64,000 nt of DNA from Owenweeksia sp. (lineage in GTDB: Bacteria; Bacteroidota; Bacteroidia; Flavobacteriales; Schleiferiaceae): positions 62,001-126,000 of the forward strand of contig JANQPD010000030.1 of assembly GCA_028285465.1 (NCBI GenBank), written 5' to 3'. Of the stretch, positions 1 to 64,000 are shown in pieces. The number at the start of each line of letters is the position of its first letter. Position 1 is the stretch's first letter. Both the position numbers and the translations under genes were made by a program. The notes below the pieces were generated by a model. It was not told where the DNA came from, ran no database searches, and saw only the letters and a program-made list of their open reading frames with translations.

Positions 1-759
1 CTTGCTGCCTAAATAAGTCCCTACTTTATAGGGCAAAAAGTTAGACTCCTGGTCCAAAAAGTTAAAGTCTGCATAGCCCTGCACCAATGTACCTGCATCG
101 GCAGATCCCAATAGGTTCCTTCCCTGGTAAACGGCAGCTCCATTGGTATCCGGGACCACCCCGCCTTGCAGGTTGTTGGCTAACGCATCGTTTACCGAGA
201 GGCGGTACTGTAATTTTCCGAGGCTTCCTTTGAAGTATACCCCCAAATGACGTGCAAACTGGTCGCTTAAACCCAGGGCAGCCCAGGCCTGCCGGTTGTT
301 GTCGAGGGTCATCATGTTGAGGGTGCTTTGGTTGTTTAGGCGGGAGATGCCATTCCAGTAGTGTAGACCAGCACCCACATAGGTGTTTTTTGCCAGTTTC
401 CACTCTCCCCAAAAATCGTGGAAAAAGAGCTGTGAGGATTCTCCTCTACCCGTAGGGCTCATGTTGTCTCCATTTAAGGAATTCAACCCAAAGTGGGTAA
501 GGATCATAAACTTGTCGTTTAGCTGGGTAAAGGTTAGAAGGCGAGCCCGCCTAACGCTCAGATTAAGCTGGCTGGCGTTGTCTGCTGTATTGTCGTTGTA
601 CTGTACCCAGAATTGCCCCCAGGCAAGGATGCGCAAATACTTGGAGCCCTCTTCGTTGAACTTTACTTTGTAGCCACCGGTATACTCTTCGTTCCCCTGT
701 GCATAAGTGTAAGATACGATGAGGCATAAGACGACAATTGTCCATACTACTTTTCTCAT
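1..759 (-). CDS. Porin-like outer membrane protein, partial (C-terminus beyond window edge)
   Basis: Minus-strand frame open from ATG at 759 to the window edge; begins MRKVVWTIVVLCLIVSYTYAQGNEEYTGGYKVKFNEEGSKYLRILAWGQFWVQYND with a signal peptide; missed in the ORF track because no stop lies in the window. Confidence 0.7.
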   Translation of the reverse strand, partial: MRKVVWTIVVLCLIVSYTYAQGNEEYTGGYKVKFNEEGSKYLRILAWGQFWVQYNDNTADNASQLNLSVRRARLLTFTQLNDKFMILTHFGLNSLNGDNMSPTGRGESSQLFFHDFWGEWKLAKNTYVGAGLHYWNGISRLNNQSTLNMMTLDNNRQAWAALGLSDQFARHLGVYFKGSLGKLQYRLSVNDALANNLQGGVVPDTNGAAVYQGRNLLGSADAGTLVQGYADFNFLDQESNFLPYKVGTYLGSK

Positions 760-854
760 TTCAATGCGATTAAAGTTTTGGTTCTTGCTGTACGAACCTC
801 AAAATTTTAATCGGTTGAAAAAAAATGGATATAGCAAATTGGTAATTGCTATAT

Positions 855-1268
855 CTAATCCCTAAAACGTTCCCACTTGATCAACATAAACTTATCGCCC
901 AATTCGGTGACCAGCACACCGGCTCCTCTCAGGTTATCTTCTTGTGTAAAATACCTGGCCAGTTCATCGTGGCTCAGGATCTTATGCTTGGGGTAGTAAT
1001 TGGTTTTATATGGTCTTTTGATGTTGAATTTGCGGACCCAATTCATTACAGATACATGGGAGACGCCCAAAATGCGTTCAATCTCCCGGTAGGTCAACCC
1101 CTCCAGGTATAGCTGCAGGGCCTTGTTTACATAATAGTCGTCTATCTTTCTCCCAAGCTTGCCCACCGTAAAGAAATAGCCGCAACTTTTGCATTTGTAG
1201 CGTTGCCTTTTGTTTACAATACCCGCTTTGGTAAAAGCCAAAGAGGAGCAGTTGGGACAGGATTGCAT
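855..1268 (-). CDS. IS1 InsA-like zinc-ribbon/HTH protein without a DDE catalytic domain
   Basis: MQSCPNCSSLAFTKAGIVNKRQRYKCKSCGYFF (CxxC...CxxC) followed by HTH YREIERILGVSHVSVMNWVRKF. Confidence 0.75.
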   Translation of the reverse strand: MQSCPNCSSLAFTKAGIVNKRQRYKCKSCGYFFTVGKLGRKIDDYYVNKALQLYLEGLTYREIERILGVSHVSVMNWVRKFNIKRPYKTNYYPKHKILSHDELARYFTQEDNLRGAGVLVTELGDKFMLIKWERFRD

Positions 1269-1481
1269 GCTGTATATATTTATTTTGCATAAATATACCA
1301 AATTAGCACAAATATCCAGGTGAACACTCTATGGTTTGGGGGGTGCGGCCCGGGCTACTTCCTTTCTACATCCCAGTTCCGGGGAACCGGATGGGAGAAG
1401 TATAGAAGAAAAGAACAAAAGCAAATCTCATTTAGAAGAGATCAGCGGATACCTTACAAGCACAATTTAAGTGGCGCCTAT

Positions 1482-1770
1482 CTAGATAAAGCCCCTGTAG
1501 GCCTGCGAAACCGGGATATCGTGTCCTTTCACTACCAGATTGCTGCTGCTTTGCTGCTGGATGTATACCTTGTTTACCAGATAAGAGCGCAATCTCTAAC
1601 CCGCTGAGTTCTCCGGATAGAAAAATGTCAACCAAAGCAGCATCAAACTTCGAATCGGTCTTTTTCAGGAACTGCTCCCCGCTGTGAAACAATCCACACA
1701 CCTCAAACCCAAGGGAGCTAACCAGATCACGCAAATGGCCAAAACCAGGTAAAAATAGGGTATATTGCAT
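1482..1770 (-). pseudogene. LytTR-family response regulator remnant with internal deletion
   Basis: Minus strand encodes REC-like LRDLVSSLGFEVCGLFHSGEQFLKKTDSKFDAALVDIFLSGELSGLEIA, then after a frame change the LytTR C-terminal end RSYLVNKVYIQQQSSSNLVVKGHDIPVSQAYRGFI*. Confidence 0.7.
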
Positions 1771-1783
1771 GTAAAAGTGCCTT

Positions 1784-2884
1784 ATGCGTAACCTGAACAC
1801 CTTATGGCTTGGCCTGCTCACTACAGCGGTTTTAGCACAATCCGATCCACATGCTGACCTGCCCGATGAAGTATATTTAACCAATGGGGCTGTATTAAAG
1901 GCCGAACTCCTGTCGTTTGAAAGCGATGCAAACGGCCAAAGAATAATCTTCCGGAATCAGTGGGGGAAAATAGATACCCTTGGCCCCTCTGAAAGCACGG
2001 GTTACCGGTTTCAGGGCGATGTGTATGTGAGTCGAAAGCTGCCATTTCCGGATACGAGTTTTGTCGCTTTTGTGCTGCGCACGGTGTATAAGCACAGAAA
2101 CTTTTATAGGTATAAAGAAGAGGATAAAAGCTACTTTTTTATTACGCTACCCGGTGCCGAGCAGATGCTGATGCTTTCGGATTCTGCTTATAAAGAACAG
2201 TTGAGTGCCTATTTTAATGTACCCGAAAACAGCGCTATGTTCCTGCAGGACACGCGCTTCAGACCGAGAAGTCTTTCAGCGGCCCTGGATCGCTTTCATA
2301 AAAAAGACTACAGGCCCTTCTTCACTACCTCGATCAGCCTGGAGACCGGCCTCGTTTCCACGAGAACGGTATGGAGAACCCCTCAATTCGGAGATAAAGC
2401 CTTTAAACGCGTAACGAGCTATGGGGCTGGGCTGCAAATCGTAGCGCCCATCCGATATGGCCCTGTGGCGGTTGGAACGGGCTTGTTCTTCAACTGGTAT
2501 GATATGCTCAGCGATCCAAGCAGCGAGGATAGCATTCAATATAGCTTTAGGTACAATGAATTTCGCTTGCCGCTCTCTTTACGTTACACTTTTTCAAGAA
2601 ACAAGCTAAAACCCTACCTGGGAGTGGGCATTAGCTATGGTTTTCGCACAAACGCATCTTTCAGGGCGCTTGAAAAAGCTAGGCCGGATTCCTCTTTTTC
2701 CAGAGATCTGGTGCAGGAAGAGGTCATTGCCCAAAACAGCTTTGCGTTCCATACGCTTGTGGGCGTGGCCTGTAAGATCACCCCCCGCAGGCATCTTTAT
2801 ATCGAGTCCCGCTATTTTTACCAGATCAGCGCTATGCCGCTCCGGCAGAATTTTTTACAGTTGGTGCTGGGCATAGATTTATAA
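1784..2884 (+). CDS. Secreted protein with predicted outer-membrane beta-barrel C-terminus
   Basis: 366 aa ORF, N-terminal signal, beta-strand-rich C-terminus ending LQLVLGIDL. Confidence 0.65.
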   Translation: MRNLNTLWLGLLTTAVLAQSDPHADLPDEVYLTNGAVLKAELLSFESDANGQRIIFRNQWGKIDTLGPSESTGYRFQGDVYVSRKLPFPDTSFVAFVLRTVYKHRNFYRYKEEDKSYFFITLPGAEQMLMLSDSAYKEQLSAYFNVPENSAMFLQDTRFRPRSLSAALDRFHKKDYRPFFTTSISLETGLVSTRTVWRTPQFGDKAFKRVTSYGAGLQIVAPIRYGPVAVGTGLFFNWYDMLSDPSSEDSIQYSFRYNEFRLPLSLRYTFSRNKLKPYLGVGISYGFRTNASFRALEKARPDSSFSRDLVQEEVIAQNSFAFHTLVGVACKITPRRHLYIESRYFYQISAMPLRQNFLQLVLGIDL

Positions 2885-3077
2885 GGCAGCATATATGAAG
2901 TAGGCGCTTCGTTTGTGTGGGCGGTTTAATCTTCTTTCACCAATACGCCTCAACGCATGAACAGCCAAGCCACTGGCTAAAAAAAAGAAGCGTTTCACTA
3001 AAAAAATCTACCGGTATGTATTGGGTGCACAGGGCAAAAAGTACCTTCAGGCTCCAAACCAACCACCTTATTCTATC

Positions 3078-5009
3078 ATGGACTCATTCTCAAAGTGGAT
3101 TTCTTACTGCACCAACTTACTCTGGGTGTTCATAGGTCTTTTTGTCGTTTGGATCGTTTCCTATGGTCTTATTCATTCTAGAGCGGATTTACATCAGGGC
3201 AATTTAATCCTCCTTTCCGCCCAAGACATAGAGCAATTGATTGCCATCCAAAAATCGATGGAAGAAGAAAGAGTCGAAGCTAAGCTCGACACAATGAATG
3301 AGCCGGAAAAATCACTTATGGTAGCCCGCTTTGAGAAGGATGAAAAAAGCAAAATCGTGGACTATTTGCACGGTATAAGAATAAAGCCTTCAGCAATCAA
3401 CGATTTGACTGTCTTCTATTCCGATTTAAGTAAAAGGCCTTTTGAAAAGAAATCTTACTTCTTTCTCAAAGACGATTACGTATTGCTTGAAATTCTGTTT
3501 TGGGCATTAATGGGGGTGATTTGCAACAGTATGTTCCATATCTCCGAGTTTATTCGGAAACGCACATACAAGAGAAGAGAGGCGGTTGTATATCTCGTCA
3601 AGGTGTTCTACGCACCTGTTATCACCTTAATTATTTACCTGGGTTTAAGCCTCTTGGGCACAGAGTTGGGAACATTGCCAAATCCAGGAAATACTATAGT
3701 GTTGTCTTTTGTGCTTGGTTTTTTCTCTGGTAGGGCCATCGACCTGCTGCACCGATTAAAAGATGTATTGATACCCGGTTCCCCCCAAAGCGATAAAGTT
3801 GATCCCGCAGATGCGTTCAAGGCACTTTCGCAGAATGAGCAAAAGCGTATTGTAAATGCCTTGATTGAAAAAGAGGCTGTAAATCTTAAAGCTAAGTACC
3901 CTAAGATACAAGATATGTCTGCTCGACCTAAAACTGGGCAGAAGAGCAATTTTTATTGTCTCCATATTGATGTATCAGAAAAACGATCGCTTGACCAACT
4001 CATTAATCCCATTCCGGCATACCTGCCTTTTACTGATAGCTCAGGTGAGCAATATCAGATACCGACAGAAGTGATTAGACAAAGTACTACAGACCTTATA
4101 GCAAAGGCCGCTACATTGGACATGGTAGACGAACTCATAGATCAAGAATACAATAACTGGAAGGCACAGTACGCGTTTAAACAGGCTATGGCAGCCTTAA
4201 AAATGGTTCAAGGATCAACTACCGAAACAGCTTGTGTGCAATTTACAGTTGAGAAGAAGGATCGTTCCGATAAAAAGCAAATTCCATCCTTCTTTACCTT
4301 TAATGGGATAGAGATTCCGACCGATATTATTGAGGAAGGAGTGATTTCAGCAGATGCTCCCTTTTTTAAACCCGGCCAAATGTCAAAAAGAGGCGGTACT
4401 AAAGGCACCTTTGGGCTTAAGGTATATCGTGAATCCTCGGATAAATCAAAGGAATATTTTGCCCTAGGTTGCTACCACACCTTTTGTAGTCCGGAGCTAG
4501 GCAAAGGGTTAAAGACTTTCACGGTCAATACTGCGGTAGGCGACACAAGCCTTTATGCAGGAGGTAAAAAAATTGGCAACGTTTTCGAAGGCTATCTGGA
4601 CAAACGCATCGATGCAGCCTTGTGCAGCCTCGATAAACCAGACGATATGGGAGCCGAAATTGAGGGCTTTGCAGGCTTTCCGACCGATAAGACGAAGACG
4701 ATTAACAATGGAGACATTAGCGCCCGTTACGGTGTATCGCTTCATGGAGCTGTTTCACAAGATCAATTTGGTCATGTAACGGCCTTGTGCCGACAACCGA
4801 TAAACGTAGATATTGGTGGTGTTGATTATGAGTTTCAACATGTAATCCGAACATCAAAAATCTCAACACATGGAGATTCCGGAACCATTGTAGTGGACAA
4901 CTTCGGAGCCGTAGTAGGGCTCCTTTTCGCCTCCAGCGATATTGCTTCTTATGTTATTCCAATAGCAACAATAACCGTCAAACTCAAAATAAACATTTGT
5001 CATGCTTAA
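3078..5009 (+). CDS. Membrane-anchored trypsin-like serine protease
   Basis: Hydrophobic segments in the N-terminal third; C-terminal GCYHTF (His), RIDAALCSLD (Asp), HGDSGTIVVDNFGAVVGLLFASSD (Ser) fit a chymotrypsin-fold triad. Confidence 0.7.
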   Translation: MDSFSKWISYCTNLLWVFIGLFVVWIVSYGLIHSRADLHQGNLILLSAQDIEQLIAIQKSMEEERVEAKLDTMNEPEKSLMVARFEKDEKSKIVDYLHGIRIKPSAINDLTVFYSDLSKRPFEKKSYFFLKDDYVLLEILFWALMGVICNSMFHISEFIRKRTYKRREAVVYLVKVFYAPVITLIIYLGLSLLGTELGTLPNPGNTIVLSFVLGFFSGRAIDLLHRLKDVLIPGSPQSDKVDPADAFKALSQNEQKRIVNALIEKEAVNLKAKYPKIQDMSARPKTGQKSNFYCLHIDVSEKRSLDQLINPIPAYLPFTDSSGEQYQIPTEVIRQSTTDLIAKAATLDMVDELIDQEYNNWKAQYAFKQAMAALKMVQGSTTETACVQFTVEKKDRSDKKQIPSFFTFNGIEIPTDIIEEGVISADAPFFKPGQMSKRGGTKGTFGLKVYRESSDKSKEYFALGCYHTFCSPELGKGLKTFTVNTAVGDTSLYAGGKKIGNVFEGYLDKRIDAALCSLDKPDDMGAEIEGFAGFPTDKTKTINNGDISARYGVSLHGAVSQDQFGHVTALCRQPINVDIGGVDYEFQHVIRTSKISTHGDSGTIVVDNFGAVVGLLFASSDIASYVIPIATITVKLKINICHA

Positions 5010-6615
5010 AAAACTCCAACACACCATCCTTTGCTTGTGGTTTGCCCTTTGTGGACTAAGCACCTATGCGCAGGAAGTAACGATTGAAATTGACGCCACT
5101 AACCAGGACAAAGTTCTACAGACTGTGGAAGTACCTGAAGGTTCAGATCTCTTCATAAAAATCACCAATATAGGTTCTGAAATAGACCAGTTCAGCTTTA
5201 AAGCGGATTCGCTGGATGCGAACCAGTTGAATGCCATCAACAGCGCAAAAGAGTCTGTTGGATCTACTGCGGTACGTTTCAACTTAAGGGAACACATCAA
5301 CCATATTAAAGCCAGCAAGAGTGGCATGAAGTATATAATCGAATACAGTGGGAGCCAGTCCTTGACACGCTTTAACAATGCAGATAAAAAGTATAAAGGC
5401 GCTATTAAAATTATACCAAAGAAAGAGGGGGGAGGCCCCACAAAAAAGCCTAAAGATCCAAAATCCATTCCTTATCCCGCCTTTCCAACACGTGATGTAG
5501 CCTTTGATGCCTGTAACAAATCAGACCGCTTCCTTTTGATAGACGCAGACCCCATGTCAAATAAGGCCAGCGCTTTGTACAAATGTGATGGTAAAGGAAG
5601 TAAAGATGATTGGTTTGCCGGGAAAAAGAAGGTTAGTTATGTGAGCAATCAATCGAGTATAAAAGTTGTCGTCCGCAATTATACATTGTTGAGCGATAAA
5701 TCCATAACGGTGAGCATCACTGCAGACAATTTCAGTTATCAAAAAACAATCTACGATCTGTTCAATGCTGCTGGTGTAGGCACACCTGAAAAGGATTCGG
5801 CCTCCCAAAATATTTCAGCAGATGGAAATTCCGATAAACCTAAGAAGGAGGAGAGTGCATCAGCCCTTTACAATTACTTGGATTCCGCCTACAGGAGTAT
5901 CCACGGTAAATCGGGTTGGTCTTTAGCAGAGTTTCGCATGCTTGAGCAGTTTAAACAAGATTTGAAAACGGCCATTGGCCAAAGGAAGTTAACTCCTTCC
6001 GAAGTAATATTGTATAGTAAAATTATAGGCTGGTATCCGGAATATGTGATCCTCAATGAACTGCCCATGAAAATTGAGGAATCGGACAAAATAAGGGTCA
6101 ACATTCAATTCAACGAAAACAACGCTACCACCGTGGTAACCGTAGGGGAGTACTGGGTTTCGGGCGGCATCAAGCCTAGCATAGGCACTAACCTGTACAT
6201 CTCGGGGCTTTCCAACAACGCCATTTATACCGATAGCGTGGCCACCGCCAACGGCAATGAGCTCAGGGCCGTTCTCGACAGCTCGAACAGATCAAGCGTA
6301 GGCATAGGGGTCAGTGGAGAAATAGCCTGGCGTACCCCCGGATATGTACGCCCTATCTTGAACCTTGGTTTCTTTGTTCCATTTCAAGAAGACATTACGG
6401 CCTTTGGGGTAGTTGGTGTGGGCGCCTCCATTGCCACAGGCGATGTTAAGTTCTCCATTTCGGCAGGGGCTGCTTTTGGTAAAGTAAATGTGATCAACCA
6501 GCGCTATGTCGACAAAGACCTATCGCAATTTGGCACGCTGACCAATGCAGACTTGGTGGACAAAAGCTGGCAATGGAGCTGGCAAGTGGGGGTGGGTTTT
6601 TCATATAACTTATGA
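5002..6615 (+). CDS. Secreted protein with predicted barrel-like C-terminus, translationally coupled to the upstream protease
   Basis: Signal peptide MLKKLQHTILCLWFALCGLSTYAQ; start overlaps upstream stop by 8 bp; C-terminus WQWSWQVGVGFSYNL. Confidence 0.65.
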   Translation: MLKKLQHTILCLWFALCGLSTYAQEVTIEIDATNQDKVLQTVEVPEGSDLFIKITNIGSEIDQFSFKADSLDANQLNAINSAKESVGSTAVRFNLREHINHIKASKSGMKYIIEYSGSQSLTRFNNADKKYKGAIKIIPKKEGGGPTKKPKDPKSIPYPAFPTRDVAFDACNKSDRFLLIDADPMSNKASALYKCDGKGSKDDWFAGKKKVSYVSNQSSIKVVVRNYTLLSDKSITVSITADNFSYQKTIYDLFNAAGVGTPEKDSASQNISADGNSDKPKKEESASALYNYLDSAYRSIHGKSGWSLAEFRMLEQFKQDLKTAIGQRKLTPSEVILYSKIIGWYPEYVILNELPMKIEESDKIRVNIQFNENNATTVVTVGEYWVSGGIKPSIGTNLYISGLSNNAIYTDSVATANGNELRAVLDSSNRSSVGIGVSGEIAWRTPGYVRPILNLGFFVPFQEDITAFGVVGVGASIATGDVKFSISAGAAFGKVNVINQRYVDKDLSQFGTLTNADLVDKSWQWSWQVGVGFSYNL

Positions 6616-6691
6616 GCGGTGACAGATCCTGGATAATGAATAAAACACCCTATAACAACCACCTAATGCTTCATTAAAAACAAACAACAAG

Positions 6692-7156
6692 ATGAGAACA
6701 CATTTGCCCTGGTTGACGATTTGCTTTCTTACCTTCATGGGAAGTTCCTGCCATACCGCGGCACCCGCTACATCCCAGGCCAATCGAGCAACCGCGGTTT
6801 CTGCCTGGCATAAAGCAGCCAGGCCAGGTACAAATCAAATAAAAGTAGTCTCTCACCTTAGCCGTAGCGAGTTGGAGGCGAAAGTCATGTGGGTTTTAAA
6901 CAAGTGGCAGATAGAAATTGATGAACGGCAAACAGCTTATGTGTTGACCATGCCCTTTGATGTGAATACGCGTACCATGCGCCTGCACGTACGCTGTAAG
7001 GATGGTGAAGCACTCGTGTCAGGGGAATACAACGCTCCCAGCCTCAACCCCGCTGCATACAACTGGAGAATGGTTACGCCAGAGACAGATCTGTATTGGG
7101 AGCGTGTAGAAGTCTTAGCTTCTGTATTAGACCACGAAACGCTGCTGTACAACTGA
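6692..7156 (+). CDS. Predicted lipoprotein of unknown function
   Basis: N-terminal lipobox-like FLTFMGSSC; 154 aa ORF. Confidence 0.55.
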   Translation: MRTHLPWLTICFLTFMGSSCHTAAPATSQANRATAVSAWHKAARPGTNQIKVVSHLSRSELEAKVMWVLNKWQIEIDERQTAYVLTMPFDVNTRTMRLHVRCKDGEALVSGEYNAPSLNPAAYNWRMVTPETDLYWERVEVLASVLDHETLLYN

Positions 7157-7454
7157 GTGGGCAGGTTTTGGCACCCAGGCTTAAGCAAAGAAGCAGATAC
7201 ATTCCCATTAATGCGCTGAGTGAAGCCAGGTTTGCCAAAATGGATACCCATAAGCTCGTATTCTCCGGGTTTTGGAAGAAAACGCCTATAGCGTTCTTTC
7301 TTACGCGATAAGAACACTAATAATATAAAATAGAAGCCGCTTCAGAGCGTTGAGGTTGAATCTGCCGAAGGCCGATCATGAAAACCTAAAAACTATGTAT
7401 TCGTGAATAATTGGCAGCTGTGAAAAGAGCTGTTGTTCCGGCCTTGAGCCTATG

Positions 7455-7492
7455 ACAAAAAAAACGGGCATCTCTTCAATGCCCGCTCTCTT
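7455..7492 (-). terminator. Rho-independent terminator
   Basis: Minus strand GCGGGCAT-tgaagag-ATGCCCG followed by a T-run, downstream of the 7516-8532 gene. Confidence 0.7.
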
Positions 7493-7515
7493 GTGATTAA
7501 AATGGATATTACTTA

Positions 7516-8532
7516 TTAGTGCCCAATAGTAGCGTAAGACGTCCATTGCTGGTTACTGTTTGAATGAACGCTTCTGGCACGTACCCTACAATAATAATGT
7601 TCGAGTTTATTGACACTACTATAATAAGTTTTCCTGTAATGACCCGCACTGTGGCTTCCTTGTGCGACATGGGATTTTGATGAGGACCTTGACTTACATC
7701 TTCTTTGCGTCCAGTAAGGGTTCACGTGGTTTTGTTTAGTCCACTGGATGCCGTTATTTGAAGGAGTGAATGTTCTTGACTTTGAATACAGGCGCCCATA
7801 TACACCAAAGTTTTGATACCTTGACATTACCCCAAGATGAACCGAAGTATACGAGGGAGCGCCAGTTGTACCGATGTTGTGTCGGTATCTGATGGAAAGC
7901 TTTCCTGGTGCGGCAGGGCAACGTCTTTTGAAAATACCCCGAAAGTCTGCCTCGTCCCAAACGTTGCCATGTGATGCGAGATAAGCCATAACATCATCCA
8001 GGTCATGCTCAAAAGAAATTGCTTTGTTTTGCGGGTGGCCGATGGTTTGATCAACCAGTTCATCGTAAGCGCTGGGTACATCATCTTCCCGGATATACAT
8101 AAGAGCCTCTTCCGTATTAACGAGGATGAAATAATCTCCGATCTTCAATACACGATCCTGATTGATAATACTATATATCAGTTCATTACGGTCTGCCTCC
8201 GCTACCTCCAGGTCATCACCGGAGAGGCTTCTCAAGTAAGAAGGTGTAAAGAAAACAGAAGAATAGGTCGTGTAACTTGCGTTTGAATTCAGATCGGCAA
8301 TAATCTGTAATTCAAGTGAATCAATATGTATAGTATCTTCAAGTAATGTGTTTAAATCGTCTAACGAAGAAAACGTACAAACTCCGTTTACTAACGCATA
8401 AGGTTGACTAGTAGCCTTTTGAGGCCCGCTGATTGCCTGGTGGCTTTGGTTCTGTAGAATCGAGTTTTCTTTACTACAACCCGTGTAAAAAAAGGTCATT
8501 AGGCATATACCGATGATCAAGTTCTTTTTCAT
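7516..8532 (-). CDS. Predicted lipoprotein with Arg/Ser/His-rich C-terminal region
   Basis: MKKNLIIGICLMTFFYTGCSK lipobox; C-terminal TQRRCKSRSSSKSHVAQGSHSAGHYRKTYY. Confidence 0.65.
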   Translation of the reverse strand: MKKNLIIGICLMTFFYTGCSKENSILQNQSHQAISGPQKATSQPYALVNGVCTFSSLDDLNTLLEDTIHIDSLELQIIADLNSNASYTTYSSVFFTPSYLRSLSGDDLEVAEADRNELIYSIINQDRVLKIGDYFILVNTEEALMYIREDDVPSAYDELVDQTIGHPQNKAISFEHDLDDVMAYLASHGNVWDEADFRGIFKRRCPAAPGKLSIRYRHNIGTTGAPSYTSVHLGVMSRYQNFGVYGRLYSKSRTFTPSNNGIQWTKQNHVNPYWTQRRCKSRSSSKSHVAQGSHSAGHYRKTYYSSVNKLEHYYCRVRARSVHSNSNQQWTSYATIGH

Positions 8533-9208
8533 GTTTTTGACTTTAAATTAATTTGTTTTTATAAAGCTAATTCCCCTAAACCGGTACTGAAATTGCTATT
8601 TGAGCAACGGGCGTACTGGAGATATGAAGATGCCGGTTGATTTTATGAACGGACTTCTGTTTTATACAGATTTCCTTAGAACTAAAGCTTGCGTTGAAGG
8701 AACCGCAATTATTCTAAACACAAAACCTGCCGGTATTGGGCTGCAATTCGACAGGCTCGGCACATAGCTTTTCAATGAAAACAAAAGAGCAGGGGAGTTT
8801 CTGGTTGAAAATGAGTAAGGGCGGTTATAGAGGCTCCTGTGCCAGAGTGTTTTTTAAAGACCTGAATTTAATATTGGTTTACTTTCATAGTATTTGAAAC
8901 CAGGATTAATGCATCTTTTCCGATTACAGAAGGAAGTAGGATTTGGAGTATGCTTATTGGTGATTATGCTTTTAGTATTGTCAAACTGACCTCCTCCCAT
9001 GGATTTAAGGTTCTTAAAATGTACTCGAAGTAATTGAAGGTGTTGAAGAAAACCTGAAGCAAGACTTAAGTTTCCGGGTGGGCAAATGCCTGACAAAAAT
9101 CCTGTAAAACGCATCAGGGCGCACTTTACACAACTGGTTTATAGAAATCTTCATACTCCTTTCCCCCCTGCCAAAGAGGGCAGGGGGTAAGGTATGGAGC
9201 GGGTATGC

Positions 9209-10312
9209 TTAGCTGGCGGGTTGCTGCTGGGTAACACAGTGTATGGCGCCTCCGTCTTTCCACAGTTCGAGGACGTTAATGCCCACCACCGTTCTGTTTG
9301 GATACAATCCTTGAATAATGGCGTTTGCTTCTGCATCGGTTGGTTCGTTGAAATTCGGAACCACCACCACTTCATTCCCCACATAATAGTTCAGGTAACT
9401 GCCTTCTGACTGTGTGGCAAAGGGCAATTCCACAAGGGTGTATGAAGCGCCCGCGGCATTCCGGGCAGTTTGCAATACCTCGTAATCCTTGAGCATGGCG
9501 CCACCACTATAGGCTTCTATCACCTCTTTAGAATAGGTGGCAATGGTATGGTTGCCCACAAAGCGGGCCACTCCGTCAATATGCATATCGGTAATATCCA
9601 GGCCGGCAATTCCGTCTAGCCAAACAAAATTAGTGGCGCCCAGGTAATGTTTGAAAAAGGCCTCTGCCTGTTCCTGGGTTAATCCGGGGTTCCGGTTGCT
9701 GTTCAGAATAGCGCTCCTGGTGGCCATCAAGGTACCGTGACCATCCACCTCAATTGCACCACCTTCCAGCACCATGTTCACATCTACTTTTGAAACCCCG
9801 AGGGCCGCGCTTACATAAGCGGGGATAAGGTTGTCGTGCGCATAGGCCTCTTTTCCGCCCCATCCGTTGAATTCCCAATTGGTGATCAATACATTATCAT
9901 TTTCATCACGTACGAAAATGGGGCCGTTATCCCGCACCCACACATCGTTCGTTTTGGCAATCAGGAAGTCAATTTGCGCCATATCTACACCCGCCTGTGT
10001 CAATAGCTGCGTTATTCTGGTCTGCTCCGTTTGGTCATAGGCTACAATATGGACGATCTCGCCCGTATGCAAGGCTTTGGTCATTGCTACCCATATCGGG
10101 TCATATCTATCCTGGTGCTGTTGTCCGTTGGTATATTTGTGTGGCCATTGCAGCCACGTCCCTTCATGTACTGCTTCCTCGCCCGGCATGGTATACACCA
10201 CCACATTCTCGGGGGTGGATATAGGGGTGGGCGCTACGTCTTTGGTGCAGCTGGCGATCAGGATCATAAACAGGACCGGGGCCAGGCTGCTTAAAATTAC
10301 ATGCTTTTTCAT
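9209..10312 (-). CDS. Agmatine deiminase / peptidylarginine deiminase-family lipoprotein
   Basis: Lipobox ILIASC; family motifs GTWLQWPH, NDVWVRDNGPIFV, EGGAIEVDGHGTLM, DMHIDG, GGAIHCVTQQ. Confidence 0.9.
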   Translation of the reverse strand: MKKHVILSSLAPVLFMILIASCTKDVAPTPISTPENVVVYTMPGEEAVHEGTWLQWPHKYTNGQQHQDRYDPIWVAMTKALHTGEIVHIVAYDQTEQTRITQLLTQAGVDMAQIDFLIAKTNDVWVRDNGPIFVRDENDNVLITNWEFNGWGGKEAYAHDNLIPAYVSAALGVSKVDVNMVLEGGAIEVDGHGTLMATRSAILNSNRNPGLTQEQAEAFFKHYLGATNFVWLDGIAGLDITDMHIDGVARFVGNHTIATYSKEVIEAYSGGAMLKDYEVLQTARNAAGASYTLVELPFATQSEGSYLNYYVGNEVVVVPNFNEPTDAEANAIIQGLYPNRTVVGINVLELWKDGGAIHCVTQQQPAS

Positions 10313-10522
10313 GCTGTTCTTTTTTTGGATTAGGAGCGAAATGTAGGGGAGTAGATCTACCGGCTAAAACATATTCAACCTAAGCAGGCATTCTATCCCT
10401 GAAATGCCTGAAAAGCGGATTTAGAAAGAAAATGGCATCTTGTACCTAAAATGTGCCCTTTTGTGGAGAAAGTTTACGCAGCAAGGCGGGTAGACTTACT
10501 TTAGGGGCTTGCTACTTCGCAT

Positions 10523-11506
10523 ATGGAAAAGCGCTACATCCTTCATTTTTTACTTTGGGTCTTTGTTTTTGGGTTGACTTTCGACTCTCTTATGTTCGAT
10601 TATGCGTTTGAAATGGCTGCCATACTCAGCCTTGCCGAATGTGCCATCAATGCCCTGATCAGCTATGTAAACCTGCTCGTGCTTATCCCCAGGGTTTTAA
10701 AGCGGAAGGGAACAACACCTTACCTGCTTAGCGTGCTTGCTTTTTTTACCATCCTCTTAGTTCCCTATTACTTTTCAGAACTGGGTTTTTACTTATTGAG
10801 CGAATCCACTTACCGGATCATCATCTCGTTTACCTTAAACTTTACCCTGTTTATCCTGGTGTCGTTTCTGTTTTGGAAGGTGAATCAATATGAGTTAGAG
10901 AAAAAGAGAAACCTGGAACTAAGCAATCAAAAGCTAAAGGCCGAATTACAGCTGCTGAAATCACAGGTAAGCCCTCACTTTTTGTTCAACACCTTAAATA
11001 ACATTTATGCCTTAAGTGTTACCAAGCACCACAATACCCCCTTGATGATCGAAAAGCTCTCGGATCTTTTGCGGTATATCATTTATGAAGGGGGGCAGGA
11101 GCTTGTGCGCCTGGATAGGGAAGTAGAGCTGCTGAAGAATTATACGGAATTGCAACGGCTCAAAAAGCCCAAGGGAAGCGAAAACATCAGGCTGCGCACA
11201 AAAGGCGTGGAAAGTGGGCAATACATTACGCCTTTGCTGCTGATCAACATGGTGGAAAACTGTTTTAAACATGGAGATATTGTGTACAACAAGCATGGCA
11301 TCCTGACCATGGACCTTACCGTTGAAAACAACCGCTTGCACTTTCGTACGGTAAATTCGTATAACCCTTCCAACAAAAAAAAGGGGATCGGGCTAAACAA
11401 TGTGCGGCAACAGCTTACGCATTATTACCCTGGCCGGCATCAGTTTGAAATTGATGCGGCAGGAGATAAATTCACAACCGACCTCTATATAGACCTAAGC
11501 CCATGA
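10523..11506 (+). CDS. LytS/YehU-type sensor histidine kinase
   Basis: SQVSPHFLFNTLNNIYALS H-box and C-terminal KKKGIGLNNVRQQL. Confidence 0.9.
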   Translation: MEKRYILHFLLWVFVFGLTFDSLMFDYAFEMAAILSLAECAINALISYVNLLVLIPRVLKRKGTTPYLLSVLAFFTILLVPYYFSELGFYLLSESTYRIIISFTLNFTLFILVSFLFWKVNQYELEKKRNLELSNQKLKAELQLLKSQVSPHFLFNTLNNIYALSVTKHHNTPLMIEKLSDLLRYIIYEGGQELVRLDREVELLKNYTELQRLKKPKGSENIRLRTKGVESGQYITPLLLINMVENCFKHGDIVYNKHGILTMDLTVENNRLHFRTVNSYNPSNKKKGIGLNNVRQQLTHYYPGRHQFEIDAAGDKFTTDLYIDLSP

Positions 11507-12234
11507 AAATGTATTCCTGTATACTTGTTGATGACGAAACACTCGCCCACGAGCTTATAGAGGCGCATCTTAGCAAAATTCCGAATGTGGAAGTGGTGGC
11601 CAAATGCCACACGGCTATGGAAGCCCTCGCGGTACTGAATCAGCAGGCGGTAGACATGATGTTCTTAGATATTGAAATGCCCGATTTGACGGGTATTGAC
11701 TTTTTAAGGGCCCTGGAAAAACCTCCCTATACCATTTTCACAACGGCCTATTCTGAATACGCCTTGCAAGGGTATGAGCTTAATGTGGTGGATTATGTGC
11801 TTAAACCTGTGCGTTTCGACCGGTTTTTTAAGGCAGTGTCGAAGGTTTTAGCCCTATTGAAGGAAAAGGAGCAAGCGGAAATAGTCCCTGAGGCCGGTAA
11901 AGCAACGAGCGACTACCTTTTTGTAAAGTCTGATTATAAAGCGGTTAAGGTGCTGTATAGCGATATTCTTTATGTGGAAAGCATGCAGAAGTACGTCCGG
12001 TTTCACTTAAAAGGGAAAAAGCCGGTGGTGTCGCTGATGAGCATTAGCGCACTGGCAGAACTCCTACCAGGCAGTCGTTTTTTCAGATGTCAAAAGTCCT
12101 TTATCGTTAACCTGGACAAAATTGAAAGCATTGAAGGAAACCAATTGGTTTTGTTTACGGGGGATAAGGTGCCGGTAAGTAAGCATTTGAAAGCGGAACT
12201 GCTGACGCGAGTGGACCGCAATGGTTTGCTGTGA
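11503..12234 (+). CDS. LytTR-family response regulator
   Basis: REC domain (LVDDE, MMFLDIEMPDLTGIDF) plus LytTR (FRCQKSFIVNLDKIESIEGNQLVLFTGDKVPVSK); ATGA overlap with kinase. Confidence 0.92.
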   Translation: MKMYSCILVDDETLAHELIEAHLSKIPNVEVVAKCHTAMEALAVLNQQAVDMMFLDIEMPDLTGIDFLRALEKPPYTIFTTAYSEYALQGYELNVVDYVLKPVRFDRFFKAVSKVLALLKEKEQAEIVPEAGKATSDYLFVKSDYKAVKVLYSDILYVESMQKYVRFHLKGKKPVVSLMSISALAELLPGSRFFRCQKSFIVNLDKIESIEGNQLVLFTGDKVPVSKHLKAELLTRVDRNGLL

Positions 12235-12347
12235 TATCAACCCGAGGTTAAGCACCTGGCAGGCTGATAGGGGGAGAAAAAATCATTCTTAATAAAAATT
12301 GCAGTTCATTTTAAAAGGAACCTTGATACTTGCTAGACTTGGAAAGT

Positions 12348-12950
12348 CTACCCCAAGTCTTTTTTGATTTTCTTTATCTGTTTCTTAGATAGAAATCTAA
12401 AAATGTTGTTGACATTAACCCCAACACCGGCAATATTGGGTTCAAGGATTATAGTATCGTTTAAGATTTTACCGATTCCCCCCTTCAACTCCTTTTTGAC
12501 TTGAAAGTCTTTAATTTGCTTTTTGTCCTTAATGTCTTTGAAAACCTTCTCTATCAACTTCAAAACATCCTGTGGAGTTTTACACAGCTTACCAATTTCA
12601 ATGAAAACGAGTTTGTCTTCTGGAATCCTTTCACCCCTTGCTTCCTGATTGTCTCTTTCCAGAAAGTACTTGGGATGGATTGTTGTAATCATCAGAGCTG
12701 GAAGTAACTCTTTAGGATCAATTCCATTAATTGATTCCCAAGACATTAATTCCGAGTAGAAGTGACTTTCAGGTATCCCCTGAATAGCTACAGAATTGTT
12801 CTCAGAAGCGAATTTGGCAATTTTATCGAAACTGCTCCGGAGAGTATTGCCGATAGGTTCATCCCAATTATAGTAATCCAGAATGTAGAGGTAATAGTCT
12901 CGATGAACATTCTCTGGTATTGCCGCAATCGTACTTATTTTAAGCCCCAT
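12348..12950 (-). CDS. Hypothetical protein
   Basis: 200 aa ORF, no family recognised; at the edge of the defence-like block. Confidence 0.6.
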   Translation of the reverse strand: MGLKISTIAAIPENVHRDYYLYILDYYNWDEPIGNTLRSSFDKIAKFASENNSVAIQGIPESHFYSELMSWESINGIDPKELLPALMITTIHPKYFLERDNQEARGERIPEDKLVFIEIGKLCKTPQDVLKLIEKVFKDIKDKKQIKDFQVKKELKGGIGKILNDTIILEPNIAGVGVNVNNIFRFLSKKQIKKIKKDLG

Positions 12951-13030
12951 TAATTTGATTTTACAACTCCCTGATCTCGTGCATATAAAACCCCCTTATT
13001 TTCTTAATCTCCTCATCCATGCCCGCTGGC

Positions 13031-13651
13031 TCAAAGCCGCTTTATATCCCACTTCGATAAACCTGTTAGAGCTTTGATCTCGTCAATATCATAGCCTTTG
13101 TCTTTCATGTTTTTGGCTATTTCCAGCTTATTTTCCTTAATAGCGCGTTCCATTTCAACCTTTTGCTTCCAGCTTTTGAGCTCCGCTTTGTCGCGGTCTA
13201 CAATTTCAAAAGCACCCGACTGTTTCAGTTCTGCTATAATGCCCTGGTCTGCAAGGCTTACGTATTCCGTTTCGGAGATCACCAAATGGTCAATTACTTC
13301 GATCTTGATCAGTTGCCCCACTTTCAGCATGTGGTCGGTCAGGGTTCTGTCGTCTTTAGAAAGTTGCATGCTGCCGCTCGGGTGGTTGTGCACCAAAATG
13401 GCGCGTACGGCCAGTTTGTAAATGGCCATTCGGAAAACATCTGGCGGGTTGGCGTGCACCCGGTTTACGGCACCCAAGCCAATCAGTTCTATAAACAGGA
13501 TCTTATTCTGATTGTCTAGCCCGATTACCCAAAAGTGCTCCTGGTTGCGGTGTATCTTATTTTCGCGCAGCAGTATTTGCTGCATTACGCGGTACACATC
13601 CTCGGAGTTGAGGATCTTGATTTTCTGCTCTTTGCTCAGGCGGACGTTCAT
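13031..13651 (-). CDS. RadC-like JAB/MPN-domain protein with C-terminal helical tail
   Basis: Metal-binding HNHPSGSMQLSKDDRTLTDHM; tail KLEIAKNMKDKGYDIDEIKALTGLSKWDIKRL. Confidence 0.85.
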   Translation of the reverse strand: MNVRLSKEQKIKILNSEDVYRVMQQILLRENKIHRNQEHFWVIGLDNQNKILFIELIGLGAVNRVHANPPDVFRMAIYKLAVRAILVHNHPSGSMQLSKDDRTLTDHMLKVGQLIKIEVIDHLVISETEYVSLADQGIIAELKQSGAFEIVDRDKAELKSWKQKVEMERAIKENKLEIAKNMKDKGYDIDEIKALTGLSKWDIKRL

Positions 13652-13685
13652 AAAATCAAATTTAAGTAAATCTACATTTAAAATA

Positions 13686-13700
13686 TCTCACACAGTGAGA
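13686..13700. promoter_or_regulatory. Candidate operator: perfect inverted repeat TCTCAC-ACA-GTGAGA
   Basis: 6-bp perfect inverted repeat between divergent radC-like and XRE genes. Confidence 0.45.
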
Positions 13701-13747
13701 CATTTACGAACAAACTACTATTTTAGACGCCATTAATCCGCAAAACT

Positions 13748-13942
13748 ATGAATCGGATCAAAGAAGTGTTGAAAGAAAAGCACATCACCCAAACCTGGCT
13801 GGCCCAAAAACTGGGCAAAAGTTACAATATGGTAAACGCTTACGCGCAGAATAGAAGGCAGCCCTCAATAGAAGTTCTCTACAAAATAGCAGAGATACTT
13901 GAAGTTCAGCCATCAGAATTATTACAGGACAAAAACAATTAG
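13748..13942 (+). CDS. XRE-family HTH regulator, probable R-M controller
   Basis: ITQTWLAQKLGKSYNMVNAYAQNRRQPSIEVLYKIAEILEVQPSELL; 3 bp upstream of the methylase gene. Confidence 0.88.
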   Translation: MNRIKEVLKEKHITQTWLAQKLGKSYNMVNAYAQNRRQPSIEVLYKIAEILEVQPSELLQDKNN

Positions 13943-13945
13943 TGA

Positions 13946-16186
13946 ATGGATAAAATATTCAAAGAAGGTATTAAAAAGGGTCTAATTTCATTCAATGAAG
14001 ATAAAACGAGAATTAACTACCTAATTCAAGGCAAAAGTGACAACTTCAAAGACCCTGAAGAAAAAGTAAGAGCTCAAATCTTTTTGGAACTGATTCTTAC
14101 CTATAAGTACCCTACTAAAAGAATCGAATTAGAAGTAGTAGTTCCAAGAAGAACTCCTAATGACTTTGCAGACATTGTTGTTTTTTCGGATGACCTTAAG
14201 AAAAGTCCTCTTATAGTAGTTGAATGCAAAAAGCAGGAAATATCAGAAGCAGAATTTGTCCAAGCCATTGAGCAAGGCTTTGGAAATGCAAACTCGCTTT
14301 CTGCCGAATATTTGTGGGTTACCACCGGGCTAAAATCTAAGTACTTCAATGTAAAGGATTTTCCATCGATGGAAAGGGTAACTAATCTAATTGCTTCAAT
14401 CCCCAGATTCGGTCAATCTAAGCTAGCTAAAGCCAAATTCTATAAAGGAGGAAAGGATGAAAACGGGAATGATGCCTTTGACCTTGAAACAGTAAAGCAA
14501 TCCGATTTAACAAGGATATTCCAACAAGCTCATGACGCTCTTTGGGCAGGTGGAAAGAGAAACCCTAGTGAGGCATTTGATGAACTTGATAAGTTGATCT
14601 TTTGTAAGATATGGGATGAAAGAAAACACAGAAAACCAGGGCAGCCATATGATTTTCAGGAATTTACTGGTGAAGACCCGGAATATTTATTGAAAAGGAT
14701 AAAGGCTATTTATGAAGAAGGTAGGCGTAAAGATCCTGAGGTTTTTAAAGAACCCATTCGTCTTTCTGCCAATGAACTGAAAACAATAGTTGGGTATCTT
14801 GCTCCGGTTAATCTTCACGATACTGACCTTGATAGCAAAGGCCGAGCATTTGAAACCTTCATGGGTTCTTTTTTCCGTGGAGACTTTGGACAATATTTCA
14901 CCCCACGTGAAGTAGTTGATTTTATAATTAAGTCCCTTCCTATTACCAATGAATCGTTCGTGCTTGATACCTCATGTGGCAGTGGTGGATTTTTGCTTTA
15001 TGCGTTGGATAAAGTCAGAAGAAGAGCAGACGAAATGGCGGAAGAAGGTTATTTCAAGAAGGGTTCAATCGAGCATAAAGACTATTGGCACAAGTTTGCA
15101 GAAAAAAGGCTTTTTGGAATTGAGATATCCGAAAGTATTGCCCGAACCGCCAAAATGAATATGATCATTCATGATGACGGTCATACCAATGTAGTGGCTT
15201 GCGATGGTTTGGCTCCGGCAGACTACAGGCACCCAAAGCCGGGTGAAACAAAGGAAGAAATTGAAGAAAGAGAAAAGTACAATAGAAGAACAATCCAGGG
15301 CATTACCGGAAATCATGATTTCAAGTACAACCATTTTGATTTCATTGTTACCAATCCACCTTTCGGCTCCGCAATTAAATTGGCTGAGCAAGCCTATTTG
15401 AAAAATTACGGGTTGGGTATCAAAGATATAAGTTGGATTGATCAAAAAATCAAAAACACTCATTTAAGCTCTCCCCGAGATTCTCAAAGTACAGAGGTAC
15501 TTTTCTTAGAACAGTGTCACAATTTTTTAAAAGAAGGCGGGTATTTGTCCATTGTAATACCAGATGGCATCTTGACAAATAGTAGCCAGCAATACATCCG
15601 AGATTGGATTGAGGAAAAATATAGAATTGTAAGTGTAGTTTCACTTCCGCAAACTGCATTTTCTGCCAATGGTGCTGGTGTAAAAAGCTCGGTTCTGTTT
15701 CTAAAAAAGTATTCTCAGAAACAATCAGAAAAAGTAAGGGCAATAAAAAGACGTATTCAAGATCGATTGTGGGAAAGGAACGAATATAGCGGAGAGTATC
15801 GAAGACTTGCAAAAGAGAAAAGTGATAAAACAAAAAACTATGAAGGACTTGACTCTTATCTACCCGAAGAGGTTGATTGGGACGAACTGGATAAAAAAGC
15901 GCTCAACGACTTAAGGCGTACAGAAGAATATAAAACCTGGAAGTCGGATATTAGCACCTATTATAAAGAACAAACAGAAGAACTTAAAGAAAGGCTTCAC
16001 GAAGAATACCTTAGTTCATTCGGTTCAGAATTAGCAAATTATCAAATCTTTATGGCCATAGCAGAAGATATTGGCTATGATGCTACAGGAAGAAAAACCA
16101 AAACAAATGAGCTAAAGCAAATTGGTAACGAACTAACCAGTTTTATTGAGTCAATAGAGAATAAGGAAGAGGATTTTTTCGTCTAA
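13946..16186 (+). CDS. Nuclease-methyltransferase fusion (HsdR_N-like PD-(D/E)XK domain + N-6 DNA methylase)
   Basis: N-terminal FADIVVFSDDLKKSPLIVVECKK nuclease motif; methylase motifs FGQYFTPREVVDFI, VLDTSCGSGGFLLYALD, FIVTNPPFG. Confidence 0.9.
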   Translation: MDKIFKEGIKKGLISFNEDKTRINYLIQGKSDNFKDPEEKVRAQIFLELILTYKYPTKRIELEVVVPRRTPNDFADIVVFSDDLKKSPLIVVECKKQEISEAEFVQAIEQGFGNANSLSAEYLWVTTGLKSKYFNVKDFPSMERVTNLIASIPRFGQSKLAKAKFYKGGKDENGNDAFDLETVKQSDLTRIFQQAHDALWAGGKRNPSEAFDELDKLIFCKIWDERKHRKPGQPYDFQEFTGEDPEYLLKRIKAIYEEGRRKDPEVFKEPIRLSANELKTIVGYLAPVNLHDTDLDSKGRAFETFMGSFFRGDFGQYFTPREVVDFIIKSLPITNESFVLDTSCGSGGFLLYALDKVRRRADEMAEEGYFKKGSIEHKDYWHKFAEKRLFGIEISESIARTAKMNMIIHDDGHTNVVACDGLAPADYRHPKPGETKEEIEEREKYNRRTIQGITGNHDFKYNHFDFIVTNPPFGSAIKLAEQAYLKNYGLGIKDISWIDQKIKNTHLSSPRDSQSTEVLFLEQCHNFLKEGGYLSIVIPDGILTNSSQQYIRDWIEEKYRIVSVVSLPQTAFSANGAGVKSSVLFLKKYSQKQSEKVRAIKRRIQDRLWERNEYSGEYRRLAKEKSDKTKNYEGLDSYLPEEVDWDELDKKALNDLRRTEEYKTWKSDISTYYKEQTEELKERLHEEYLSSFGSELANYQIFMAIAEDIGYDATGRKTKTNELKQIGNELTSFIESIENKEEDFFV

Positions 16187-16194
16187 GCCCTGAT

Positions 16195-17655
16195 TTGGAT
16201 AGAGACAAACTGTTTCTACTGGATTGGGGCAAAAAAGAAAAAAGGTTTGACCCATTTTATTATATCCCTTCCCTGGTTGCGCTTGAAGAAAAGGTACTTC
16301 AAAGAACGAAATATCGGTTAAGAGATTTCATTGAAAAGATCAGTAGTGGAGCTACCCCCTCTAAAAAAGAGGCTGAAAAATATTATACCGATGGTAAGAG
16401 CGGGGTGCCGTTTGTACGTGTGCAAAACTTAAACCCTTCAGGGGAACTGTCGCTTGATGATGTAGTTTACATTAATAGAGATACTCATGAAGGTATGCTT
16501 AAAAGAAGCCAAGTCCAAGAAAACGATCTGATTACCAAAATTACCGGGGTAGGGAGGATGGCCGTTTCTAGCGTACCACCCAAAGGATTTGAAGGTAATA
16601 TCAATCAACATTCGGTTTGTATTAAGACAAAAAGTCGTGAGGTAAGTGAAATTATAGCTGCTTTTCTCAATTCCGACATAGGGGAGAAATTGGCTTCAAG
16701 AAGAGCTACGGGAGGAACAAGGCCGGCTCTTGATTACCCTTCACTAAGAAGCGTTCCTATTTTCTTTGATGAAAAGATAGGTGAACTAGCTACAGACTTT
16801 CGATTAAAAAAGAATGACAAGAAAAAGGAACTTGAAAGCTTACTCGAAAAACGGTGGTATATCTTGAAAACGGAATTGAACATTAACATTCCGGAGATTA
16901 ATCTTCGAAAGTTGGCAAATAGGATATTCATTGCAAAGTATTTCGAGATTCTCGGTAATAGGATAGACCCTAAAAAATACACATCGTATGCAAAATCCTT
17001 ATTTAACAGTATTAATAATGCAGATTTTGAAAAAGTACCTTTGAGTCAGCTTATTACTGATTCCGTTTCTGGTAATTGGGGTAAAGATGAAGTAATTAGT
17101 AGCGAGCAAAATAAATACTCCAAATGCTTAGTAATTAGGGCAACGGAGTTTGATAATAAGTATAATTTGAATCTAGAAAGTCACAGGGTTAAGTTCAGAT
17201 ACATCGAAAATAAAAGGCTCATTAGTCAAGACATTCAAATTAATGATCTATTGCTGGAGAAATCGGGGGGTAGTCCAGATCAACCTGTTGGAAGAGTTTC
17301 TATACTCTCCACTGATATTCTTAAGTCTGGCAATGAAATTTCATTCAGCAATTTTATTCATAAGATTCGGTTGGACAATTCACGCATTATACCAACGTAT
17401 GCTTTTTATTATTTAAAGTTCCTCCATAAGATTGGTCTGACTGATTTAATGCAAAGTCAAACGAGTGGTATTAGAAATTTGATTCTAAATGAATATTGGA
17501 AGTGTTTAGTGGTATTGCCGAATCTTAAGGTACAAGAAGAAATCTGTAATAAAATTGAAGAAATGACTTTCGAAGCTCTGAGAGTAAAGGGTGAGATTAG
17601 AGAGTTATCTAAACAGTTTTCTAATCAAATTACCAACCTGATTCTGAATTTATGA
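16195..17655 (+). CDS. hsdS: Type I-like specificity subunit (HsdS)
   Basis: Two target-recognition-like halves: SSGATPSKKEAEKYYTDGKSGVPFVRVQNL and later LITDSVSGNWGKDEV...; position after methylase; TTG start. Confidence 0.85.
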   Translation: MDRDKLFLLDWGKKEKRFDPFYYIPSLVALEEKVLQRTKYRLRDFIEKISSGATPSKKEAEKYYTDGKSGVPFVRVQNLNPSGELSLDDVVYINRDTHEGMLKRSQVQENDLITKITGVGRMAVSSVPPKGFEGNINQHSVCIKTKSREVSEIIAAFLNSDIGEKLASRRATGGTRPALDYPSLRSVPIFFDEKIGELATDFRLKKNDKKKELESLLEKRWYILKTELNINIPEINLRKLANRIFIAKYFEILGNRIDPKKYTSYAKSLFNSINNADFEKVPLSQLITDSVSGNWGKDEVISSEQNKYSKCLVIRATEFDNKYNLNLESHRVKFRYIENKRLISQDIQINDLLLEKSGGSPDQPVGRVSILSTDILKSGNEISFSNFIHKIRLDNSRIIPTYAFYYLKFLHKIGLTDLMQSQTSGIRNLILNEYWKCLVVLPNLKVQEEICNKIEEMTFEALRVKGEIRELSKQFSNQITNLILNL

Positions 17656-19184
17656 TACTCAGGGGAATATTAGATAATTCATTGGGTCAATATTGTATCA
17701 GAGGATATGCCTATCTCAATGATCTGGAAAAAATTTCAAGAGCAGACTTGTCCTTCCAGCGTAACCTCATTGCATATCAGGAAGGTAGAATTCGAGGGTT
17801 CTTAGAGAATAACCCAAACCTATTCTTTCCGGAAGTAATATTGAGCTATCAGGTAAAGTATGACTTTTCAAAATCAGGTTCAAAATCAATAAACCCTTTA
17901 GGTAAGATCATTAACGGTGAGTATTTCAGGTCAAATGTTGACGAAATCATTTTTTCAAGCCGAAAAGTAGATTATAAAAGTCAATCTGATAGTCGGGGAA
18001 CTTTTGACTTGAAAGTCGTTACAGTAACAATCGATAATCAATTTGTAGAAGAATGTATTGAAAACGAAAGCGAACCTTTTTTGAGGATTGATGGCAATCA
18101 TAGACTGAGTGCAGCCAAGGCTTTTGATTCCAGTTCAATTAAAGAATTGGTGACTCCGTTTTGTCTTATCCTATTACCAGAAAAAACCGATAGCGATAAA
18201 TTTCAAAAAACCATCTTTCATAACATCAACTCCAAAACAATACCATTAACACCAGAGGAGGTCTATAGAGTAGTGTTGGACGATGCCATTAATTTTTCTG
18301 ATGCCTACCTGAAAGAATCGAGAGACTTTGGTCTCCATTATGTACATGCACGACAGATCATTGAGAATATTCAGTGGGGCAGATATCCGAAATTAGAGGC
18401 AATTCTAAAGAGCGAAAATGGAGAAGAATCTTATAGGACCGTATTTGTCGATCTATTCTGGATGCTCAGTGAAGAGGGTAAACTAAAGGAAGAGCCAAAG
18501 AGGGAAGATGTGCCCAACGCTCTGCACAAAGTAAATATCATTTATCAAGAGTATAATGAACTAAATAAAACTCATAACATCGGCCTGCTCACTACCTTTT
18601 TATACTACGCATATCAAAAGGCCTATTTTGAGCTAGAGTGGTTTACAGAGTGGGTGCTGGACAATCGCATTTTTGAAATAAGGCAATCTTCTTCGAATGA
18701 CTTGAAGTCGATTTTTAACAAAATAATTCTTTCTAGAGAGCGGACAATATTCATTTCCATGCCATTCGGAGATTCGGTTACTGAGAACCACTTTACTTTC
18801 ATGAGTAATTTGATTCGTGAGATTAATGAGGAGAAAAAGGCACACATAAAGCTATTTCCGTTGCGGATAGATAAATACAATAATGGTACGGCATATAAAA
18901 TCTCTGATGAAATACTGGATAAGATAGCATCCTCAGGCTTATTGATTGCAGATTTGACTAAGTCCAATCCTAATGTCTATCACGAAGTCGGTTACCTAAT
19001 GGGTTTGTTTCGTGAGCGAGAGCACAAGAAACTCAATTTGATCACCATTGTGAATACCAGTCACACTCTCTTTCAAGAGATTGGATTTAATATTAGGGCG
19101 CACAAAACAATTGGCTTCGAAGACACAAATGAACTTAAAGAGCCTCTTAAAGCTGAAATAGTGAACTACTATTTTAAAGAGTGA
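17652..19184 (+). CDS. DGQHR/DndB-like domain fused to TIR/deoxyribosyltransferase-like domain
   Basis: N-terminal FLRIDGNHRLSAAKAF and FHNINSKTIPLTPEE; C-terminal IFISMPFGD...GLLIADLTKSNPNVYHEVGYLMGLF; ATGA overlap with hsdS. Confidence 0.75.
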   Translation: MILRGILDNSLGQYCIRGYAYLNDLEKISRADLSFQRNLIAYQEGRIRGFLENNPNLFFPEVILSYQVKYDFSKSGSKSINPLGKIINGEYFRSNVDEIIFSSRKVDYKSQSDSRGTFDLKVVTVTIDNQFVEECIENESEPFLRIDGNHRLSAAKAFDSSSIKELVTPFCLILLPEKTDSDKFQKTIFHNINSKTIPLTPEEVYRVVLDDAINFSDAYLKESRDFGLHYVHARQIIENIQWGRYPKLEAILKSENGEESYRTVFVDLFWMLSEEGKLKEEPKREDVPNALHKVNIIYQEYNELNKTHNIGLLTTFLYYAYQKAYFELEWFTEWVLDNRIFEIRQSSSNDLKSIFNKIILSRERTIFISMPFGDSVTENHFTFMSNLIREINEEKKAHIKLFPLRIDKYNNGTAYKISDEILDKIASSGLLIADLTKSNPNVYHEVGYLMGLFREREHKKLNLITIVNTSHTLFQEIGFNIRAHKTIGFEDTNELKEPLKAEIVNYYFKE

Positions 19185-19723
19185 GCTTTGAGAGTAGGGG
19201 AGTTGTGAGCAAAAAAGGGCACTATGACCCCCAGGTTTTAAGCACCGCGGCCCACCAAAGAGCATACTTACAATACTTATGCATGGCCAGCTTACGCCTG
19301 CCTGCCGGCAGGAGCCGCATAGCGGTTGGAGGCCATAACCTCGAAGTTCTGGAAAAGGCAAACCCGGAAATTCCAGAACTACCAGATAATCATAGTTCGA
19401 CAAGCTCACTATATGTACATAATACAAAGGAATTTTTATGGAGCATGGCGGAGCAATCGGCTTTGATTCATTTCTCTTGTCATTTCCTGAGCTTTCGATC
19501 CATAACTTGGTGTTCTTTGTGGCGTGAGTAACGACACCGGTAATATTATGTAAAACGTTGCGCGTGGGCCTGAAGAAAATGAGGGCCAGCGCTGGGGTGA
19601 ATTGGTGGCTGCATCAAAGAGCCATCGTCCTGGGCTTTGAGCTTGGCCCCGAATATCGGGGACAAAGGCCGTAGGCCAAGCCACCAAGGGCGCGTAGGCA
19701 GCATATTTTCTCCTAGATTTTTG

Positions 19724-19750
19724 CATACTTTTTATCAATGAAAAAGTATG
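19724..19750. repeat. Perfect inverted repeat CATACTTTTT-atcaatg-AAAAAGTATG
   Basis: 10-bp arms, 7-nt loop, read directly. Confidence 0.7.
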
Positions 19751-19786
19751 AGCCTCGCGGCTTGAGCATTTAATACAAATTGTGAG

Positions 19787-20437
19787 ATGAGCATAGTAGT
19801 AGTAATAGGTACAATTCATTCAGAAGGTGGTGCATGCACCTCAGAGGAGTTATTACGGATTATTGATGAAATCTCTGCTGAAACAATTTTTGTTGAAGCC
19901 TCAAAAGAGAAATTTCCATTGATGCTTGATGCAGTTAATACTTTCAATACTCCTGAGATAAATGCGCTAAGAGAAATCGTAAAAAGGAATTCAATCAAAA
20001 TCGAACCCATAGATTTAGATAATGACCCATTCGATAACCGACTAGAGGTCATGCAGTCACTATTTCCCAAATATATTAAGGAGTACTATTATGCATCCCA
20101 AATTCAAAGGAATGGATGCTGTGATCTAGGTTTCAAGTACCTAAATGGTAAGGATAGCGATCAAATCAATTACGACAAATCAATAATGGAGAGAAGGTTT
20201 GTAGAAAGAGTCAATAACCTAAAATTGTCAGAGACTTATTCTGATTGGTTAAGGTGGAACGATGAGCGAGAAAATCACTGGATAAGGTCAATCCATAGAT
20301 TCCTGAGCTCAAATAAATTGACAAAGGCTGTATTTCTTGTTGGGTCAGCACACAGGATTAGATTGATGGAGAAAGTTCGAAATCTGACTTCCGAAAATGA
20401 GTCAATAGCTGAATGGGATTTTTATTATTTTGATTGA
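19787..20437 (+). CDS. TraB/Tiki-superfamily-like protein
   Basis: VVVIGTIHSEGG...AETIFVEASKEKF...KAVFLVGSAHRIRLMEKV pattern. Confidence 0.55.
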   Translation: MSIVVVIGTIHSEGGACTSEELLRIIDEISAETIFVEASKEKFPLMLDAVNTFNTPEINALREIVKRNSIKIEPIDLDNDPFDNRLEVMQSLFPKYIKEYYYASQIQRNGCCDLGFKYLNGKDSDQINYDKSIMERRFVERVNNLKLSETYSDWLRWNDERENHWIRSIHRFLSSNKLTKAVFLVGSAHRIRLMEKVRNLTSENESIAEWDFYYFD

Positions 20438-20560
20438 CCTGTCTAGCCTAAACATTCCTAAACGCTGAGATTGGCGTATTTCCGTTTAACCCGTACATTC
20501 ATCGTGTACACGAATTTTAAGAATATTTTTTTTGCACGCGGGCCTGTGCGTAGCCGTCCG

Positions 20561-20774
20561 CTTCGACAGCGCTCAGCATTTCACTTCGACAGCGCTCAGT
20601 ATTTCGCTTCGGCTGTGCTCAGCGTTTCACAATTGGTCCCGAACGAAGTTTGGGACAGCTATTTAATCACAATGGCGAATTATAGGACAAAACAACAAAC
20701 GGTACTTCGACAGGCTCAGTAACCGTTTGTTTATCAGTAACCGTTTGTTTACAGGCTCAGTAACCGTTTGTTTA
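20561..20774. repeat. Cluster of CTTCGACAGSSCTCAG short repeats, incl. AACAAACGGT/ACCGTTTGTT palindrome and three CAGTAACCGTTTGTTTA copies
   Basis: CTTCGACAGCGCTCAG at 20561 and 20584, CTTCGGCTGTGCTCAG at 20607, palindrome 20694-20731, repeat copies at 20717, 20735, 20758. Confidence 0.75.
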
Positions 20775-21027
20775 GTTATAAAAAGCGTTTCCATAATTTA
20801 CGGATGGCGGATAGCCATGCATGAAAACCTGATCTGCGGATATGGTAATGCTTTACGGAGTAGTACGTAAACTGGCAGTGGTTGTAGTTGTTGGTGTGCA
20901 TAAGGATCAGTTTTTCAATGGACTGCAATGATACGCAATTATTTATAATTGCCCGATAATTTATATTATGTAAAATAGAAAATTCAAAAACAAAGGAGCA
21001 CTAAGCTCCCCTGTTCCTTTTATGGTA

Positions 21028-22347
21028 TTACAAGGCGTCTATTTCCTGCTTGGTAGCAATTGCCTGATCCGTCATTTTCAGCACCCGGTATATTTCCCAC
21101 AACGCCATTAAAGTATTGCGGTCATTTGGGGTGGCCTTGCGGGCCTGCTCAAAATATGGCAAGGCCTGCTTAAAATGCTCCTGCTGTTTTGCCTTAAGTG
21201 CATTGTATTTTTTGGTGGCGTTAAAAGGCAAACCATTCATCTCTTCTGTTACCCCTTTTGCTTTATCATAGTATACCAGGCCGTTCATATACAGTGCATC
21301 CGCATATAAGCTATCCAATGCCACAGCCTTCTGGTAGGCCAACACAGCCTCATCGGGTTTATTCATTTCCGTTTGTAGGATAATGCCTTTGTTGTAGTAG
21401 TAGATCTTGGCCTTGGGGTCGTTCGGATCCTGCGCGATAGCCTGGTCTAAATTTACCAGGGCTTTGTCGTATTCTTTGCTTTTCAGGTAAATGTCGAGCT
21501 CCGTGGTAAGCAAAGCCGCATTTTCCGGGTATTTTTCGCGCCCTTTCTTTACATACTCCATAAAAGAAGCCGTGTCACCGGTTTCCAGGCTCATAGCCGC
21601 AATGCTGATGTAAAACTGAGGACGCAAGTCATTTTTCTCTACCTGGGGTTCTCCATAGCCCCGGTACTCTACAAATTCATCCATCATCTTCTTAGAGGGA
21701 AACTCTGCCACCTGCCCATTGGCCATGTTCTTTGCGCGGTATACATAGCCCTTGTACCCGAGCTCCAATAAACGTTTGTTCAGTTCGATAGACTTCTGGT
21801 ACATCTTGGCGTTTTGCGCCATCAAAGCCGCATTATACAGCGTACTGCTATCGGTTTGATTGTTCAGCATCCGCAAGTTATACGTCTTCATAAAAGCCGC
21901 GTAAGCAGGCTCATAAGCCTGTGCCTGGTAGTTGTCCAGGCCAATGTTGTTGTATAGGGTAGCTACGGTGGGCAGCAAGGTCTTGGCGTCATCCGAGTAC
22001 TTCTCCTTCCCTAGCTTTTCTTCGTAGGCCACGGTTTCCATCAGGTATTTCTCTGCTTTGGCAAGGGCTTCGGCATCCAGGGCCCGCACCTCGGCTTTTT
22101 CGCTTTCGGCAATGGCCAGGTTGATCTTACCCGCATAAAACAAGTATTTCCGCATGTCTTTATACGAGATCTCGGCTTCCGGTTTGGTGCTAATGATACT
22201 GCCTGCTTCATCTATATACTTTTTGGCAGCTGCAAGGTCATTGTTGCGGTCCATGGCGATTACCGCACTGCTGATTACCGGTCCTTCCTGCGCCCGGGCA
22301 GAAAATCCAAAAGCCACCAGGGCCATTAACATCACTAGTCTCTTCAT
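21028..22347 (-). CDS. TPR-repeat secreted protein
   Basis: Signal peptide; repeated TPR-like segments (e.g. ALVNLDQAIAQDPNDPKAKIYYYNKG). Confidence 0.8.
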   Translation of the reverse strand: MKRLVMLMALVAFGFSARAQEGPVISSAVIAMDRNNDLAAAKKYIDEAGSIISTKPEAEISYKDMRKYLFYAGKINLAIAESEKAEVRALDAEALAKAEKYLMETVAYEEKLGKEKYSDDAKTLLPTVATLYNNIGLDNYQAQAYEPAYAAFMKTYNLRMLNNQTDSSTLYNAALMAQNAKMYQKSIELNKRLLELGYKGYVYRAKNMANGQVAEFPSKKMMDEFVEYRGYGEPQVEKNDLRPQFYISIAAMSLETGDTASFMEYVKKGREKYPENAALLTTELDIYLKSKEYDKALVNLDQAIAQDPNDPKAKIYYYNKGIILQTEMNKPDEAVLAYQKAVALDSLYADALYMNGLVYYDKAKGVTEEMNGLPFNATKKYNALKAKQQEHFKQALPYFEQARKATPNDRNTLMALWEIYRVLKMTDQAIATKQEIDAL

Positions 22348-22583
22348 GTGTATTTGTTTAGATATTTTTTAGCTCGCTACGCGTATTCCTTTTAAGGGGT
22401 TTTTCCCCCGATCGGTTGGGTACCGCCCGCAAAACTACTATTTTGACGCTTTATAACCCATTAATGTGCCAAAAATGGTCATACCTTAGTTAGAAGAAAT
22501 TTTAGTAAAAAGGTTGCTTCTTGAAAACCTTAGGTTCGTTTGTAGGTTATATCTTGCAGAAATAAATTAAACATACCTGATAT

Positions 22584-22883
22584 ATGAAATGGGACATACA
22601 AACGGTAGGCTTTGACGCCACCGAAGCCTTGCACACCTATACGAAAGACAAAGTAGGACAGTTGAATAAGTTCTATGACCAGATCGTGGGCGCGGAAGTA
22701 TACCTGAAACTGGAATACAACGACAAAGGTGACAATAAGGTAGCCGATATAAAGCTGAACATTCCCGGCAACGACATCATGGCAAGCAGCCGCAGCGATA
22801 AGTTTGAAGCTAGTGTAAGCGAAAGCATTGAAAAACTCAAGCGCCAGCTCCGCAAGCTTAAGACCAAGATGGAGGTACGCTAA
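22584..22883 (+). CDS. hpf: Ribosome hibernation-promoting factor (short HPF/RaiA)
   Basis: MKWDIQTVGFDATEALHTYTKDKVGQL...VSESIEKLKRQLRKLK. Confidence 0.85.
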   Translation: MKWDIQTVGFDATEALHTYTKDKVGQLNKFYDQIVGAEVYLKLEYNDKGDNKVADIKLNIPGNDIMASSRSDKFEASVSESIEKLKRQLRKLKTKMEVR

Positions 22884-22906
22884 CCCTTGTAAAGAATAGT
22901 TAATGG

Positions 22907-22938
22907 ATTCCTTTCTGTTTTTCGGAAAGGGATTTTTT
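22907..22938 (+). terminator. Rho-independent terminator
   Basis: TCCTTTC-tgtttttcg-GAAAGGGA followed by TTTTTT downstream of hpf. Confidence 0.65.
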
Positions 22939-23390
22939 GTTTTGGTACCGGGCTTCGACAGGCTCAGCCCGCTTTGTTGCTCATTTACAAAAGGTTAAAT
23001 ACATAGGCCAAATTGATAGCTAGAAAAAAGACCAGCAGGCTATCGCGGAGCGGAACCAGCTTACAACTGAAGGAAAGCCCATGCTATTATTATGGGCTGT
23101 CATCTCATTAATACCGCTTAATGATCCGATGAAATACTACTAGAAAAGAGAGAGAGGGCTGAGCTTGTCGAAGCCCGCTTTGTTGCCCATTGTAAACGGA
23201 AAGAGTTTATACAAATACAATGTCCAATCAATGGCAAGAAAAAAAATCGATAAATTATGGTAGAGTTAAACACCTCAAATAGCGAGCTGAGCCCATTGGA
23301 ATCCCTCTTATCATTTTAAGCTTTTAGTGATTCCATAAAACATTACCAGGAGAAAAAAGAGGGTTGAGGGCTTCGACAAGCTCAGCCCTC

Positions 23391-23470
23391 CGTTTTGGTT
23401 ATCTTAATATATGAAGTTTCAATATAGGGCAGTAAAAGAAAAACAGAATTGGGCACTTCAATAAATGCAG
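23391..23470. repeat. 80-bp direct repeat, copy 1
   Basis: CGTTTTGGTTATCTTAATATATGAAGTTTCAATATAGGGCAG...AATAAATGCAG, identical to 23912-23991; diverged third copy ~24187-24267. Confidence 0.92.
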
Positions 23471-23580
23471 TACAAATCTGTCGAAAAGGGGGCTGAGTAC
23501 TTCGACAGGCCCAATACAGGGCTGTCGAAGCCCGCTTATCTTTTACACTATGATAATGATTCTTGAAACATTACCAGGAA

Positions 23581-23871
23581 TTAACCATCCCCTTTTGATC
23601 CGGAAAGCCCGGGCAGATCTTCCAGGCGCCCTTCTATCAGCGCTTCTTTTTTCTTTCGGCTCCACCCCTGCACTTGTTTTTCCCTGTAGAAAGCGTCATC
23701 AATCCGTTGAAAAACTTCATAGTAGACCAGCGTTACGGGCAAACGTTTTTTGGTGTGCCGGGCGCCTTCTCCTGCCTGGTGCTGCGCCAAACGTACTTCC
23801 AGATACTTGGTACTACCGGTGTAGTAGCTGCCATCCGCACATTTCAGTATGTACATATATCCCCTAGCCAT
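23581..23871 (-). CDS. GIY-YIG nuclease-family protein
   Basis: MARGYMYILKCADGSYYTGSTKYLEVRLAQHQAGEGARHTKKRLPVTLVYYE...AFYREKQVQGWSRKKKEALI. Confidence 0.92.
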   Translation of the reverse strand: MARGYMYILKCADGSYYTGSTKYLEVRLAQHQAGEGARHTKKRLPVTLVYYEVFQRIDDAFYREKQVQGWSRKKKEALIEGRLEDLPGLSGSKGDG

Positions 23872-23911
23872 AAATGCCTTGTTAAACGGGCTTCGACAGG
23901 CTCAGCCCTCC

Positions 23912-23991
23912 CGTTTTGGTTATCTTAATATATGAAGTTTCAATATAGGGCAGTAAAAGAAAAACAGAATTGGGCACTTCAATAAATGCAG
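23912..23991. repeat. 80-bp direct repeat, copy 2
   Basis: Identical to 23391-23470; copies lie on opposite sides of the GIY-YIG gene. Confidence 0.92.
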
Positions 23992-24372
23992 GCAGTACAG
24001 GCCTGTCGAAAAGGGGCTTCGACAAGCTCAGCCCCCAGTTGCTCATTACAAAAGGAAAGGACTTACATATTACGTAAAGCCAAACCGTTGGCGAAAAGCA
24101 AAATCGAAAAGAAGTTATGGGAGGGGTTGAGGGCTTCGACAAGCTCAGCCCTCCCATTTTGGTTATCTTAAATATGCGAAGTCCTCCCGTTTTGGTATCT
24201 TAATACGTGAAGTTCTTCAATGTAGGCAATAAAAGAAAACAAAGTTGAACACTGCTATAAACGCAGGCAGTACAGGCCTGTCGAAAAGGGGCTTCGACAA
24301 GCTCAGCCCTCAGTTGCCCATTATAAATGTAAAGGGGTTACATAACAGCGGGCTGAGCTTGCCGAAGCCCTA

Positions 24373-24771
24373 TCACAACGCGCCTTTCTCTTGCAATACT
24401 TTCCTAATGTCCGGCCGGAAGTACCTCTCCCCTTTTAGTATTTTTCCATCCTCCCTGAAAATAGGTTGCCCTTCCGCGTCCAGCTTGCTCATATTGCTTT
24501 TCTGGATTTCTTCAAACACCTCCTCGATAATGTGTTGTAAACCGTGCTTTAAGATGGTGCCGCACAGTATATACATCATATCGCCCAGGGCATCAGCTAC
24601 TTCTACCAGGTCTCCTTTACGGGCCGCCTCCAGGTATTCTTCGTTTTCCTCTTCCATCAGGCGGTGGCGCAATAAATAGGTCTCCTCTTCTACTTTCCCC
24701 TTAGGGAGAGGGGCATTGCCAATTTTAAAGGTTTCGTGAAATAAAGCTACGTGGTTGAGCTGTTTCTTCAT
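24373..24771 (-). CDS. MazG-like / PRA-PH-type nucleoside triphosphate pyrophosphohydrolase
   Basis: LMEEENEEYLEAARKGDLVEVADALGDMMYILCGT (EExxE...ExxD). Confidence 0.85.
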   Translation of the reverse strand: MKKQLNHVALFHETFKIGNAPLPKGKVEEETYLLRHRLMEEENEEYLEAARKGDLVEVADALGDMMYILCGTILKHGLQHIIEEVFEEIQKSNMSKLDAEGQPIFREDGKILKGERYFRPDIRKVLQEKGAL

Positions 24772-24803
24772 GTGGCTGTATCTTTGCCTCAAATTTAGCT
24801 TGG

Positions 24804-24995
24804 ATGCAGCACATAACCACAGGACATTGGATTTTTGCAGGTGTTTTTATCGTGGCCTTTCTGGTTTACCTCACCTGGAGCTACCGGAAAGACCTCAAAA
24901 TGCACAAATTACACTACAGCGGGTCTTTCTATGTGTTGGTAGCGGTTATCTTCACCTTATTTGCCTATTACGTGCTCAAGCAAATGCTACACTAG
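24804..24995 (+). CDS. Small membrane protein
   Basis: 63 aa ORF with two hydrophobic segments. Confidence 0.5.
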   Translation: MQHITTGHWIFAGVFIVAFLVYLTWSYRKDLKMHKLHYSGSFYVLVAVIFTLFAYYVLKQMLH

Positions 24996-26162
24996 CGCTC
25001 CGTTTTCAAACTCGAGGCGTGTATTGTCCTGGTGGTAACTAAAGTGAGCGGGTTGCCCCAGTAAAAACTTTCCATCTCCTTTTTGCTTTAACAGCCCCTC
25101 TTCAAAAACTTCCAGCCCCCCTTTGTGGCTGAGATCCCCCACCTCTTCTACCGCATATATGCGTTCCAGCTGCCCTGTTTTCATATCGGGGATCTCGTTT
25201 AACAACAAGCCAATATCTGCTTTATAATTGGCGTGGGAGCCTACAATTTCTGTATCGCGCAACACAATGTCCAGGTTGTTTTTACGGTTAAGCGGTAAGT
25301 CGTGATAGGCTTTCAGGGTATGCCCGATGGATTCTCCGGCAACCAACATAAATGCGTCCAATAGCAAAAGTACGTTTAGTTTACGCGCTTTTAGCCGCAG
25401 TGGGTCTTCCCGTGCCGGCCCACTCTCTATCAATACACAAGGGATCTGGTTGCGGTGGAAGAATTCCCCCAATGCTTTTGGGTAGTACTCATCCGTAAAA
25501 CGCGCCATATAGTCTTTTGCATAGGGAGCCAAATGCGTTACCAGGCGTGCAATCAGTGCCATGCTCATTTCTCTTTCCGGGGTCATTTTTCGCGAAGGAT
25601 CAGCCGAGGGGGCTAAAAAGCTGAGCGTAGCAGGCAAATCGGTATGGCCACAGTTAAAAATGTTACGCTGATCGTGGAGGTTAAAAGCCCAATGGGGTTT
25701 ATAGCGTTCTACAAAGGCAAAAAAATGCTGCATTTCTGCACTTTGCCGCGCCAGGGCATCCCGGTTTAGATCGATCAACTGCGCATTGTGACGCGTAAAG
25801 CGCTCAGCACCGTCCGGGTTGAGCATTGGGATAAAGCATATGGTAAGTGCCTCCTTTAAATAACGCCCCTGCTCAGCAAAAAAACTTGCACCAAAAAGGT
25901 GAAAAAGTTCCAAAAGCGCATGTGTTGCCGTGGGCTCGTTGCCATGCATCTGCGACCAGAGCAGTAAGCGCTTCGGACCATGTCCATACGTATACGCATG
26001 TAAGGGGCGCTTTTCAAAAGAAGAGCCGATCTGCTGTATCTCAAAATGCTCAGCCAGGGGAAGCTGTCTTAAGGCATGTTCCAGGTCAGCGGGCTTAAAC
26101 CAACGCTGACTCAATTGGGGCTGATGAATGCGTGGATAATGTTCAGGTAAGAAGCTATGCAT
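24987..26162 (-). CDS. M14-family zinc carboxypeptidase
   Basis: WSQMHGNEPTATHALLEL (HxxE), MLNPDGAERFTRHNAQLIDLNRD. Confidence 0.87.
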   Translation of the reverse strand: MHSFLPEHYPRIHQPQLSQRWFKPADLEHALRQLPLAEHFEIQQIGSSFEKRPLHAYTYGHGPKRLLLWSQMHGNEPTATHALLELFHLFGASFFAEQGRYLKEALTICFIPMLNPDGAERFTRHNAQLIDLNRDALARQSAEMQHFFAFVERYKPHWAFNLHDQRNIFNCGHTDLPATLSFLAPSADPSRKMTPEREMSMALIARLVTHLAPYAKDYMARFTDEYYPKALGEFFHRNQIPCVLIESGPAREDPLRLKARKLNVLLLLDAFMLVAGESIGHTLKAYHDLPLNRKNNLDIVLRDTEIVGSHANYKADIGLLLNEIPDMKTGQLERIYAVEEVGDLSHKGGLEVFEEGLLKQKGDGKFLLGQPAHFSYHQDNTRLEFENGALV

Positions 26163-26449
26163 ACGCGTAAAACTGTGACGCAAGATACACTCTATAGAGC
26201 TTCACGTTTTTTACAATTGTAATAAGAGGGGATAAACTAAATGCAGTGGTGTTTTATACAAATGTAATGCGCTGGAAAGGCCTGGGTCAATTTTGTTGCA
26301 GCAATGTGTAGTATTGAGCTTATACAATTTATTATCAGCTATTTGTGTTAACTTACTTAAAGTATTCATTTTACGCAAATGTTTCATTTCAGGGAAAACC
26401 TTCCCTTGTTCATCTTTCTATATTACTTTTGTAACATATTGCTTGTCTT

Positions 26450-26866
26450 ATGAAAGAGATCAGTTCCCGGATAAAGGAACTTATACAACAGAAAGGGCTT
26501 ACCAACAGCGAATTTGCGCACAAATTGGACGTAAACCCCAGCATCATCAGCCATATATTGAGCGGCCGCAATAAGGTGAGTTTGCAAGTTGTACTGCAGC
26601 TCAAACAAACTTTCCCGGAACTTGACCTGGACTATCTCCTGACCGGCAGGCCTTCCAAGCAAGCTGATGGATCATATTTCACAAATGTAAAAACTCAGGA
26701 GGCTAAAGATCCCCCCTCAATTCCTCCCCCTGCTAAGGCATCTCAACCTGAGGAAAAGTCTGTTTCCACATCAGCCCTCCCTCCTGTTTCTTCTCGTAGT
26801 GGTAAAAAAATTGAGCAGGTACTCATTTTATACACAGACAAAAGTGTAGAAAGCTACAAGCCTTAG
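26450..26866 (+). CDS. XRE-family HTH regulator
   Basis: RIKELIQQKGLTNSEFAHKLDVNPSIISHILSGRNKVSLQVVLQLKQTFPELDLDYLLTG. Confidence 0.87.
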   Translation: MKEISSRIKELIQQKGLTNSEFAHKLDVNPSIISHILSGRNKVSLQVVLQLKQTFPELDLDYLLTGRPSKQADGSYFTNVKTQEAKDPPSIPPPAKASQPEEKSVSTSALPPVSSRSGKKIEQVLILYTDKSVESYKP

Positions 26867-26910
26867 TTTTTTTAACGGTCTACATCCCCTATTTTTGCAG
26901 TCAAATCTCA

Positions 26911-27474
26911 TTGAATATGTTTCAAAAAAATGCCCAATTCGGTTTTATAGCGCTGATCGCGCTGGCCATGCTTACGCGTTTTTTTCCACATGCCCCTAAT
27001 TTTACGGCCGTAGGCGCGGCCGCTATTTTTGGTGGCTTTGCTTTTTCGAAATCATGGAAGGCTTTTTTAGTGCCTGTAATGGCTATGTTTTTTAGCGATT
27101 TACTGATCAATAACGTAATGTACGCGGCCTTTTACGACGGCTTTCAATGGTTTACTCCCGGTTTTGGGTACATTTATTCAGCCTTTATCTTAAGCGTTCT
27201 TTTGGGGAAACTCCAACAGGGAAAATTTCGCCTGTTCGGCCTTTTGAGCAGCGGTGTACTATCTGCCATACTTTTTTTCCTGATCACCAACTTTGGTAGC
27301 TGGCAAGCGGGTATACTGTACCCTAAAACCTTGAGTGGACTTATGGCCTGTTATGCGGCGGGGCTCCCCTTTTTCTTGAACCAGCTTGCCGGAACCCTGG
27401 TGTATGGTAGCGTACTCTTTGGTGCGGCCTACTACTTTTTTGGCCTGCTGCAAGTACAAAAAGTACGTGCATAG
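26911..27474 (+). CDS. DUF6580-like membrane protein, putative transport component
   Basis: FFPHAPNFTAVGAAAIFGGFAF...FFSDLLINN multi-pass protein. Confidence 0.7.
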   Translation: MNMFQKNAQFGFIALIALAMLTRFFPHAPNFTAVGAAAIFGGFAFSKSWKAFLVPVMAMFFSDLLINNVMYAAFYDGFQWFTPGFGYIYSAFILSVLLGKLQQGKFRLFGLLSSGVLSAILFFLITNFGSWQAGILYPKTLSGLMACYAAGLPFFLNQLAGTLVYGSVLFGAAYYFFGLLQVQKVRA

Positions 27475-28579
27475 CGTTTGGGAACAGGAGCAATTCCGCA
27501 CCACAAAGGATGTCTTAATTGTTGGAGCGGGTCTTACCGCGCTGTTCACCGCCCTGGAGCTTAAGGCTGCACAACCTGATATACAAGTCTGCGTACTCGA
27601 AAAAGGCCCCTATCCTACAGGGGCTTCTGTTAAGAATGCCGGCTTTGCCTGTTTTGGGAGCTTGAACGAGATCCTGGACGATACACAACGGCATGGCTTT
27701 GACTATGCTATGCTGTTGGTAGAAAGGCGCCTTAAAGGCCTTGAAAAGCTGCGTACCCTTTTTACTCCCGAACAAATTGGTTTTGCGGTACATGGAGGGA
27801 TCGACTTATATGAAAACGGGCAGGAAGAAAAACTGGAACAAGCCCTTGCCCTGTTGCCGGAAGTAAACGCCATGCTGGGTAGCCAAATGTATTACCTCAA
27901 ACGCAACGTGTTATTTCCGAGGGCACTCTCACGTTATCTTTTTTGTGAAGGAGAAGCAAGCCTGAATACGGGCCTGCTCGTAAAGAGGCTGTTGCAACTT
28001 GCCCACCAAAAGGGGGTTGAAATACGGTTTGAACGAGAAGTAAAGCAGCTTTCCAAAGGCCAGCTGTGGGAAGCTTTACTGCAAGATGGGAGTGTTTACA
28101 AATCAGAGAAAATACTCCTGGCCACAAACGGGTTCACTAAAAACCTCTACCCTTCCCTTAATGTGGAGCCTGCCCGGGGACAGGTATTGCTTACCCCCCC
28201 TCTAAAGGGGTTGAACCTAAAAGCCAATGTGCATCTGCAATCAGGCTACTTTTATGCCCGCCCCTATGCAGGAGGTATTTTATTAGGCGGAGGCCGTCAC
28301 TTAGACCGCGATACGGAGCGAAGTGAGGAGGACCAGCTCAACCCAAAAATCCAGGATGCCCTGGACAAACTTTTGCAAAAACACTTTTGTAACGATCAGC
28401 TCCCCCCTATACGTACGCGTTGGACGGGCATCATGGCCTTTGGCAAGCAAAATGAAAAGGAAGCGATTGTTGAAGAGCTGGAACCCGGTTTGTTTTGTGC
28501 AGTCCGGCTGGGAGGCATGGGGGTTGCCTTAAGCAGCCAGGTGGGTAAGGAAGCGGCTACGCTTTTACTGAGGGCCTAG
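27467..28579 (+). CDS. FAD-dependent oxidoreductase (DAO family)
   Basis: VLIVGAGLTALFTALEL dinucleotide-binding motif, SVKNAGFACFG; probable GTG start. Confidence 0.85.
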   Translation: MHSVWEQEQFRTTKDVLIVGAGLTALFTALELKAAQPDIQVCVLEKGPYPTGASVKNAGFACFGSLNEILDDTQRHGFDYAMLLVERRLKGLEKLRTLFTPEQIGFAVHGGIDLYENGQEEKLEQALALLPEVNAMLGSQMYYLKRNVLFPRALSRYLFCEGEASLNTGLLVKRLLQLAHQKGVEIRFEREVKQLSKGQLWEALLQDGSVYKSEKILLATNGFTKNLYPSLNVEPARGQVLLTPPLKGLNLKANVHLQSGYFYARPYAGGILLGGGRHLDRDTERSEEDQLNPKIQDALDKLLQKHFCNDQLPPIRTRWTGIMAFGKQNEKEAIVEELEPGLFCAVRLGGMGVALSSQVGKEAATLLLRA

Positions 28580-29537
28580 CCTCCTGCACTTGTTTTCCTT
28601 TCCGGATGTGTTTATCCACGATGTAAAGCGGCCGGTTTTTTACCTGGAAAAAGATCCGGAGCACGTATTCTCCAATAATACCCAGGCTGATCAACTGTAC
28701 CCCACTAAAGAGGATGATAGCAAAGAGCAGGGCTGTAAAACCTTCCGGCACCCCCCCGTAAAAAAACTTTTTTACAAGCACCGTGGCCAGGTAAACCAAA
28801 CTGATGCCCACCGATAAAAAGCCCAGGCTGGTTAAGGCCTTCACCGGGAACTCACTAAAATTAAAAAAGCCATTATAGGCCAGTTTAAAAAGCATTTTAA
28901 AGCTGTATTTCGAAACGCCAGCTTGTCGCTCGTCACGCTCGTAGTGAAGCGCTATTTGTTTAAACCCGATCCAGGAACGCATCCCGCGTATAAAGCGGCT
29001 TTCCTCCGGCATTTTCAGCAATACATCCACTACTTTGCGGTGTAGCAAAGAAAAGTCGCCGCTATCTACGGGGATCTCTATATGGCTGATCTGCTTCAGA
29101 ATGCGGTAAAACCAGTAATACAGCATTTTTTTGAAGCGCGATTCTTTACGGTTTTCACGCACGGCATATACCACTTCGTACCCTTCTTGTAGCTTTTTAT
29201 AAAAATCCGGTAGCAATTCAGGAGGATCCTGTAGGTCCCCATCAAGTATAAAAACCGCTTCTGTGCCCAAGGCCGCCCCGAGCCCCGCACTTAAAGCCAG
29301 TTGATGGCCAAAATTCCTAGAAAGCAATACCGCCTGAAAACGGCTGTCTGTAAGCGCCAGTTGGGTTATGGTTTCAGCGGTATGATCTGTGCTCCCATCA
29401 TCCACAAGTACCACCTCAAGTGCTATATGGAAAGCATCCATAAGTGCAACCAAACGCTCATGCAGAAAGGGAAGGCTTTCTTCTTCATTAAAAAGGGGAA
29501 TTACAATGCTTATTTGCGGATGGCGGTCGGTAGACAT
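28557..29537 (-). CDS. Family 2 glycosyltransferase (GtrB/DPM-like)
   Basis: ISIVIPLFNEEESLP, VLVDDGSTDHT, ILDGDLQDPPE plus C-terminal TM helices. Confidence 0.92.
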   Translation of the reverse strand: MSTDRHPQISIVIPLFNEEESLPFLHERLVALMDAFHIALEVVLVDDGSTDHTAETITQLALTDSRFQAVLLSRNFGHQLALSAGLGAALGTEAVFILDGDLQDPPELLPDFYKKLQEGYEVVYAVRENRKESRFKKMLYYWFYRILKQISHIEIPVDSGDFSLLHRKVVDVLLKMPEESRFIRGMRSWIGFKQIALHYERDERQAGVSKYSFKMLFKLAYNGFFNFSEFPVKALTSLGFLSVGISLVYLATVLVKKFFYGGVPEGFTALLFAIILFSGVQLISLGIIGEYVLRIFFQVKNRPLYIVDKHIRKGKQVQEARPSVKA

Positions 29538-29603
29538 ACTCTGTTTAAACAGGTAAAAGTATAACTTAGCAAGTATATGCCGAATGAAGTGTGTATACTT
29601 TCC

Positions 29604-30623
29604 CTATCGCTCTTCTGCCGCTATACTGGTAAGCAATTGCACGGCATTTTTCATTTTGCTTAATGTTTCCAGTGCGGGCATGCCGGGCGCATTGGAGTAA
29701 GACGCATGTAACGGAAAAGCACCCTTGCTTAAAAATTCTTTTAAGGGAGATATTTCTGCGCTAAACACACAGTATTCCAATACATGCCGGTTCATTTGAT
29801 ACGCACAGCAAAGGGCAACAAATGAATGGAGCGTATCTACAAAAATGAGCAGCTTACTGCTTGCTGCCTGTAAATAGGCTCCCGTAAGGGCGGCTGTTTC
29901 AAACCCTCCGAATACCGTTAAATTCGTAATCGGATCGTGTGATTTTGGATGTTTTTTACATGCCCGGTCCAGGGTTTCGGCCTGGTGCCGGCCAATTTTT
30001 ATTTTAAGACCGCCTAGCAGGTCTGCTATTTCCAGATCAAAGAGAGCGGCTAGCAAAGCCAAAGTGCTGTACTTATCCCCTGCCCCCATGCTGCAAAGCG
30101 CCAATAAGCCCGTACCTGACTTTTTCTTTAGCGTCACTTCTTCAGCGCCCCTCAGCATGGCTTTTTCCGCCTGGGCACTCGTCATAGCCGGTTGCGCATA
30201 AAAATTTTGGGTACTCTCCCCCAGTCGCCTGTCGCTAAAACCATTTCCCTTTTTAAACCAATAGCTGAAAGAGCCCTCGTGTGGATGGTTCATGCCCATA
30301 TCTACCAGGTGTAAACCCACCCGGTTTGCTTTGCTCAGAATGCTAAGCGGTGCATAGCCATTAAGCATATCCGCAAAGGCTTCATGGCTTTCTTCGTAAC
30401 GCTTCTCTTCGCCCATTTGCCTACATATGCCATGGTCTGAAGCAAAAAGCAGCAAACAGGGTTTCTTGTAGAGGGGTTCTGTAGTGTGTTGTACCAAAGC
30501 AGCCTTTAGAGCAAGGGGGGCTAAAAGACCCCAAGCCCCGAAGGGCTTGGTGTTTTTCTCTATCAGCGCCTGCACTTTCTTCTGTAGTGTGCTGTCTACA
30601 ATGCTTTCTATCGGGATGTTCAT
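29604..30623 (-). CDS. cobT: Nicotinate-nucleotide--dimethylbenzimidazole phosphoribosyltransferase
   Basis: KPCLLLFASDHGI, LHLVDMGMNH, GLLALCSMGAGDKYSTLALLAAL. Confidence 0.85.
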   Translation of the reverse strand: MNIPIESIVDSTLQKKVQALIEKNTKPFGAWGLLAPLALKAALVQHTTEPLYKKPCLLLFASDHGICRQMGEEKRYEESHEAFADMLNGYAPLSILSKANRVGLHLVDMGMNHPHEGSFSYWFKKGNGFSDRRLGESTQNFYAQPAMTSAQAEKAMLRGAEEVTLKKKSGTGLLALCSMGAGDKYSTLALLAALFDLEIADLLGGLKIKIGRHQAETLDRACKKHPKSHDPITNLTVFGGFETAALTGAYLQAASSKLLIFVDTLHSFVALCCAYQMNRHVLEYCVFSAEISPLKEFLSKGAFPLHASYSNAPGMPALETLSKMKNAVQLLTSIAAEER

Positions 30624-30626
30624 GTT

Positions 30627-31679
30627 CTATTTAAAGCCAAACGAGCGGGGAATAAGTCCTCCTTTAAACTGGTCGAGGAGCTTTCCGTTAGCGTCATAAC
30701 GGTATACATTGCCATTTGCGAGCTCGTCCAAAGGGTCTGAAACATATACTTCATTGTTTACTCCGTCAACACCCAGCCCGTAGAAATCGCCCTGGGCAAA
30801 AGGAACGATCGGCAGTACCGAATCCATAACACTCATAGTGTATAGGTCTCCTCTACTGTCATCCAAATAGTAGATTGTAGATCCACTTCTATCAATTTCC
30901 ATACGTTCAGGCTTCTTTAATACATCCGTAAACACCATTTCCCTTTCTATCTCATTCGAATCGAGGTTGTATACGACCATAGAGGCCGGTGTGTTGTTTA
31001 CCGGGTTTGTAGGATCTGGGATACCCGTGCAATACACCCACAGCAGGCCGTTTCTATCTTTTGCCAGCGCAAGCGGGTTATGGCCTACCCATAAGGTATC
31101 GGTTACCTGGTCTGTATTGCTGTCAAAAACCAAGACCGTACTATCCGCACCAAAGCCTCCGCTGTTTGCCACGTACACTTTGTCGTCTATCGTGAGGATG
31201 GCTTCAGGCCCGGGGCCCGTAGCTACCAGCTTCTCTACTTTCCCGGTCTGTGCATTGAGTACATGTATGGCATTGCTGGCCCAATCTGCCACATAATACT
31301 TTTCAGCAGATACTTTCTCTATAAAGCGGGGGCTGCCCAGGTCTTCAAAGCGGGCTTCCACTTTTAACGTATTGGTATTACACATAATCACACTCCCCGT
31401 GCCGTTGATTACCAGAAAGGCACGGTCGCCATCGATAAACACCTGGCTAAGCACGTTGCCAGGAGGTATGAGGTTGGCTTTTTGAAAAACATTCTTTTCC
31501 GTAGTTCTGGATCCGGTGCTGTACGAAATAATGCTCCCTGTTCCGCCCTGGAAGGCGCCTTCATTGGCAATAAGCACAGCCGCGGTAAAAGCAGGGTTTT
31601 CGCCGGTGTCAGGATCCTCTTTACAAGCACCGAGGAGTAGCGCACCAATGGCTAAAAAGATGAATAGGTTTGTTTTCAT
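30627..31679 (-). CDS. YncE/DUF5074-like beta-propeller lipoprotein
   Basis: LGACKED lipobox; FTAAVLIANEGAFQGGTGSIISYS; propeller repeats. Confidence 0.8.
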   Translation of the reverse strand: MKTNLFIFLAIGALLLGACKEDPDTGENPAFTAAVLIANEGAFQGGTGSIISYSTGSRTTEKNVFQKANLIPPGNVLSQVFIDGDRAFLVINGTGSVIMCNTNTLKVEARFEDLGSPRFIEKVSAEKYYVADWASNAIHVLNAQTGKVEKLVATGPGPEAILTIDDKVYVANSGGFGADSTVLVFDSNTDQVTDTLWVGHNPLALAKDRNGLLWVYCTGIPDPTNPVNNTPASMVVYNLDSNEIEREMVFTDVLKKPERMEIDRSGSTIYYLDDSRGDLYTMSVMDSVLPIVPFAQGDFYGLGVDGVNNEVYVSDPLDELANGNVYRYDANGKLLDQFKGGLIPRSFGFK

Positions 31680-31681
31680 AG

Positions 31682-32030
31682 TCAATAGTTAAACTTCACA
31701 TTAAAATTAATCCCCGGCATGGGCTGAAACCATTGCATTTGGTAAAATTAAGCACATGCAGAGAAGGTACAAGCGCGGAACGCTTAAATCTTTGGCGATA
31801 CGCTACACCTATGTAGTTCACCCAACAGGGGCCCAGTTAAAAACGGATCGTTTTCACTCGTAGTGTATGCCCTGCCGTTGTACCGTGTGGTAAGGTAAAA
31901 AGAAAGCTGCGAAAGTTGAGGCTGAACCACCCTTTATCTATTAAAAGCCGCATGTAAATGAGTAGCTTACCCGGAAATTTTCCGAAATAGCTTCCGTGCC
32001 AGCGGGTCGGTTTCAACCCGGATTCTCGCC
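31682..32030 (-). pseudogene. C-terminal remnant of a TonB-dependent receptor (BtuB-like by context)
   Basis: Minus frames give IDKGWFSLNFRSFLFTLPHG..., YIGVAYRQRFKRSALVPSLHVLNFTKC and terminal MQWFQPMPGINFNVKFNY* split by frameshifts and an in-frame stop. Confidence 0.7.
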
Positions 32031-32179
32031 TTAAAGCAACTGCGACTTAACTCCTTGGCTATTGACCTGGTCATGCATACGGGCTAAAAACATGCAGGTC
32101 CTGCTTGCTCTTTTCCTTTCTGCCCTCACAGGTTCAAAAGCCTTTGCCCCTTGAAAATACACGAAAGCTTTAAAAGCAC

Positions 32180-33832
32180 TTAGCGCGCCAGCATTTCACG
32201 GGCATTTTCCAGCGCTGCCTCCGAAATGCGCGCTCCACTGAGCAGCCGGGCCAGCTCCATTTCACGTTGCTTTTCATCGAGGACAATAAGCCGGGTGTGG
32301 GTTTGCCCGGCTGCTGTCTCTTTCAATACTTTATAGTGCCTTTTGCCTTTGGCCGCAATTTGCGGCAGGTGCGTAATGGCTACTACCTGCATCATATGAC
32401 CCATGGTAGATAGGATCTCCCCTATGCTGCCTGCTGTTTCGCCGGATACACCGGCATCAATCTCATCAAAAATTATGGTGGGCAGGTTTTTGCTTTTAGC
32501 CATAATGGCCTTTATGGCCAGCATAACGCGGCTTAGCTCCCCTCCCGAAGCCACCTTGGAAAGGGCTTGTACAGCCTGTCCTTTATTGGCACTAAATTTA
32601 AAAAGCAACTGATCTGCGCCCAGGCGCGTAAACTTATCGGAATGTTCCAGGTGCATGTGCAGTTGGGCGCCCGGCATGTTCAGCCGGCTTAGCATCCCGC
32701 ATATTTCAGCGCTGAGCGCTTCGGCCGCTTCCCTACGCCTGGCAGATAAAACCAGGGCTTGCTTTTTTACCCGCTCCAGGCTTTCTGCATGTCTTTTTTC
32801 CAGGGCTTTCCGGTTTTCTTCCAGCGTGCTCAGTTGCAGTACTTTTTGTTCCAGTGCTTCCTTTTTGTGCAACAAGCCGGCGACATCGCTTACCTGGTGC
32901 TTTTTTTGCAAGGCAAATAGCTTGTTGAGGCGGGCACTTAACTGTTCAGCACGCAGGGGATCTGCCATAGTGTTTTCGGCCAGCTCCTCGAGTTCCATGC
33001 GCATGTCATCCAACTCGATCCCCAGGCTGTTCAACCGCTCGCCCAGCGTTGCATAAGGCCCTTTTAACTGTGCCAGACTGGCCAGTTGTTGCTGGGCTTG
33101 CTGCGCCTGTGTATATGCGCCCAACTCTTCTGTATACAGCAGTTGTACCACCGTGGAAAGCTTATGCTTTATTTCATCGGCATGTGAAAGCGCTTCGAGC
33201 TCTTCTTCCAGGGCCTCTACCTCTCCTTCCTGCAATTGTGCCTCTTCTAACTCATCAAACAAGAACTGTAAGTAGTCGGCATCTCCCGCTTCTTTCGCTG
33301 CAAATGCATCCAGTTCGTATATCTTGTCCTCTAATTCCCTGTAAGAAGCATACGTTTTCTGATACGCAGACAGTACTTCTGCATTGTGCGCAAAACCATC
33401 CAGCAGGGCCATTTGGAAGCCCGTATCTGTGAGCAGGATCGTTTCGTGCTGGCTATGCACATCTATGAGGCTAAACGCCAAGGCATTTAACACGTTCAAG
33501 GTTACAGGCGTATCATTGATAAAGGCACGTGATTTACCCGAGGGGGCAATTTCGCGCCTCAGCAGGGATACCCGCTCAAAGTCAAGATCGTGCTCATCGA
33601 AGAAACCCTTAAGTGCTGCATCCAGAAGAAAATGTGCTTCTACAATACATTTTTCTGCAGGGTTCCGCAACACCTTTACATCTGCCCGCTTGCCAAGCAC
33701 GAGCGCCAAAGCACCCAGTAAAATGGATTTGCCGGCCCCTGTTTCCCCGGTAATTACAGAAAAACCTTTGTCGAAAGACAATTCGAGAGCCTCGATGAGC
33801 GCATAATTCCGTATGTGTAATTCTTGCAACAT
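32180..33832 (-). CDS. recN: DNA repair protein RecN
   Basis: MLQELHIRNYALIEALELSFDKGFSVITGETGAGKSILLGAL; IIFDEIDAGVSGETA. Confidence 0.97.
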   Translation of the reverse strand: MLQELHIRNYALIEALELSFDKGFSVITGETGAGKSILLGALALVLGKRADVKVLRNPAEKCIVEAHFLLDAALKGFFDEHDLDFERVSLLRREIAPSGKSRAFINDTPVTLNVLNALAFSLIDVHSQHETILLTDTGFQMALLDGFAHNAEVLSAYQKTYASYRELEDKIYELDAFAAKEAGDADYLQFLFDELEEAQLQEGEVEALEEELEALSHADEIKHKLSTVVQLLYTEELGAYTQAQQAQQQLASLAQLKGPYATLGERLNSLGIELDDMRMELEELAENTMADPLRAEQLSARLNKLFALQKKHQVSDVAGLLHKKEALEQKVLQLSTLEENRKALEKRHAESLERVKKQALVLSARRREAAEALSAEICGMLSRLNMPGAQLHMHLEHSDKFTRLGADQLLFKFSANKGQAVQALSKVASGGELSRVMLAIKAIMAKSKNLPTIIFDEIDAGVSGETAGSIGEILSTMGHMMQVVAITHLPQIAAKGKRHYKVLKETAAGQTHTRLIVLDEKQREMELARLLSGARISEAALENAREMLAR

Positions 33833-33850
33833 AGCGCTCAAAACTACAAA

Positions 33851-34777
33851 TTAGCCCGGTCCCATTTGCTGGTATTTTGAAGCGTTGGTGGCGTCCAGGT
33901 TCGGAAGCAATTCCTTTAGCGCGCGAATGTCGATGGGGTTGCCTCCATTGAATACGGAAATGATCTCCTGGCTCTTCGCATCAAAGAATATTTGTATGAT
34001 CAAAGAATTGGGACGCTTGTCATTTACCCCCTTCAACAACAGTAAGGCATCGCGTAAAACTTGTTTCCCCCGGTCCTGCTCTGCCGGGTCGTACATCACA
34101 TCCAACCCCTGGCGGTGGTACTGGTACAGGCATTTGCGGTAATCCGAAAATGCAGCGCTTAACAGGTCATCGATGAGTTGAAAGCGGCTTTTCGGCCCTG
34201 AAAAGGAAGACCAACCCGTAAAGTTGCTGTTTTGGGCAACGCCAACAATGTTCTGAGCTTTTTGAAAAAAGGGGGTTCCCCCCTCTTCCTCGAAGCTATC
34301 CCGGTCAAGCCCGATAATCACATATACATAGTACGCAAGCACCGAAGTTAAATTGGAAAGGTTTTGGTTCTCAGCAAAATCCAAGCGGTCAAACTCAAGG
34401 TATTTGAAGGCAAATTGATTGTCTTGGTGTACAAAAATGGGCGAATCATAGCCCGACATATACACCGGGCGGCTGTACTGTATTTGTAAACTTCCTGAAA
34501 ACTCCCCAATGCTTGGGTTGTCCTGGATATTGATCAAAAAAGAACACTGGATGCGCTCCTCCAGGCTGTAATTCTCAGAAGTCCATTTGGTGTTGTTTAA
34601 AAACTCCCGTATAGCGGTTTGCAGGGTATTAAAAACCTGCTTATTGGTGAGTTGTATGTTTTGTGTATTGATCTGAACCTGAGCATTTAACTCTTGCGCA
34701 TTTAAACCATTAGTGTAAATGCAGAACAAGAGGCTAAGACAAGTGATCCAGGATATATGTGAAAATTTCGCGCGCAA
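33851..34777 (-). CDS. DUF4835-family protein
   Basis: LNAQVQINTQNIQLTNKQVFNTLQTAIREFLNNTKWT, between coaBC and recN. Confidence 0.85.
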   Translation of the reverse strand: MRAKFSHISWITCLSLLFCIYTNGLNAQELNAQVQINTQNIQLTNKQVFNTLQTAIREFLNNTKWTSENYSLEERIQCSFLINIQDNPSIGEFSGSLQIQYSRPVYMSGYDSPIFVHQDNQFAFKYLEFDRLDFAENQNLSNLTSVLAYYVYVIIGLDRDSFEEEGGTPFFQKAQNIVGVAQNSNFTGWSSFSGPKSRFQLIDDLLSAAFSDYRKCLYQYHRQGLDVMYDPAEQDRGKQVLRDALLLLKGVNDKRPNSLIIQIFFDAKSQEIISVFNGGNPIDIRALKELLPNLDATNASKYQQMGPG

Positions 34778-35942
34778 TTTCTTTTTTACTTTTTAAGGTT
34801 AAAGGGTAAATTTTGTCGGCCGATTGAATGAGGCGTACCTCGTTGGTATCGTGCCCAAAACCCGAGCCCTTTTCCGAGGGCATGTTTAAAACGATCAGGT
34901 CGCAGTTTTTCTTGTGTAGCTTTTTTACTGCGTTTTCAACGGCATTTTCCGTTTCGAGCGCAAAGCCTACCAGGCGTTGGCCTTTTCTTTTTACTTGCCC
35001 CAGGCTGTACAAAACATCCGGGTTTTTTACGAGCTTTAACACCAGCTCATCGGTGTCTTTTTTAATCTTTTGCCCGGCAGGATCTGCCGGACGGTAATCC
35101 GATACAGCTGCCGACATCACTGCGATATCCATTTGATCAAAAAGAGCGGTACAAGCCTCCAGCATCTCCCGGGCGGTTTGTACGGGAACAACCGTTAAAC
35201 GGGCTTCTTCCGCAATTTCCAATTGATGCGGGCCAATGACCAGGTGCACTTCTGCACCAAGCGCCAAAGCTGTTTCCGCCAGGGCCAATCCCATTTTTCC
35301 GCTGCTGTGGTTGCCCACAAAACGTACCGGGTCTATGGGTTCGTAGGTAGGTCCCGCATTGACCAATACCTTTTTCCCCCGTAAAGGAGCCTGGTCGGAC
35401 AGATGAGCCTGGATGAAAGCCAGGATGTTTTCAGGCTCCGCCATGCGCCCTTCTCCGGATAACCCGCTGGCCAGCTCCCCCTCTTCAGAAGGGATCCATA
35501 TGTTCCCGAAGCTTTGCAGCTTTTCTATATTTTCTCTGGTAGCGGGATGCTTGTACATATCCAGGTCCATAGCCGGAGCAAAATATACCGGGCATTTGGC
35601 AGATAGGTACACGCCCAACAAAAAGGTATCGGCACTGCCGGACGCCATCTTTGATAAGGTGTGCGAGGTGGCCGGGGCAATGAGCATAAGATCGGCCCAA
35701 AGGCCAAGTTGAACATGGTGGTTCCACTTGCCTTGCTCGTCCTCCTTGTCAAAATACTCCCACAATACGGGGTTTTTGGAAAGTGTAGCGAGCGTAAGTG
35801 GCGTAACAAAATCCCGCGCTGCGGGACTGAGCACTACTTTTACCTCGGCTCCTGCCTTTACAAGAAGCCGAACGAGGTAGGTGCTTTTGTACGCGGCAAT
35901 ACTACCGGTTACCCCCAATAGTATTTTTTTCCCGCGCAGCAT
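34734..35942 (-). CDS. coaBC: Bifunctional phosphopantothenoylcysteine decarboxylase/phosphopantothenate-cysteine ligase
   Basis: KKILLGVTGSIAAYKSTYLVRLL; VNAGPTYEPIDPVRFVGNHSSGKMG. Confidence 0.96.
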   Translation of the reverse strand: MLRGKKILLGVTGSIAAYKSTYLVRLLVKAGAEVKVVLSPAARDFVTPLTLATLSKNPVLWEYFDKEDEQGKWNHHVQLGLWADLMLIAPATSHTLSKMASGSADTFLLGVYLSAKCPVYFAPAMDLDMYKHPATRENIEKLQSFGNIWIPSEEGELASGLSGEGRMAEPENILAFIQAHLSDQAPLRGKKVLVNAGPTYEPIDPVRFVGNHSSGKMGLALAETALALGAEVHLVIGPHQLEIAEEARLTVVPVQTAREMLEACTALFDQMDIAVMSAAVSDYRPADPAGQKIKKDTDELVLKLVKNPDVLYSLGQVKRKGQRLVGFALETENAVENAVKKLHKKNCDLIVLNMPSEKGSGFGHDTNEVRLIQSADKIYPLTLKSKKEIAREIFTYILDHLS

Positions 35943-35947
35943 GGGTC

Positions 35948-36274
35948 TTAATCCTGCTTTTCTTCTGGTTTGCGGAAATAGATCTCCCCGTTTTTCCACT
36001 CCTCTATAGCCATAGAGTAAGGCTTGGGCAAAGCTTCATAAAAACGGGAAACTTCAATCTGCTCTTTGTTCTCAAATATCTCTTCCAGGCTGTCGTTGTG
36101 CGTGGCAAACTCGTCAAGCTTGTCGTGTAGCTCTACTTTGAGGTCTGCTGCGATCTGATCTGCGCGCTTGCCTATGATCGCCAGGGCTTCATAAATGTTA
36201 TTGGTAGGCGCATCCAACAAATTCCTGTCTTGGGTTTGGGTAGATTTAGGGGCTTCTGACTTTCTGTAGTCCAT
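35948..36274 (-). CDS. rpoZ: RNA polymerase omega/Rpb6-like subunit
   Basis: TNNIYEALAIIGKRADQIAADLKVELHDKL; position between coaBC and bamD. Confidence 0.85.
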   Translation of the reverse strand: MDYRKSEAPKSTQTQDRNLLDAPTNNIYEALAIIGKRADQIAADLKVELHDKLDEFATHNDSLEEIFENKEQIEVSRFYEALPKPYSMAIEEWKNGEIYFRKPEEKQD

Positions 36275-36278
36275 CTTT

Positions 36279-37112
36279 CTATGATTGTATTGTTGCTGTA
36301 TTTTTAAGCGTGGTTATTTTTTCCTGGATGTTGACGTACATCTCAACGGCTTTCTTTGCATACTCGCTTTTCGGGAATCCTTCAATGAAATCAAAATAAG
36401 CGGTTTTGGCTTCGATAAAGCGTTGCAACTTCTTGCTTTCTATGCTGTTCTCCGCCAGTTCATACGAGGCCTTTAAGCGCAAATAAAGGATTTCTTCCCG
36501 GTATTTGGTGTCGGGATAGTCGTTTAGCGTATTGTTAAACGCCACTACGGCAGACTGGTAATAGGTGGTGTTGTAATATTGGTACGCCCGTTCAAAGGAT
36601 TTGCGTTCCAGCTTACGCCTCAGTTCTATGATCAGTTCGGTACATTCGGGGATGCGCTCACTTTGCGGGTGGGTATTTACAAAGAGCTGCAGTTCATTAA
36701 TGGCTTTATATGTATAGGATTGATCCAGGCTATATTCAGGGGATTCCAGGTAATAGCAGTAGCCTACCATAAAGCCACACTCCGCAGCGCGCTCCGTAGT
36801 GCTAAAGGTTTTACTGTAGTTTTTAAAGTGATACGCGGCCAGTATGTAATCTCCTAAGTGGTAAGTCGTATACGCGTAATAATAAAAAACCTCTTCAGCT
36901 TTGGAAGTAGAACGGTACAAAGTCAGCAACTCATCAAAAACCGGATAAGCCTTATCGTACTTCTCCGCCTCGTAATACTCCTTGGCCTTTTTAAACTTAT
37001 ATTCCAGGTCTGTGCTCTTGAGTACTTTCTGGTACTCACTGCACCCCATGGCCAGGAAAGAAATGATAAAAATGTAAGCTAAATTCTTCAGTGTGCTCAA
37101 AATATCGCGCAA
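36279..37112 (-). CDS. bamD: Outer membrane assembly lipoprotein BamD
   Basis: MGCSEYQKVLKSTDLEYKFKKAKEYYEAEKYDKAYPVFDELL. Confidence 0.92.
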   Translation of the reverse strand: MRDILSTLKNLAYIFIISFLAMGCSEYQKVLKSTDLEYKFKKAKEYYEAEKYDKAYPVFDELLTLYRSTSKAEEVFYYYAYTTYHLGDYILAAYHFKNYSKTFSTTERAAECGFMVGYCYYLESPEYSLDQSYTYKAINELQLFVNTHPQSERIPECTELIIELRRKLERKSFERAYQYYNTTYYQSAVVAFNNTLNDYPDTKYREEILYLRLKASYELAENSIESKKLQRFIEAKTAYFDFIEGFPKSEYAKKAVEMYVNIQEKITTLKNTATIQS

Positions 37113-37155
37113 AAGTACAAATTAGGATTGAACTTGGGAAACGGCAAAGGTAGCG

Positions 37156-38184
37156 CTAAATTGCCCCTTCCAGCAGTAAAGGTTTGCTTTCGGGAATGTG
37201 AGGAGCGATAAAGCGGAGTAAGTCCTGTGCGGTACGATCCGGGTAGTGTACCTGTACAGCCTTGCCCGATTTGCACCACTGTTTGAGCTGTTTAAGGCCC
37301 TTTTTGTTCAGCTTTTCAGCTACGGGTATACCCATCTCCGCCAGGGCCGCTGCATTGCAGTATTGCTCGTACTGGTGTTTGATCGGGATCACAAAAAGCT
37401 TTTTACCCAGATAAAGGGCTTCAGCGGGCGTCTCAAAGCCCGCAGAGGTTAGCACTCCCGCGCAGCTCCTGAAACTTTCCAAAAAGGTTTCGTTATGCAC
37501 CGGGAAAACTTCCACGTTCTGCCTGGAGTATGGAGCGGTGCAGTGTTTTGAAAACATTTGCCAGCGGTACCTTTTCAGCTTTTCCAGCTTTGCGATCAAC
37601 TTCTCATCGGCAAAAGCAGGCAGGTATACCGTATAGTGTCCCTTATTTTCCACTTCCATCTGCCTGATCTGGGTACGGATAACCGGAGTTTTGATAAAGG
37701 TGTCAAAGCTTTTGAAGTGATAGCCCAGGTAATGGGCTGCCGGAGCATAATGTTTTAAAACCAGCTTCCCCACCGGGTTTGGCTTTAGCGGAAGGGGCAC
37801 CTTTGCCGATTGGAAAGCAGCCTGGTGCCCGACTCCCAGGCATTTTTTCCCCTTGAGCTTACAGGCCCAGGCGCTTACAAACTCAAAATCATTTACGATG
37901 ACCTCATACTTGTGTACGGGAAAGCGCCACACCTCCCACAGGAGGTATAAAAAATTGGTATGCAGTAAGGTTTTGAGAAAGCTGACGCCCCCTTTCTTAG
38001 AATAAAGCATAACCAGGCCCTTGCGTTTGTGGTGTACCTCGAAGGGCAGTTGTACTTCGCTTTGGGCACCACTTAACAACACCTCCACCTGGAAGTGCCG
38101 CCTCAAAATAGGCACAACTTCCAAAGCCCTGGCTACATGGCCATTCCCGGTGCCCTGGATGGCGTATAAAAGGCTAGGCTTCAC
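37156..38184 (-). CDS. Glycosyltransferase family protein
   Basis: YAIQGTGNGHVARALEVVPILRRH; GVLTSAGFETPAEALYLGKKLFVIP. Confidence 0.82.
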   Translation of the reverse strand: MKPSLLYAIQGTGNGHVARALEVVPILRRHFQVEVLLSGAQSEVQLPFEVHHKRKGLVMLYSKKGGVSFLKTLLHTNFLYLLWEVWRFPVHKYEVIVNDFEFVSAWACKLKGKKCLGVGHQAAFQSAKVPLPLKPNPVGKLVLKHYAPAAHYLGYHFKSFDTFIKTPVIRTQIRQMEVENKGHYTVYLPAFADEKLIAKLEKLKRYRWQMFSKHCTAPYSRQNVEVFPVHNETFLESFRSCAGVLTSAGFETPAEALYLGKKLFVIPIKHQYEQYCNAAALAEMGIPVAEKLNKKGLKQLKQWCKSGKAVQVHYPDRTAQDLLRFIAPHIPESKPLLLEGAI

Positions 38185-38186
38185 GC

Positions 38187-39041
38187 TTAAGATAAGGTCA
38201 CTTTTTTGATCAGGTCTTCTAGCTTTATGTCTACGAATTCCTCTTCTTCCACTACCCGCCTGGCTTTTTTGTCCGTTTGATGTTGGTACAATGTCCAGGT
38301 ATCGTTGTCAAACTCAAGGGCGGTAAGGTTCTCTACCCAATCGCCCGAATTCAAATATAAAGTGCTTCCGTGTTCTGTTTGTACTTCGCGCATTTGCGGC
38401 TGGTGAATGTGTCCGCAAATCACGTATTGGTAGCCGTTGTCTATGGCCAATTCGGCTGCCACGTTCTCAAAACTACTGATGTAGGTTACGGCCTTCTTCA
38501 CACTGTTTTTAATCTTTTTCGAGAAGCTGTAGCGCTCACGCCCCATTTTTTCGAGGAAAAAATTGTACATGCTGTTCATCATAATGAGCAGGTCGTACCC
38601 CCACCCTCCGAGTTTGGCGATCCATTTGGCGTTTTGAATGCTGGCATCAAAAATATCTCCGTGGAACAGCCAGGCCTTTTTTCCGTTGAGGTCCAGCACC
38701 AGTTTATCGAGCAATTCAAAGTTCCCCAATTGCATATCGGTAAACTTGCGCAACATCTCATCGTGGTTCCCGGTAAGGTATTTTACCTGGGTGCCTTTAG
38801 TCGCCAGGTTTATGATCTGTTTGATCACTTTGAGGTGGCTTTTGGGAAAGTAACGCTTGCGAAACTGCCAAATGTCAATAACGTCTCCGTTTAGCACCAA
38901 TGTGGTGGGCCTGATGCTTTTGAGGTACTGATGCAGTTCCTTTGCACGGCAGCCAAAAGTACCCAGGTGTACATCCGAAATTACCACTACATCCACTTTG
39001 CGTCTTTCCATGAAAAGAGATTTTTTAAATGGTTTGAGCAA
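38187..39041 (-). CDS. Metallophosphoesterase, UDP-2,3-diacylglucosamine diphosphatase-like
   Basis: VVISDVHLG, LNGDVIDIW, LTGNHDE, VICGHIHQPQ. Confidence 0.88.
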   Translation of the reverse strand: MLKPFKKSLFMERRKVDVVVISDVHLGTFGCRAKELHQYLKSIRPTTLVLNGDVIDIWQFRKRYFPKSHLKVIKQIINLATKGTQVKYLTGNHDEMLRKFTDMQLGNFELLDKLVLDLNGKKAWLFHGDIFDASIQNAKWIAKLGGWGYDLLIMMNSMYNFFLEKMGRERYSFSKKIKNSVKKAVTYISSFENVAAELAIDNGYQYVICGHIHQPQMREVQTEHGSTLYLNSGDWVENLTALEFDNDTWTLYQHQTDKKARRVVEEEEFVDIKLEDLIKKVTLS

Positions 39042-39162
39042 AATTCCAGGTACAGTGTAAACTGTAACTTAAGTGCAGGTTACGCAAAATATCTTTGTAA
39101 AGAAGCACTTGTTCATAACAGAATGAAATGTCGTGCTTACCTTTAACCAAAACTTACGCAAA

Positions 39163-39888
39163 ATGCAACATATTGATATTGAAGATACCTTTACTGAAAT
39201 TGGCGGGCAATTTATATCCTCGGCTTTTGATATGGCCAAAAAACTGGAAGAGGTTAAGGCTTTTGTTTACGATTGGGATGGCGTATTTAATGCAGGTAAA
39301 AAGTACGAAAACCAGCAGAGCACATTTAGTGAGGTGGACGCTGCGGGGCTCAATATGTTGCGTTTCGGGCATTACCTCTCGCAAGGCAGCTTACCCAAAA
39401 CCGCGATCATTACGGGTACGGCCAACCCAACCGCTCACTATTTTTCAAAGCGCGATCATTTAGATGCGGTCTATGTACATGCTGCAGATAAGGAAAAAGC
39501 CCTGTATCATTTTTGTGATGCACAGGGCATCACCCCTAAAGAGGTATGCCTCATTTTTGATGATGTGGATGACCTGGTTCTGGCCGGGGAGGCACGTCTT
39601 AGGTTGGCTGTAGGTCGCCTTGCCAACCCTGTTTTCTTACACTATGTAACCAGCAAGGGCCTGTGCGATTATGTATCGGCCTGCCAGGGCAATGAGCATG
39701 TGGTACGCGAATTCTCCGAACTTTTGCTTAGCCTGATGGGCAAGGAAACCGAAACCCTGGAAAAGGAAAGCAGGCGGAGCGCTGAATATAAGGCGTTTAC
39801 GAAAGAGAAACAGGAGGTAAGTCCTGTGTTCTATGACCTTAGCCAGTGGCAAAAGCCGGGTATTGGGTTCAAGCCAGGTGTGAATTGA
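39163..39888 (+). CDS. KdsC-like HAD phosphatase
   Basis: VKAFVYDWDGVFNAGKKYENQ; VCLIFDDVDDLVLAGEARLRLAVGRLANP. Confidence 0.72.
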   Translation: MQHIDIEDTFTEIGGQFISSAFDMAKKLEEVKAFVYDWDGVFNAGKKYENQQSTFSEVDAAGLNMLRFGHYLSQGSLPKTAIITGTANPTAHYFSKRDHLDAVYVHAADKEKALYHFCDAQGITPKEVCLIFDDVDDLVLAGEARLRLAVGRLANPVFLHYVTSKGLCDYVSACQGNEHVVREFSELLLSLMGKETETLEKESRRSAEYKAFTKEKQEVSPVFYDLSQWQKPGIGFKPGVN

Positions 39889-39935
39889 AGCCGGAACAAC
39901 TATCTTTGAAAACTATAATAAATTACAATCTCATT

Positions 39936-40793
39936 ATGAAAAAGATTCTATTCGCCTTGCTGGGCCTTGGTGTAAGCACTGCTGTTACGGCCCAGGAACT
40001 TCCCATGCCCAGCCCGGCCGCCAGCGTTATGCAGCGTGTAGGCCTTACCGATATTACTGTTGAATACAGCCGCCCAAGCAAAAAAGAAAGGGTGATCTTT
40101 GGGGAGTTGGTGCCCTACGATAAGATGTGGCGTACCGGTGCCAATGCCAACACCACCGTTGAGTTCAGTACGGATGTATTGATAGCGGGAAAGGCTTTGG
40201 CAGCAGGTAAATATTCTTTGTTTACCATCCCCGGGAAAGAAAAATGGGTAATCGCCCTTAATAAAAACACTTCTCTTTGGGGAGTAAGCGAGTATAACGA
40301 GGAGGAGGACGTCTTGCGTTTTGAGATAGCTCCCGCTGAAACAAAGGAGGTGGAGACCTTTACCATCGGGTTTGCCAACCTTACCCCCAATACGGCACAT
40401 TTGGTTCTGGCCTGGGAAGAAACCGCTGTACACATTCCCATAAAGGTAGACAGCAAAAGCCAGGCGCTTAAGAATATTGAAGCAGCCATTGCCAAAGGAG
40501 ATGAAGAAAGCCTGTGGCGTGTATACCGGAACGCGGCAAATTACTACTACCAAAACGAAATGAACCTCGCTGAAGCCGAAGGAATGATCGACAAGAGCAT
40601 TTCCATGAAAGGAGACAGCTGGTATAGCTACTGGCTAAAGGCGAGCATCCTGGCCGCTCAGAAAAAGAATGAAGCTGCTGTAAAATCCGCGAAAAAAGCA
40701 CTTGAGATGGGGTATAGGGCAGCGGAAAAGAAAGGCTCCGAATTCGGATATGCCGAAGCCATTGAAGCAGACATCAAGAAATGGAAAGCATAA
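39936..40793 (+). CDS. DUF2911-family secreted protein
   Basis: SPAASVMQRVGLTDITVEYSRPSKKERVIFGELVPYDKMWRTGANANTTVEFS. Confidence 0.9.
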   Translation: MKKILFALLGLGVSTAVTAQELPMPSPAASVMQRVGLTDITVEYSRPSKKERVIFGELVPYDKMWRTGANANTTVEFSTDVLIAGKALAAGKYSLFTIPGKEKWVIALNKNTSLWGVSEYNEEEDVLRFEIAPAETKEVETFTIGFANLTPNTAHLVLAWEETAVHIPIKVDSKSQALKNIEAAIAKGDEESLWRVYRNAANYYYQNEMNLAEAEGMIDKSISMKGDSWYSYWLKASILAAQKKNEAAVKSAKKALEMGYRAAEKKGSEFGYAEAIEADIKKWKA

Positions 40794-40821
40794 GCGTTAA
40801 CTAAATCACCGCTTGCAGGTG

Positions 40822-40852
40822 GGCGTCCCAAAGTAGTTTGGGGCGCTTTTTT
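40822..40852 (+). terminator. Rho-independent terminator
   Basis: GGCGTCCCAAA-gtag-TTTGGGGCGC followed by TTTTTTT. Confidence 0.8.
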
Positions 40853-41487
40853 TATGGAGCCAGGCGTTGCTTAATCCATTTTTCTCCCTTGGGAAGGTAT
40901 TGAATACGATCGTGTAGCCTGCTTTCCCTGCCCTGCCAAAACTCAAACAGGTTGGGCATTACCCGGTAACCACCCCAGTTTTCTGGCCTTTTAAGCTCCG
41001 ATTCTTCTAATTGGGCCAAGGCCTCTACCTGCTTTTCCAGTTCTTCCCTGTCGATCACCTCGCTTTGCGGGGAAGCAATGGCACCTATGCGGCTTCCTGC
41101 GGGCCGACTGTTAAAATAGGCCTCGGATTCCTGTGCGCTTATACGCTCCGCGCAGCCTTCAATACGCACCTGGCGTTCCAGTTCAGGCCAATAAAAATTT
41201 AACGCCACGTATGGGTTTTGGTCTATCTGACGGCCTTTGGCAGAGGTGTAATTGGTAAAAAACTCGAAGCCTCCCTTGTCGATGCCTTTAAGGAGTACCA
41301 CCCGGCTGCTCGGCCTGTTGCCGGGGCTGGCTGTGCTTAACACCATGGCGTTATAATCGCGTTGCGCTACTTTGCGGTAGGCCGTAAACCACTCTTTGAA
41401 TTGATCTAGGGGGTGCTCTGCCGCGTTTTGCAATCCGAGATGTGCCATCGTATACTCCTCACGGGCCTCCTGAAGTTCCTTTTTCAT
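40852..41487 (-). CDS. pdxH: Pyridoxamine 5'-phosphate oxidase
   Basis: NAMVLSTASPGNRPSSRVVLLKGIDKGGFEFFTNYTSAKGRQI; C-terminal WIKQRLAP. Confidence 0.96.
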   Translation of the reverse strand: MKKELQEAREEYTMAHLGLQNAAEHPLDQFKEWFTAYRKVAQRDYNAMVLSTASPGNRPSSRVVLLKGIDKGGFEFFTNYTSAKGRQIDQNPYVALNFYWPELERQVRIEGCAERISAQESEAYFNSRPAGSRIGAIASPQSEVIDREELEKQVEALAQLEESELKRPENWGGYRVMPNLFEFWQGRESRLHDRIQYLPKGEKWIKQRLAP

Positions 41488-41552
41488 AAAGCTGATTTTT
41501 CCTTTGCAAAATAACAGCAAGCCGCTATCTTAGTTGCTGATATAGATCATAA

Positions 41553-42116
41553 ATGGCAGAAATTTTAAAAGTACCCGCTAAAGGAAGTCTTTTGGCAGCG
41601 CAACCTTACCTGGGAGATCCCCATTTTGAGCAAACCGTGATATTGCTCACAGAACATAACGAAGAAGGCACGGTTGGTTTTGTGGTAAACAAAGCTTTGG
41701 AGATCAACTTTGACGACATCGTGATCAAATTCCCAAAGTTCGCGAGTAAGATCTACCATGGCGGCCCCGTACAGGAAGACAACCTTTACTTTGTACACCG
41801 CAAGGGAGACCTCATTCCCGGCAGCATACATATACAGGGAGAATTATATTGGGGAGGTGATGTAGACCCACTTAAAGAATTGATCGAAATGAAGCTGATC
41901 TCCCCGGAAGACATTCGCTTTTTCCTGGGGTATAGTGGCTGGACACCCGGTCAACTGATGGATGAAGTAAAAAACAACAGTTGGTTGATCCTGGAAGGCG
42001 ATTCCGTTTCTGTGCTGGACGATAGCCCCGATGCACTTTGGAGTAAAATCATGCACCTGGCAGGCGGGGATTTTGCGCTTTTTGCCAACGGGCCCGAAGA
42101 CCCTGCTTTAAACTAA
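41553..42116 (+). CDS. YqgE/AlgH-family protein
   Basis: GSLLAAQPYLGDPHFEQTVILLTEHNEEGTVGFVVNK. Confidence 0.93.
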   Translation: MAEILKVPAKGSLLAAQPYLGDPHFEQTVILLTEHNEEGTVGFVVNKALEINFDDIVIKFPKFASKIYHGGPVQEDNLYFVHRKGDLIPGSIHIQGELYWGGDVDPLKELIEMKLISPEDIRFFLGYSGWTPGQLMDEVKNNSWLILEGDSVSVLDDSPDALWSKIMHLAGGDFALFANGPEDPALN

Positions 42117-42958
42117 GCCAGGGCGGCATCCAGGTTGATCTTATCAACTAATACAGCAGATACCGTATTGGTATATTCTTTTTTGCGGTACTTCCCTACC
42201 CAGCGGATACCTGCAATGGCATTGGTCAAAAACACTTCGTCTGCCCGTTGCAGCTCAAAGGGGTTGATCGCTTCTTCTCTTACGGCAAACCCCAATTTGG
42301 GTAGCAAGGCCAGTACTCTTTTACGCATCACGCCTTTTAAACAGCCTGAACTTAAAGGTGGGGTGAATACTTCTTTCCCTTTTACCAAAAACAGATTGGC
42401 ACTGATGGCTTCCGTAAGCTCTTTTTGATCGTTGAGCAAAAGACACTCATCGAGCCCATTCTCCTTTTTATATACAGCTGCTACTACAGACAATAGAGAC
42501 GAACCTGTCTTCAACGTACTGAACATGCTTTTCTGCACATAAAAGTCTTTATACAAGTCAACCTCCAGGCCCTTTTCATTCAGGGTATACTTTTCTGACA
42601 CCAATGGATTTGCCGTGATTAAAAAATCAACCACATTGTTTGCAGGGGTATACAGGCCTCCGCTTTTGCGCCAGGTGCTTAAGCGTACCCTGGCCGATTG
42701 ACTTTGCAAACCGTTTGCGGTTATGGTTTCCCTGATTTGCTTTTCCAGGTACTCAGGCGAAAAATCCAGCGGAATTTCCATCCGTACAATACGCATATTG
42801 GCCATTAAGCGGAAATAATGATCTTCCCAGAAATTGATGCGGTTGTGCGCAAAACGCATGCTTTCAAAAATGCTATCGCCATAGTTCAGGGCACGGTTGC
42901 GCAAGTCTACGCTTAACTCCTCTCCTTCTCTAAGCGTTCCGTTGAAATTGTAAGCCAT
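42113..42958 (-). CDS. Class IV aminotransferase
   Basis: NYGDSIFESMRF, LTEAISANLFLVKG, TPPLSSGCLKGVMRKRVL. Confidence 0.9.
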   Translation of the reverse strand: MAYNFNGTLREGEELSVDLRNRALNYGDSIFESMRFAHNRINFWEDHYFRLMANMRIVRMEIPLDFSPEYLEKQIRETITANGLQSQSARVRLSTWRKSGGLYTPANNVVDFLITANPLVSEKYTLNEKGLEVDLYKDFYVQKSMFSTLKTGSSLLSVVAAVYKKENGLDECLLLNDQKELTEAISANLFLVKGKEVFTPPLSSGCLKGVMRKRVLALLPKLGFAVREEAINPFELQRADEVFLTNAIAGIRWVGKYRKKEYTNTVSAVLVDKINLDAALA

Positions 42959-43045
42959 TCAGAAAATTTGCGCAAAGCTAGGGCACAAAGCCAGATCACT
43001 GGCACAGCAATCCTATAAGAATTTTAGAAAGCAATGGAGGGATTA

Positions 43046-43076
43046 AAAAAAGCCCCGGCCATCAGCCGGGGCTTTT
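43046..43076 (-). terminator. Rho-independent terminator
   Basis: AAAAGCCCCGGC-tgatg-GCCGGGGCTTTTTTT on minus strand downstream of the 43107 gene. Confidence 0.85.
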
Positions 43077-43106
43077 CAACACACATATAAGTGCATATAC
43101 CTTATG

Positions 43107-44705
43107 TTATCGCTTCACAACTTTTAAGGTGGATTTGCCGCTATCTCCGGTCACCTGAAGCATGTATATGCCATTTGGCAGATGGCTTAGGTCAATTAAA
43201 GCCTTGTCAGATTCTTCGTAGCTTTCCATCACCTTGGCTCCGGTAATGTCCACTACTTCCACAAGTTGAATAGCCCCTTCTTTTGCCTCAATGTTTACTA
43301 AAGCGTTCGTAGGATTGGGAAAGGCTTTAAAATGAGTCGCATTTGTTTTGTGCTCATCAAGCCCAATAGAAGCAGCCAGCTCAACAAAGATCCTGGCGCT
43401 GAAGAAGTTCATAACCGTATCAATATACGCCATAGACTGTGCTTTAATGTTCGGGTTTGTTTCATTGGCGCTGTTGGGGTCGTTCGGATCCCAGAAATCC
43501 CAGGGGTTGCTGTTTACCTGAAAGGGAAGGTTAGGGTCCGGGGGCGCAATGTTAAAGGTCAGGATGTTCTCCTGGTTGCCCAGGTTGTATTGATTGTTGC
43601 GGGCTTGCACACTGATCGGGTCCTGCAGATTGGCTTGTACGGATAAGGCATTGTTGCCTAGCGCGTTAGCCAGCCTGATAACGGTATGGCTACCGGCAAC
43701 TTCTACTACCGGGAAAAACTGCATTCCAACGGGAACCTGTACCATACCCTCATAATAGGGCGCGAAAAAATCAAAGCGGCAATGCGTGGAGGCCATAGGT
43801 ACATCACCTGCTTCCAACCAGGTAGAATCGCCCAGAGCTCCCCCCAGATTGAGGACCATACTTACATCATCGCTATACCCCGGGTGGTTTATAAAATTCC
43901 GGCCGGTAGCATTGGTATCTATTTCAGGCAAGCCAAGAGGGGTAGTGTTGCCGGTAAGGGTTACAGCTGCGCCATAGCCATCCCAATCCCCTACTATGCT
44001 TGTATCAATATACGGATCACCGGCATTTACGGGATCGCCATACAAGCCGGGGCCGGAGGCATCATACTGAAATTTACTCAAGTTAGCCACTTCAGCATAT
44101 TTATCTACCGTAGCATAGGCCAGAACGGTATACCCACCGGAGCCCTGCCCGACCAGTATAATGTCGTTACCGCTTACGCCATGTGGGTTGCTGTCTTCCG
44201 CTACGGTTTTCCGTACGTACCGAACCGCTGCCTTCGCATCCTGGATAGATTTATATACCGCTAGCAAGTTCGTACCCCTGCGCAGGTCGAGGTTGGTGCT
44301 GTTTGCCAGCCAACCTACCCGATAAGAAGCGGATATAGCGACATACCCCTTTTGGGCAAAACGCGTACAGATCTCAACGGCCGCACTGTCGGTCCTGTCG
44401 CCCATAGGCGAAACCAGGCCTTTAGGCAAAAAACTACCCGTATGGAAATAGATAACCACCGGCCTGTTGGTAGCAAAATCTACGGTAGAGCTGGGTTTGT
44501 AGATGTCGCACATCAGGGGAAGCAGTTGCGGGCCACCAATGCTCGAAGGGGCATATTCATTAAAGTTTATACCATATGTAACATCCTTCGTAACCTCTAT
44601 TTGCGCTTCTGTAAAGATGTCATCCTGGTAACGCGTCTGTGCATGTGTCACAAACGCGCCCATTAAGGCACATCCTATCAGAAGATTGGGTAATTTTCTT
44701 TTCAT
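43107..44705 (-). CDS. Carboxylesterase/alpha-beta hydrolase with type IX secretion sorting tail
   Basis: PVVIYFHTGSFLPKG, GQGSGGYTVLAYATV; C-terminal FPNPTNALVNIE...LPNGIYMLQVTGDSGKSTLKVVKR. Confidence 0.85.
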   Translation of the reverse strand: MKRKLPNLLIGCALMGAFVTHAQTRYQDDIFTEAQIEVTKDVTYGINFNEYAPSSIGGPQLLPLMCDIYKPSSTVDFATNRPVVIYFHTGSFLPKGLVSPMGDRTDSAAVEICTRFAQKGYVAISASYRVGWLANSTNLDLRRGTNLLAVYKSIQDAKAAVRYVRKTVAEDSNPHGVSGNDIILVGQGSGGYTVLAYATVDKYAEVANLSKFQYDASGPGLYGDPVNAGDPYIDTSIVGDWDGYGAAVTLTGNTTPLGLPEIDTNATGRNFINHPGYSDDVSMVLNLGGALGDSTWLEAGDVPMASTHCRFDFFAPYYEGMVQVPVGMQFFPVVEVAGSHTVIRLANALGNNALSVQANLQDPISVQARNNQYNLGNQENILTFNIAPPDPNLPFQVNSNPWDFWDPNDPNSANETNPNIKAQSMAYIDTVMNFFSARIFVELAASIGLDEHKTNATHFKAFPNPTNALVNIEAKEGAIQLVEVVDITGAKVMESYEESDKALIDLSHLPNGIYMLQVTGDSGKSTLKVVKR

Positions 44706-44747
44706 AATCATTGAGAATTTAATTTAAGGTGAAAAAATAATGAATTT

Positions 44748-47501
44748 TTACTTCATTTCGTATAGAATGGAAAAATAAGCCAGTCGCCCTACCCTTGGGC
44801 CACCGTATACCTGAAACACTTCATTGTTTGCCAGGTTACTGGCGCCCAGCTTGAAGTTCAAGCCTGTTTTAGGTAAGGCATAGCTCACCTGGGCATCCAA
44901 CAAACCATAAGAATCAATATTGCCGGTAAATTGTGGGGATCCTTCAAACAAAAAGCCCTGTATCCATTTATAGGTAACATTGAACCCGACATTTTTTATC
45001 CGGCTGATTTTTAGATCACGGCCACTCAGGCTTATATTGTATTTGTTTTCGGGGGTATTGAAAGCGGGAATAATGGGGTCGTCCGTAGCGGTGTTCAATA
45101 CATTCCAGGTGTAATTTCCGGCCAGGATATAGTTGTTCCAGAAGTAGAAATTTGCCCCGGCACTAAATCCCTGTGTAGTAACCGTTTCCTGCGAGTTAGC
45201 TGCAATCCTGTAGGCCTGCGCCCCGCTAAAGCGGTTATCGGGCCCTGCATTGGGGTCATCTTCTATTTCGAGGCCTACATTAAAGCCGATAAAATCACTG
45301 TACCAACTGTAGTAATAATTCAAATCGAGGAAAAGCTGGTTCCATAAAGTGGTCCTGTACCCCACTTCTATTGTACGTACCTGCTCAGGCTTTACCGGGT
45401 CTACGCTGTAATAGCCCCATTGGTAATTTCTGCGTGCTTCTACTCCTGAACCGAGGAAGTTCTCAATATCTTCCTGGGTTACCAGGGAATCATAACCGTT
45501 GAGGTTCCCCAACAGAATGGCCCTGCCTACGTTGTAAAACAAATACTGGTCCTGCAAGGTAGGGTTACGGATAGCCGAAGAGAAAGACAACCTCAGGGTA
45601 TTGAGGTTGTCAAAACTGTACACCCCGGAAACCGCCTGCGAACTGAAGAGGTTAAAGTTCTGATTTTTATCTATCCGCAGCGTAGCACCCAACTTTAGCT
45701 TTTCTTTGATCGTTTTCTCCCACCCTCCGAATACACCAAATTCGTAATTGCTTATCTGGATGCCCGCCGTATCGCTAAAAATAGTGCCTTCGGAGTTTGG
45801 TCTGTAGAGTCTTCCGCTACCTCCTACCGAAAATGTACCCCAGGAAAATGGGTCAAAATTATACAGCCCCTGCACATGATACAGGGAAGAGCGGTCGATG
45901 AACTTAGAACCACCATCGTTGAAGCTTCTTTGAGAAACGTAACTGAAGAGCGAGTCGAATGCTGCCGTACCGGGAGTGAGTGCCTCTATAGAACCATACG
46001 ACAAATTAGCGATGCGCCTGGTAGAATCGTGCAGGCCTTGTATAAAAGGGCGGTTGGCATCGATCAGGTCATTCAGCTGCTGCTCAAACTCTTCCCGCTC
46101 CAGGTTCGATTCGGGATAGCCCGGTAGATCCTGTACGGCAGGTGCCCCGATAAAGCTCCAGAAGTTTCTATAGGTGCTCCCCCAAACACCTTCTTCTACA
46201 AAGGCATTCTGCATTTGGAGGGCAGTAAAATAGGCATCGTAAGAGTTTCCTGCATTCTCACTTGTAGCATAGGCGCGTATAAACCACTTGTCCTCTTTCT
46301 TCACTTCAAACCGGTTTTGGTAAAACGTGATGTCTTTTAAACTATAGCGGTTATCTCCCTGGTACACCGTTGTGCCATAGCCGAAGTTAAAGGCGTAGAT
46401 CAACTCAAGTTCCGGCTTGAGCTTGTAATGCAAGGCAGTGGATAGTTTGAGGTTTTGTGTATTGTAGTCTACAAGGAATTTTTCTTCAATTCCGGACTGA
46501 TAAAAATTTCCCAGCCCCGGATAAGTCCTGATGTCCCCTCCATCGTCAAAACGCACTTCGTCCCCGTAGCGGTTTATGGCATCGTAGCCTCCCGGGTTCT
46601 CTCTCCCCTCTTCACTTTGCAGGGTAGGATCCAGGTTATCGGCCTCCCAATCATCTGCCTGCAGGTAAAAAGCATTCACCTTAAAGGCGAAATTTTCATA
46701 ATCCGCATCCCCCAGCTTAAAAGCTTCGGCATACCGCACGGCTGTTTCGGTAAGCGCCCGTTCCCCTACTTTTACACTGGCCGAAAGGCCCTGGTAAAGA
46801 AAGGGGTCTTTGGTGGTCATGGAAATCACCCCGTTAAAGGCACCCGGTCCGTAAAAAGCGGTACTTGCCCCGGCTATAATGTCTACATTGGCTACATCCA
46901 GTTCACTGGCACCCAGGAAATTCCCCAGAGAGAAATTCAAACCGGGTGCCTGGTTGTCTACCCCGTCAATGATCTGCAGGGAACGTACCGGGCTGGTGCT
47001 GTTAAAGCCCCGGGTGTTGATCACTTTGAACCCAATACTCGCTGAGGTAAGGTCTACGCCCTTGAGGTTCCCCAGGGCCTCGTAAAAGCTGGCAGCCGGG
47101 GTTTCCTTTATCGCCAGCGCATCGAGGGCTTCTACGGTAAGCGCACTTTCACGCTGCTTTTCACTTAGTCGTTGAGCAATTACATCTACTTCCCCCAACA
47201 TTTCCTGGTCTTCTTCGAGCACTATTTTTACCGGTATAGCCGCTTTTGCTATGCTTACTTCCTTAAGGCTATACCCGATGAAACTCACCTGCAACACTAA
47301 AGGGAAGGATCTGTCCTTTACGTTTAAAGAAAAATTGCCTTCAAAATCCGTAGTGGTACCCGATGTCGTGCCCTTAATGACCACGTTTGCTCCAATAATG
47401 GGTGCTCCATTGGTTTCTGTAACGCTACCGGTTAATACCTGCCCGCGCATACAGCTATATGAAAACAAGAATATTAAAGCGAAAAAAGTAAGCTTATTCA
47501 T
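44748..47501 (-). CDS. TonB-dependent receptor with carboxypeptidase-like plug extension
   Basis: LTGSVTETNGAPIIGANVVIKGTTSGTTTDFEGNFSL; ASFYEALGNLKGVDLTSASIGFKVINTRGFNS. Confidence 0.94.
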   Translation of the reverse strand: MNKLTFFALIFLFSYSCMRGQVLTGSVTETNGAPIIGANVVIKGTTSGTTTDFEGNFSLNVKDRSFPLVLQVSFIGYSLKEVSIAKAAIPVKIVLEEDQEMLGEVDVIAQRLSEKQRESALTVEALDALAIKETPAASFYEALGNLKGVDLTSASIGFKVINTRGFNSTSPVRSLQIIDGVDNQAPGLNFSLGNFLGASELDVANVDIIAGASTAFYGPGAFNGVISMTTKDPFLYQGLSASVKVGERALTETAVRYAEAFKLGDADYENFAFKVNAFYLQADDWEADNLDPTLQSEEGRENPGGYDAINRYGDEVRFDDGGDIRTYPGLGNFYQSGIEEKFLVDYNTQNLKLSTALHYKLKPELELIYAFNFGYGTTVYQGDNRYSLKDITFYQNRFEVKKEDKWFIRAYATSENAGNSYDAYFTALQMQNAFVEEGVWGSTYRNFWSFIGAPAVQDLPGYPESNLEREEFEQQLNDLIDANRPFIQGLHDSTRRIANLSYGSIEALTPGTAAFDSLFSYVSQRSFNDGGSKFIDRSSLYHVQGLYNFDPFSWGTFSVGGSGRLYRPNSEGTIFSDTAGIQISNYEFGVFGGWEKTIKEKLKLGATLRIDKNQNFNLFSSQAVSGVYSFDNLNTLRLSFSSAIRNPTLQDQYLFYNVGRAILLGNLNGYDSLVTQEDIENFLGSGVEARRNYQWGYYSVDPVKPEQVRTIEVGYRTTLWNQLFLDLNYYYSWYSDFIGFNVGLEIEDDPNAGPDNRFSGAQAYRIAANSQETVTTQGFSAGANFYFWNNYILAGNYTWNVLNTATDDPIIPAFNTPENKYNISLSGRDLKISRIKNVGFNVTYKWIQGFLFEGSPQFTGNIDSYGLLDAQVSYALPKTGLNFKLGASNLANNEVFQVYGGPRVGRLAYFSILYEMK

Positions 47502-47598
47502 GCATAGATGCTGTTATCCGTTTGGAAAACTACAAAAAAAGCCGCTGGAAATCCCCGCAACAAAAGGCACGGGATAAAAATTATATTTTTGCCGCGCT

Positions 47599-48342
47599 AT
47601 GATCAACAATAAAAAAATTGTGGTGGTATTGCCCGCCTACAACGCGTCCCGCACCCTGGAAAAGACTTATGCCGAGATTCCCTTCGACATTGTGGATGAA
47701 GTGGTTTTGGTAGATGACAAAAGCCCGGACGACACCATAGCCGTGGCAGAGAAACTGGGTATCAAGCACATTGTGCCGCATGAAGTAAACCGGGGATACG
47801 GGGGCAACCAAAAAAGCTGTTACAACAAAGCGCTGGAGCTGGAAGGCGATATTGTGATCATGCTGCACCCGGACTATCAATATACACCCAAGCTTATTCA
47901 CAGCATTTCCTACGTGATTGCCAATGACCTATACCCGGTAGTATTCGGCAGCCGTATATTGGGCAAAGGCGCCCTTACGGGAGGAATGCCCTGGTACAAA
48001 TACGTAGCCAACCGCCTGCTTACGTTTACCCAAAACGCCTTGATGAATCAAAAGCTATCGGAATACCACACCGGCTACCGCGCCTTCTCGCGGGAGGTTT
48101 TGGAAGCGGTAAACTATGAGCTCAATTCTGATGACTTTGTTTTTGATAACCAGATGGCTGCCCAGGTATTTTATAAGGGCTTTGAGATCGCGGAGATCAC
48201 CTGCCCTACCAAATATTTTCCCGAGGCGTCTTCTATAAACCTAAAGAGGAGTGCTATTTACGGTTTAGGGGTACTCAAAGTGTCGCTGCAATATTTCCTG
48301 GCCAAGTTGGGCTTACTGAAGCCCGCCTATTTGGAGAAGTAG
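47599..48342 (+). CDS. Family 2 glycosyltransferase
   Basis: IVVVLPAYNASRTLEKTYAEIPFDIVDEVVLVDDKSPDDT. Confidence 0.92.
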   Translation: MINNKKIVVVLPAYNASRTLEKTYAEIPFDIVDEVVLVDDKSPDDTIAVAEKLGIKHIVPHEVNRGYGGNQKSCYNKALELEGDIVIMLHPDYQYTPKLIHSISYVIANDLYPVVFGSRILGKGALTGGMPWYKYVANRLLTFTQNALMNQKLSEYHTGYRAFSREVLEAVNYELNSDDFVFDNQMAAQVFYKGFEIAEITCPTKYFPEASSINLKRSAIYGLGVLKVSLQYFLAKLGLLKPAYLEK

Positions 48343-50003
48343 TTATTTCCCGGGGATCTTTTGTAAAAATAAAAGCCGTTCTTGGCATACATAAGCGTGG
48401 CATCGGGGATCTTTTCTTCTAGCTCCTGGTGATGGGTAAGCTTACAGCTGATGTACACCGTTTTGTCTACCTCCCCGTACTTCAGCCAATCCTGGTTCTG
48501 CGCCTTTTCATTTGTATGCGGCTGCATGCGTCCATAATACCAGGGTACATAACTCTTAAACCCGTAGGTGGTAAAATAAGCGTCCTCCCCTGCCCTTTCT
48601 TCATAGAATTGTACGTGGGCTCTTTGGCTGATGTGTTCTACCTTTCCTACAAAAAAGATAAGCGCCAGGAACACCCAAATACCCATGGAAACGAAAAACT
48701 GCTGAAGGGCTCTTTGTTTGTTTCTGCGATAGAGGTACAAAAACAAAGCAAGGGCTATAAAAAGGAATGCGGCAGGAATATAGTCCCAGTAATTCCAGGA
48801 AACAGAGGCCTGTACATTAGCGGCCGCAAAAGGGTCATTCGCTACGAGGCGGGCAAGTGTTTCGGGGTGCATGCCCAGGTAGGGCAAGGCAAGAGAAGCT
48901 ACTGCCAGGATCAGGCCAATCAAAACAAACAAAGACACATTCCATATCCTCCATTTGCTGCGTCCTTCCAACAAACGCCACAACGTTAAGGCAGACAAGA
49001 AGCTAATGGGGTAATAGGCCATGGAGGAATAGTGAATGATCTTGGTACCCACCAGCGAAAAGAGAATAAGTATTACCCAAAGTAAGATCAGCATCCAAAG
49101 TTGAAAGTCGCGCATATGGTAAGGCATATCCTGTTTTACCTTCAAAGCATTAAGTGCAAATATGCTGGCGGGGAAACAACCTATAAGCAAAACCACAAAG
49201 TGGTAGCCCGGAAAACCGGAATGCCCGGCATCGCCCGTGGTAAGCAACTCCCATTGCCGTATGGTAAACTCTACAATAAAAGCCGGGCCATGTGCCGCAT
49301 ACTCCACACCAAACCACAAGAGAAATACGCCAAGGGCGATAAACGAAAAGCTGAAAAACCCTTTCAGGGACAAAAACATTTTGAAACGCGATAGCACCCA
49401 GTAGCTCAGCAAACAAAGAAAAACCAGGAGATACGCCACCGGCCCTTTGGTAAGTACGCCCAGGCCTATGCTTACACCTGCCAACCATAGGTAGGTGCGT
49501 ATCTCTTTTGAGAAATAAAGGTCACGGTATTCCTTTTTGCGCCATATGTAATGGATGAGAAAGAAAAGCCCATTGAAGATGAAAAAGTTAAACAACGGAT
49601 CTATGATCCCCGATTTGAAATACAGAAAAGGCAGGATGCTTCCAAACCAGCTCAGTGCCCATAAATAGCCAAAGCGCCTGTCGAGCAGGAACTTTCCGCT
49701 GATGTATAAGAAAGGGAGCACCACTACCCCTAATAAGGCATTCGGAAAGCGGGCCGCATAATCTCCTACCCCCAGCAGTTTCATGCTTAAGGCTTGCATC
49801 CAAAAAAAGAAAGGGGGCTTTTCGGTAAAAGAAGTATAATTGATCTGCAGTTGTAAAAAATCACCCGTTACCACCATTTCCCGGGCCAACTCCGCAAAGT
49901 TTATTTCGTCCCAATCAAAAAGATGTACGCCTCCCAGGAAAGGGAGAAAAAACAGAAGGGCCATGCCTGCCCAAAACCAGGTATTGCGGTCAAAATATTT
50001 CAT
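48327..50003 (-). CDS. ArnT-like/GT39-type membrane glycosyltransferase
   Basis: HLFDWDEINFAELAREMVVTGDFLQLQINYTSFTEKPPFFFWMQALSMKLLG; multi-pass. Confidence 0.88.
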   Translation of the reverse strand: MKYFDRNTWFWAGMALLFFLPFLGGVHLFDWDEINFAELAREMVVTGDFLQLQINYTSFTEKPPFFFWMQALSMKLLGVGDYAARFPNALLGVVVLPFLYISGKFLLDRRFGYLWALSWFGSILPFLYFKSGIIDPLFNFFIFNGLFFLIHYIWRKKEYRDLYFSKEIRTYLWLAGVSIGLGVLTKGPVAYLLVFLCLLSYWVLSRFKMFLSLKGFFSFSFIALGVFLLWFGVEYAAHGPAFIVEFTIRQWELLTTGDAGHSGFPGYHFVVLLIGCFPASIFALNALKVKQDMPYHMRDFQLWMLILLWVILILFSLVGTKIIHYSSMAYYPISFLSALTLWRLLEGRSKWRIWNVSLFVLIGLILAVASLALPYLGMHPETLARLVANDPFAAANVQASVSWNYWDYIPAAFLFIALALFLYLYRRNKQRALQQFFVSMGIWVFLALIFFVGKVEHISQRAHVQFYEERAGEDAYFTTYGFKSYVPWYYGRMQPHTNEKAQNQDWLKYGEVDKTVYISCKLTHHQELEEKIPDATLMYAKNGFYFYKRSPGNNYFSK

Positions 50004-50650
50004 ACTCTTCTGTTTAACAAACCTTTTGTGCTCCAGGGTCTGTTGTTCAGGTTACCGAGATAATAACTAAACCCTGCGATGCCTATACCTAAAAAACCCC
50101 CGGCCACTACATCTTCCAGGAAATGTTGGGACAGGTAAATACGGGAATACCCCACAAAGGCTGCCACGCCTATACACAACAATTGTACAAAGGGCCTGCG
50201 TGTATAAAAGGCTAAAAGGCCATAGCAGGCGAAGGCCGCTGTTGTATGGCCGGAAGGAAAGCTATTGCTGCTGTGGTTTTCCACGCCCTCTATCAAACGA
50301 AGCGCCTCGCTGCTTTTGAAATAGGCAAACGGGCGCAATTCATCCGGGAAAACCAGTTGCTTTAAAACACCTACCAATACCAAGGTAAGCAAAGCGGCAT
50401 ACAGCATGGCGAGCGCCCGCTTATAGCTTGTGGTAGCCAACCCCAGGATTGCACCCACAAAAACAACCCCGTCCCCCAGGTTGGTACCCCATTTAAAAAC
50501 AGGGTCTAGTAAGGGGTGGTACCAACCGTTTTGGGTAAGGTGGATCACCTCTTTGGGGTAAAGGGCTAAAAAAACAATCCCGGTACATAAGAGAAATGCA
50601 GCCGGGATTAAAAAGTATGTATTGTTGCGGATAAAATGTCCGGCATTCAT
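50000..50650 (-). CDS. PAP2-family phosphatase
   Basis: SFPSGHTTAAFACYGLLAF and YSRIYLSQHFLEDVVAG. Confidence 0.9.
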   Translation of the reverse strand: MNAGHFIRNNTYFLIPAAFLLCTGIVFLALYPKEVIHLTQNGWYHPLLDPVFKWGTNLGDGVVFVGAILGLATTSYKRALAMLYAALLTLVLVGVLKQLVFPDELRPFAYFKSSEALRLIEGVENHSSNSFPSGHTTAAFACYGLLAFYTRRPFVQLLCIGVAAFVGYSRIYLSQHFLEDVVAGGFLGIGIAGFSYYLGNLNNRPWSTKGLLNRRV

Positions 50651-50651
50651 A

Positions 50652-51044
50652 TTACGAACCGATGGTATGCAATAATTCGTTTATCTGGCTGTCCCACAAC
50701 AGCTTGTCTTCTTCCACTTCATCTTCTTCGCTGTGGTCGATCACCATTAGGGAAGTATCATTGGTCAGCTCATCTACCACGATCTTAAATTCGAAAAAAT
50801 ACTTATTTCCCTCTTCTTCGTCTTCTTCCCAGCGAAAACGGATGAAAACATCTTTCTTTTTGCCCAATAAGATGGCCGTACGTTCTTCATCATCCCAGAT
50901 AAACGTAAACTTTTCCCCACGGGAATTCACATCATCACAAAACCATTCAGACAGGCCGCTGGGTGTGGAAAGAAAAGGAAAAAGCATTTGGGGCGAGGCC
51001 TTTACAGGAAACTCTAGTTCGTATTTGATGCGCTCTGTAGTCAT
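50652..51044 (-). CDS. START-like domain protein
   Basis: YELEFPVKASPQMLFPFLSTPSGLSEWFCDDVNSRGEKFTFIWDDEERTAILL. Confidence 0.87.
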   Translation of the reverse strand: MTTERIKYELEFPVKASPQMLFPFLSTPSGLSEWFCDDVNSRGEKFTFIWDDEERTAILLGKKKDVFIRFRWEEDEEEGNKYFFEFKIVVDELTNDTSLMVIDHSEEDEVEEDKLLWDSQINELLHTIGS

Positions 51045-51193
51045 AAGCTGTGTTGAAAATGAAAGAGGCGCAATATAAAAAATATTGGATTCGAAAAAAT
51101 GTAAAAAAGAGAATAGGGCGCTTTTTCAAAAACAATATTGGAGTATATTTGCAGCCCTCAAAACGAAGCAGTAATATAACTGCTTTGCAGGAT

Positions 51194-51267
51194 GGCGAGG
51201 TAGCTCAGGCGGTTAGAGCGCAGGATTCATAACCCTGAGGTCGGGAGTTCGAGTCTCCCCTTCGCTA
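51194..51267 (+). tRNA. tRNA-Met (CAT)
   Basis: Cloverleaf: GGCGAGG acceptor, TAGCTCAGGCGGTTAGAGC D-arm, CAGGATTCATAACCCTG anticodon arm with CAT, GGGAGTTCGAGTCTCCC T-arm, CTTCGCT. Confidence 0.95.
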
Positions 51268-51273
51268 CTAAAT

Positions 51274-51312
51274 AAAGGCACACCCATTAAGGGATCGTGC
51301 CTTTTATTTTTC
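51274..51312 (+). terminator. Terminator after tRNA
   Basis: AAAGGCAC...GTGCCTTTT followed by ATTTTT. Confidence 0.7.
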
Positions 51313-51733
51313 ATGGGTCTATCAGGTCAGACAAGGTTTCCGGGCATAACCGCCAAGGACCTGCAGGAGGAAGGTTAGACCCGGTCTTTTCCCCTTTTCT
51401 GGCCTCCCATAATAAAATATTTAAAGGCCTAGGGTCTCCCGTTTTTTCTTTGCCTCGGGATTTGAAATACACTCTTACAGAACCGGGCCGGACCATTGCT
51501 TATGGCTGGGTCAAAAAAGCAAAAGCGGCATACAATTACTTTTTACCTTTCCGGATTGGTATTGGATTGTGTTGATCAACACGTGGTTTTTACAAAAACA
51601 ACAGAAAGCAAGCTTTAACATCCATTCTGTTAAGTACCCGAAGGCCAAAGGTGATAAACACCCATGGGTAGATGAAAGAGACTATGCTCTCTTTACCCTC
51701 CTATGTGCAAAGGAAGATATGCCTAAACCCTAA

Positions 51734-52186
51734 ATGAATTTCACTATGAAAGATGCATTTTTAGAAGAAGCCATCAAAGAGGCCAAAAAAGGACTGGACG
51801 AAGGGGGAATACCCATTGGCAGCGTACTTATTTATAAAGGAAAGATATTGGGAAAAGGCCACAATAAAAGAGTTCAGGAGGGCAGTGTTGTACTGCATGG
51901 AGAAATGGACGCTTTGGAAAATGCGGGCAGGCAACCTGCTTCCGTATACAAGGAGTCTGTACTTTACACTACGCTTTCCCCCTGCCCCATGTGCACGGGC
52001 GCCATTTTGCTATATGGCATTCCTAAAGTAGTAATTGGTGAGCATAAAACCTTTATGGGGGCCGAAGAACACCTAAGGGCAAACGGGGTTGAGGTAGTGG
52101 TGGCAAACGATGCCGAATGCATTTCTATGATGCGGGCCTTTATAAAAAAACGCCCCGGGCTTTGGAATGAAGATATTGGGGTTTAA
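51734..52186 (+). CDS. Nucleoside (cytidine/guanine-type) deaminase
   Basis: VLHGEMDALENAG and TLSPCPMCTGAILLYGI zinc motifs. Confidence 0.92.
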   Translation: MNFTMKDAFLEEAIKEAKKGLDEGGIPIGSVLIYKGKILGKGHNKRVQEGSVVLHGEMDALENAGRQPASVYKESVLYTTLSPCPMCTGAILLYGIPKVVIGEHKTFMGAEEHLRANGVEVVVANDAECISMMRAFIKKRPGLWNEDIGV

Positions 52187-52236
52187 GCAGAGAGGCCCGG
52201 TTGTGAAGAAGGTCTAAAAAGCAATACCCCCTGTTC

Positions 52237-52617
52237 TTACTTCAATGCCTGGTGTAAGGCAATTCTATTGCCCTCGCTGTCTTCAAATTCGGCCACAAAG
52301 CCTAAATCGCCATTAGACGTTTTGGGATAGAGTACCTGTCCCCCGCTTTGTAAAACCTGCGCCAGCGTTTTATCGATATCCCCGGTACCAAAATAAAGAA
52401 TAGCCCCCTCTTTTGTAGGCTTATACACGGCTCCTTTGGCCAAAGCCCCGGAGATGCCGGGATGGGCATCTGAAAAAGGGAACAAAGCCATTTCATTTTC
52501 GTCAATAATGTCTTTTTCAAAACGAACGCCAAATACGTTCCTATAAAATTGCATTGCCCGGTGCATATCGGTTACAGGGATCTCAAAATACACAACGGGA
52601 TTATACGGTTCGCTCAT
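52237..52617 (-). CDS. VOC/glyoxalase-family protein
   Basis: VVYFEIPVTDMHRAMQFYRNVFGVRF...VAEFEDSEGNRIALHQ. Confidence 0.9.
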   Translation of the reverse strand: MSEPYNPVVYFEIPVTDMHRAMQFYRNVFGVRFEKDIIDENEMALFPFSDAHPGISGALAKGAVYKPTKEGAILYFGTGDIDKTLAQVLQSGGQVLYPKTSNGDLGFVAEFEDSEGNRIALHQALK

Positions 52618-52720
52618 GTCTCCTTCTGCTTGATTTTCAATTGGTTCTTTTCAAAAGCCTTGTATCGGGCTCACTACCTTGCCTTTTTTCTTATTCCGGG
52701 GTTCTTAAACGTAGGCTGCT

Positions 52721-53716
52721 TTATGCAGTATTCATCCGGTCCAAAAACCTCAATGATTCCCTGACCACCTCTCTCCCATCCTCTCCCCACCAGCAGAAGT
52801 GGCCCCCGGCCTTGACGAATGTACAAGTTCCATTGACCAGGTGCGTATTCAGACGGTCAAAATGATCGCGGGAAACATCTTTATCCACGTGAGATGCAAA
52901 GGCCCGTACAGGCATATCTATTTTACCCCAGTTAAAAGTGTGTGGTGCGGATGCTTTTTCTACCTCATCCATCATACCGGTATACAGTTTACTCATAGGC
53001 GCGAGTGCACACACAAACTGCCTTACCCGTTTTTTCTCTGCTTTGTGGTTGACGATCCATGTGGCCAGTGTGTTCCTTTCTCTTTTACTGAGGTTTGCCT
53101 CTGTTTTCAAGAAGCTGATAATTATCGATTTAGGAAAAAGGTATACTGCCCGTACCATCAGCCAGGAAATGATGTCTTTCGCTTTATCGGACATCACCAA
53201 CTTTCCCAGGTGTGAATTAACGGCCTCCTGATTGGGGCGATATTCGCCCGTAACCGGGCTCCATAGAACCATAGACCGCACGGTAACAGCATAGTTTTGT
53301 GTGTAGTAAAGTGCTGACAAGCCCCCCATAGATACGCCAAATACATTAAGCTCTTTAATGCCCAGGCTCTTGACTACTTCATGGTAGATCTTTGCGTGGC
53401 CTTCGATGGAGTCTACCACATCAACAGGCATATCGTAATAACCGGGTCGGTTTACAGCAATTATCCTGTACCCTCTTTCCATCAGCCAGTCGAATGCAGC
53501 GGCGATATCTATGCCTGCACCCCCGCCGGTAGAAAAAAGAATAACGGGGCCTTCTTGGGGGCCAAGGTCCAGGTACTTCACCTTTCCATATCGGGTATCG
53601 GTCTCGGCAAAAGAGGAAAGCACTCTTTTCCGTTGTGCTCTAAAATAGTAGTAATCCCCTACGCCCACCATCAGTGCTAAAATGAGGATGAGGAAAACCA
53701 GGATGAGTAAGTCCAT
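52721..53716 (-). CDS. Alpha/beta hydrolase
   Basis: LNVFGVSMGGLSALYYT nucleophile elbow; C-terminal AGGHFCWWGE. Confidence 0.87.
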   Translation of the reverse strand: MDLLILVFLILILALMVGVGDYYYFRAQRKRVLSSFAETDTRYGKVKYLDLGPQEGPVILFSTGGGAGIDIAAAFDWLMERGYRIIAVNRPGYYDMPVDVVDSIEGHAKIYHEVVKSLGIKELNVFGVSMGGLSALYYTQNYAVTVRSMVLWSPVTGEYRPNQEAVNSHLGKLVMSDKAKDIISWLMVRAVYLFPKSIIISFLKTEANLSKRERNTLATWIVNHKAEKKRVRQFVCALAPMSKLYTGMMDEVEKASAPHTFNWGKIDMPVRAFASHVDKDVSRDHFDRLNTHLVNGTCTFVKAGGHFCWWGEDGREVVRESLRFLDRMNTA

Positions 53717-54135
53717 ACAGAAAATTTTTCACCTTCGGCCTCCTGCGGGCAGAGGGTCGGGTTTTATGTTATGCGCTTTATGGTATGGCGAATTTACACT
53801 GCTTTATCCACGTTTTGGGATTAAGCTTTTATTAACCCTTTTGGTTTGGTCTCGATGCTATTTAATCCCGGTGCTTTCTTCAGAATCTATATGCCTTGTT
53901 ATTTGTAGCAAAGCAGGTCAAGGCTTGAAGAACGAACCTCATTCTCAACTCACCCTAACACACGCGCTTTTCTGTGGCTACTCAGGGTGGCTGATCGCCT
54001 TATATCATCCGTTTAAAGGCCCTGTCATCATTAGTAAGCATGTGGAGCGTGACTGTATTGAGAAGTGCCCTGGGCATTACGTTTGCTTACCGGATCACAC
54101 TTGCCCCGATACCCATGCGAGAAGGCACCACAAGC

Positions 54136-54411
54136 CTATTCGTACTGAATACCTTTGGCATCCAGCGCTCTTTTCTCGGCCTCGCTCATCGTATTTACGT
54201 CCAGCCAATAGGTAATGCCGCAGCGGGCAAAAGCGGCTGTAACCAAGATCATTATAGCATATATGCCAATAAAAACAGCGGCAAGCCCGGTGACTACCTC
54301 CAAATACCATAAACCCAGAAAAAAGAGCGCGATACACGTTCTGATAATCCGGTCTGTTTTACCGATATTTCGCCTGAATGTATACGAAAGCCCTTTTAAA
54401 AATCGATTCAT
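54136..54411 (-). CDS. DUF2892/YgaP-like small membrane protein
   Basis: RNIGKTDRIIRTCIALFFLGLWYL...AFARCGITYWLDVNT. Confidence 0.75.
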   Translation of the reverse strand: MNRFLKGLSYTFRRNIGKTDRIIRTCIALFFLGLWYLEVVTGLAAVFIGIYAIMILVTAAFARCGITYWLDVNTMSEAEKRALDAKGIQYE

Positions 54412-54924
54412 TATATACTCTTATTTTAAGCTTATTTTTTCCTCTTAAGCGCCTGTTATTTTCCCCCTAATTTATCTACACCTTAGCACAAAGCTTTTCC
54501 CACGGTTTTGTCCCTCCCGCATGTCCAATAGCTCGCTTCTGAGTAAAGCTGTTCGTTGAATACTTATCTAAGAGGTACCTGTAAAATACAGTTTACCTTC
54601 TACAGGGGTCTTGTAGCTAAACCCTTGACCTGTAGTGAGGTTGTCTGGTAAGACGTTTGTAATTTTAGGATAGCGCTTTTAGCACGTTAAATGTAGTAAT
54701 TTATCTTTTCATTTTTCATGCTATTACTCCTACATTTTTGGGCGGCATTTCTGAATAAAGACACTATAACAGTAACCGTATACATGCCTGGTGTGCTCAG
54801 AGCCCTAAAGCAGGTTTCCGTGTATGCTTTGAGTTCCGCTTATGGGCGACCTGAATAGTCTTCTGCCCCAGGGCTGCTCTCCGTTTGCGGGAACGATGTA
54901 TGATCTTGTTTGTTTTTTGCATAT

Positions 54925-55110
54925 GTGAAGTATTCACCCGGTCTAAATATTTTAATAATTCCCTGGAAAATCTTCTCCCACTCTATCCCACGAGTAGAAT
55001 AACCCCTGCTTTGGCGAATGTACAAGATCTGTTCACCAGATGTATTTGAATGGTCAGAATGTGGGGTGAGAAACATCTTTGTCTACATGAGGTGCAAAAC
55101 CAACATAGGG
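54925..55110 (-). pseudogene. Remnant of a second alpha/beta-hydrolase C-terminus, paralogous to 52721-53716
   Basis: GTATTCACCCGGTCTAAA...GGCGAATGTACAAG...GAGAAACATCTTTGTCTACATGAGGTGCAAA tracks GTATTCATCCGGTCCAAA...GACGAATGTACAAG...GGGAAACATCTTTATCCACGTGAGATGCAAA at ~52737-52903. Confidence 0.7.
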
Positions 55111-55371
55111 CCATCCCGCATAGTATAGCGGAAAGAGGTTAAAATAAAAGAAAGCACATTTGGATCCAACCTGAATTATGGAAGGGCTTTGCTCTGCTTT
55201 TCTCTTTAAAGCGTAAATCCCCAAAAGCAGGAGCTGAGATTATCGTCACTAAACCTGCCCAGTTTATTTTTATGTCATTTTTGCCAAATTAATGTTGTTC
55301 TAAAATATTATTTTTGAGAATCTTATATATAAAAGGTATCATTTTAGTTATACACGCAACTGTTCATAGCT

Positions 55372-58300
55372 GTGACTTTGAGAAAAAGAATAGGATGTAT
55401 CGTTGCCTTACTCCTGCTTTTAGCGGGCAATCAGGCACTTTATGCCCAGCTTAGTATCTTCACCAATGAGGATGGCTTGCCCAATCGATTTGTCAGGCAA
55501 ACCCTGGAAGATCATGAAGGTTTTCTATGGGTAGCCACCGATAACGGCCTGGCCCGCTTTGACGGGAATGAATTCTCTATTCTTAAAGACGTAGGAAAAG
55601 ACTCGGCTAATCTCACAAGCCCACATATCAGTTCCCTGGCCAAAACGCCTGGCGGCCAACTTGTAATAGGTACCTCAAAGGGGCTTGCCATTTTATCTGC
55701 TGACCGAAACAGCTTGTGGTACCCCATCCCGGATAGTAGCCCTGCAGCTGGCCAACCCATTACTTCCATTGCTGTTTTTGACAATGGACATATTGCTTTT
55801 ACTACCCAAGAAGAGCAGCTATACATGCTGTTCGAAGAGCAACAACTAAAGCACGTGAATCTAGGCGGTAAAGCCAATAAGTTATGTTCTATCGATAGCA
55901 ACAGGGTACTGGTACTCAACTGTTCGGACCGTAGCGGTACATTTTGGATCATTAATTCATCCGGAGAGATCATACAAAAGAGCCGGACTGCGTTTCCCTA
56001 TGTCGATGGGGTGATCGGTCCTGAGAAGAGGGTTTACTTTACTTTTGACCACGTAGTAAAGTCCACAACATGGGAGTTTTGGGTAGAAGCTTATTCCCTT
56101 GTGGGTGAACGCGTTAAACGGTGGAAATTAGAAGGTGATTTGCCCATTATAGGTGGATCCACCTTAAGTGATATCATCTTTTATTCGGGTGGGTATTTGT
56201 GGTTAAATCCAACTGGAGAAGTCATTGTTCGTCTTGACCCTTCCGAGGGTGATTTTTCGTTTTTCACAGGAAATGAGATTGGCAAAAGCCCTTCAATTGC
56301 TGTTACTAATTTCACGCATGTTTTGGAGGATCGTAATGAGAATCTATGGTTTTCCTCAAACGGGGGACTCATTGGTTTTAACCAAAAACAAAAGGCCTTT
56401 AAGGTTCTAAAACCAGACAGGATCCCCAAAGATGATATTTTCAGTACACGCATCATTTATCCCTGGGGTGACAAACATTTTTTAATCTCACTATACAACA
56501 GTTCATTCTTATTAAACAGGGAAACTCATGAATTTACCCGCTATGATCACATTCCGGGGAATCATTCTACCATATCCGTCCGTTCCATTCTTTCTTTTGG
56601 GGCCGATAGCCTTTTAGTAGGTACGGAATTGCTATCTCTGTATTGGCTCAAAGGTGGAAAAAAAGTACTTGAAAATGCCTTGTTGGATTCTGAACCCATA
56701 AAACCTATATCGACTATGGTTTGTGACCTTCAGGGAAGAGTATGGGTAGGAGGACAGACAGGCTTCTATCGTTATGACGCTAAAATCAAAAAGCTTCATT
56801 CAGTTTCGGGGTTTGAAAATAACAATGAAAGCACAAGAAGGATTTATGAGCTGCAATACGACCCGGAAATGAACCTCATATGGATGGCTAGCGATAGGGG
56901 CCTAATAAAATTCGAAGTAGAAACGGGCCAGTATCAAGTATATGACCTCTTGTTACCCAATAGCCCTTTAGCAAATATCATTTCTACCTGCCTGGTGTTA
57001 CAAAAAGAGGTACTATGGATAGGTACCCGGGAAAGCGGCTTGATAAAATTTGATAGGGCTACGGAAAAGATCACCCATTTTACTGCCCAAAACGGACTCA
57101 GCGATAATCTTGTTTACTCTGCACTTGAAGATGCAAAGGGCAGGCTTTGGCTGGGTACGGCTAATGGGCTATCTGTTTTTGACCCCGCAACGGAAAAGTT
57201 TACAACTTTCTATAGAAAAGATGGGATTGCACACAACGAGTTTAACACAGGTTCAACATACCGCTCGGCAAATGGAGAGCTGTATATGGGTGGATTAAAT
57301 GGCATTACCCTGTTTGATCCCGAAGAAGTATTGGCCGACAAAAAGATCCCAGGGTTAAGGCTTTGCAAAATTATCAGGCATGATGGAGCAAGCAACAGGG
57401 AAATAGAAACTACCCATGCCATTGGAGAGTCAAAAAAGCTCACCATTTATCCGAATGACCGGTATTTCTCGGTGTCTTTTTCGTCTGAAGACCTCCTCAA
57501 TCAATCCAATACTTTTGAATATCGCCTGGATGGGCTTGAAAATGATTGGAATTTTCTTGGCACCCAAAAGAGTATCCGTTTTGCAGGCCTATCCACAGGG
57601 AACTATACACTATTCGTTCGAGAAACAGGTAGTGCAGATGATCAAACCGCTAGCCTCATATTACCAATAGAGGTGCTGGCTCCCTGGTATAAAAGATGGT
57701 GGGCTATCTTAATTTCTATTTTATTGGGATTGGCGCTGCTGCTGCTCTTTTATTCATTCAGGATAAAGCAGTTAAGAACCACCAATCAATTAAAGCTGGA
57801 ACAATTAAAAGTGGAAAAGAAGGAAGAACTGGACAAGATGAAATCTGACTTCTTTGCCAATATCTCCCATGAATTTAGAACCCCCCTTACGTTGATTCTA
57901 GGGCCATTGGAAAACAACATGTCCAACAAAAATGGCGGCATTGGTGAAAAACAACAAAACATGATGAGGCGAAATGCCAGGCAGCTCTTATCCCTGATCA
58001 ACCAATTACTGGACCTTAGTAAGCTGGACAACGGAAGTATGAAATTCCAACCCGTAGTAAAGGACCTTGCAGCACATCTACGGTTGATCATCAGCAACTT
58101 TGAAGGCTTGATCACTTTGCGCAACATAGGCCTGCAACCCGCGATACCGGGACGGGAACTGTTGGTCTCTTATGACGTAGACCACATGGAAAAGATTATG
58201 AATAATTTACTTTCCAATGCTTTGAAGTTTTGTGAGCCTGGCGGACGTATAGAAGTGACTTGCCGTAAAAACTATAATGAAACTGTACAAATAGTTGTTG

Positions 58301-59358
58301 CCAATACAGGGAAGATCCCCCCCCATATACTACCTGAGTTATTCACAAGGTTTTACCAACAGGATAAAAACTCAGGACAAGGTACTGGTATTGGCCTGGC
58401 CCTAACCAGGGAACTGGTAGAGTACCACAACGGAACCATTACCGCAAAAAGTGAAAAAGGCATTACCTCCTTTGTTGTTGAGCTACCCCTAAACCTGAAT
58501 GAGAAAAACGTAGAAGAATTACATACGGGCAGCTTCACCAGCCCAACTTTATCACCTATACCTTACGTGGGAACAGCACTCCCCGGGGAACCTGATGACC
58601 GGTCTGTAAAGAAGGACGCTCCTTTGATTCTCGTGGTAGATGACAATGCTGACCTACGGGAATTCCTTACCGATATACTGCGAACAGACTACCAGGTAAT
58701 ACAGGCAGCTAACGGAGTGGAAGGATTAAAACTTGCCTCAGATAGCATCCCCGACCTGGTGATTAGCGACCTTATGATGCCGGAAATGGACGGGCATGAG
58801 CTTTGCCACCGTCTTAAAACCGCTGAGCCCACCAGTCATATTCCGGTAATTCTGCTAACGGCCAAGGCTAACCAGGATAGTAAGTTAAAGGGCCTGGAGA
58901 AAGGGGCGGATGATTATTTGATGAAGCCTTTTAATGGGCCTGAACTCCTAATCCGGGTTAAAAACCTGATCCGTCTAAGGCGCTTATTACAGGAAAAGTA
59001 TAGTGGCAAAAAGCTGGTGAAACTCAACCAAAAATCATCGCTTGACCTTGAAGATGCGTTTATGCAGAAGGTTGTTAAGGTAATCGATGAACATATACAT
59101 CAGGAAGACTTTAGCGTGGATGTGTTTTGCCAAAAACTGTTTTTAAGTCCAAGACAAGTGCAACGGAAGCTTAAAGCCCTTACCAATCAAACCCCCGTTA
59201 GTTTTATTCGGCAATACCGCTTGCAAAAAGCGTATGAAAAGATCCAAAAAGGGGAAATCACTATTTCAGAAGCAGCGGCCTCTGTAGGCATGTCTAACCT
59301 TAGTCATTTCAGCAAAGCCTTTAAAAGAGAGTTTGGGGTAGCGCCCAGCGAAGTTTGA
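55372..59358 (+). CDS. Hybrid two-component system (periplasmic propeller sensor + Y_Y_Y + histidine kinase + REC + AraC HTH)
   Basis: LSIFTNEDGLPNRFVRQTLEDHEGFLWVATDNGLARFDG repeats; FFANISHEFRTPLTLILGP; LVVDDNADLREFL...VISDLMMPEMDG; C-terminal AraC domain SEAAASVGMSNLSHFSKAFKREFGVAPSEV; likely GTG/TTG start. Confidence 0.95.
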   Translation: MTLRKRIGCIVALLLLLAGNQALYAQLSIFTNEDGLPNRFVRQTLEDHEGFLWVATDNGLARFDGNEFSILKDVGKDSANLTSPHISSLAKTPGGQLVIGTSKGLAILSADRNSLWYPIPDSSPAAGQPITSIAVFDNGHIAFTTQEEQLYMLFEEQQLKHVNLGGKANKLCSIDSNRVLVLNCSDRSGTFWIINSSGEIIQKSRTAFPYVDGVIGPEKRVYFTFDHVVKSTTWEFWVEAYSLVGERVKRWKLEGDLPIIGGSTLSDIIFYSGGYLWLNPTGEVIVRLDPSEGDFSFFTGNEIGKSPSIAVTNFTHVLEDRNENLWFSSNGGLIGFNQKQKAFKVLKPDRIPKDDIFSTRIIYPWGDKHFLISLYNSSFLLNRETHEFTRYDHIPGNHSTISVRSILSFGADSLLVGTELLSLYWLKGGKKVLENALLDSEPIKPISTMVCDLQGRVWVGGQTGFYRYDAKIKKLHSVSGFENNNESTRRIYELQYDPEMNLIWMASDRGLIKFEVETGQYQVYDLLLPNSPLANIISTCLVLQKEVLWIGTRESGLIKFDRATEKITHFTAQNGLSDNLVYSALEDAKGRLWLGTANGLSVFDPATEKFTTFYRKDGIAHNEFNTGSTYRSANGELYMGGLNGITLFDPEEVLADKKIPGLRLCKIIRHDGASNREIETTHAIGESKKLTIYPNDRYFSVSFSSEDLLNQSNTFEYRLDGLENDWNFLGTQKSIRFAGLSTGNYTLFVRETGSADDQTASLILPIEVLAPWYKRWWAILISILLGLALLLLFYSFRIKQLRTTNQLKLEQLKVEKKEELDKMKSDFFANISHEFRTPLTLILGPLENNMSNKNGGIGEKQQNMMRRNARQLLSLINQLLDLSKLDNGSMKFQPVVKDLAAHLRLIISNFEGLITLRNIGLQPAIPGRELLVSYDVDHMEKIMNNLLSNALKFCEPGGRIEVTCRKNYNETVQIVVANTGKIPPHILPELFTRFYQQDKNSGQGTGIGLALTRELVEYHNGTITAKSEKGITSFVVELPLNLNEKNVEELHTGSFTSPTLSPIPYVGTALPGEPDDRSVKKDAPLILVVDDNADLREFLTDILRTDYQVIQAANGVEGLKLASDSIPDLVISDLMMPEMDGHELCHRLKTAEPTSHIPVILLTAKANQDSKLKGLEKGADDYLMKPFNGPELLIRVKNLIRLRRLLQEKYSGKKLVKLNQKSSLDLEDAFMQKVVKVIDEHIHQEDFSVDVFCQKLFLSPRQVQRKLKALTNQTPVSFIRQYRLQKAYEKIQKGEITISEAAASVGMSNLSHFSKAFKREFGVAPSEV

Positions 59359-59376
59359 TCTTCAATTTTCAACCCT

Positions 59377-59438
59377 AAACCTCCATTTTGTCGGTTTTGA
59401 ACCATACAAAGTCCTAAATGGGCAAACACGCAAAGCCC
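59377..59438. repeat. ~62-bp intergenic repeat copy 1
   Basis: AAACCTCCATTTTGTCGGTTTTGAACCATACAAAGTCCTAAATGGGCAAACACGCAAAGCCC. Confidence 0.9.
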
Positions 59439-59828
59439 CTATCTACTTTCTTTGTCTTCAAATTGTTAGTTACAAAACATTTAACATCAAACATCTATAA
59501 GAATGTGATTAACAATTTGTTTGAGATTTAACCACCGATTCGGTGTAGGTTTAGCAGATAATACGCCCATCCCCTCTACTCTACTAATTCTAATCCTTTT
59601 TAGTGAGTATTGGCGGGCGTTTATCTTTTTAATTGACACAGCTAACAATCCTTGCCCAATATTGGAGCTAAGGCAAACGCCAAAAGCTACCCCGAAGCAC
59701 CTATTGCTGTAAACGCAAATACCTCCAAAAATTCTTATCCGGATAAAAAAGCTACACAAATAAACTATCCATTTGCTTAGGTCCTTAAACGCTCCGGAGT
59801 CATCAATCTCATTCTTTTTCCTCCTCTA

Positions 59829-59889
59829 AACCTCATTTTGTCGGGTTTGAACCATACAAAGTCGCAAATGAGCAAACACTCAGAGCCCG
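59829..59889. repeat. ~61-bp intergenic repeat copy 2
   Basis: AAACCTCATTTTGTCGGGTTTGAACCATACAAAGTCGCAAATGAGCAAACACTCAGAGCCC. Confidence 0.9.
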
Positions 59890-60110
59890 CTTCCCTCGTC
59901 CTTTGCAGCGCAATCTTAGCTATCACTATTTAAGTGGGTTTAAAACAAAAATCCCTGGGAATAAAATAAATACAGCTGTTTTAAATCTAAAGATACAAGG
60001 CATTAAAAACTGTGTAAGAGATGAACAAAAGCCAAGGACGAAAGGCTCAAAACCAGAGAGAGCTTCCCGGGTATCCATTTAAAAGTTGCAAGAAGATAAG
60101 ATCGAACGAT

Positions 60111-61793
60111 ATGAAAAATCAAAATGTGATGAGTACTAATATTTTTAAAATAGGAGCGCTAGTTGGGCTCTTATTCTCCTTTGGTTTACTCTCTGCCCAG
60201 GTAGTAGCCACCGGGCTTTTTGTACATCAAGGCACCACCTTTTACGCGGGGGATGGCCTAAGCATAAGCAATAGTGGTACAGACAGCCTCATTATACACG
60301 GTACCCTGATAGTAGAAGATAGCCTTGTCGTTAACAACAACTCCAGGAGCTTAATCAAGGGTAAGCTCAGTTTGGCCGGCAGTACAGCCCTGAATGTAGA
60401 TGCCGATGGGTTACGAGTAGACAGCCTGCAAATTTCCAGCAGTAACGACCTGGTAAGCCTTTCCGGAAACATTGCAGTAAACAGCAGGCTTCGCTTTAGC
60501 AGCGGCAACATTTATCTCAATGGACAAAAACTGATATTGGGCCCCAATGCAAGCATCACCACAGATGCGGGTTACACCACCACTGTACCTGTTGTGGCCA
60601 ACAACCAAGGGGAAGTAGTAGTTGAGAATCTTTCCGACAGCATCTATTTACCCCTTGGTTATGGCAACCAATACCTCAACGCTATTGCCTTGAAAAACAA
60701 CGGTGCAGCAGACACTTTCTCTGTATCCGTAATGCAAAATGTTTTGGAAAATGGCACAAGTGGCAACACCCTTACCAATGATATAGTACAGGTAAGCTGG
60801 TTTGTTGACGATTCGTCCAACACGGCCTATAACCTGGATACCTGGTTGTATTGGGATGCCTCCCAGGAAGGGACCGGGTTTAACAATACCACTGCCGGGA
60901 TTTCCAGCTATGATGGCGCCCGGTGGGATCTAAATCCCAGTGCTTTAACTGATGGCAGCAACAGAAGATTGTCCCGGAGCAGTATCACCAATATTGAAGA
61001 CGTTGTTTTGGCCATAGGCGATGCCGAAAGTGACCTCATCGGTGCCTTACAGTTCGCGTTGAAGGTATTCCTGCAAGGGCCATACAATACCGCCAACGAC
61101 AATATGGATAACGGCATTAATGGAGTTATTCCTACCAGCGTAGCCCATTCATCGGCATATGGCGGTGCGCCCTATTCTTATGCCGGTTCAGAGAGTTTTG
61201 TAACCGCTCCGGCTACTGCTGTAGACTGGGTTTTGATCGAGCTTAGGGATGCTGCCTCTCCGGCACTCGCCACCAGTTCTACCACCGTAGCTACCGTTGC
61301 GGGCTTGTTGATGCAGGACGGTACTATTAAATCTACCGATGGCAGTAGCAATATCCTGTTTGAAGGGGCCAGCATCAGCAATAATGCTTACGCGGTAATT
61401 AAGCACAGAAACCACCTGGATATTATGAGTCATTCCGCCATCACCGAGAGCAACGGCCTATATACCTATGACTTCTCTACTGCAGCTACCCAGGCCTTTG
61501 GCAGCGATGCACAGGTTGAGCTGGAAACAGGCGTTTACGGCATGTATGCCGGAGATGTAAATGCCGATGGCGAGTTAAAGTATGCCGGAGCTGATGATGA
61601 CCAGACGGTGATCTTCAACACGATTGGCGGGAACACCAGTGTCATCAACACCCTTGATGGCTACTATGCTGAAGATGTGAACATGGATGGCACGGTAAAA
61701 TATGCCGGGGCCGATGATGACCAAACGGAGATATTCAACATCATTGGAGGGAACACCAGTGTTATCAATACAATCTCCAGCAGAGTGCCTTAA
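60111..61793 (+). CDS. Secreted adhesin-like protein with two dockerin-like C-terminal repeats
   Basis: Signal peptide; C-terminal GDVNADGELKYAGADDDQTVIFNTIGGNTSVINT / EDVNMDGTVKYAGADDDQTEIFNIIGGNTSVINT. Confidence 0.75.
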   Translation: MKNQNVMSTNIFKIGALVGLLFSFGLLSAQVVATGLFVHQGTTFYAGDGLSISNSGTDSLIIHGTLIVEDSLVVNNNSRSLIKGKLSLAGSTALNVDADGLRVDSLQISSSNDLVSLSGNIAVNSRLRFSSGNIYLNGQKLILGPNASITTDAGYTTTVPVVANNQGEVVVENLSDSIYLPLGYGNQYLNAIALKNNGAADTFSVSVMQNVLENGTSGNTLTNDIVQVSWFVDDSSNTAYNLDTWLYWDASQEGTGFNNTTAGISSYDGARWDLNPSALTDGSNRRLSRSSITNIEDVVLAIGDAESDLIGALQFALKVFLQGPYNTANDNMDNGINGVIPTSVAHSSAYGGAPYSYAGSESFVTAPATAVDWVLIELRDAASPALATSSTTVATVAGLLMQDGTIKSTDGSSNILFEGASISNNAYAVIKHRNHLDIMSHSAITESNGLYTYDFSTAATQAFGSDAQVELETGVYGMYAGDVNADGELKYAGADDDQTVIFNTIGGNTSVINTLDGYYAEDVNMDGTVKYAGADDDQTEIFNIIGGNTSVINTISSRVP

Positions 61794-61838
61794 GCTATCA
61801 CATAATAAATAACCAGTAAATCTCAGAATATAAAAATC

Positions 61839-63956
61839 ATGAAGAAGATCACATTACCCATTCTTGTTTGCTTCTTGTCCTTCCTGGCTTCCTTAAGTGC
61901 TGAAGCACAAAATGTAGACATTACCATTGAACCTGATGCCGCCAATAACGAGCTGGATGTCTATTTAACGGCCAATGGGGCTTCGTATACCAGTGAAATT
62001 TTTAATGAACTCATTTTCACAGTGAGGTGGCCCTCAAGCGCCAGCTTCAATATGGGGGCCTATACCGCCAATGGCTTTTGGTCATTTGTAGCCAATGTTA
62101 CCAAGCAAGGTTCAGAAGTAACCAATAGCGGCAGTGAATACCAATCCTTTGGTTTTGCCGGAAGCACCAATTCCTTTAACAGCGGAGCCGGATTAGTACT
62201 GAATGACGGGGTAAAAACGCTATTGGGTTCAATAGATATTACGGGCTTCGCTGCTACAGGTTTAGATGTATGTTCCTTCAAGTACACCAACGACACCTAT
62301 ACCAATGCGAACAATGCGAACTTCAGTATTAAAATTGCGGGTGCTGATGTAACCGGGACTGCACTGGCCAGAACCGGACTTACCTCAACGTATACCGGTA
62401 GCTGGGACAATTGCGATCTCGCCAATTTAGAGAGCATGGACAATGCCGTTATTTCTTCCGGTACCTATACCATGACGGCCAATGCTACGGTTAACAATCT
62501 TGACATTAATCCTGGTGCGGCTTTACATGCAGGAAATTTTACGGTAGCCGCTTCCGGAACGCTTACCTGCAACGCCGATAATACCGGTTACGGTCAGTAC
62601 CTTGGGCCTTCGGTATCCCTGGTTTTTGAACAATACATCGGCAACTCTGCCGGTTGGAGGCATCTGGGGATTCCTGTTAGCGGAAACCTTGGTACAGCCC
62701 TAAACTTAGGCGGAGCACCCATGAATTACAGTACTGCTCCTTCCAGCCAACAAAACCTCTTTACCTTCAACACCACCACCTTTGCCTGGGATGCTGTAGC
62801 CAATGCCAGCACGGATATAGGCCTCAATGGTTTAGTAGCCTTTGCAGGCGGAACACATTTTCCGGTTGCCAATGGCCTGATCAGCTTTACAGGGACCTCC
62901 AAAGGCGGAGCGCAGAGTATCACGTACAATTTTGCCTCCTCGCCTGTAGGAGATGCCAATTTTGACGGCTGGAACCTCTTTGCCAATCCCTATTCCTGTA
63001 ATGTGGACTTCAATACCCTGGATGACCAGGATGCCAATGTGTTTAGTGCATACTCCGTTTGGGATGCTCAAAACTCAGTGTACCAAAGTTGGAACGGCAC
63101 CGTAGGCACCAATGGAGGCCAGCAATACATTGCACCGGGACAGGCCATCTGGATCAAGTCAGCTGGTGGCGATGGAACGAGCTTCGACTTTGCTGAGGCA
63201 GACCGCACCACAAATGGGGGCAATGCTTTTGTGGGTAGCTTTAAAACCTCTAACACTACTACAGTACCTCTTATCCGCCTGGGTGCTACTACCTCTTCCG
63301 GAGGTATCGATGAGGCGGTTATTTATTTCCCGGCAGGCAGCACCCCTGCATTTGATCAGTCAAGCGGAGATGCTTACAAACCCTGGAATACCAGTGGCAC
63401 CAATATCTTTAGCCACCCCTTGGGTTCTGGGGAAAACCTGGCCATTAACGCCTACGGCAGCTTTGACCCTGCCGCAGTGATCCCCATAGGCTTTGCAGGT
63501 GATACTACTCTTGGGGTGAGCCATGCCATCACACTTGATATAACGGCTCTTGACCCTGCCTGGGGAGCGGTTTACCTGGAAGATCTGTTTCTCAATCAAA
63601 CACACAACCTAATTAACGGACCTTACACCTTTGCTCCCGCTCCCCAGGCACCCCTGCACCGCTTTAATATCAGCTTTGCCCGAAGCAGCATAGGGTTAAG
63701 TGAATCTACGCTTACTTCTGAGATCTATGCTTACACCAAAAATGAAATGATCCATGTAGCATTTGTAAATGCTACACAGGCCATGGCAGATGTAAGACTC
63801 TATGATGCTGCCGGACAGTTGGTACACCTGGGTAAGGGTATTTCCACCGCAAGCCCTTACAGCATCCCTTCTCATAAGCTAAGAAAAGGACTGTATTTGA
63901 TTAAAGTATTGACTCAAAACGAGTTGAGAGAAACGCTTAAAGTAATTGTACGCTAA
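61839..63956 (+). CDS. Large secreted protein with type IX secretion C-terminal sorting domain
   Basis: Signal peptide; C-terminal VRLYDAAGQLVHLG...SHKLRKGLYLIKVLTQNELRETLKVIVR. Confidence 0.85.
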   Translation: MKKITLPILVCFLSFLASLSAEAQNVDITIEPDAANNELDVYLTANGASYTSEIFNELIFTVRWPSSASFNMGAYTANGFWSFVANVTKQGSEVTNSGSEYQSFGFAGSTNSFNSGAGLVLNDGVKTLLGSIDITGFAATGLDVCSFKYTNDTYTNANNANFSIKIAGADVTGTALARTGLTSTYTGSWDNCDLANLESMDNAVISSGTYTMTANATVNNLDINPGAALHAGNFTVAASGTLTCNADNTGYGQYLGPSVSLVFEQYIGNSAGWRHLGIPVSGNLGTALNLGGAPMNYSTAPSSQQNLFTFNTTTFAWDAVANASTDIGLNGLVAFAGGTHFPVANGLISFTGTSKGGAQSITYNFASSPVGDANFDGWNLFANPYSCNVDFNTLDDQDANVFSAYSVWDAQNSVYQSWNGTVGTNGGQQYIAPGQAIWIKSAGGDGTSFDFAEADRTTNGGNAFVGSFKTSNTTTVPLIRLGATTSSGGIDEAVIYFPAGSTPAFDQSSGDAYKPWNTSGTNIFSHPLGSGENLAINAYGSFDPAAVIPIGFAGDTTLGVSHAITLDITALDPAWGAVYLEDLFLNQTHNLINGPYTFAPAPQAPLHRFNISFARSSIGLSESTLTSEIYAYTKNEMIHVAFVNATQAMADVRLYDAAGQLVHLGKGISTASPYSIPSHKLRKGLYLIKVLTQNELRETLKVIVR

Positions 63957-64000
63957 TAAAAAATGAAAAGAAAAATGAAAAGACCTGGAAATCTTATGAA

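Follow-up and report, generated by a model that had tools for sequence, protein, structure and literature searches.

A DGQHR and TIR/deoxyribosyltransferase-like fusion as candidate guardian in a type IIB-like restriction-modification operon

Among known antiviral systems, those of restriction-modification (R-M) are the oldest, and many inhibitors of R-M enzymes are encoded by phages. The locus described here, from Owenweeksia sp., raises the question of what is added to an R-M operon by a further gene whose product joins a DGQHR domain to a domain of TIR or nucleoside deoxyribosyltransferase (NDT) fold. Known settings of the DGQHR family are the DNA phosphorothioate and deazaguanine systems; R-M is a third, and a route to asking what the DGQHR domain senses. 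No published description of the DGQHR and TIR combination was found in a search that scarcely covers subscription journals, and the fusion goes unmentioned in the consulted passages of papers on Dnd, BREX and R-M biology.

The window, i.e. the whole 64,000-nt stretch of DNA that was analysed, corresponds to positions 62,001-126,000 (forward strand) of contig JANQPD010000030.1 in assembly GCA_028285465.1, and all coordinates refer to it (Table 1). The tight packing of four co-directional genes described in the initial annotation was recovered to the nucleotide, with 3 bp between the regulator (XRE) and the nuclease-methylase (M), 8 bp between M and the specificity subunit (S), and an ATGA overlap between S and the fusion gene (DT). 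The inclusion of XRE in the system, in contrast, had to be given up: just one of 61 related loci has such a gene ahead of M, which rules it out as a part of the conserved unit and leaves it as a local neighbour and a candidate controller of the window locus.

Table 1. Features of the operon (coordinates of the 64,000-nt window)
Feature	Position	Strand	Size and basis
XRE/HTH_3 regulator (XRE)	13748..13942	+	64 aa; Pfam HTH_3 E=5.8e-13
M-S-DT operon	13946..19184	+	~5.2 kb
M, PD-(D/E)xK nuclease and N6-adenine methylase fusion	13946..16186	+	746 aa; Pfam HSDR_N_2 E=8.9e-17, N6_Mtase E=8.4e-33
M nuclease motif, D76 ... E93-C-K95	14171..14230	+	M homologue alignment
M methylase motif IV, NPPF (N470)	15353..15364	+	M homologue alignment
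S, HsdS-like specificity subunit	16195..17655	+	486 aa, TTG start; Methylase_S E=3.6e-7, two stretches
DT, DGQHR domain and TIR/NDT-fold fusion	17652..19184	+	510 aa; AF2 model, 60-sequence alignment
DT residues 1-235, DGQHR (ParB/Srx, DndB-like) domain	17652..18356	+	TIGR03187; viral-library fold matches
DGNHR motif, DT residues 147-151	18090..18104	+	DT family alignment
DT residues 363-510, TIR/NDT-like domain	18738..19181	+	PDB fold matches; PADLOC PDLC00733
NVYHEVG motif with putative catalytic Glu445	18972..18992	+	60-sequence alignment

The restriction-modification enzyme

The operon has the features of type IIB architecture, namely nuclease and methylase in a single chain, a separate S (which matches PADLOC Specificity_I at E=2e-60), and intact PD-(D/E)xK and NPPF motifs. 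When a profile of 33 M homologues was compared with solved structures, it found RM.BsaXI (8w0p) over profile columns 10-684 (E=7e-67), a match that spans the N-terminal nuclease through to the end of the methylase, and type I HsdM structures matched the methylase part only. The methylase therefore does carry its own N-terminal nuclease domain, as the initial annotation had read from the letters, and its wider assignment to a BcgI/type IIB-IIG-like rather than type I architecture can be narrowed: type IIB stands, and the nearest relative among solved structures is clearly BsaXI. As judged by these profile matches, M is thus nearest in architecture to type IIB BsaXI and not to type I. It resembles BsaXI in its N-terminal PD-(D/E)xK nuclease and N6-adenine methylase chain, in its separate S subunit and in the absence of a helicase, but is shorter (746 aa versus 916 aa), and we know of no report of a DGQHR-TIR gene alongside BsaXI. 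Since the nuclease and methylase residues are nearly invariant in 63 homologues (D76 in 62/62 covering rows, E93 in 62/63, K95 in 63/63 and NPPF in 63/63), M and S are likely to work as an R-M enzyme.

An HsdR gene is absent from the operon, and a domain search of the whole genome recovered no SWI2/SNF2 domain of the HsdR type and a single N6_Mtase, that of M. The HsdR with SF2 helicase by which type I systems are recognized was thus not found in the window genome, and a type I system with HsdR acting in trans was rejected because the genome is without such a domain. Ten of 22 operon-bearing genomes likewise lack SWI2_SNF2, a count that assumes complete assemblies. The description of the operon as HsdR-less is accurate for the window operon and its genome, but one clostridial clade has DT behind HsdM-HsdS-HsdR, and because this is a real type I cassette, the absence of HsdR is not a general property of the system. 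M and S also match profiles of the MADS system (MAD2, 312.7 of a cut-off of 720; MAD5, 51.9 of a cut-off of 400); membership was ruled out, as these scores lie far under the curated cut-offs and no other MADS genes occur in the operon.

The DGQHR and TIR/NDT-like protein

The claim that the last gene fuses a DGQHR domain to a TIR/NDT-like domain was confirmed by NCBIfam, PADLOC and PDB fold matches, with one correction to the motif. All three hallmarks of the DGQHR family, which are a QR pair, DGQHR and FxxxN (PMC4619093), are present in the window protein (Q36-R37, D147-G-N-H-R151 and F189-N193) and nearly invariant across its family, but the pentapeptide has N at its third position throughout, so that the motif reads DGNHR (74/74). 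The window protein scores 25.3 bits against the NCBIfam DGQHR model (TIGR03187), under the curated cut-off of 58.85, and the same model matches 58 of 60 DT family members at E<0.01 (best 2.6e-16). DpdB models match 8/60 members in NCBIfam and 15/60 in PADLOC. Among predicted viral structures, DT matches DNA-sulfur modification-associated (DndB-like), GmrSD_N and ParB/sulfiredoxin proteins, which we read as matches to the N-terminal part, as well as NDT, read as a match to the C-terminal part. DT thus shares the QR pair, DG[QN]HR and FxxxN with DndB, DpdB and SspE-GmrS, and differs from them in its DGNHR variant and its fused TIR/NDT domain; its linkage also differs, being to adenine-methylating R-M and not to phosphorothioate or deazaguanine pathways. 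By analogy with these relatives, the DGNHR domain probably binds or hydrolyses a nucleotide, as a switch.

For the C-terminal part, an AlphaFold (AF2) model of DT (mean pLDDT 90, pTM 0.80) was compared with the PDB, where the TIR domains of SPARTA TIR-APAZ and the SpbK TIR came out on top, followed by nucleoside deoxyribosyltransferase, with a probability of 1.00 and modest E-values (~1e-3 to 1e-2) over ~150 columns, i.e. one domain only. This structure search gave the TIR/NDT-like fold on which the initial annotation had made its hypothesis depend. TIR and deoxyribosyltransferase folds are poorly separated by sequence; DT members match the TIR and NDT Pfam families alike, each under the cut-off. 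In both kinds of enzyme the helix that follows strand 3 carries the catalytic Glu, and in the DT model E445 sits in helix 440-456, following strand 430-434, the third strand. N441, E445 and G447 are invariant in 60 DT sequences. The modelled domain is therefore of flavodoxin-like TIR/deoxyribosyltransferase fold, with E445 as putative catalytic residue. The PADLOC TIR effector profile PDLC00733 matches 52/60 members, and in the window protein the match covers residues 406-451. DT is accordingly like SPARTA TIR-APAZ, the nearest fold to its C-terminal domain, and like CBASS TIR effectors, through its match to the PADLOC TIR effector profile, but it comes without Argonaute, APAZ or a cyclic-nucleotide sensor, and its sensor-like part is the DGQHR domain.

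Spread, linkage and exchange of domains and partners

A scan of 85,462 species genomes yielded 106 DT relatives, and the analysis went on with the best 80 (78 loci). These best 80 of 106 are spread over Bacteroidota, Balneolota, Pseudomonadota, Thermodesulfobacteriota, Nitrospinota, Planctomycetota, Thermotogota, Bacillota, Campylobacterales, Opitutae, Gracilibacteria and Melainabacteria, and DT is rare in random whole-genome samples (3/396 in the phylum of the window). Linkage was assessed in 68 loci, namely the DT loci that have 4 kb or more of upstream sequence, together with one further genome; being a ranked sample related by descent, they are not independent trials. A BsaXI-like M lies ahead of DT on the same strand, no more than 3.5 kb away, in 62 of them, a type I HsdM-HsdS-HsdR set (Pfam HsdM_N, EcoR124_C, HSDR_N, SWI2_SNF2) in 5, and only an S-like gene in the last (L064). 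DT shares 4 bp (ATGA) with the gene before it in 33 of the 68. Two loci outside this set show the order M-S-DT (L106) and a distant DT behind a divergent M-S pair (L140). The 62 of 68 loci bear out the conservation of the third gene beside methylase/hsdS pairs, the other point on which the earlier hypothesis had been staked, and an effector gene coupled to an R-M operon, the mark of a guardian, is what is observed. Distances among DTs and among Ms correlate (Mantel r=0.48, 0/2000 permutations), although shared vertical descent also yields such a correlation.

The R-M enzyme does not need DT, since M-S homologues without it exist (L100 and L102, with few genomes covered). In L100, genes for KwaA (E=6.5e-24) and KwaB (Pfam E=1.3e-20) are found instead, overlapping S, so that here a BsaXI-like M-S pair is followed by Kiwa in the third-gene slot; its proteins are unrelated to DT, and Kiwa is absent from the window operon. 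A phage or plasmid origin of DT was considered and rejected: the phage collections contained lone TIR-like relatives only and none of the DGNHR-TIR fusion itself, plasmids a single decayed DT copy, and IMG/VR two loci with a DGNHR domain (L107 and L116).

Both the effector end of DT and its R-M partner have changed. In 18 DTs from Bacillota and Melainabacteria the C-terminal part is of another subtype (FLARWYP ... DLGT ... RHNVMVEVGYA). Between L051 and L068 the N-terminal parts share 60% identity and the C-terminal parts 21%, while inside each subtype the C-terminal parts are more alike than the N-terminal ones, a pattern from which we infer that the C-terminal enzyme was exchanged and the sensor-like part retained. 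For a DT of the clostridial type (L066, model pLDDT 84), the closest folds are deoxyribosyltransferase and the CMP N-glycosidases BcmB and MilB, with SPARTA TIR next; cleavage of N-glycosidic bonds in nucleotides is the chemistry of the enzymes to which both types of head belong (PMC9503650). The DTs that accompany a type I system group together in a single clade (100/99 support), which takes one change on the tree; DT has thus passed on one occasion from a type IIB-like partner to a type I system.

Possible roles of the third gene

Taken together, we favour, at a probability of roughly 0.6, a two-layer antiviral locus in which DT is a second-layer effector that backs the R-M enzyme and acts by cleaving NAD or nucleotides. 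M and S would form the first layer, methylating adenines in their own target and cutting unmethylated DNA without need of a helicase. DT, presumably co-translated with M-S, would be held silent by its DGNHR domain, of ParB/Srx fold, until restriction fails, for instance because the R-M enzyme is inhibited or because invading DNA escapes it. For an effector controlled in this way SspE sets the clearest precedent. The released TIR-like head would then break N-glycosidic bonds in NAD, clostridial heads perhaps cleaving nucleoside monophosphates instead, and the loss of NAD or nucleotides would stop the infected cell, so protecting against phage. Comparable R-M guardians, PrrC and PARIS, are proposed to act upon restriction inhibition (PMC12707154), and DndB has been proposed as a backup (PMC10853773). 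The likeness of DT to PrrC-EcoPrrI and PARIS lies in an effector tied to R-M or antirestriction sensing; the difference is that PrrC and AriB, and thus both named guardians, are tRNA nucleases (PMC12707154), whereas DT is a TIR/NDT-type enzyme with a DGQHR domain. We therefore rate M-S-DT as a guardian-type R-M add-on with a new domain pair. If this reading is true, guardians would extend to another chemistry, i.e. NAD or nucleotide cleavage, in a protein co-translated with the enzyme that it backs up, and conserved in many phyla with both its effector head and the guarded R-M system exchangeable.

The strongest alternative, which we nevertheless regard as unlikely, differs in the trigger: as in SspE, the DGNHR domain would bind modified phage DNA that blocks M-S, hydrolyse NTP and release the TIR-like enzyme. 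SspE and GmrS indeed combine a ParB/Srx fold with DGQQR, and modified DNA both stimulates the GTPase of SspE and licenses its effector (PMC13251355; PMC4619093); this GTPase activity, by which recognition is coupled to effector activity or release, depends on the Arg of DGQQR (PMC13251355). The adjacency of type IV modification-dependent enzymes to DT at 17 loci points the same way. However, a candidate modified-base pocket was not identified in DT, the gene is tied to R-M operons and not to any modification pathway, and it has been kept, unchanged in kind, with a type I partner, which sensing of the state of the R-M enzyme fits equally. Because the link that persists, across two R-M types, is the R-M enzyme itself, we prefer a guardian-type trigger to the sensing of modified DNA, although the evidence draws no firm line between them.

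Since the DGQHR family includes regulators (DndB) and modification helpers (DpdB), DT could also be a regulator, i.e. a DndB-like, nucleotide-responsive brake on the expression or the activity of the R-M system, whose C-terminal domain binds NAD or nucleotides and does not cleave them. DndB negatively regulates a modification system and is itself modulated by ATP (PMC4619093, PMC10853773), and DT has all three DGQHR hallmarks, as DndB does. This role is improbable, more so than modified-DNA sensing, in view of a catalytic-type Glu that is invariant in 60 sequences, of the replacement of the C-terminal domain by an enzyme of the same fold, as is expected of effectors, and of the separate XRE regulator already present at the window locus. 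Somewhat more doubtful still is a broader proposal, in which DGNHR proteins would serve type IIB and type I systems alike as a general R-M add-on that acts on DNA or nucleotides through the chemistry of glycosidic bonds, with an NTP-driven sensor and swappable TIR/N-glycosidase heads, some versions excising or exchanging bases of invader DNA in place of a cut in the backbone.

Least probable of all is an action on DNA at R-M sites, in which a DpdB-like NTPase would be joined to a glycosylase of deoxyribosyltransferase type and bases would be excised or exchanged in the manner of DpdA-DpdB: for all the DpdB matches among DT members, the clostridial head nearest to deoxyribosyltransferase and CMP N-glycosidases, the role of DpdB as ParB-like ATPase partner of a base transglycosylase (PMC12839542) and an earlier proposal of DNA as the substrate of NDT-type domains in proteins of this kind (PMC3710099), the window head is nearest to NAD-cleaving SPARTA TIRs, base-synthesis genes are not linked, and the freedom with which head subtype and R-M partner have been swapped speaks against a dedicated step of DNA modification.

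As to the wider neighbourhood of DT, the type IV enzymes that adjoin it at 17 loci are Mrr or GmrSD. Genes for Ymh, which is classed among HEPN domains (PMC3710099), lie beside or near DT at six loci.

Variation and decay of the M-S-DT gene order

The arrangement in which a BsaXI-like nuclease-methylase (M) and an HsdS-like subunit (S) precede the DGQHR-TIR fusion (DT) varies between genomes. At one locus (L100:5008-10203), the operon of a BsaXI-like M-S pair continues with the Kiwa components KwaA and KwaB in place of DT. In some Bacillota operons, a gene for Ymh (HEPN-type) is inserted immediately 5' of DT (L045:7243-7977, and also L051, L060 and L083). On a Leisingera plasmid (L003:8864-11107), the remainder of DT is joined in frame to M, in a gene annotated as an N-6 DNA methylase; this fusion evidently arose by deletion of S and the start of DT. 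On a viral contig (L116:4691-7814), a DT-like gene, incomplete because the contig ends within it, directly follows M without an intervening S, and by sequence its neighbors look like terminase and lysozyme genes.

DT beside an RNA polymerase-like protein

At L064:2129-9536, and likewise at the IMG/VR locus L107, a DT copy follows three other genes; the BsaXI-like M is absent from this stretch of L064. One L064 product, of 1016 aa, contains a two-barrel domain resembling those of RNA polymerases, which matches Pfam RdRP at E=5e-10 and has the motif GGADFDGDM; the other two are a 280-aa protein without matches and a 649-aa fusion of an ECF sigma factor with an HsdS target-recognition domain. To our knowledge, it is very unusual for a sigma-HsdS fusion to adjoin an RNA polymerase-like protein.

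Flanking genes and phage relatives

A divergent RadC-like JAB gene adjoins the operon; its C-terminus matches the last part of models for the Rpn/PDDEXK transposase family. Searches of Pfam, NCBIfam and PADLOC gave nothing credible for two further flanking ORFs.

Window genes flanking the operon
Feature	Window position	Strand	Length
Flanking ORF	12348-12950	-	200 aa
RadC-like JAB gene	13031-13651	-	
Flanking ORF	19787-20437	+	216 aa

In the phage collections searched, the closest relatives of the DT C-terminal domain were lone TIR-like proteins of temperate Staphylococcus and Streptococcus phages.
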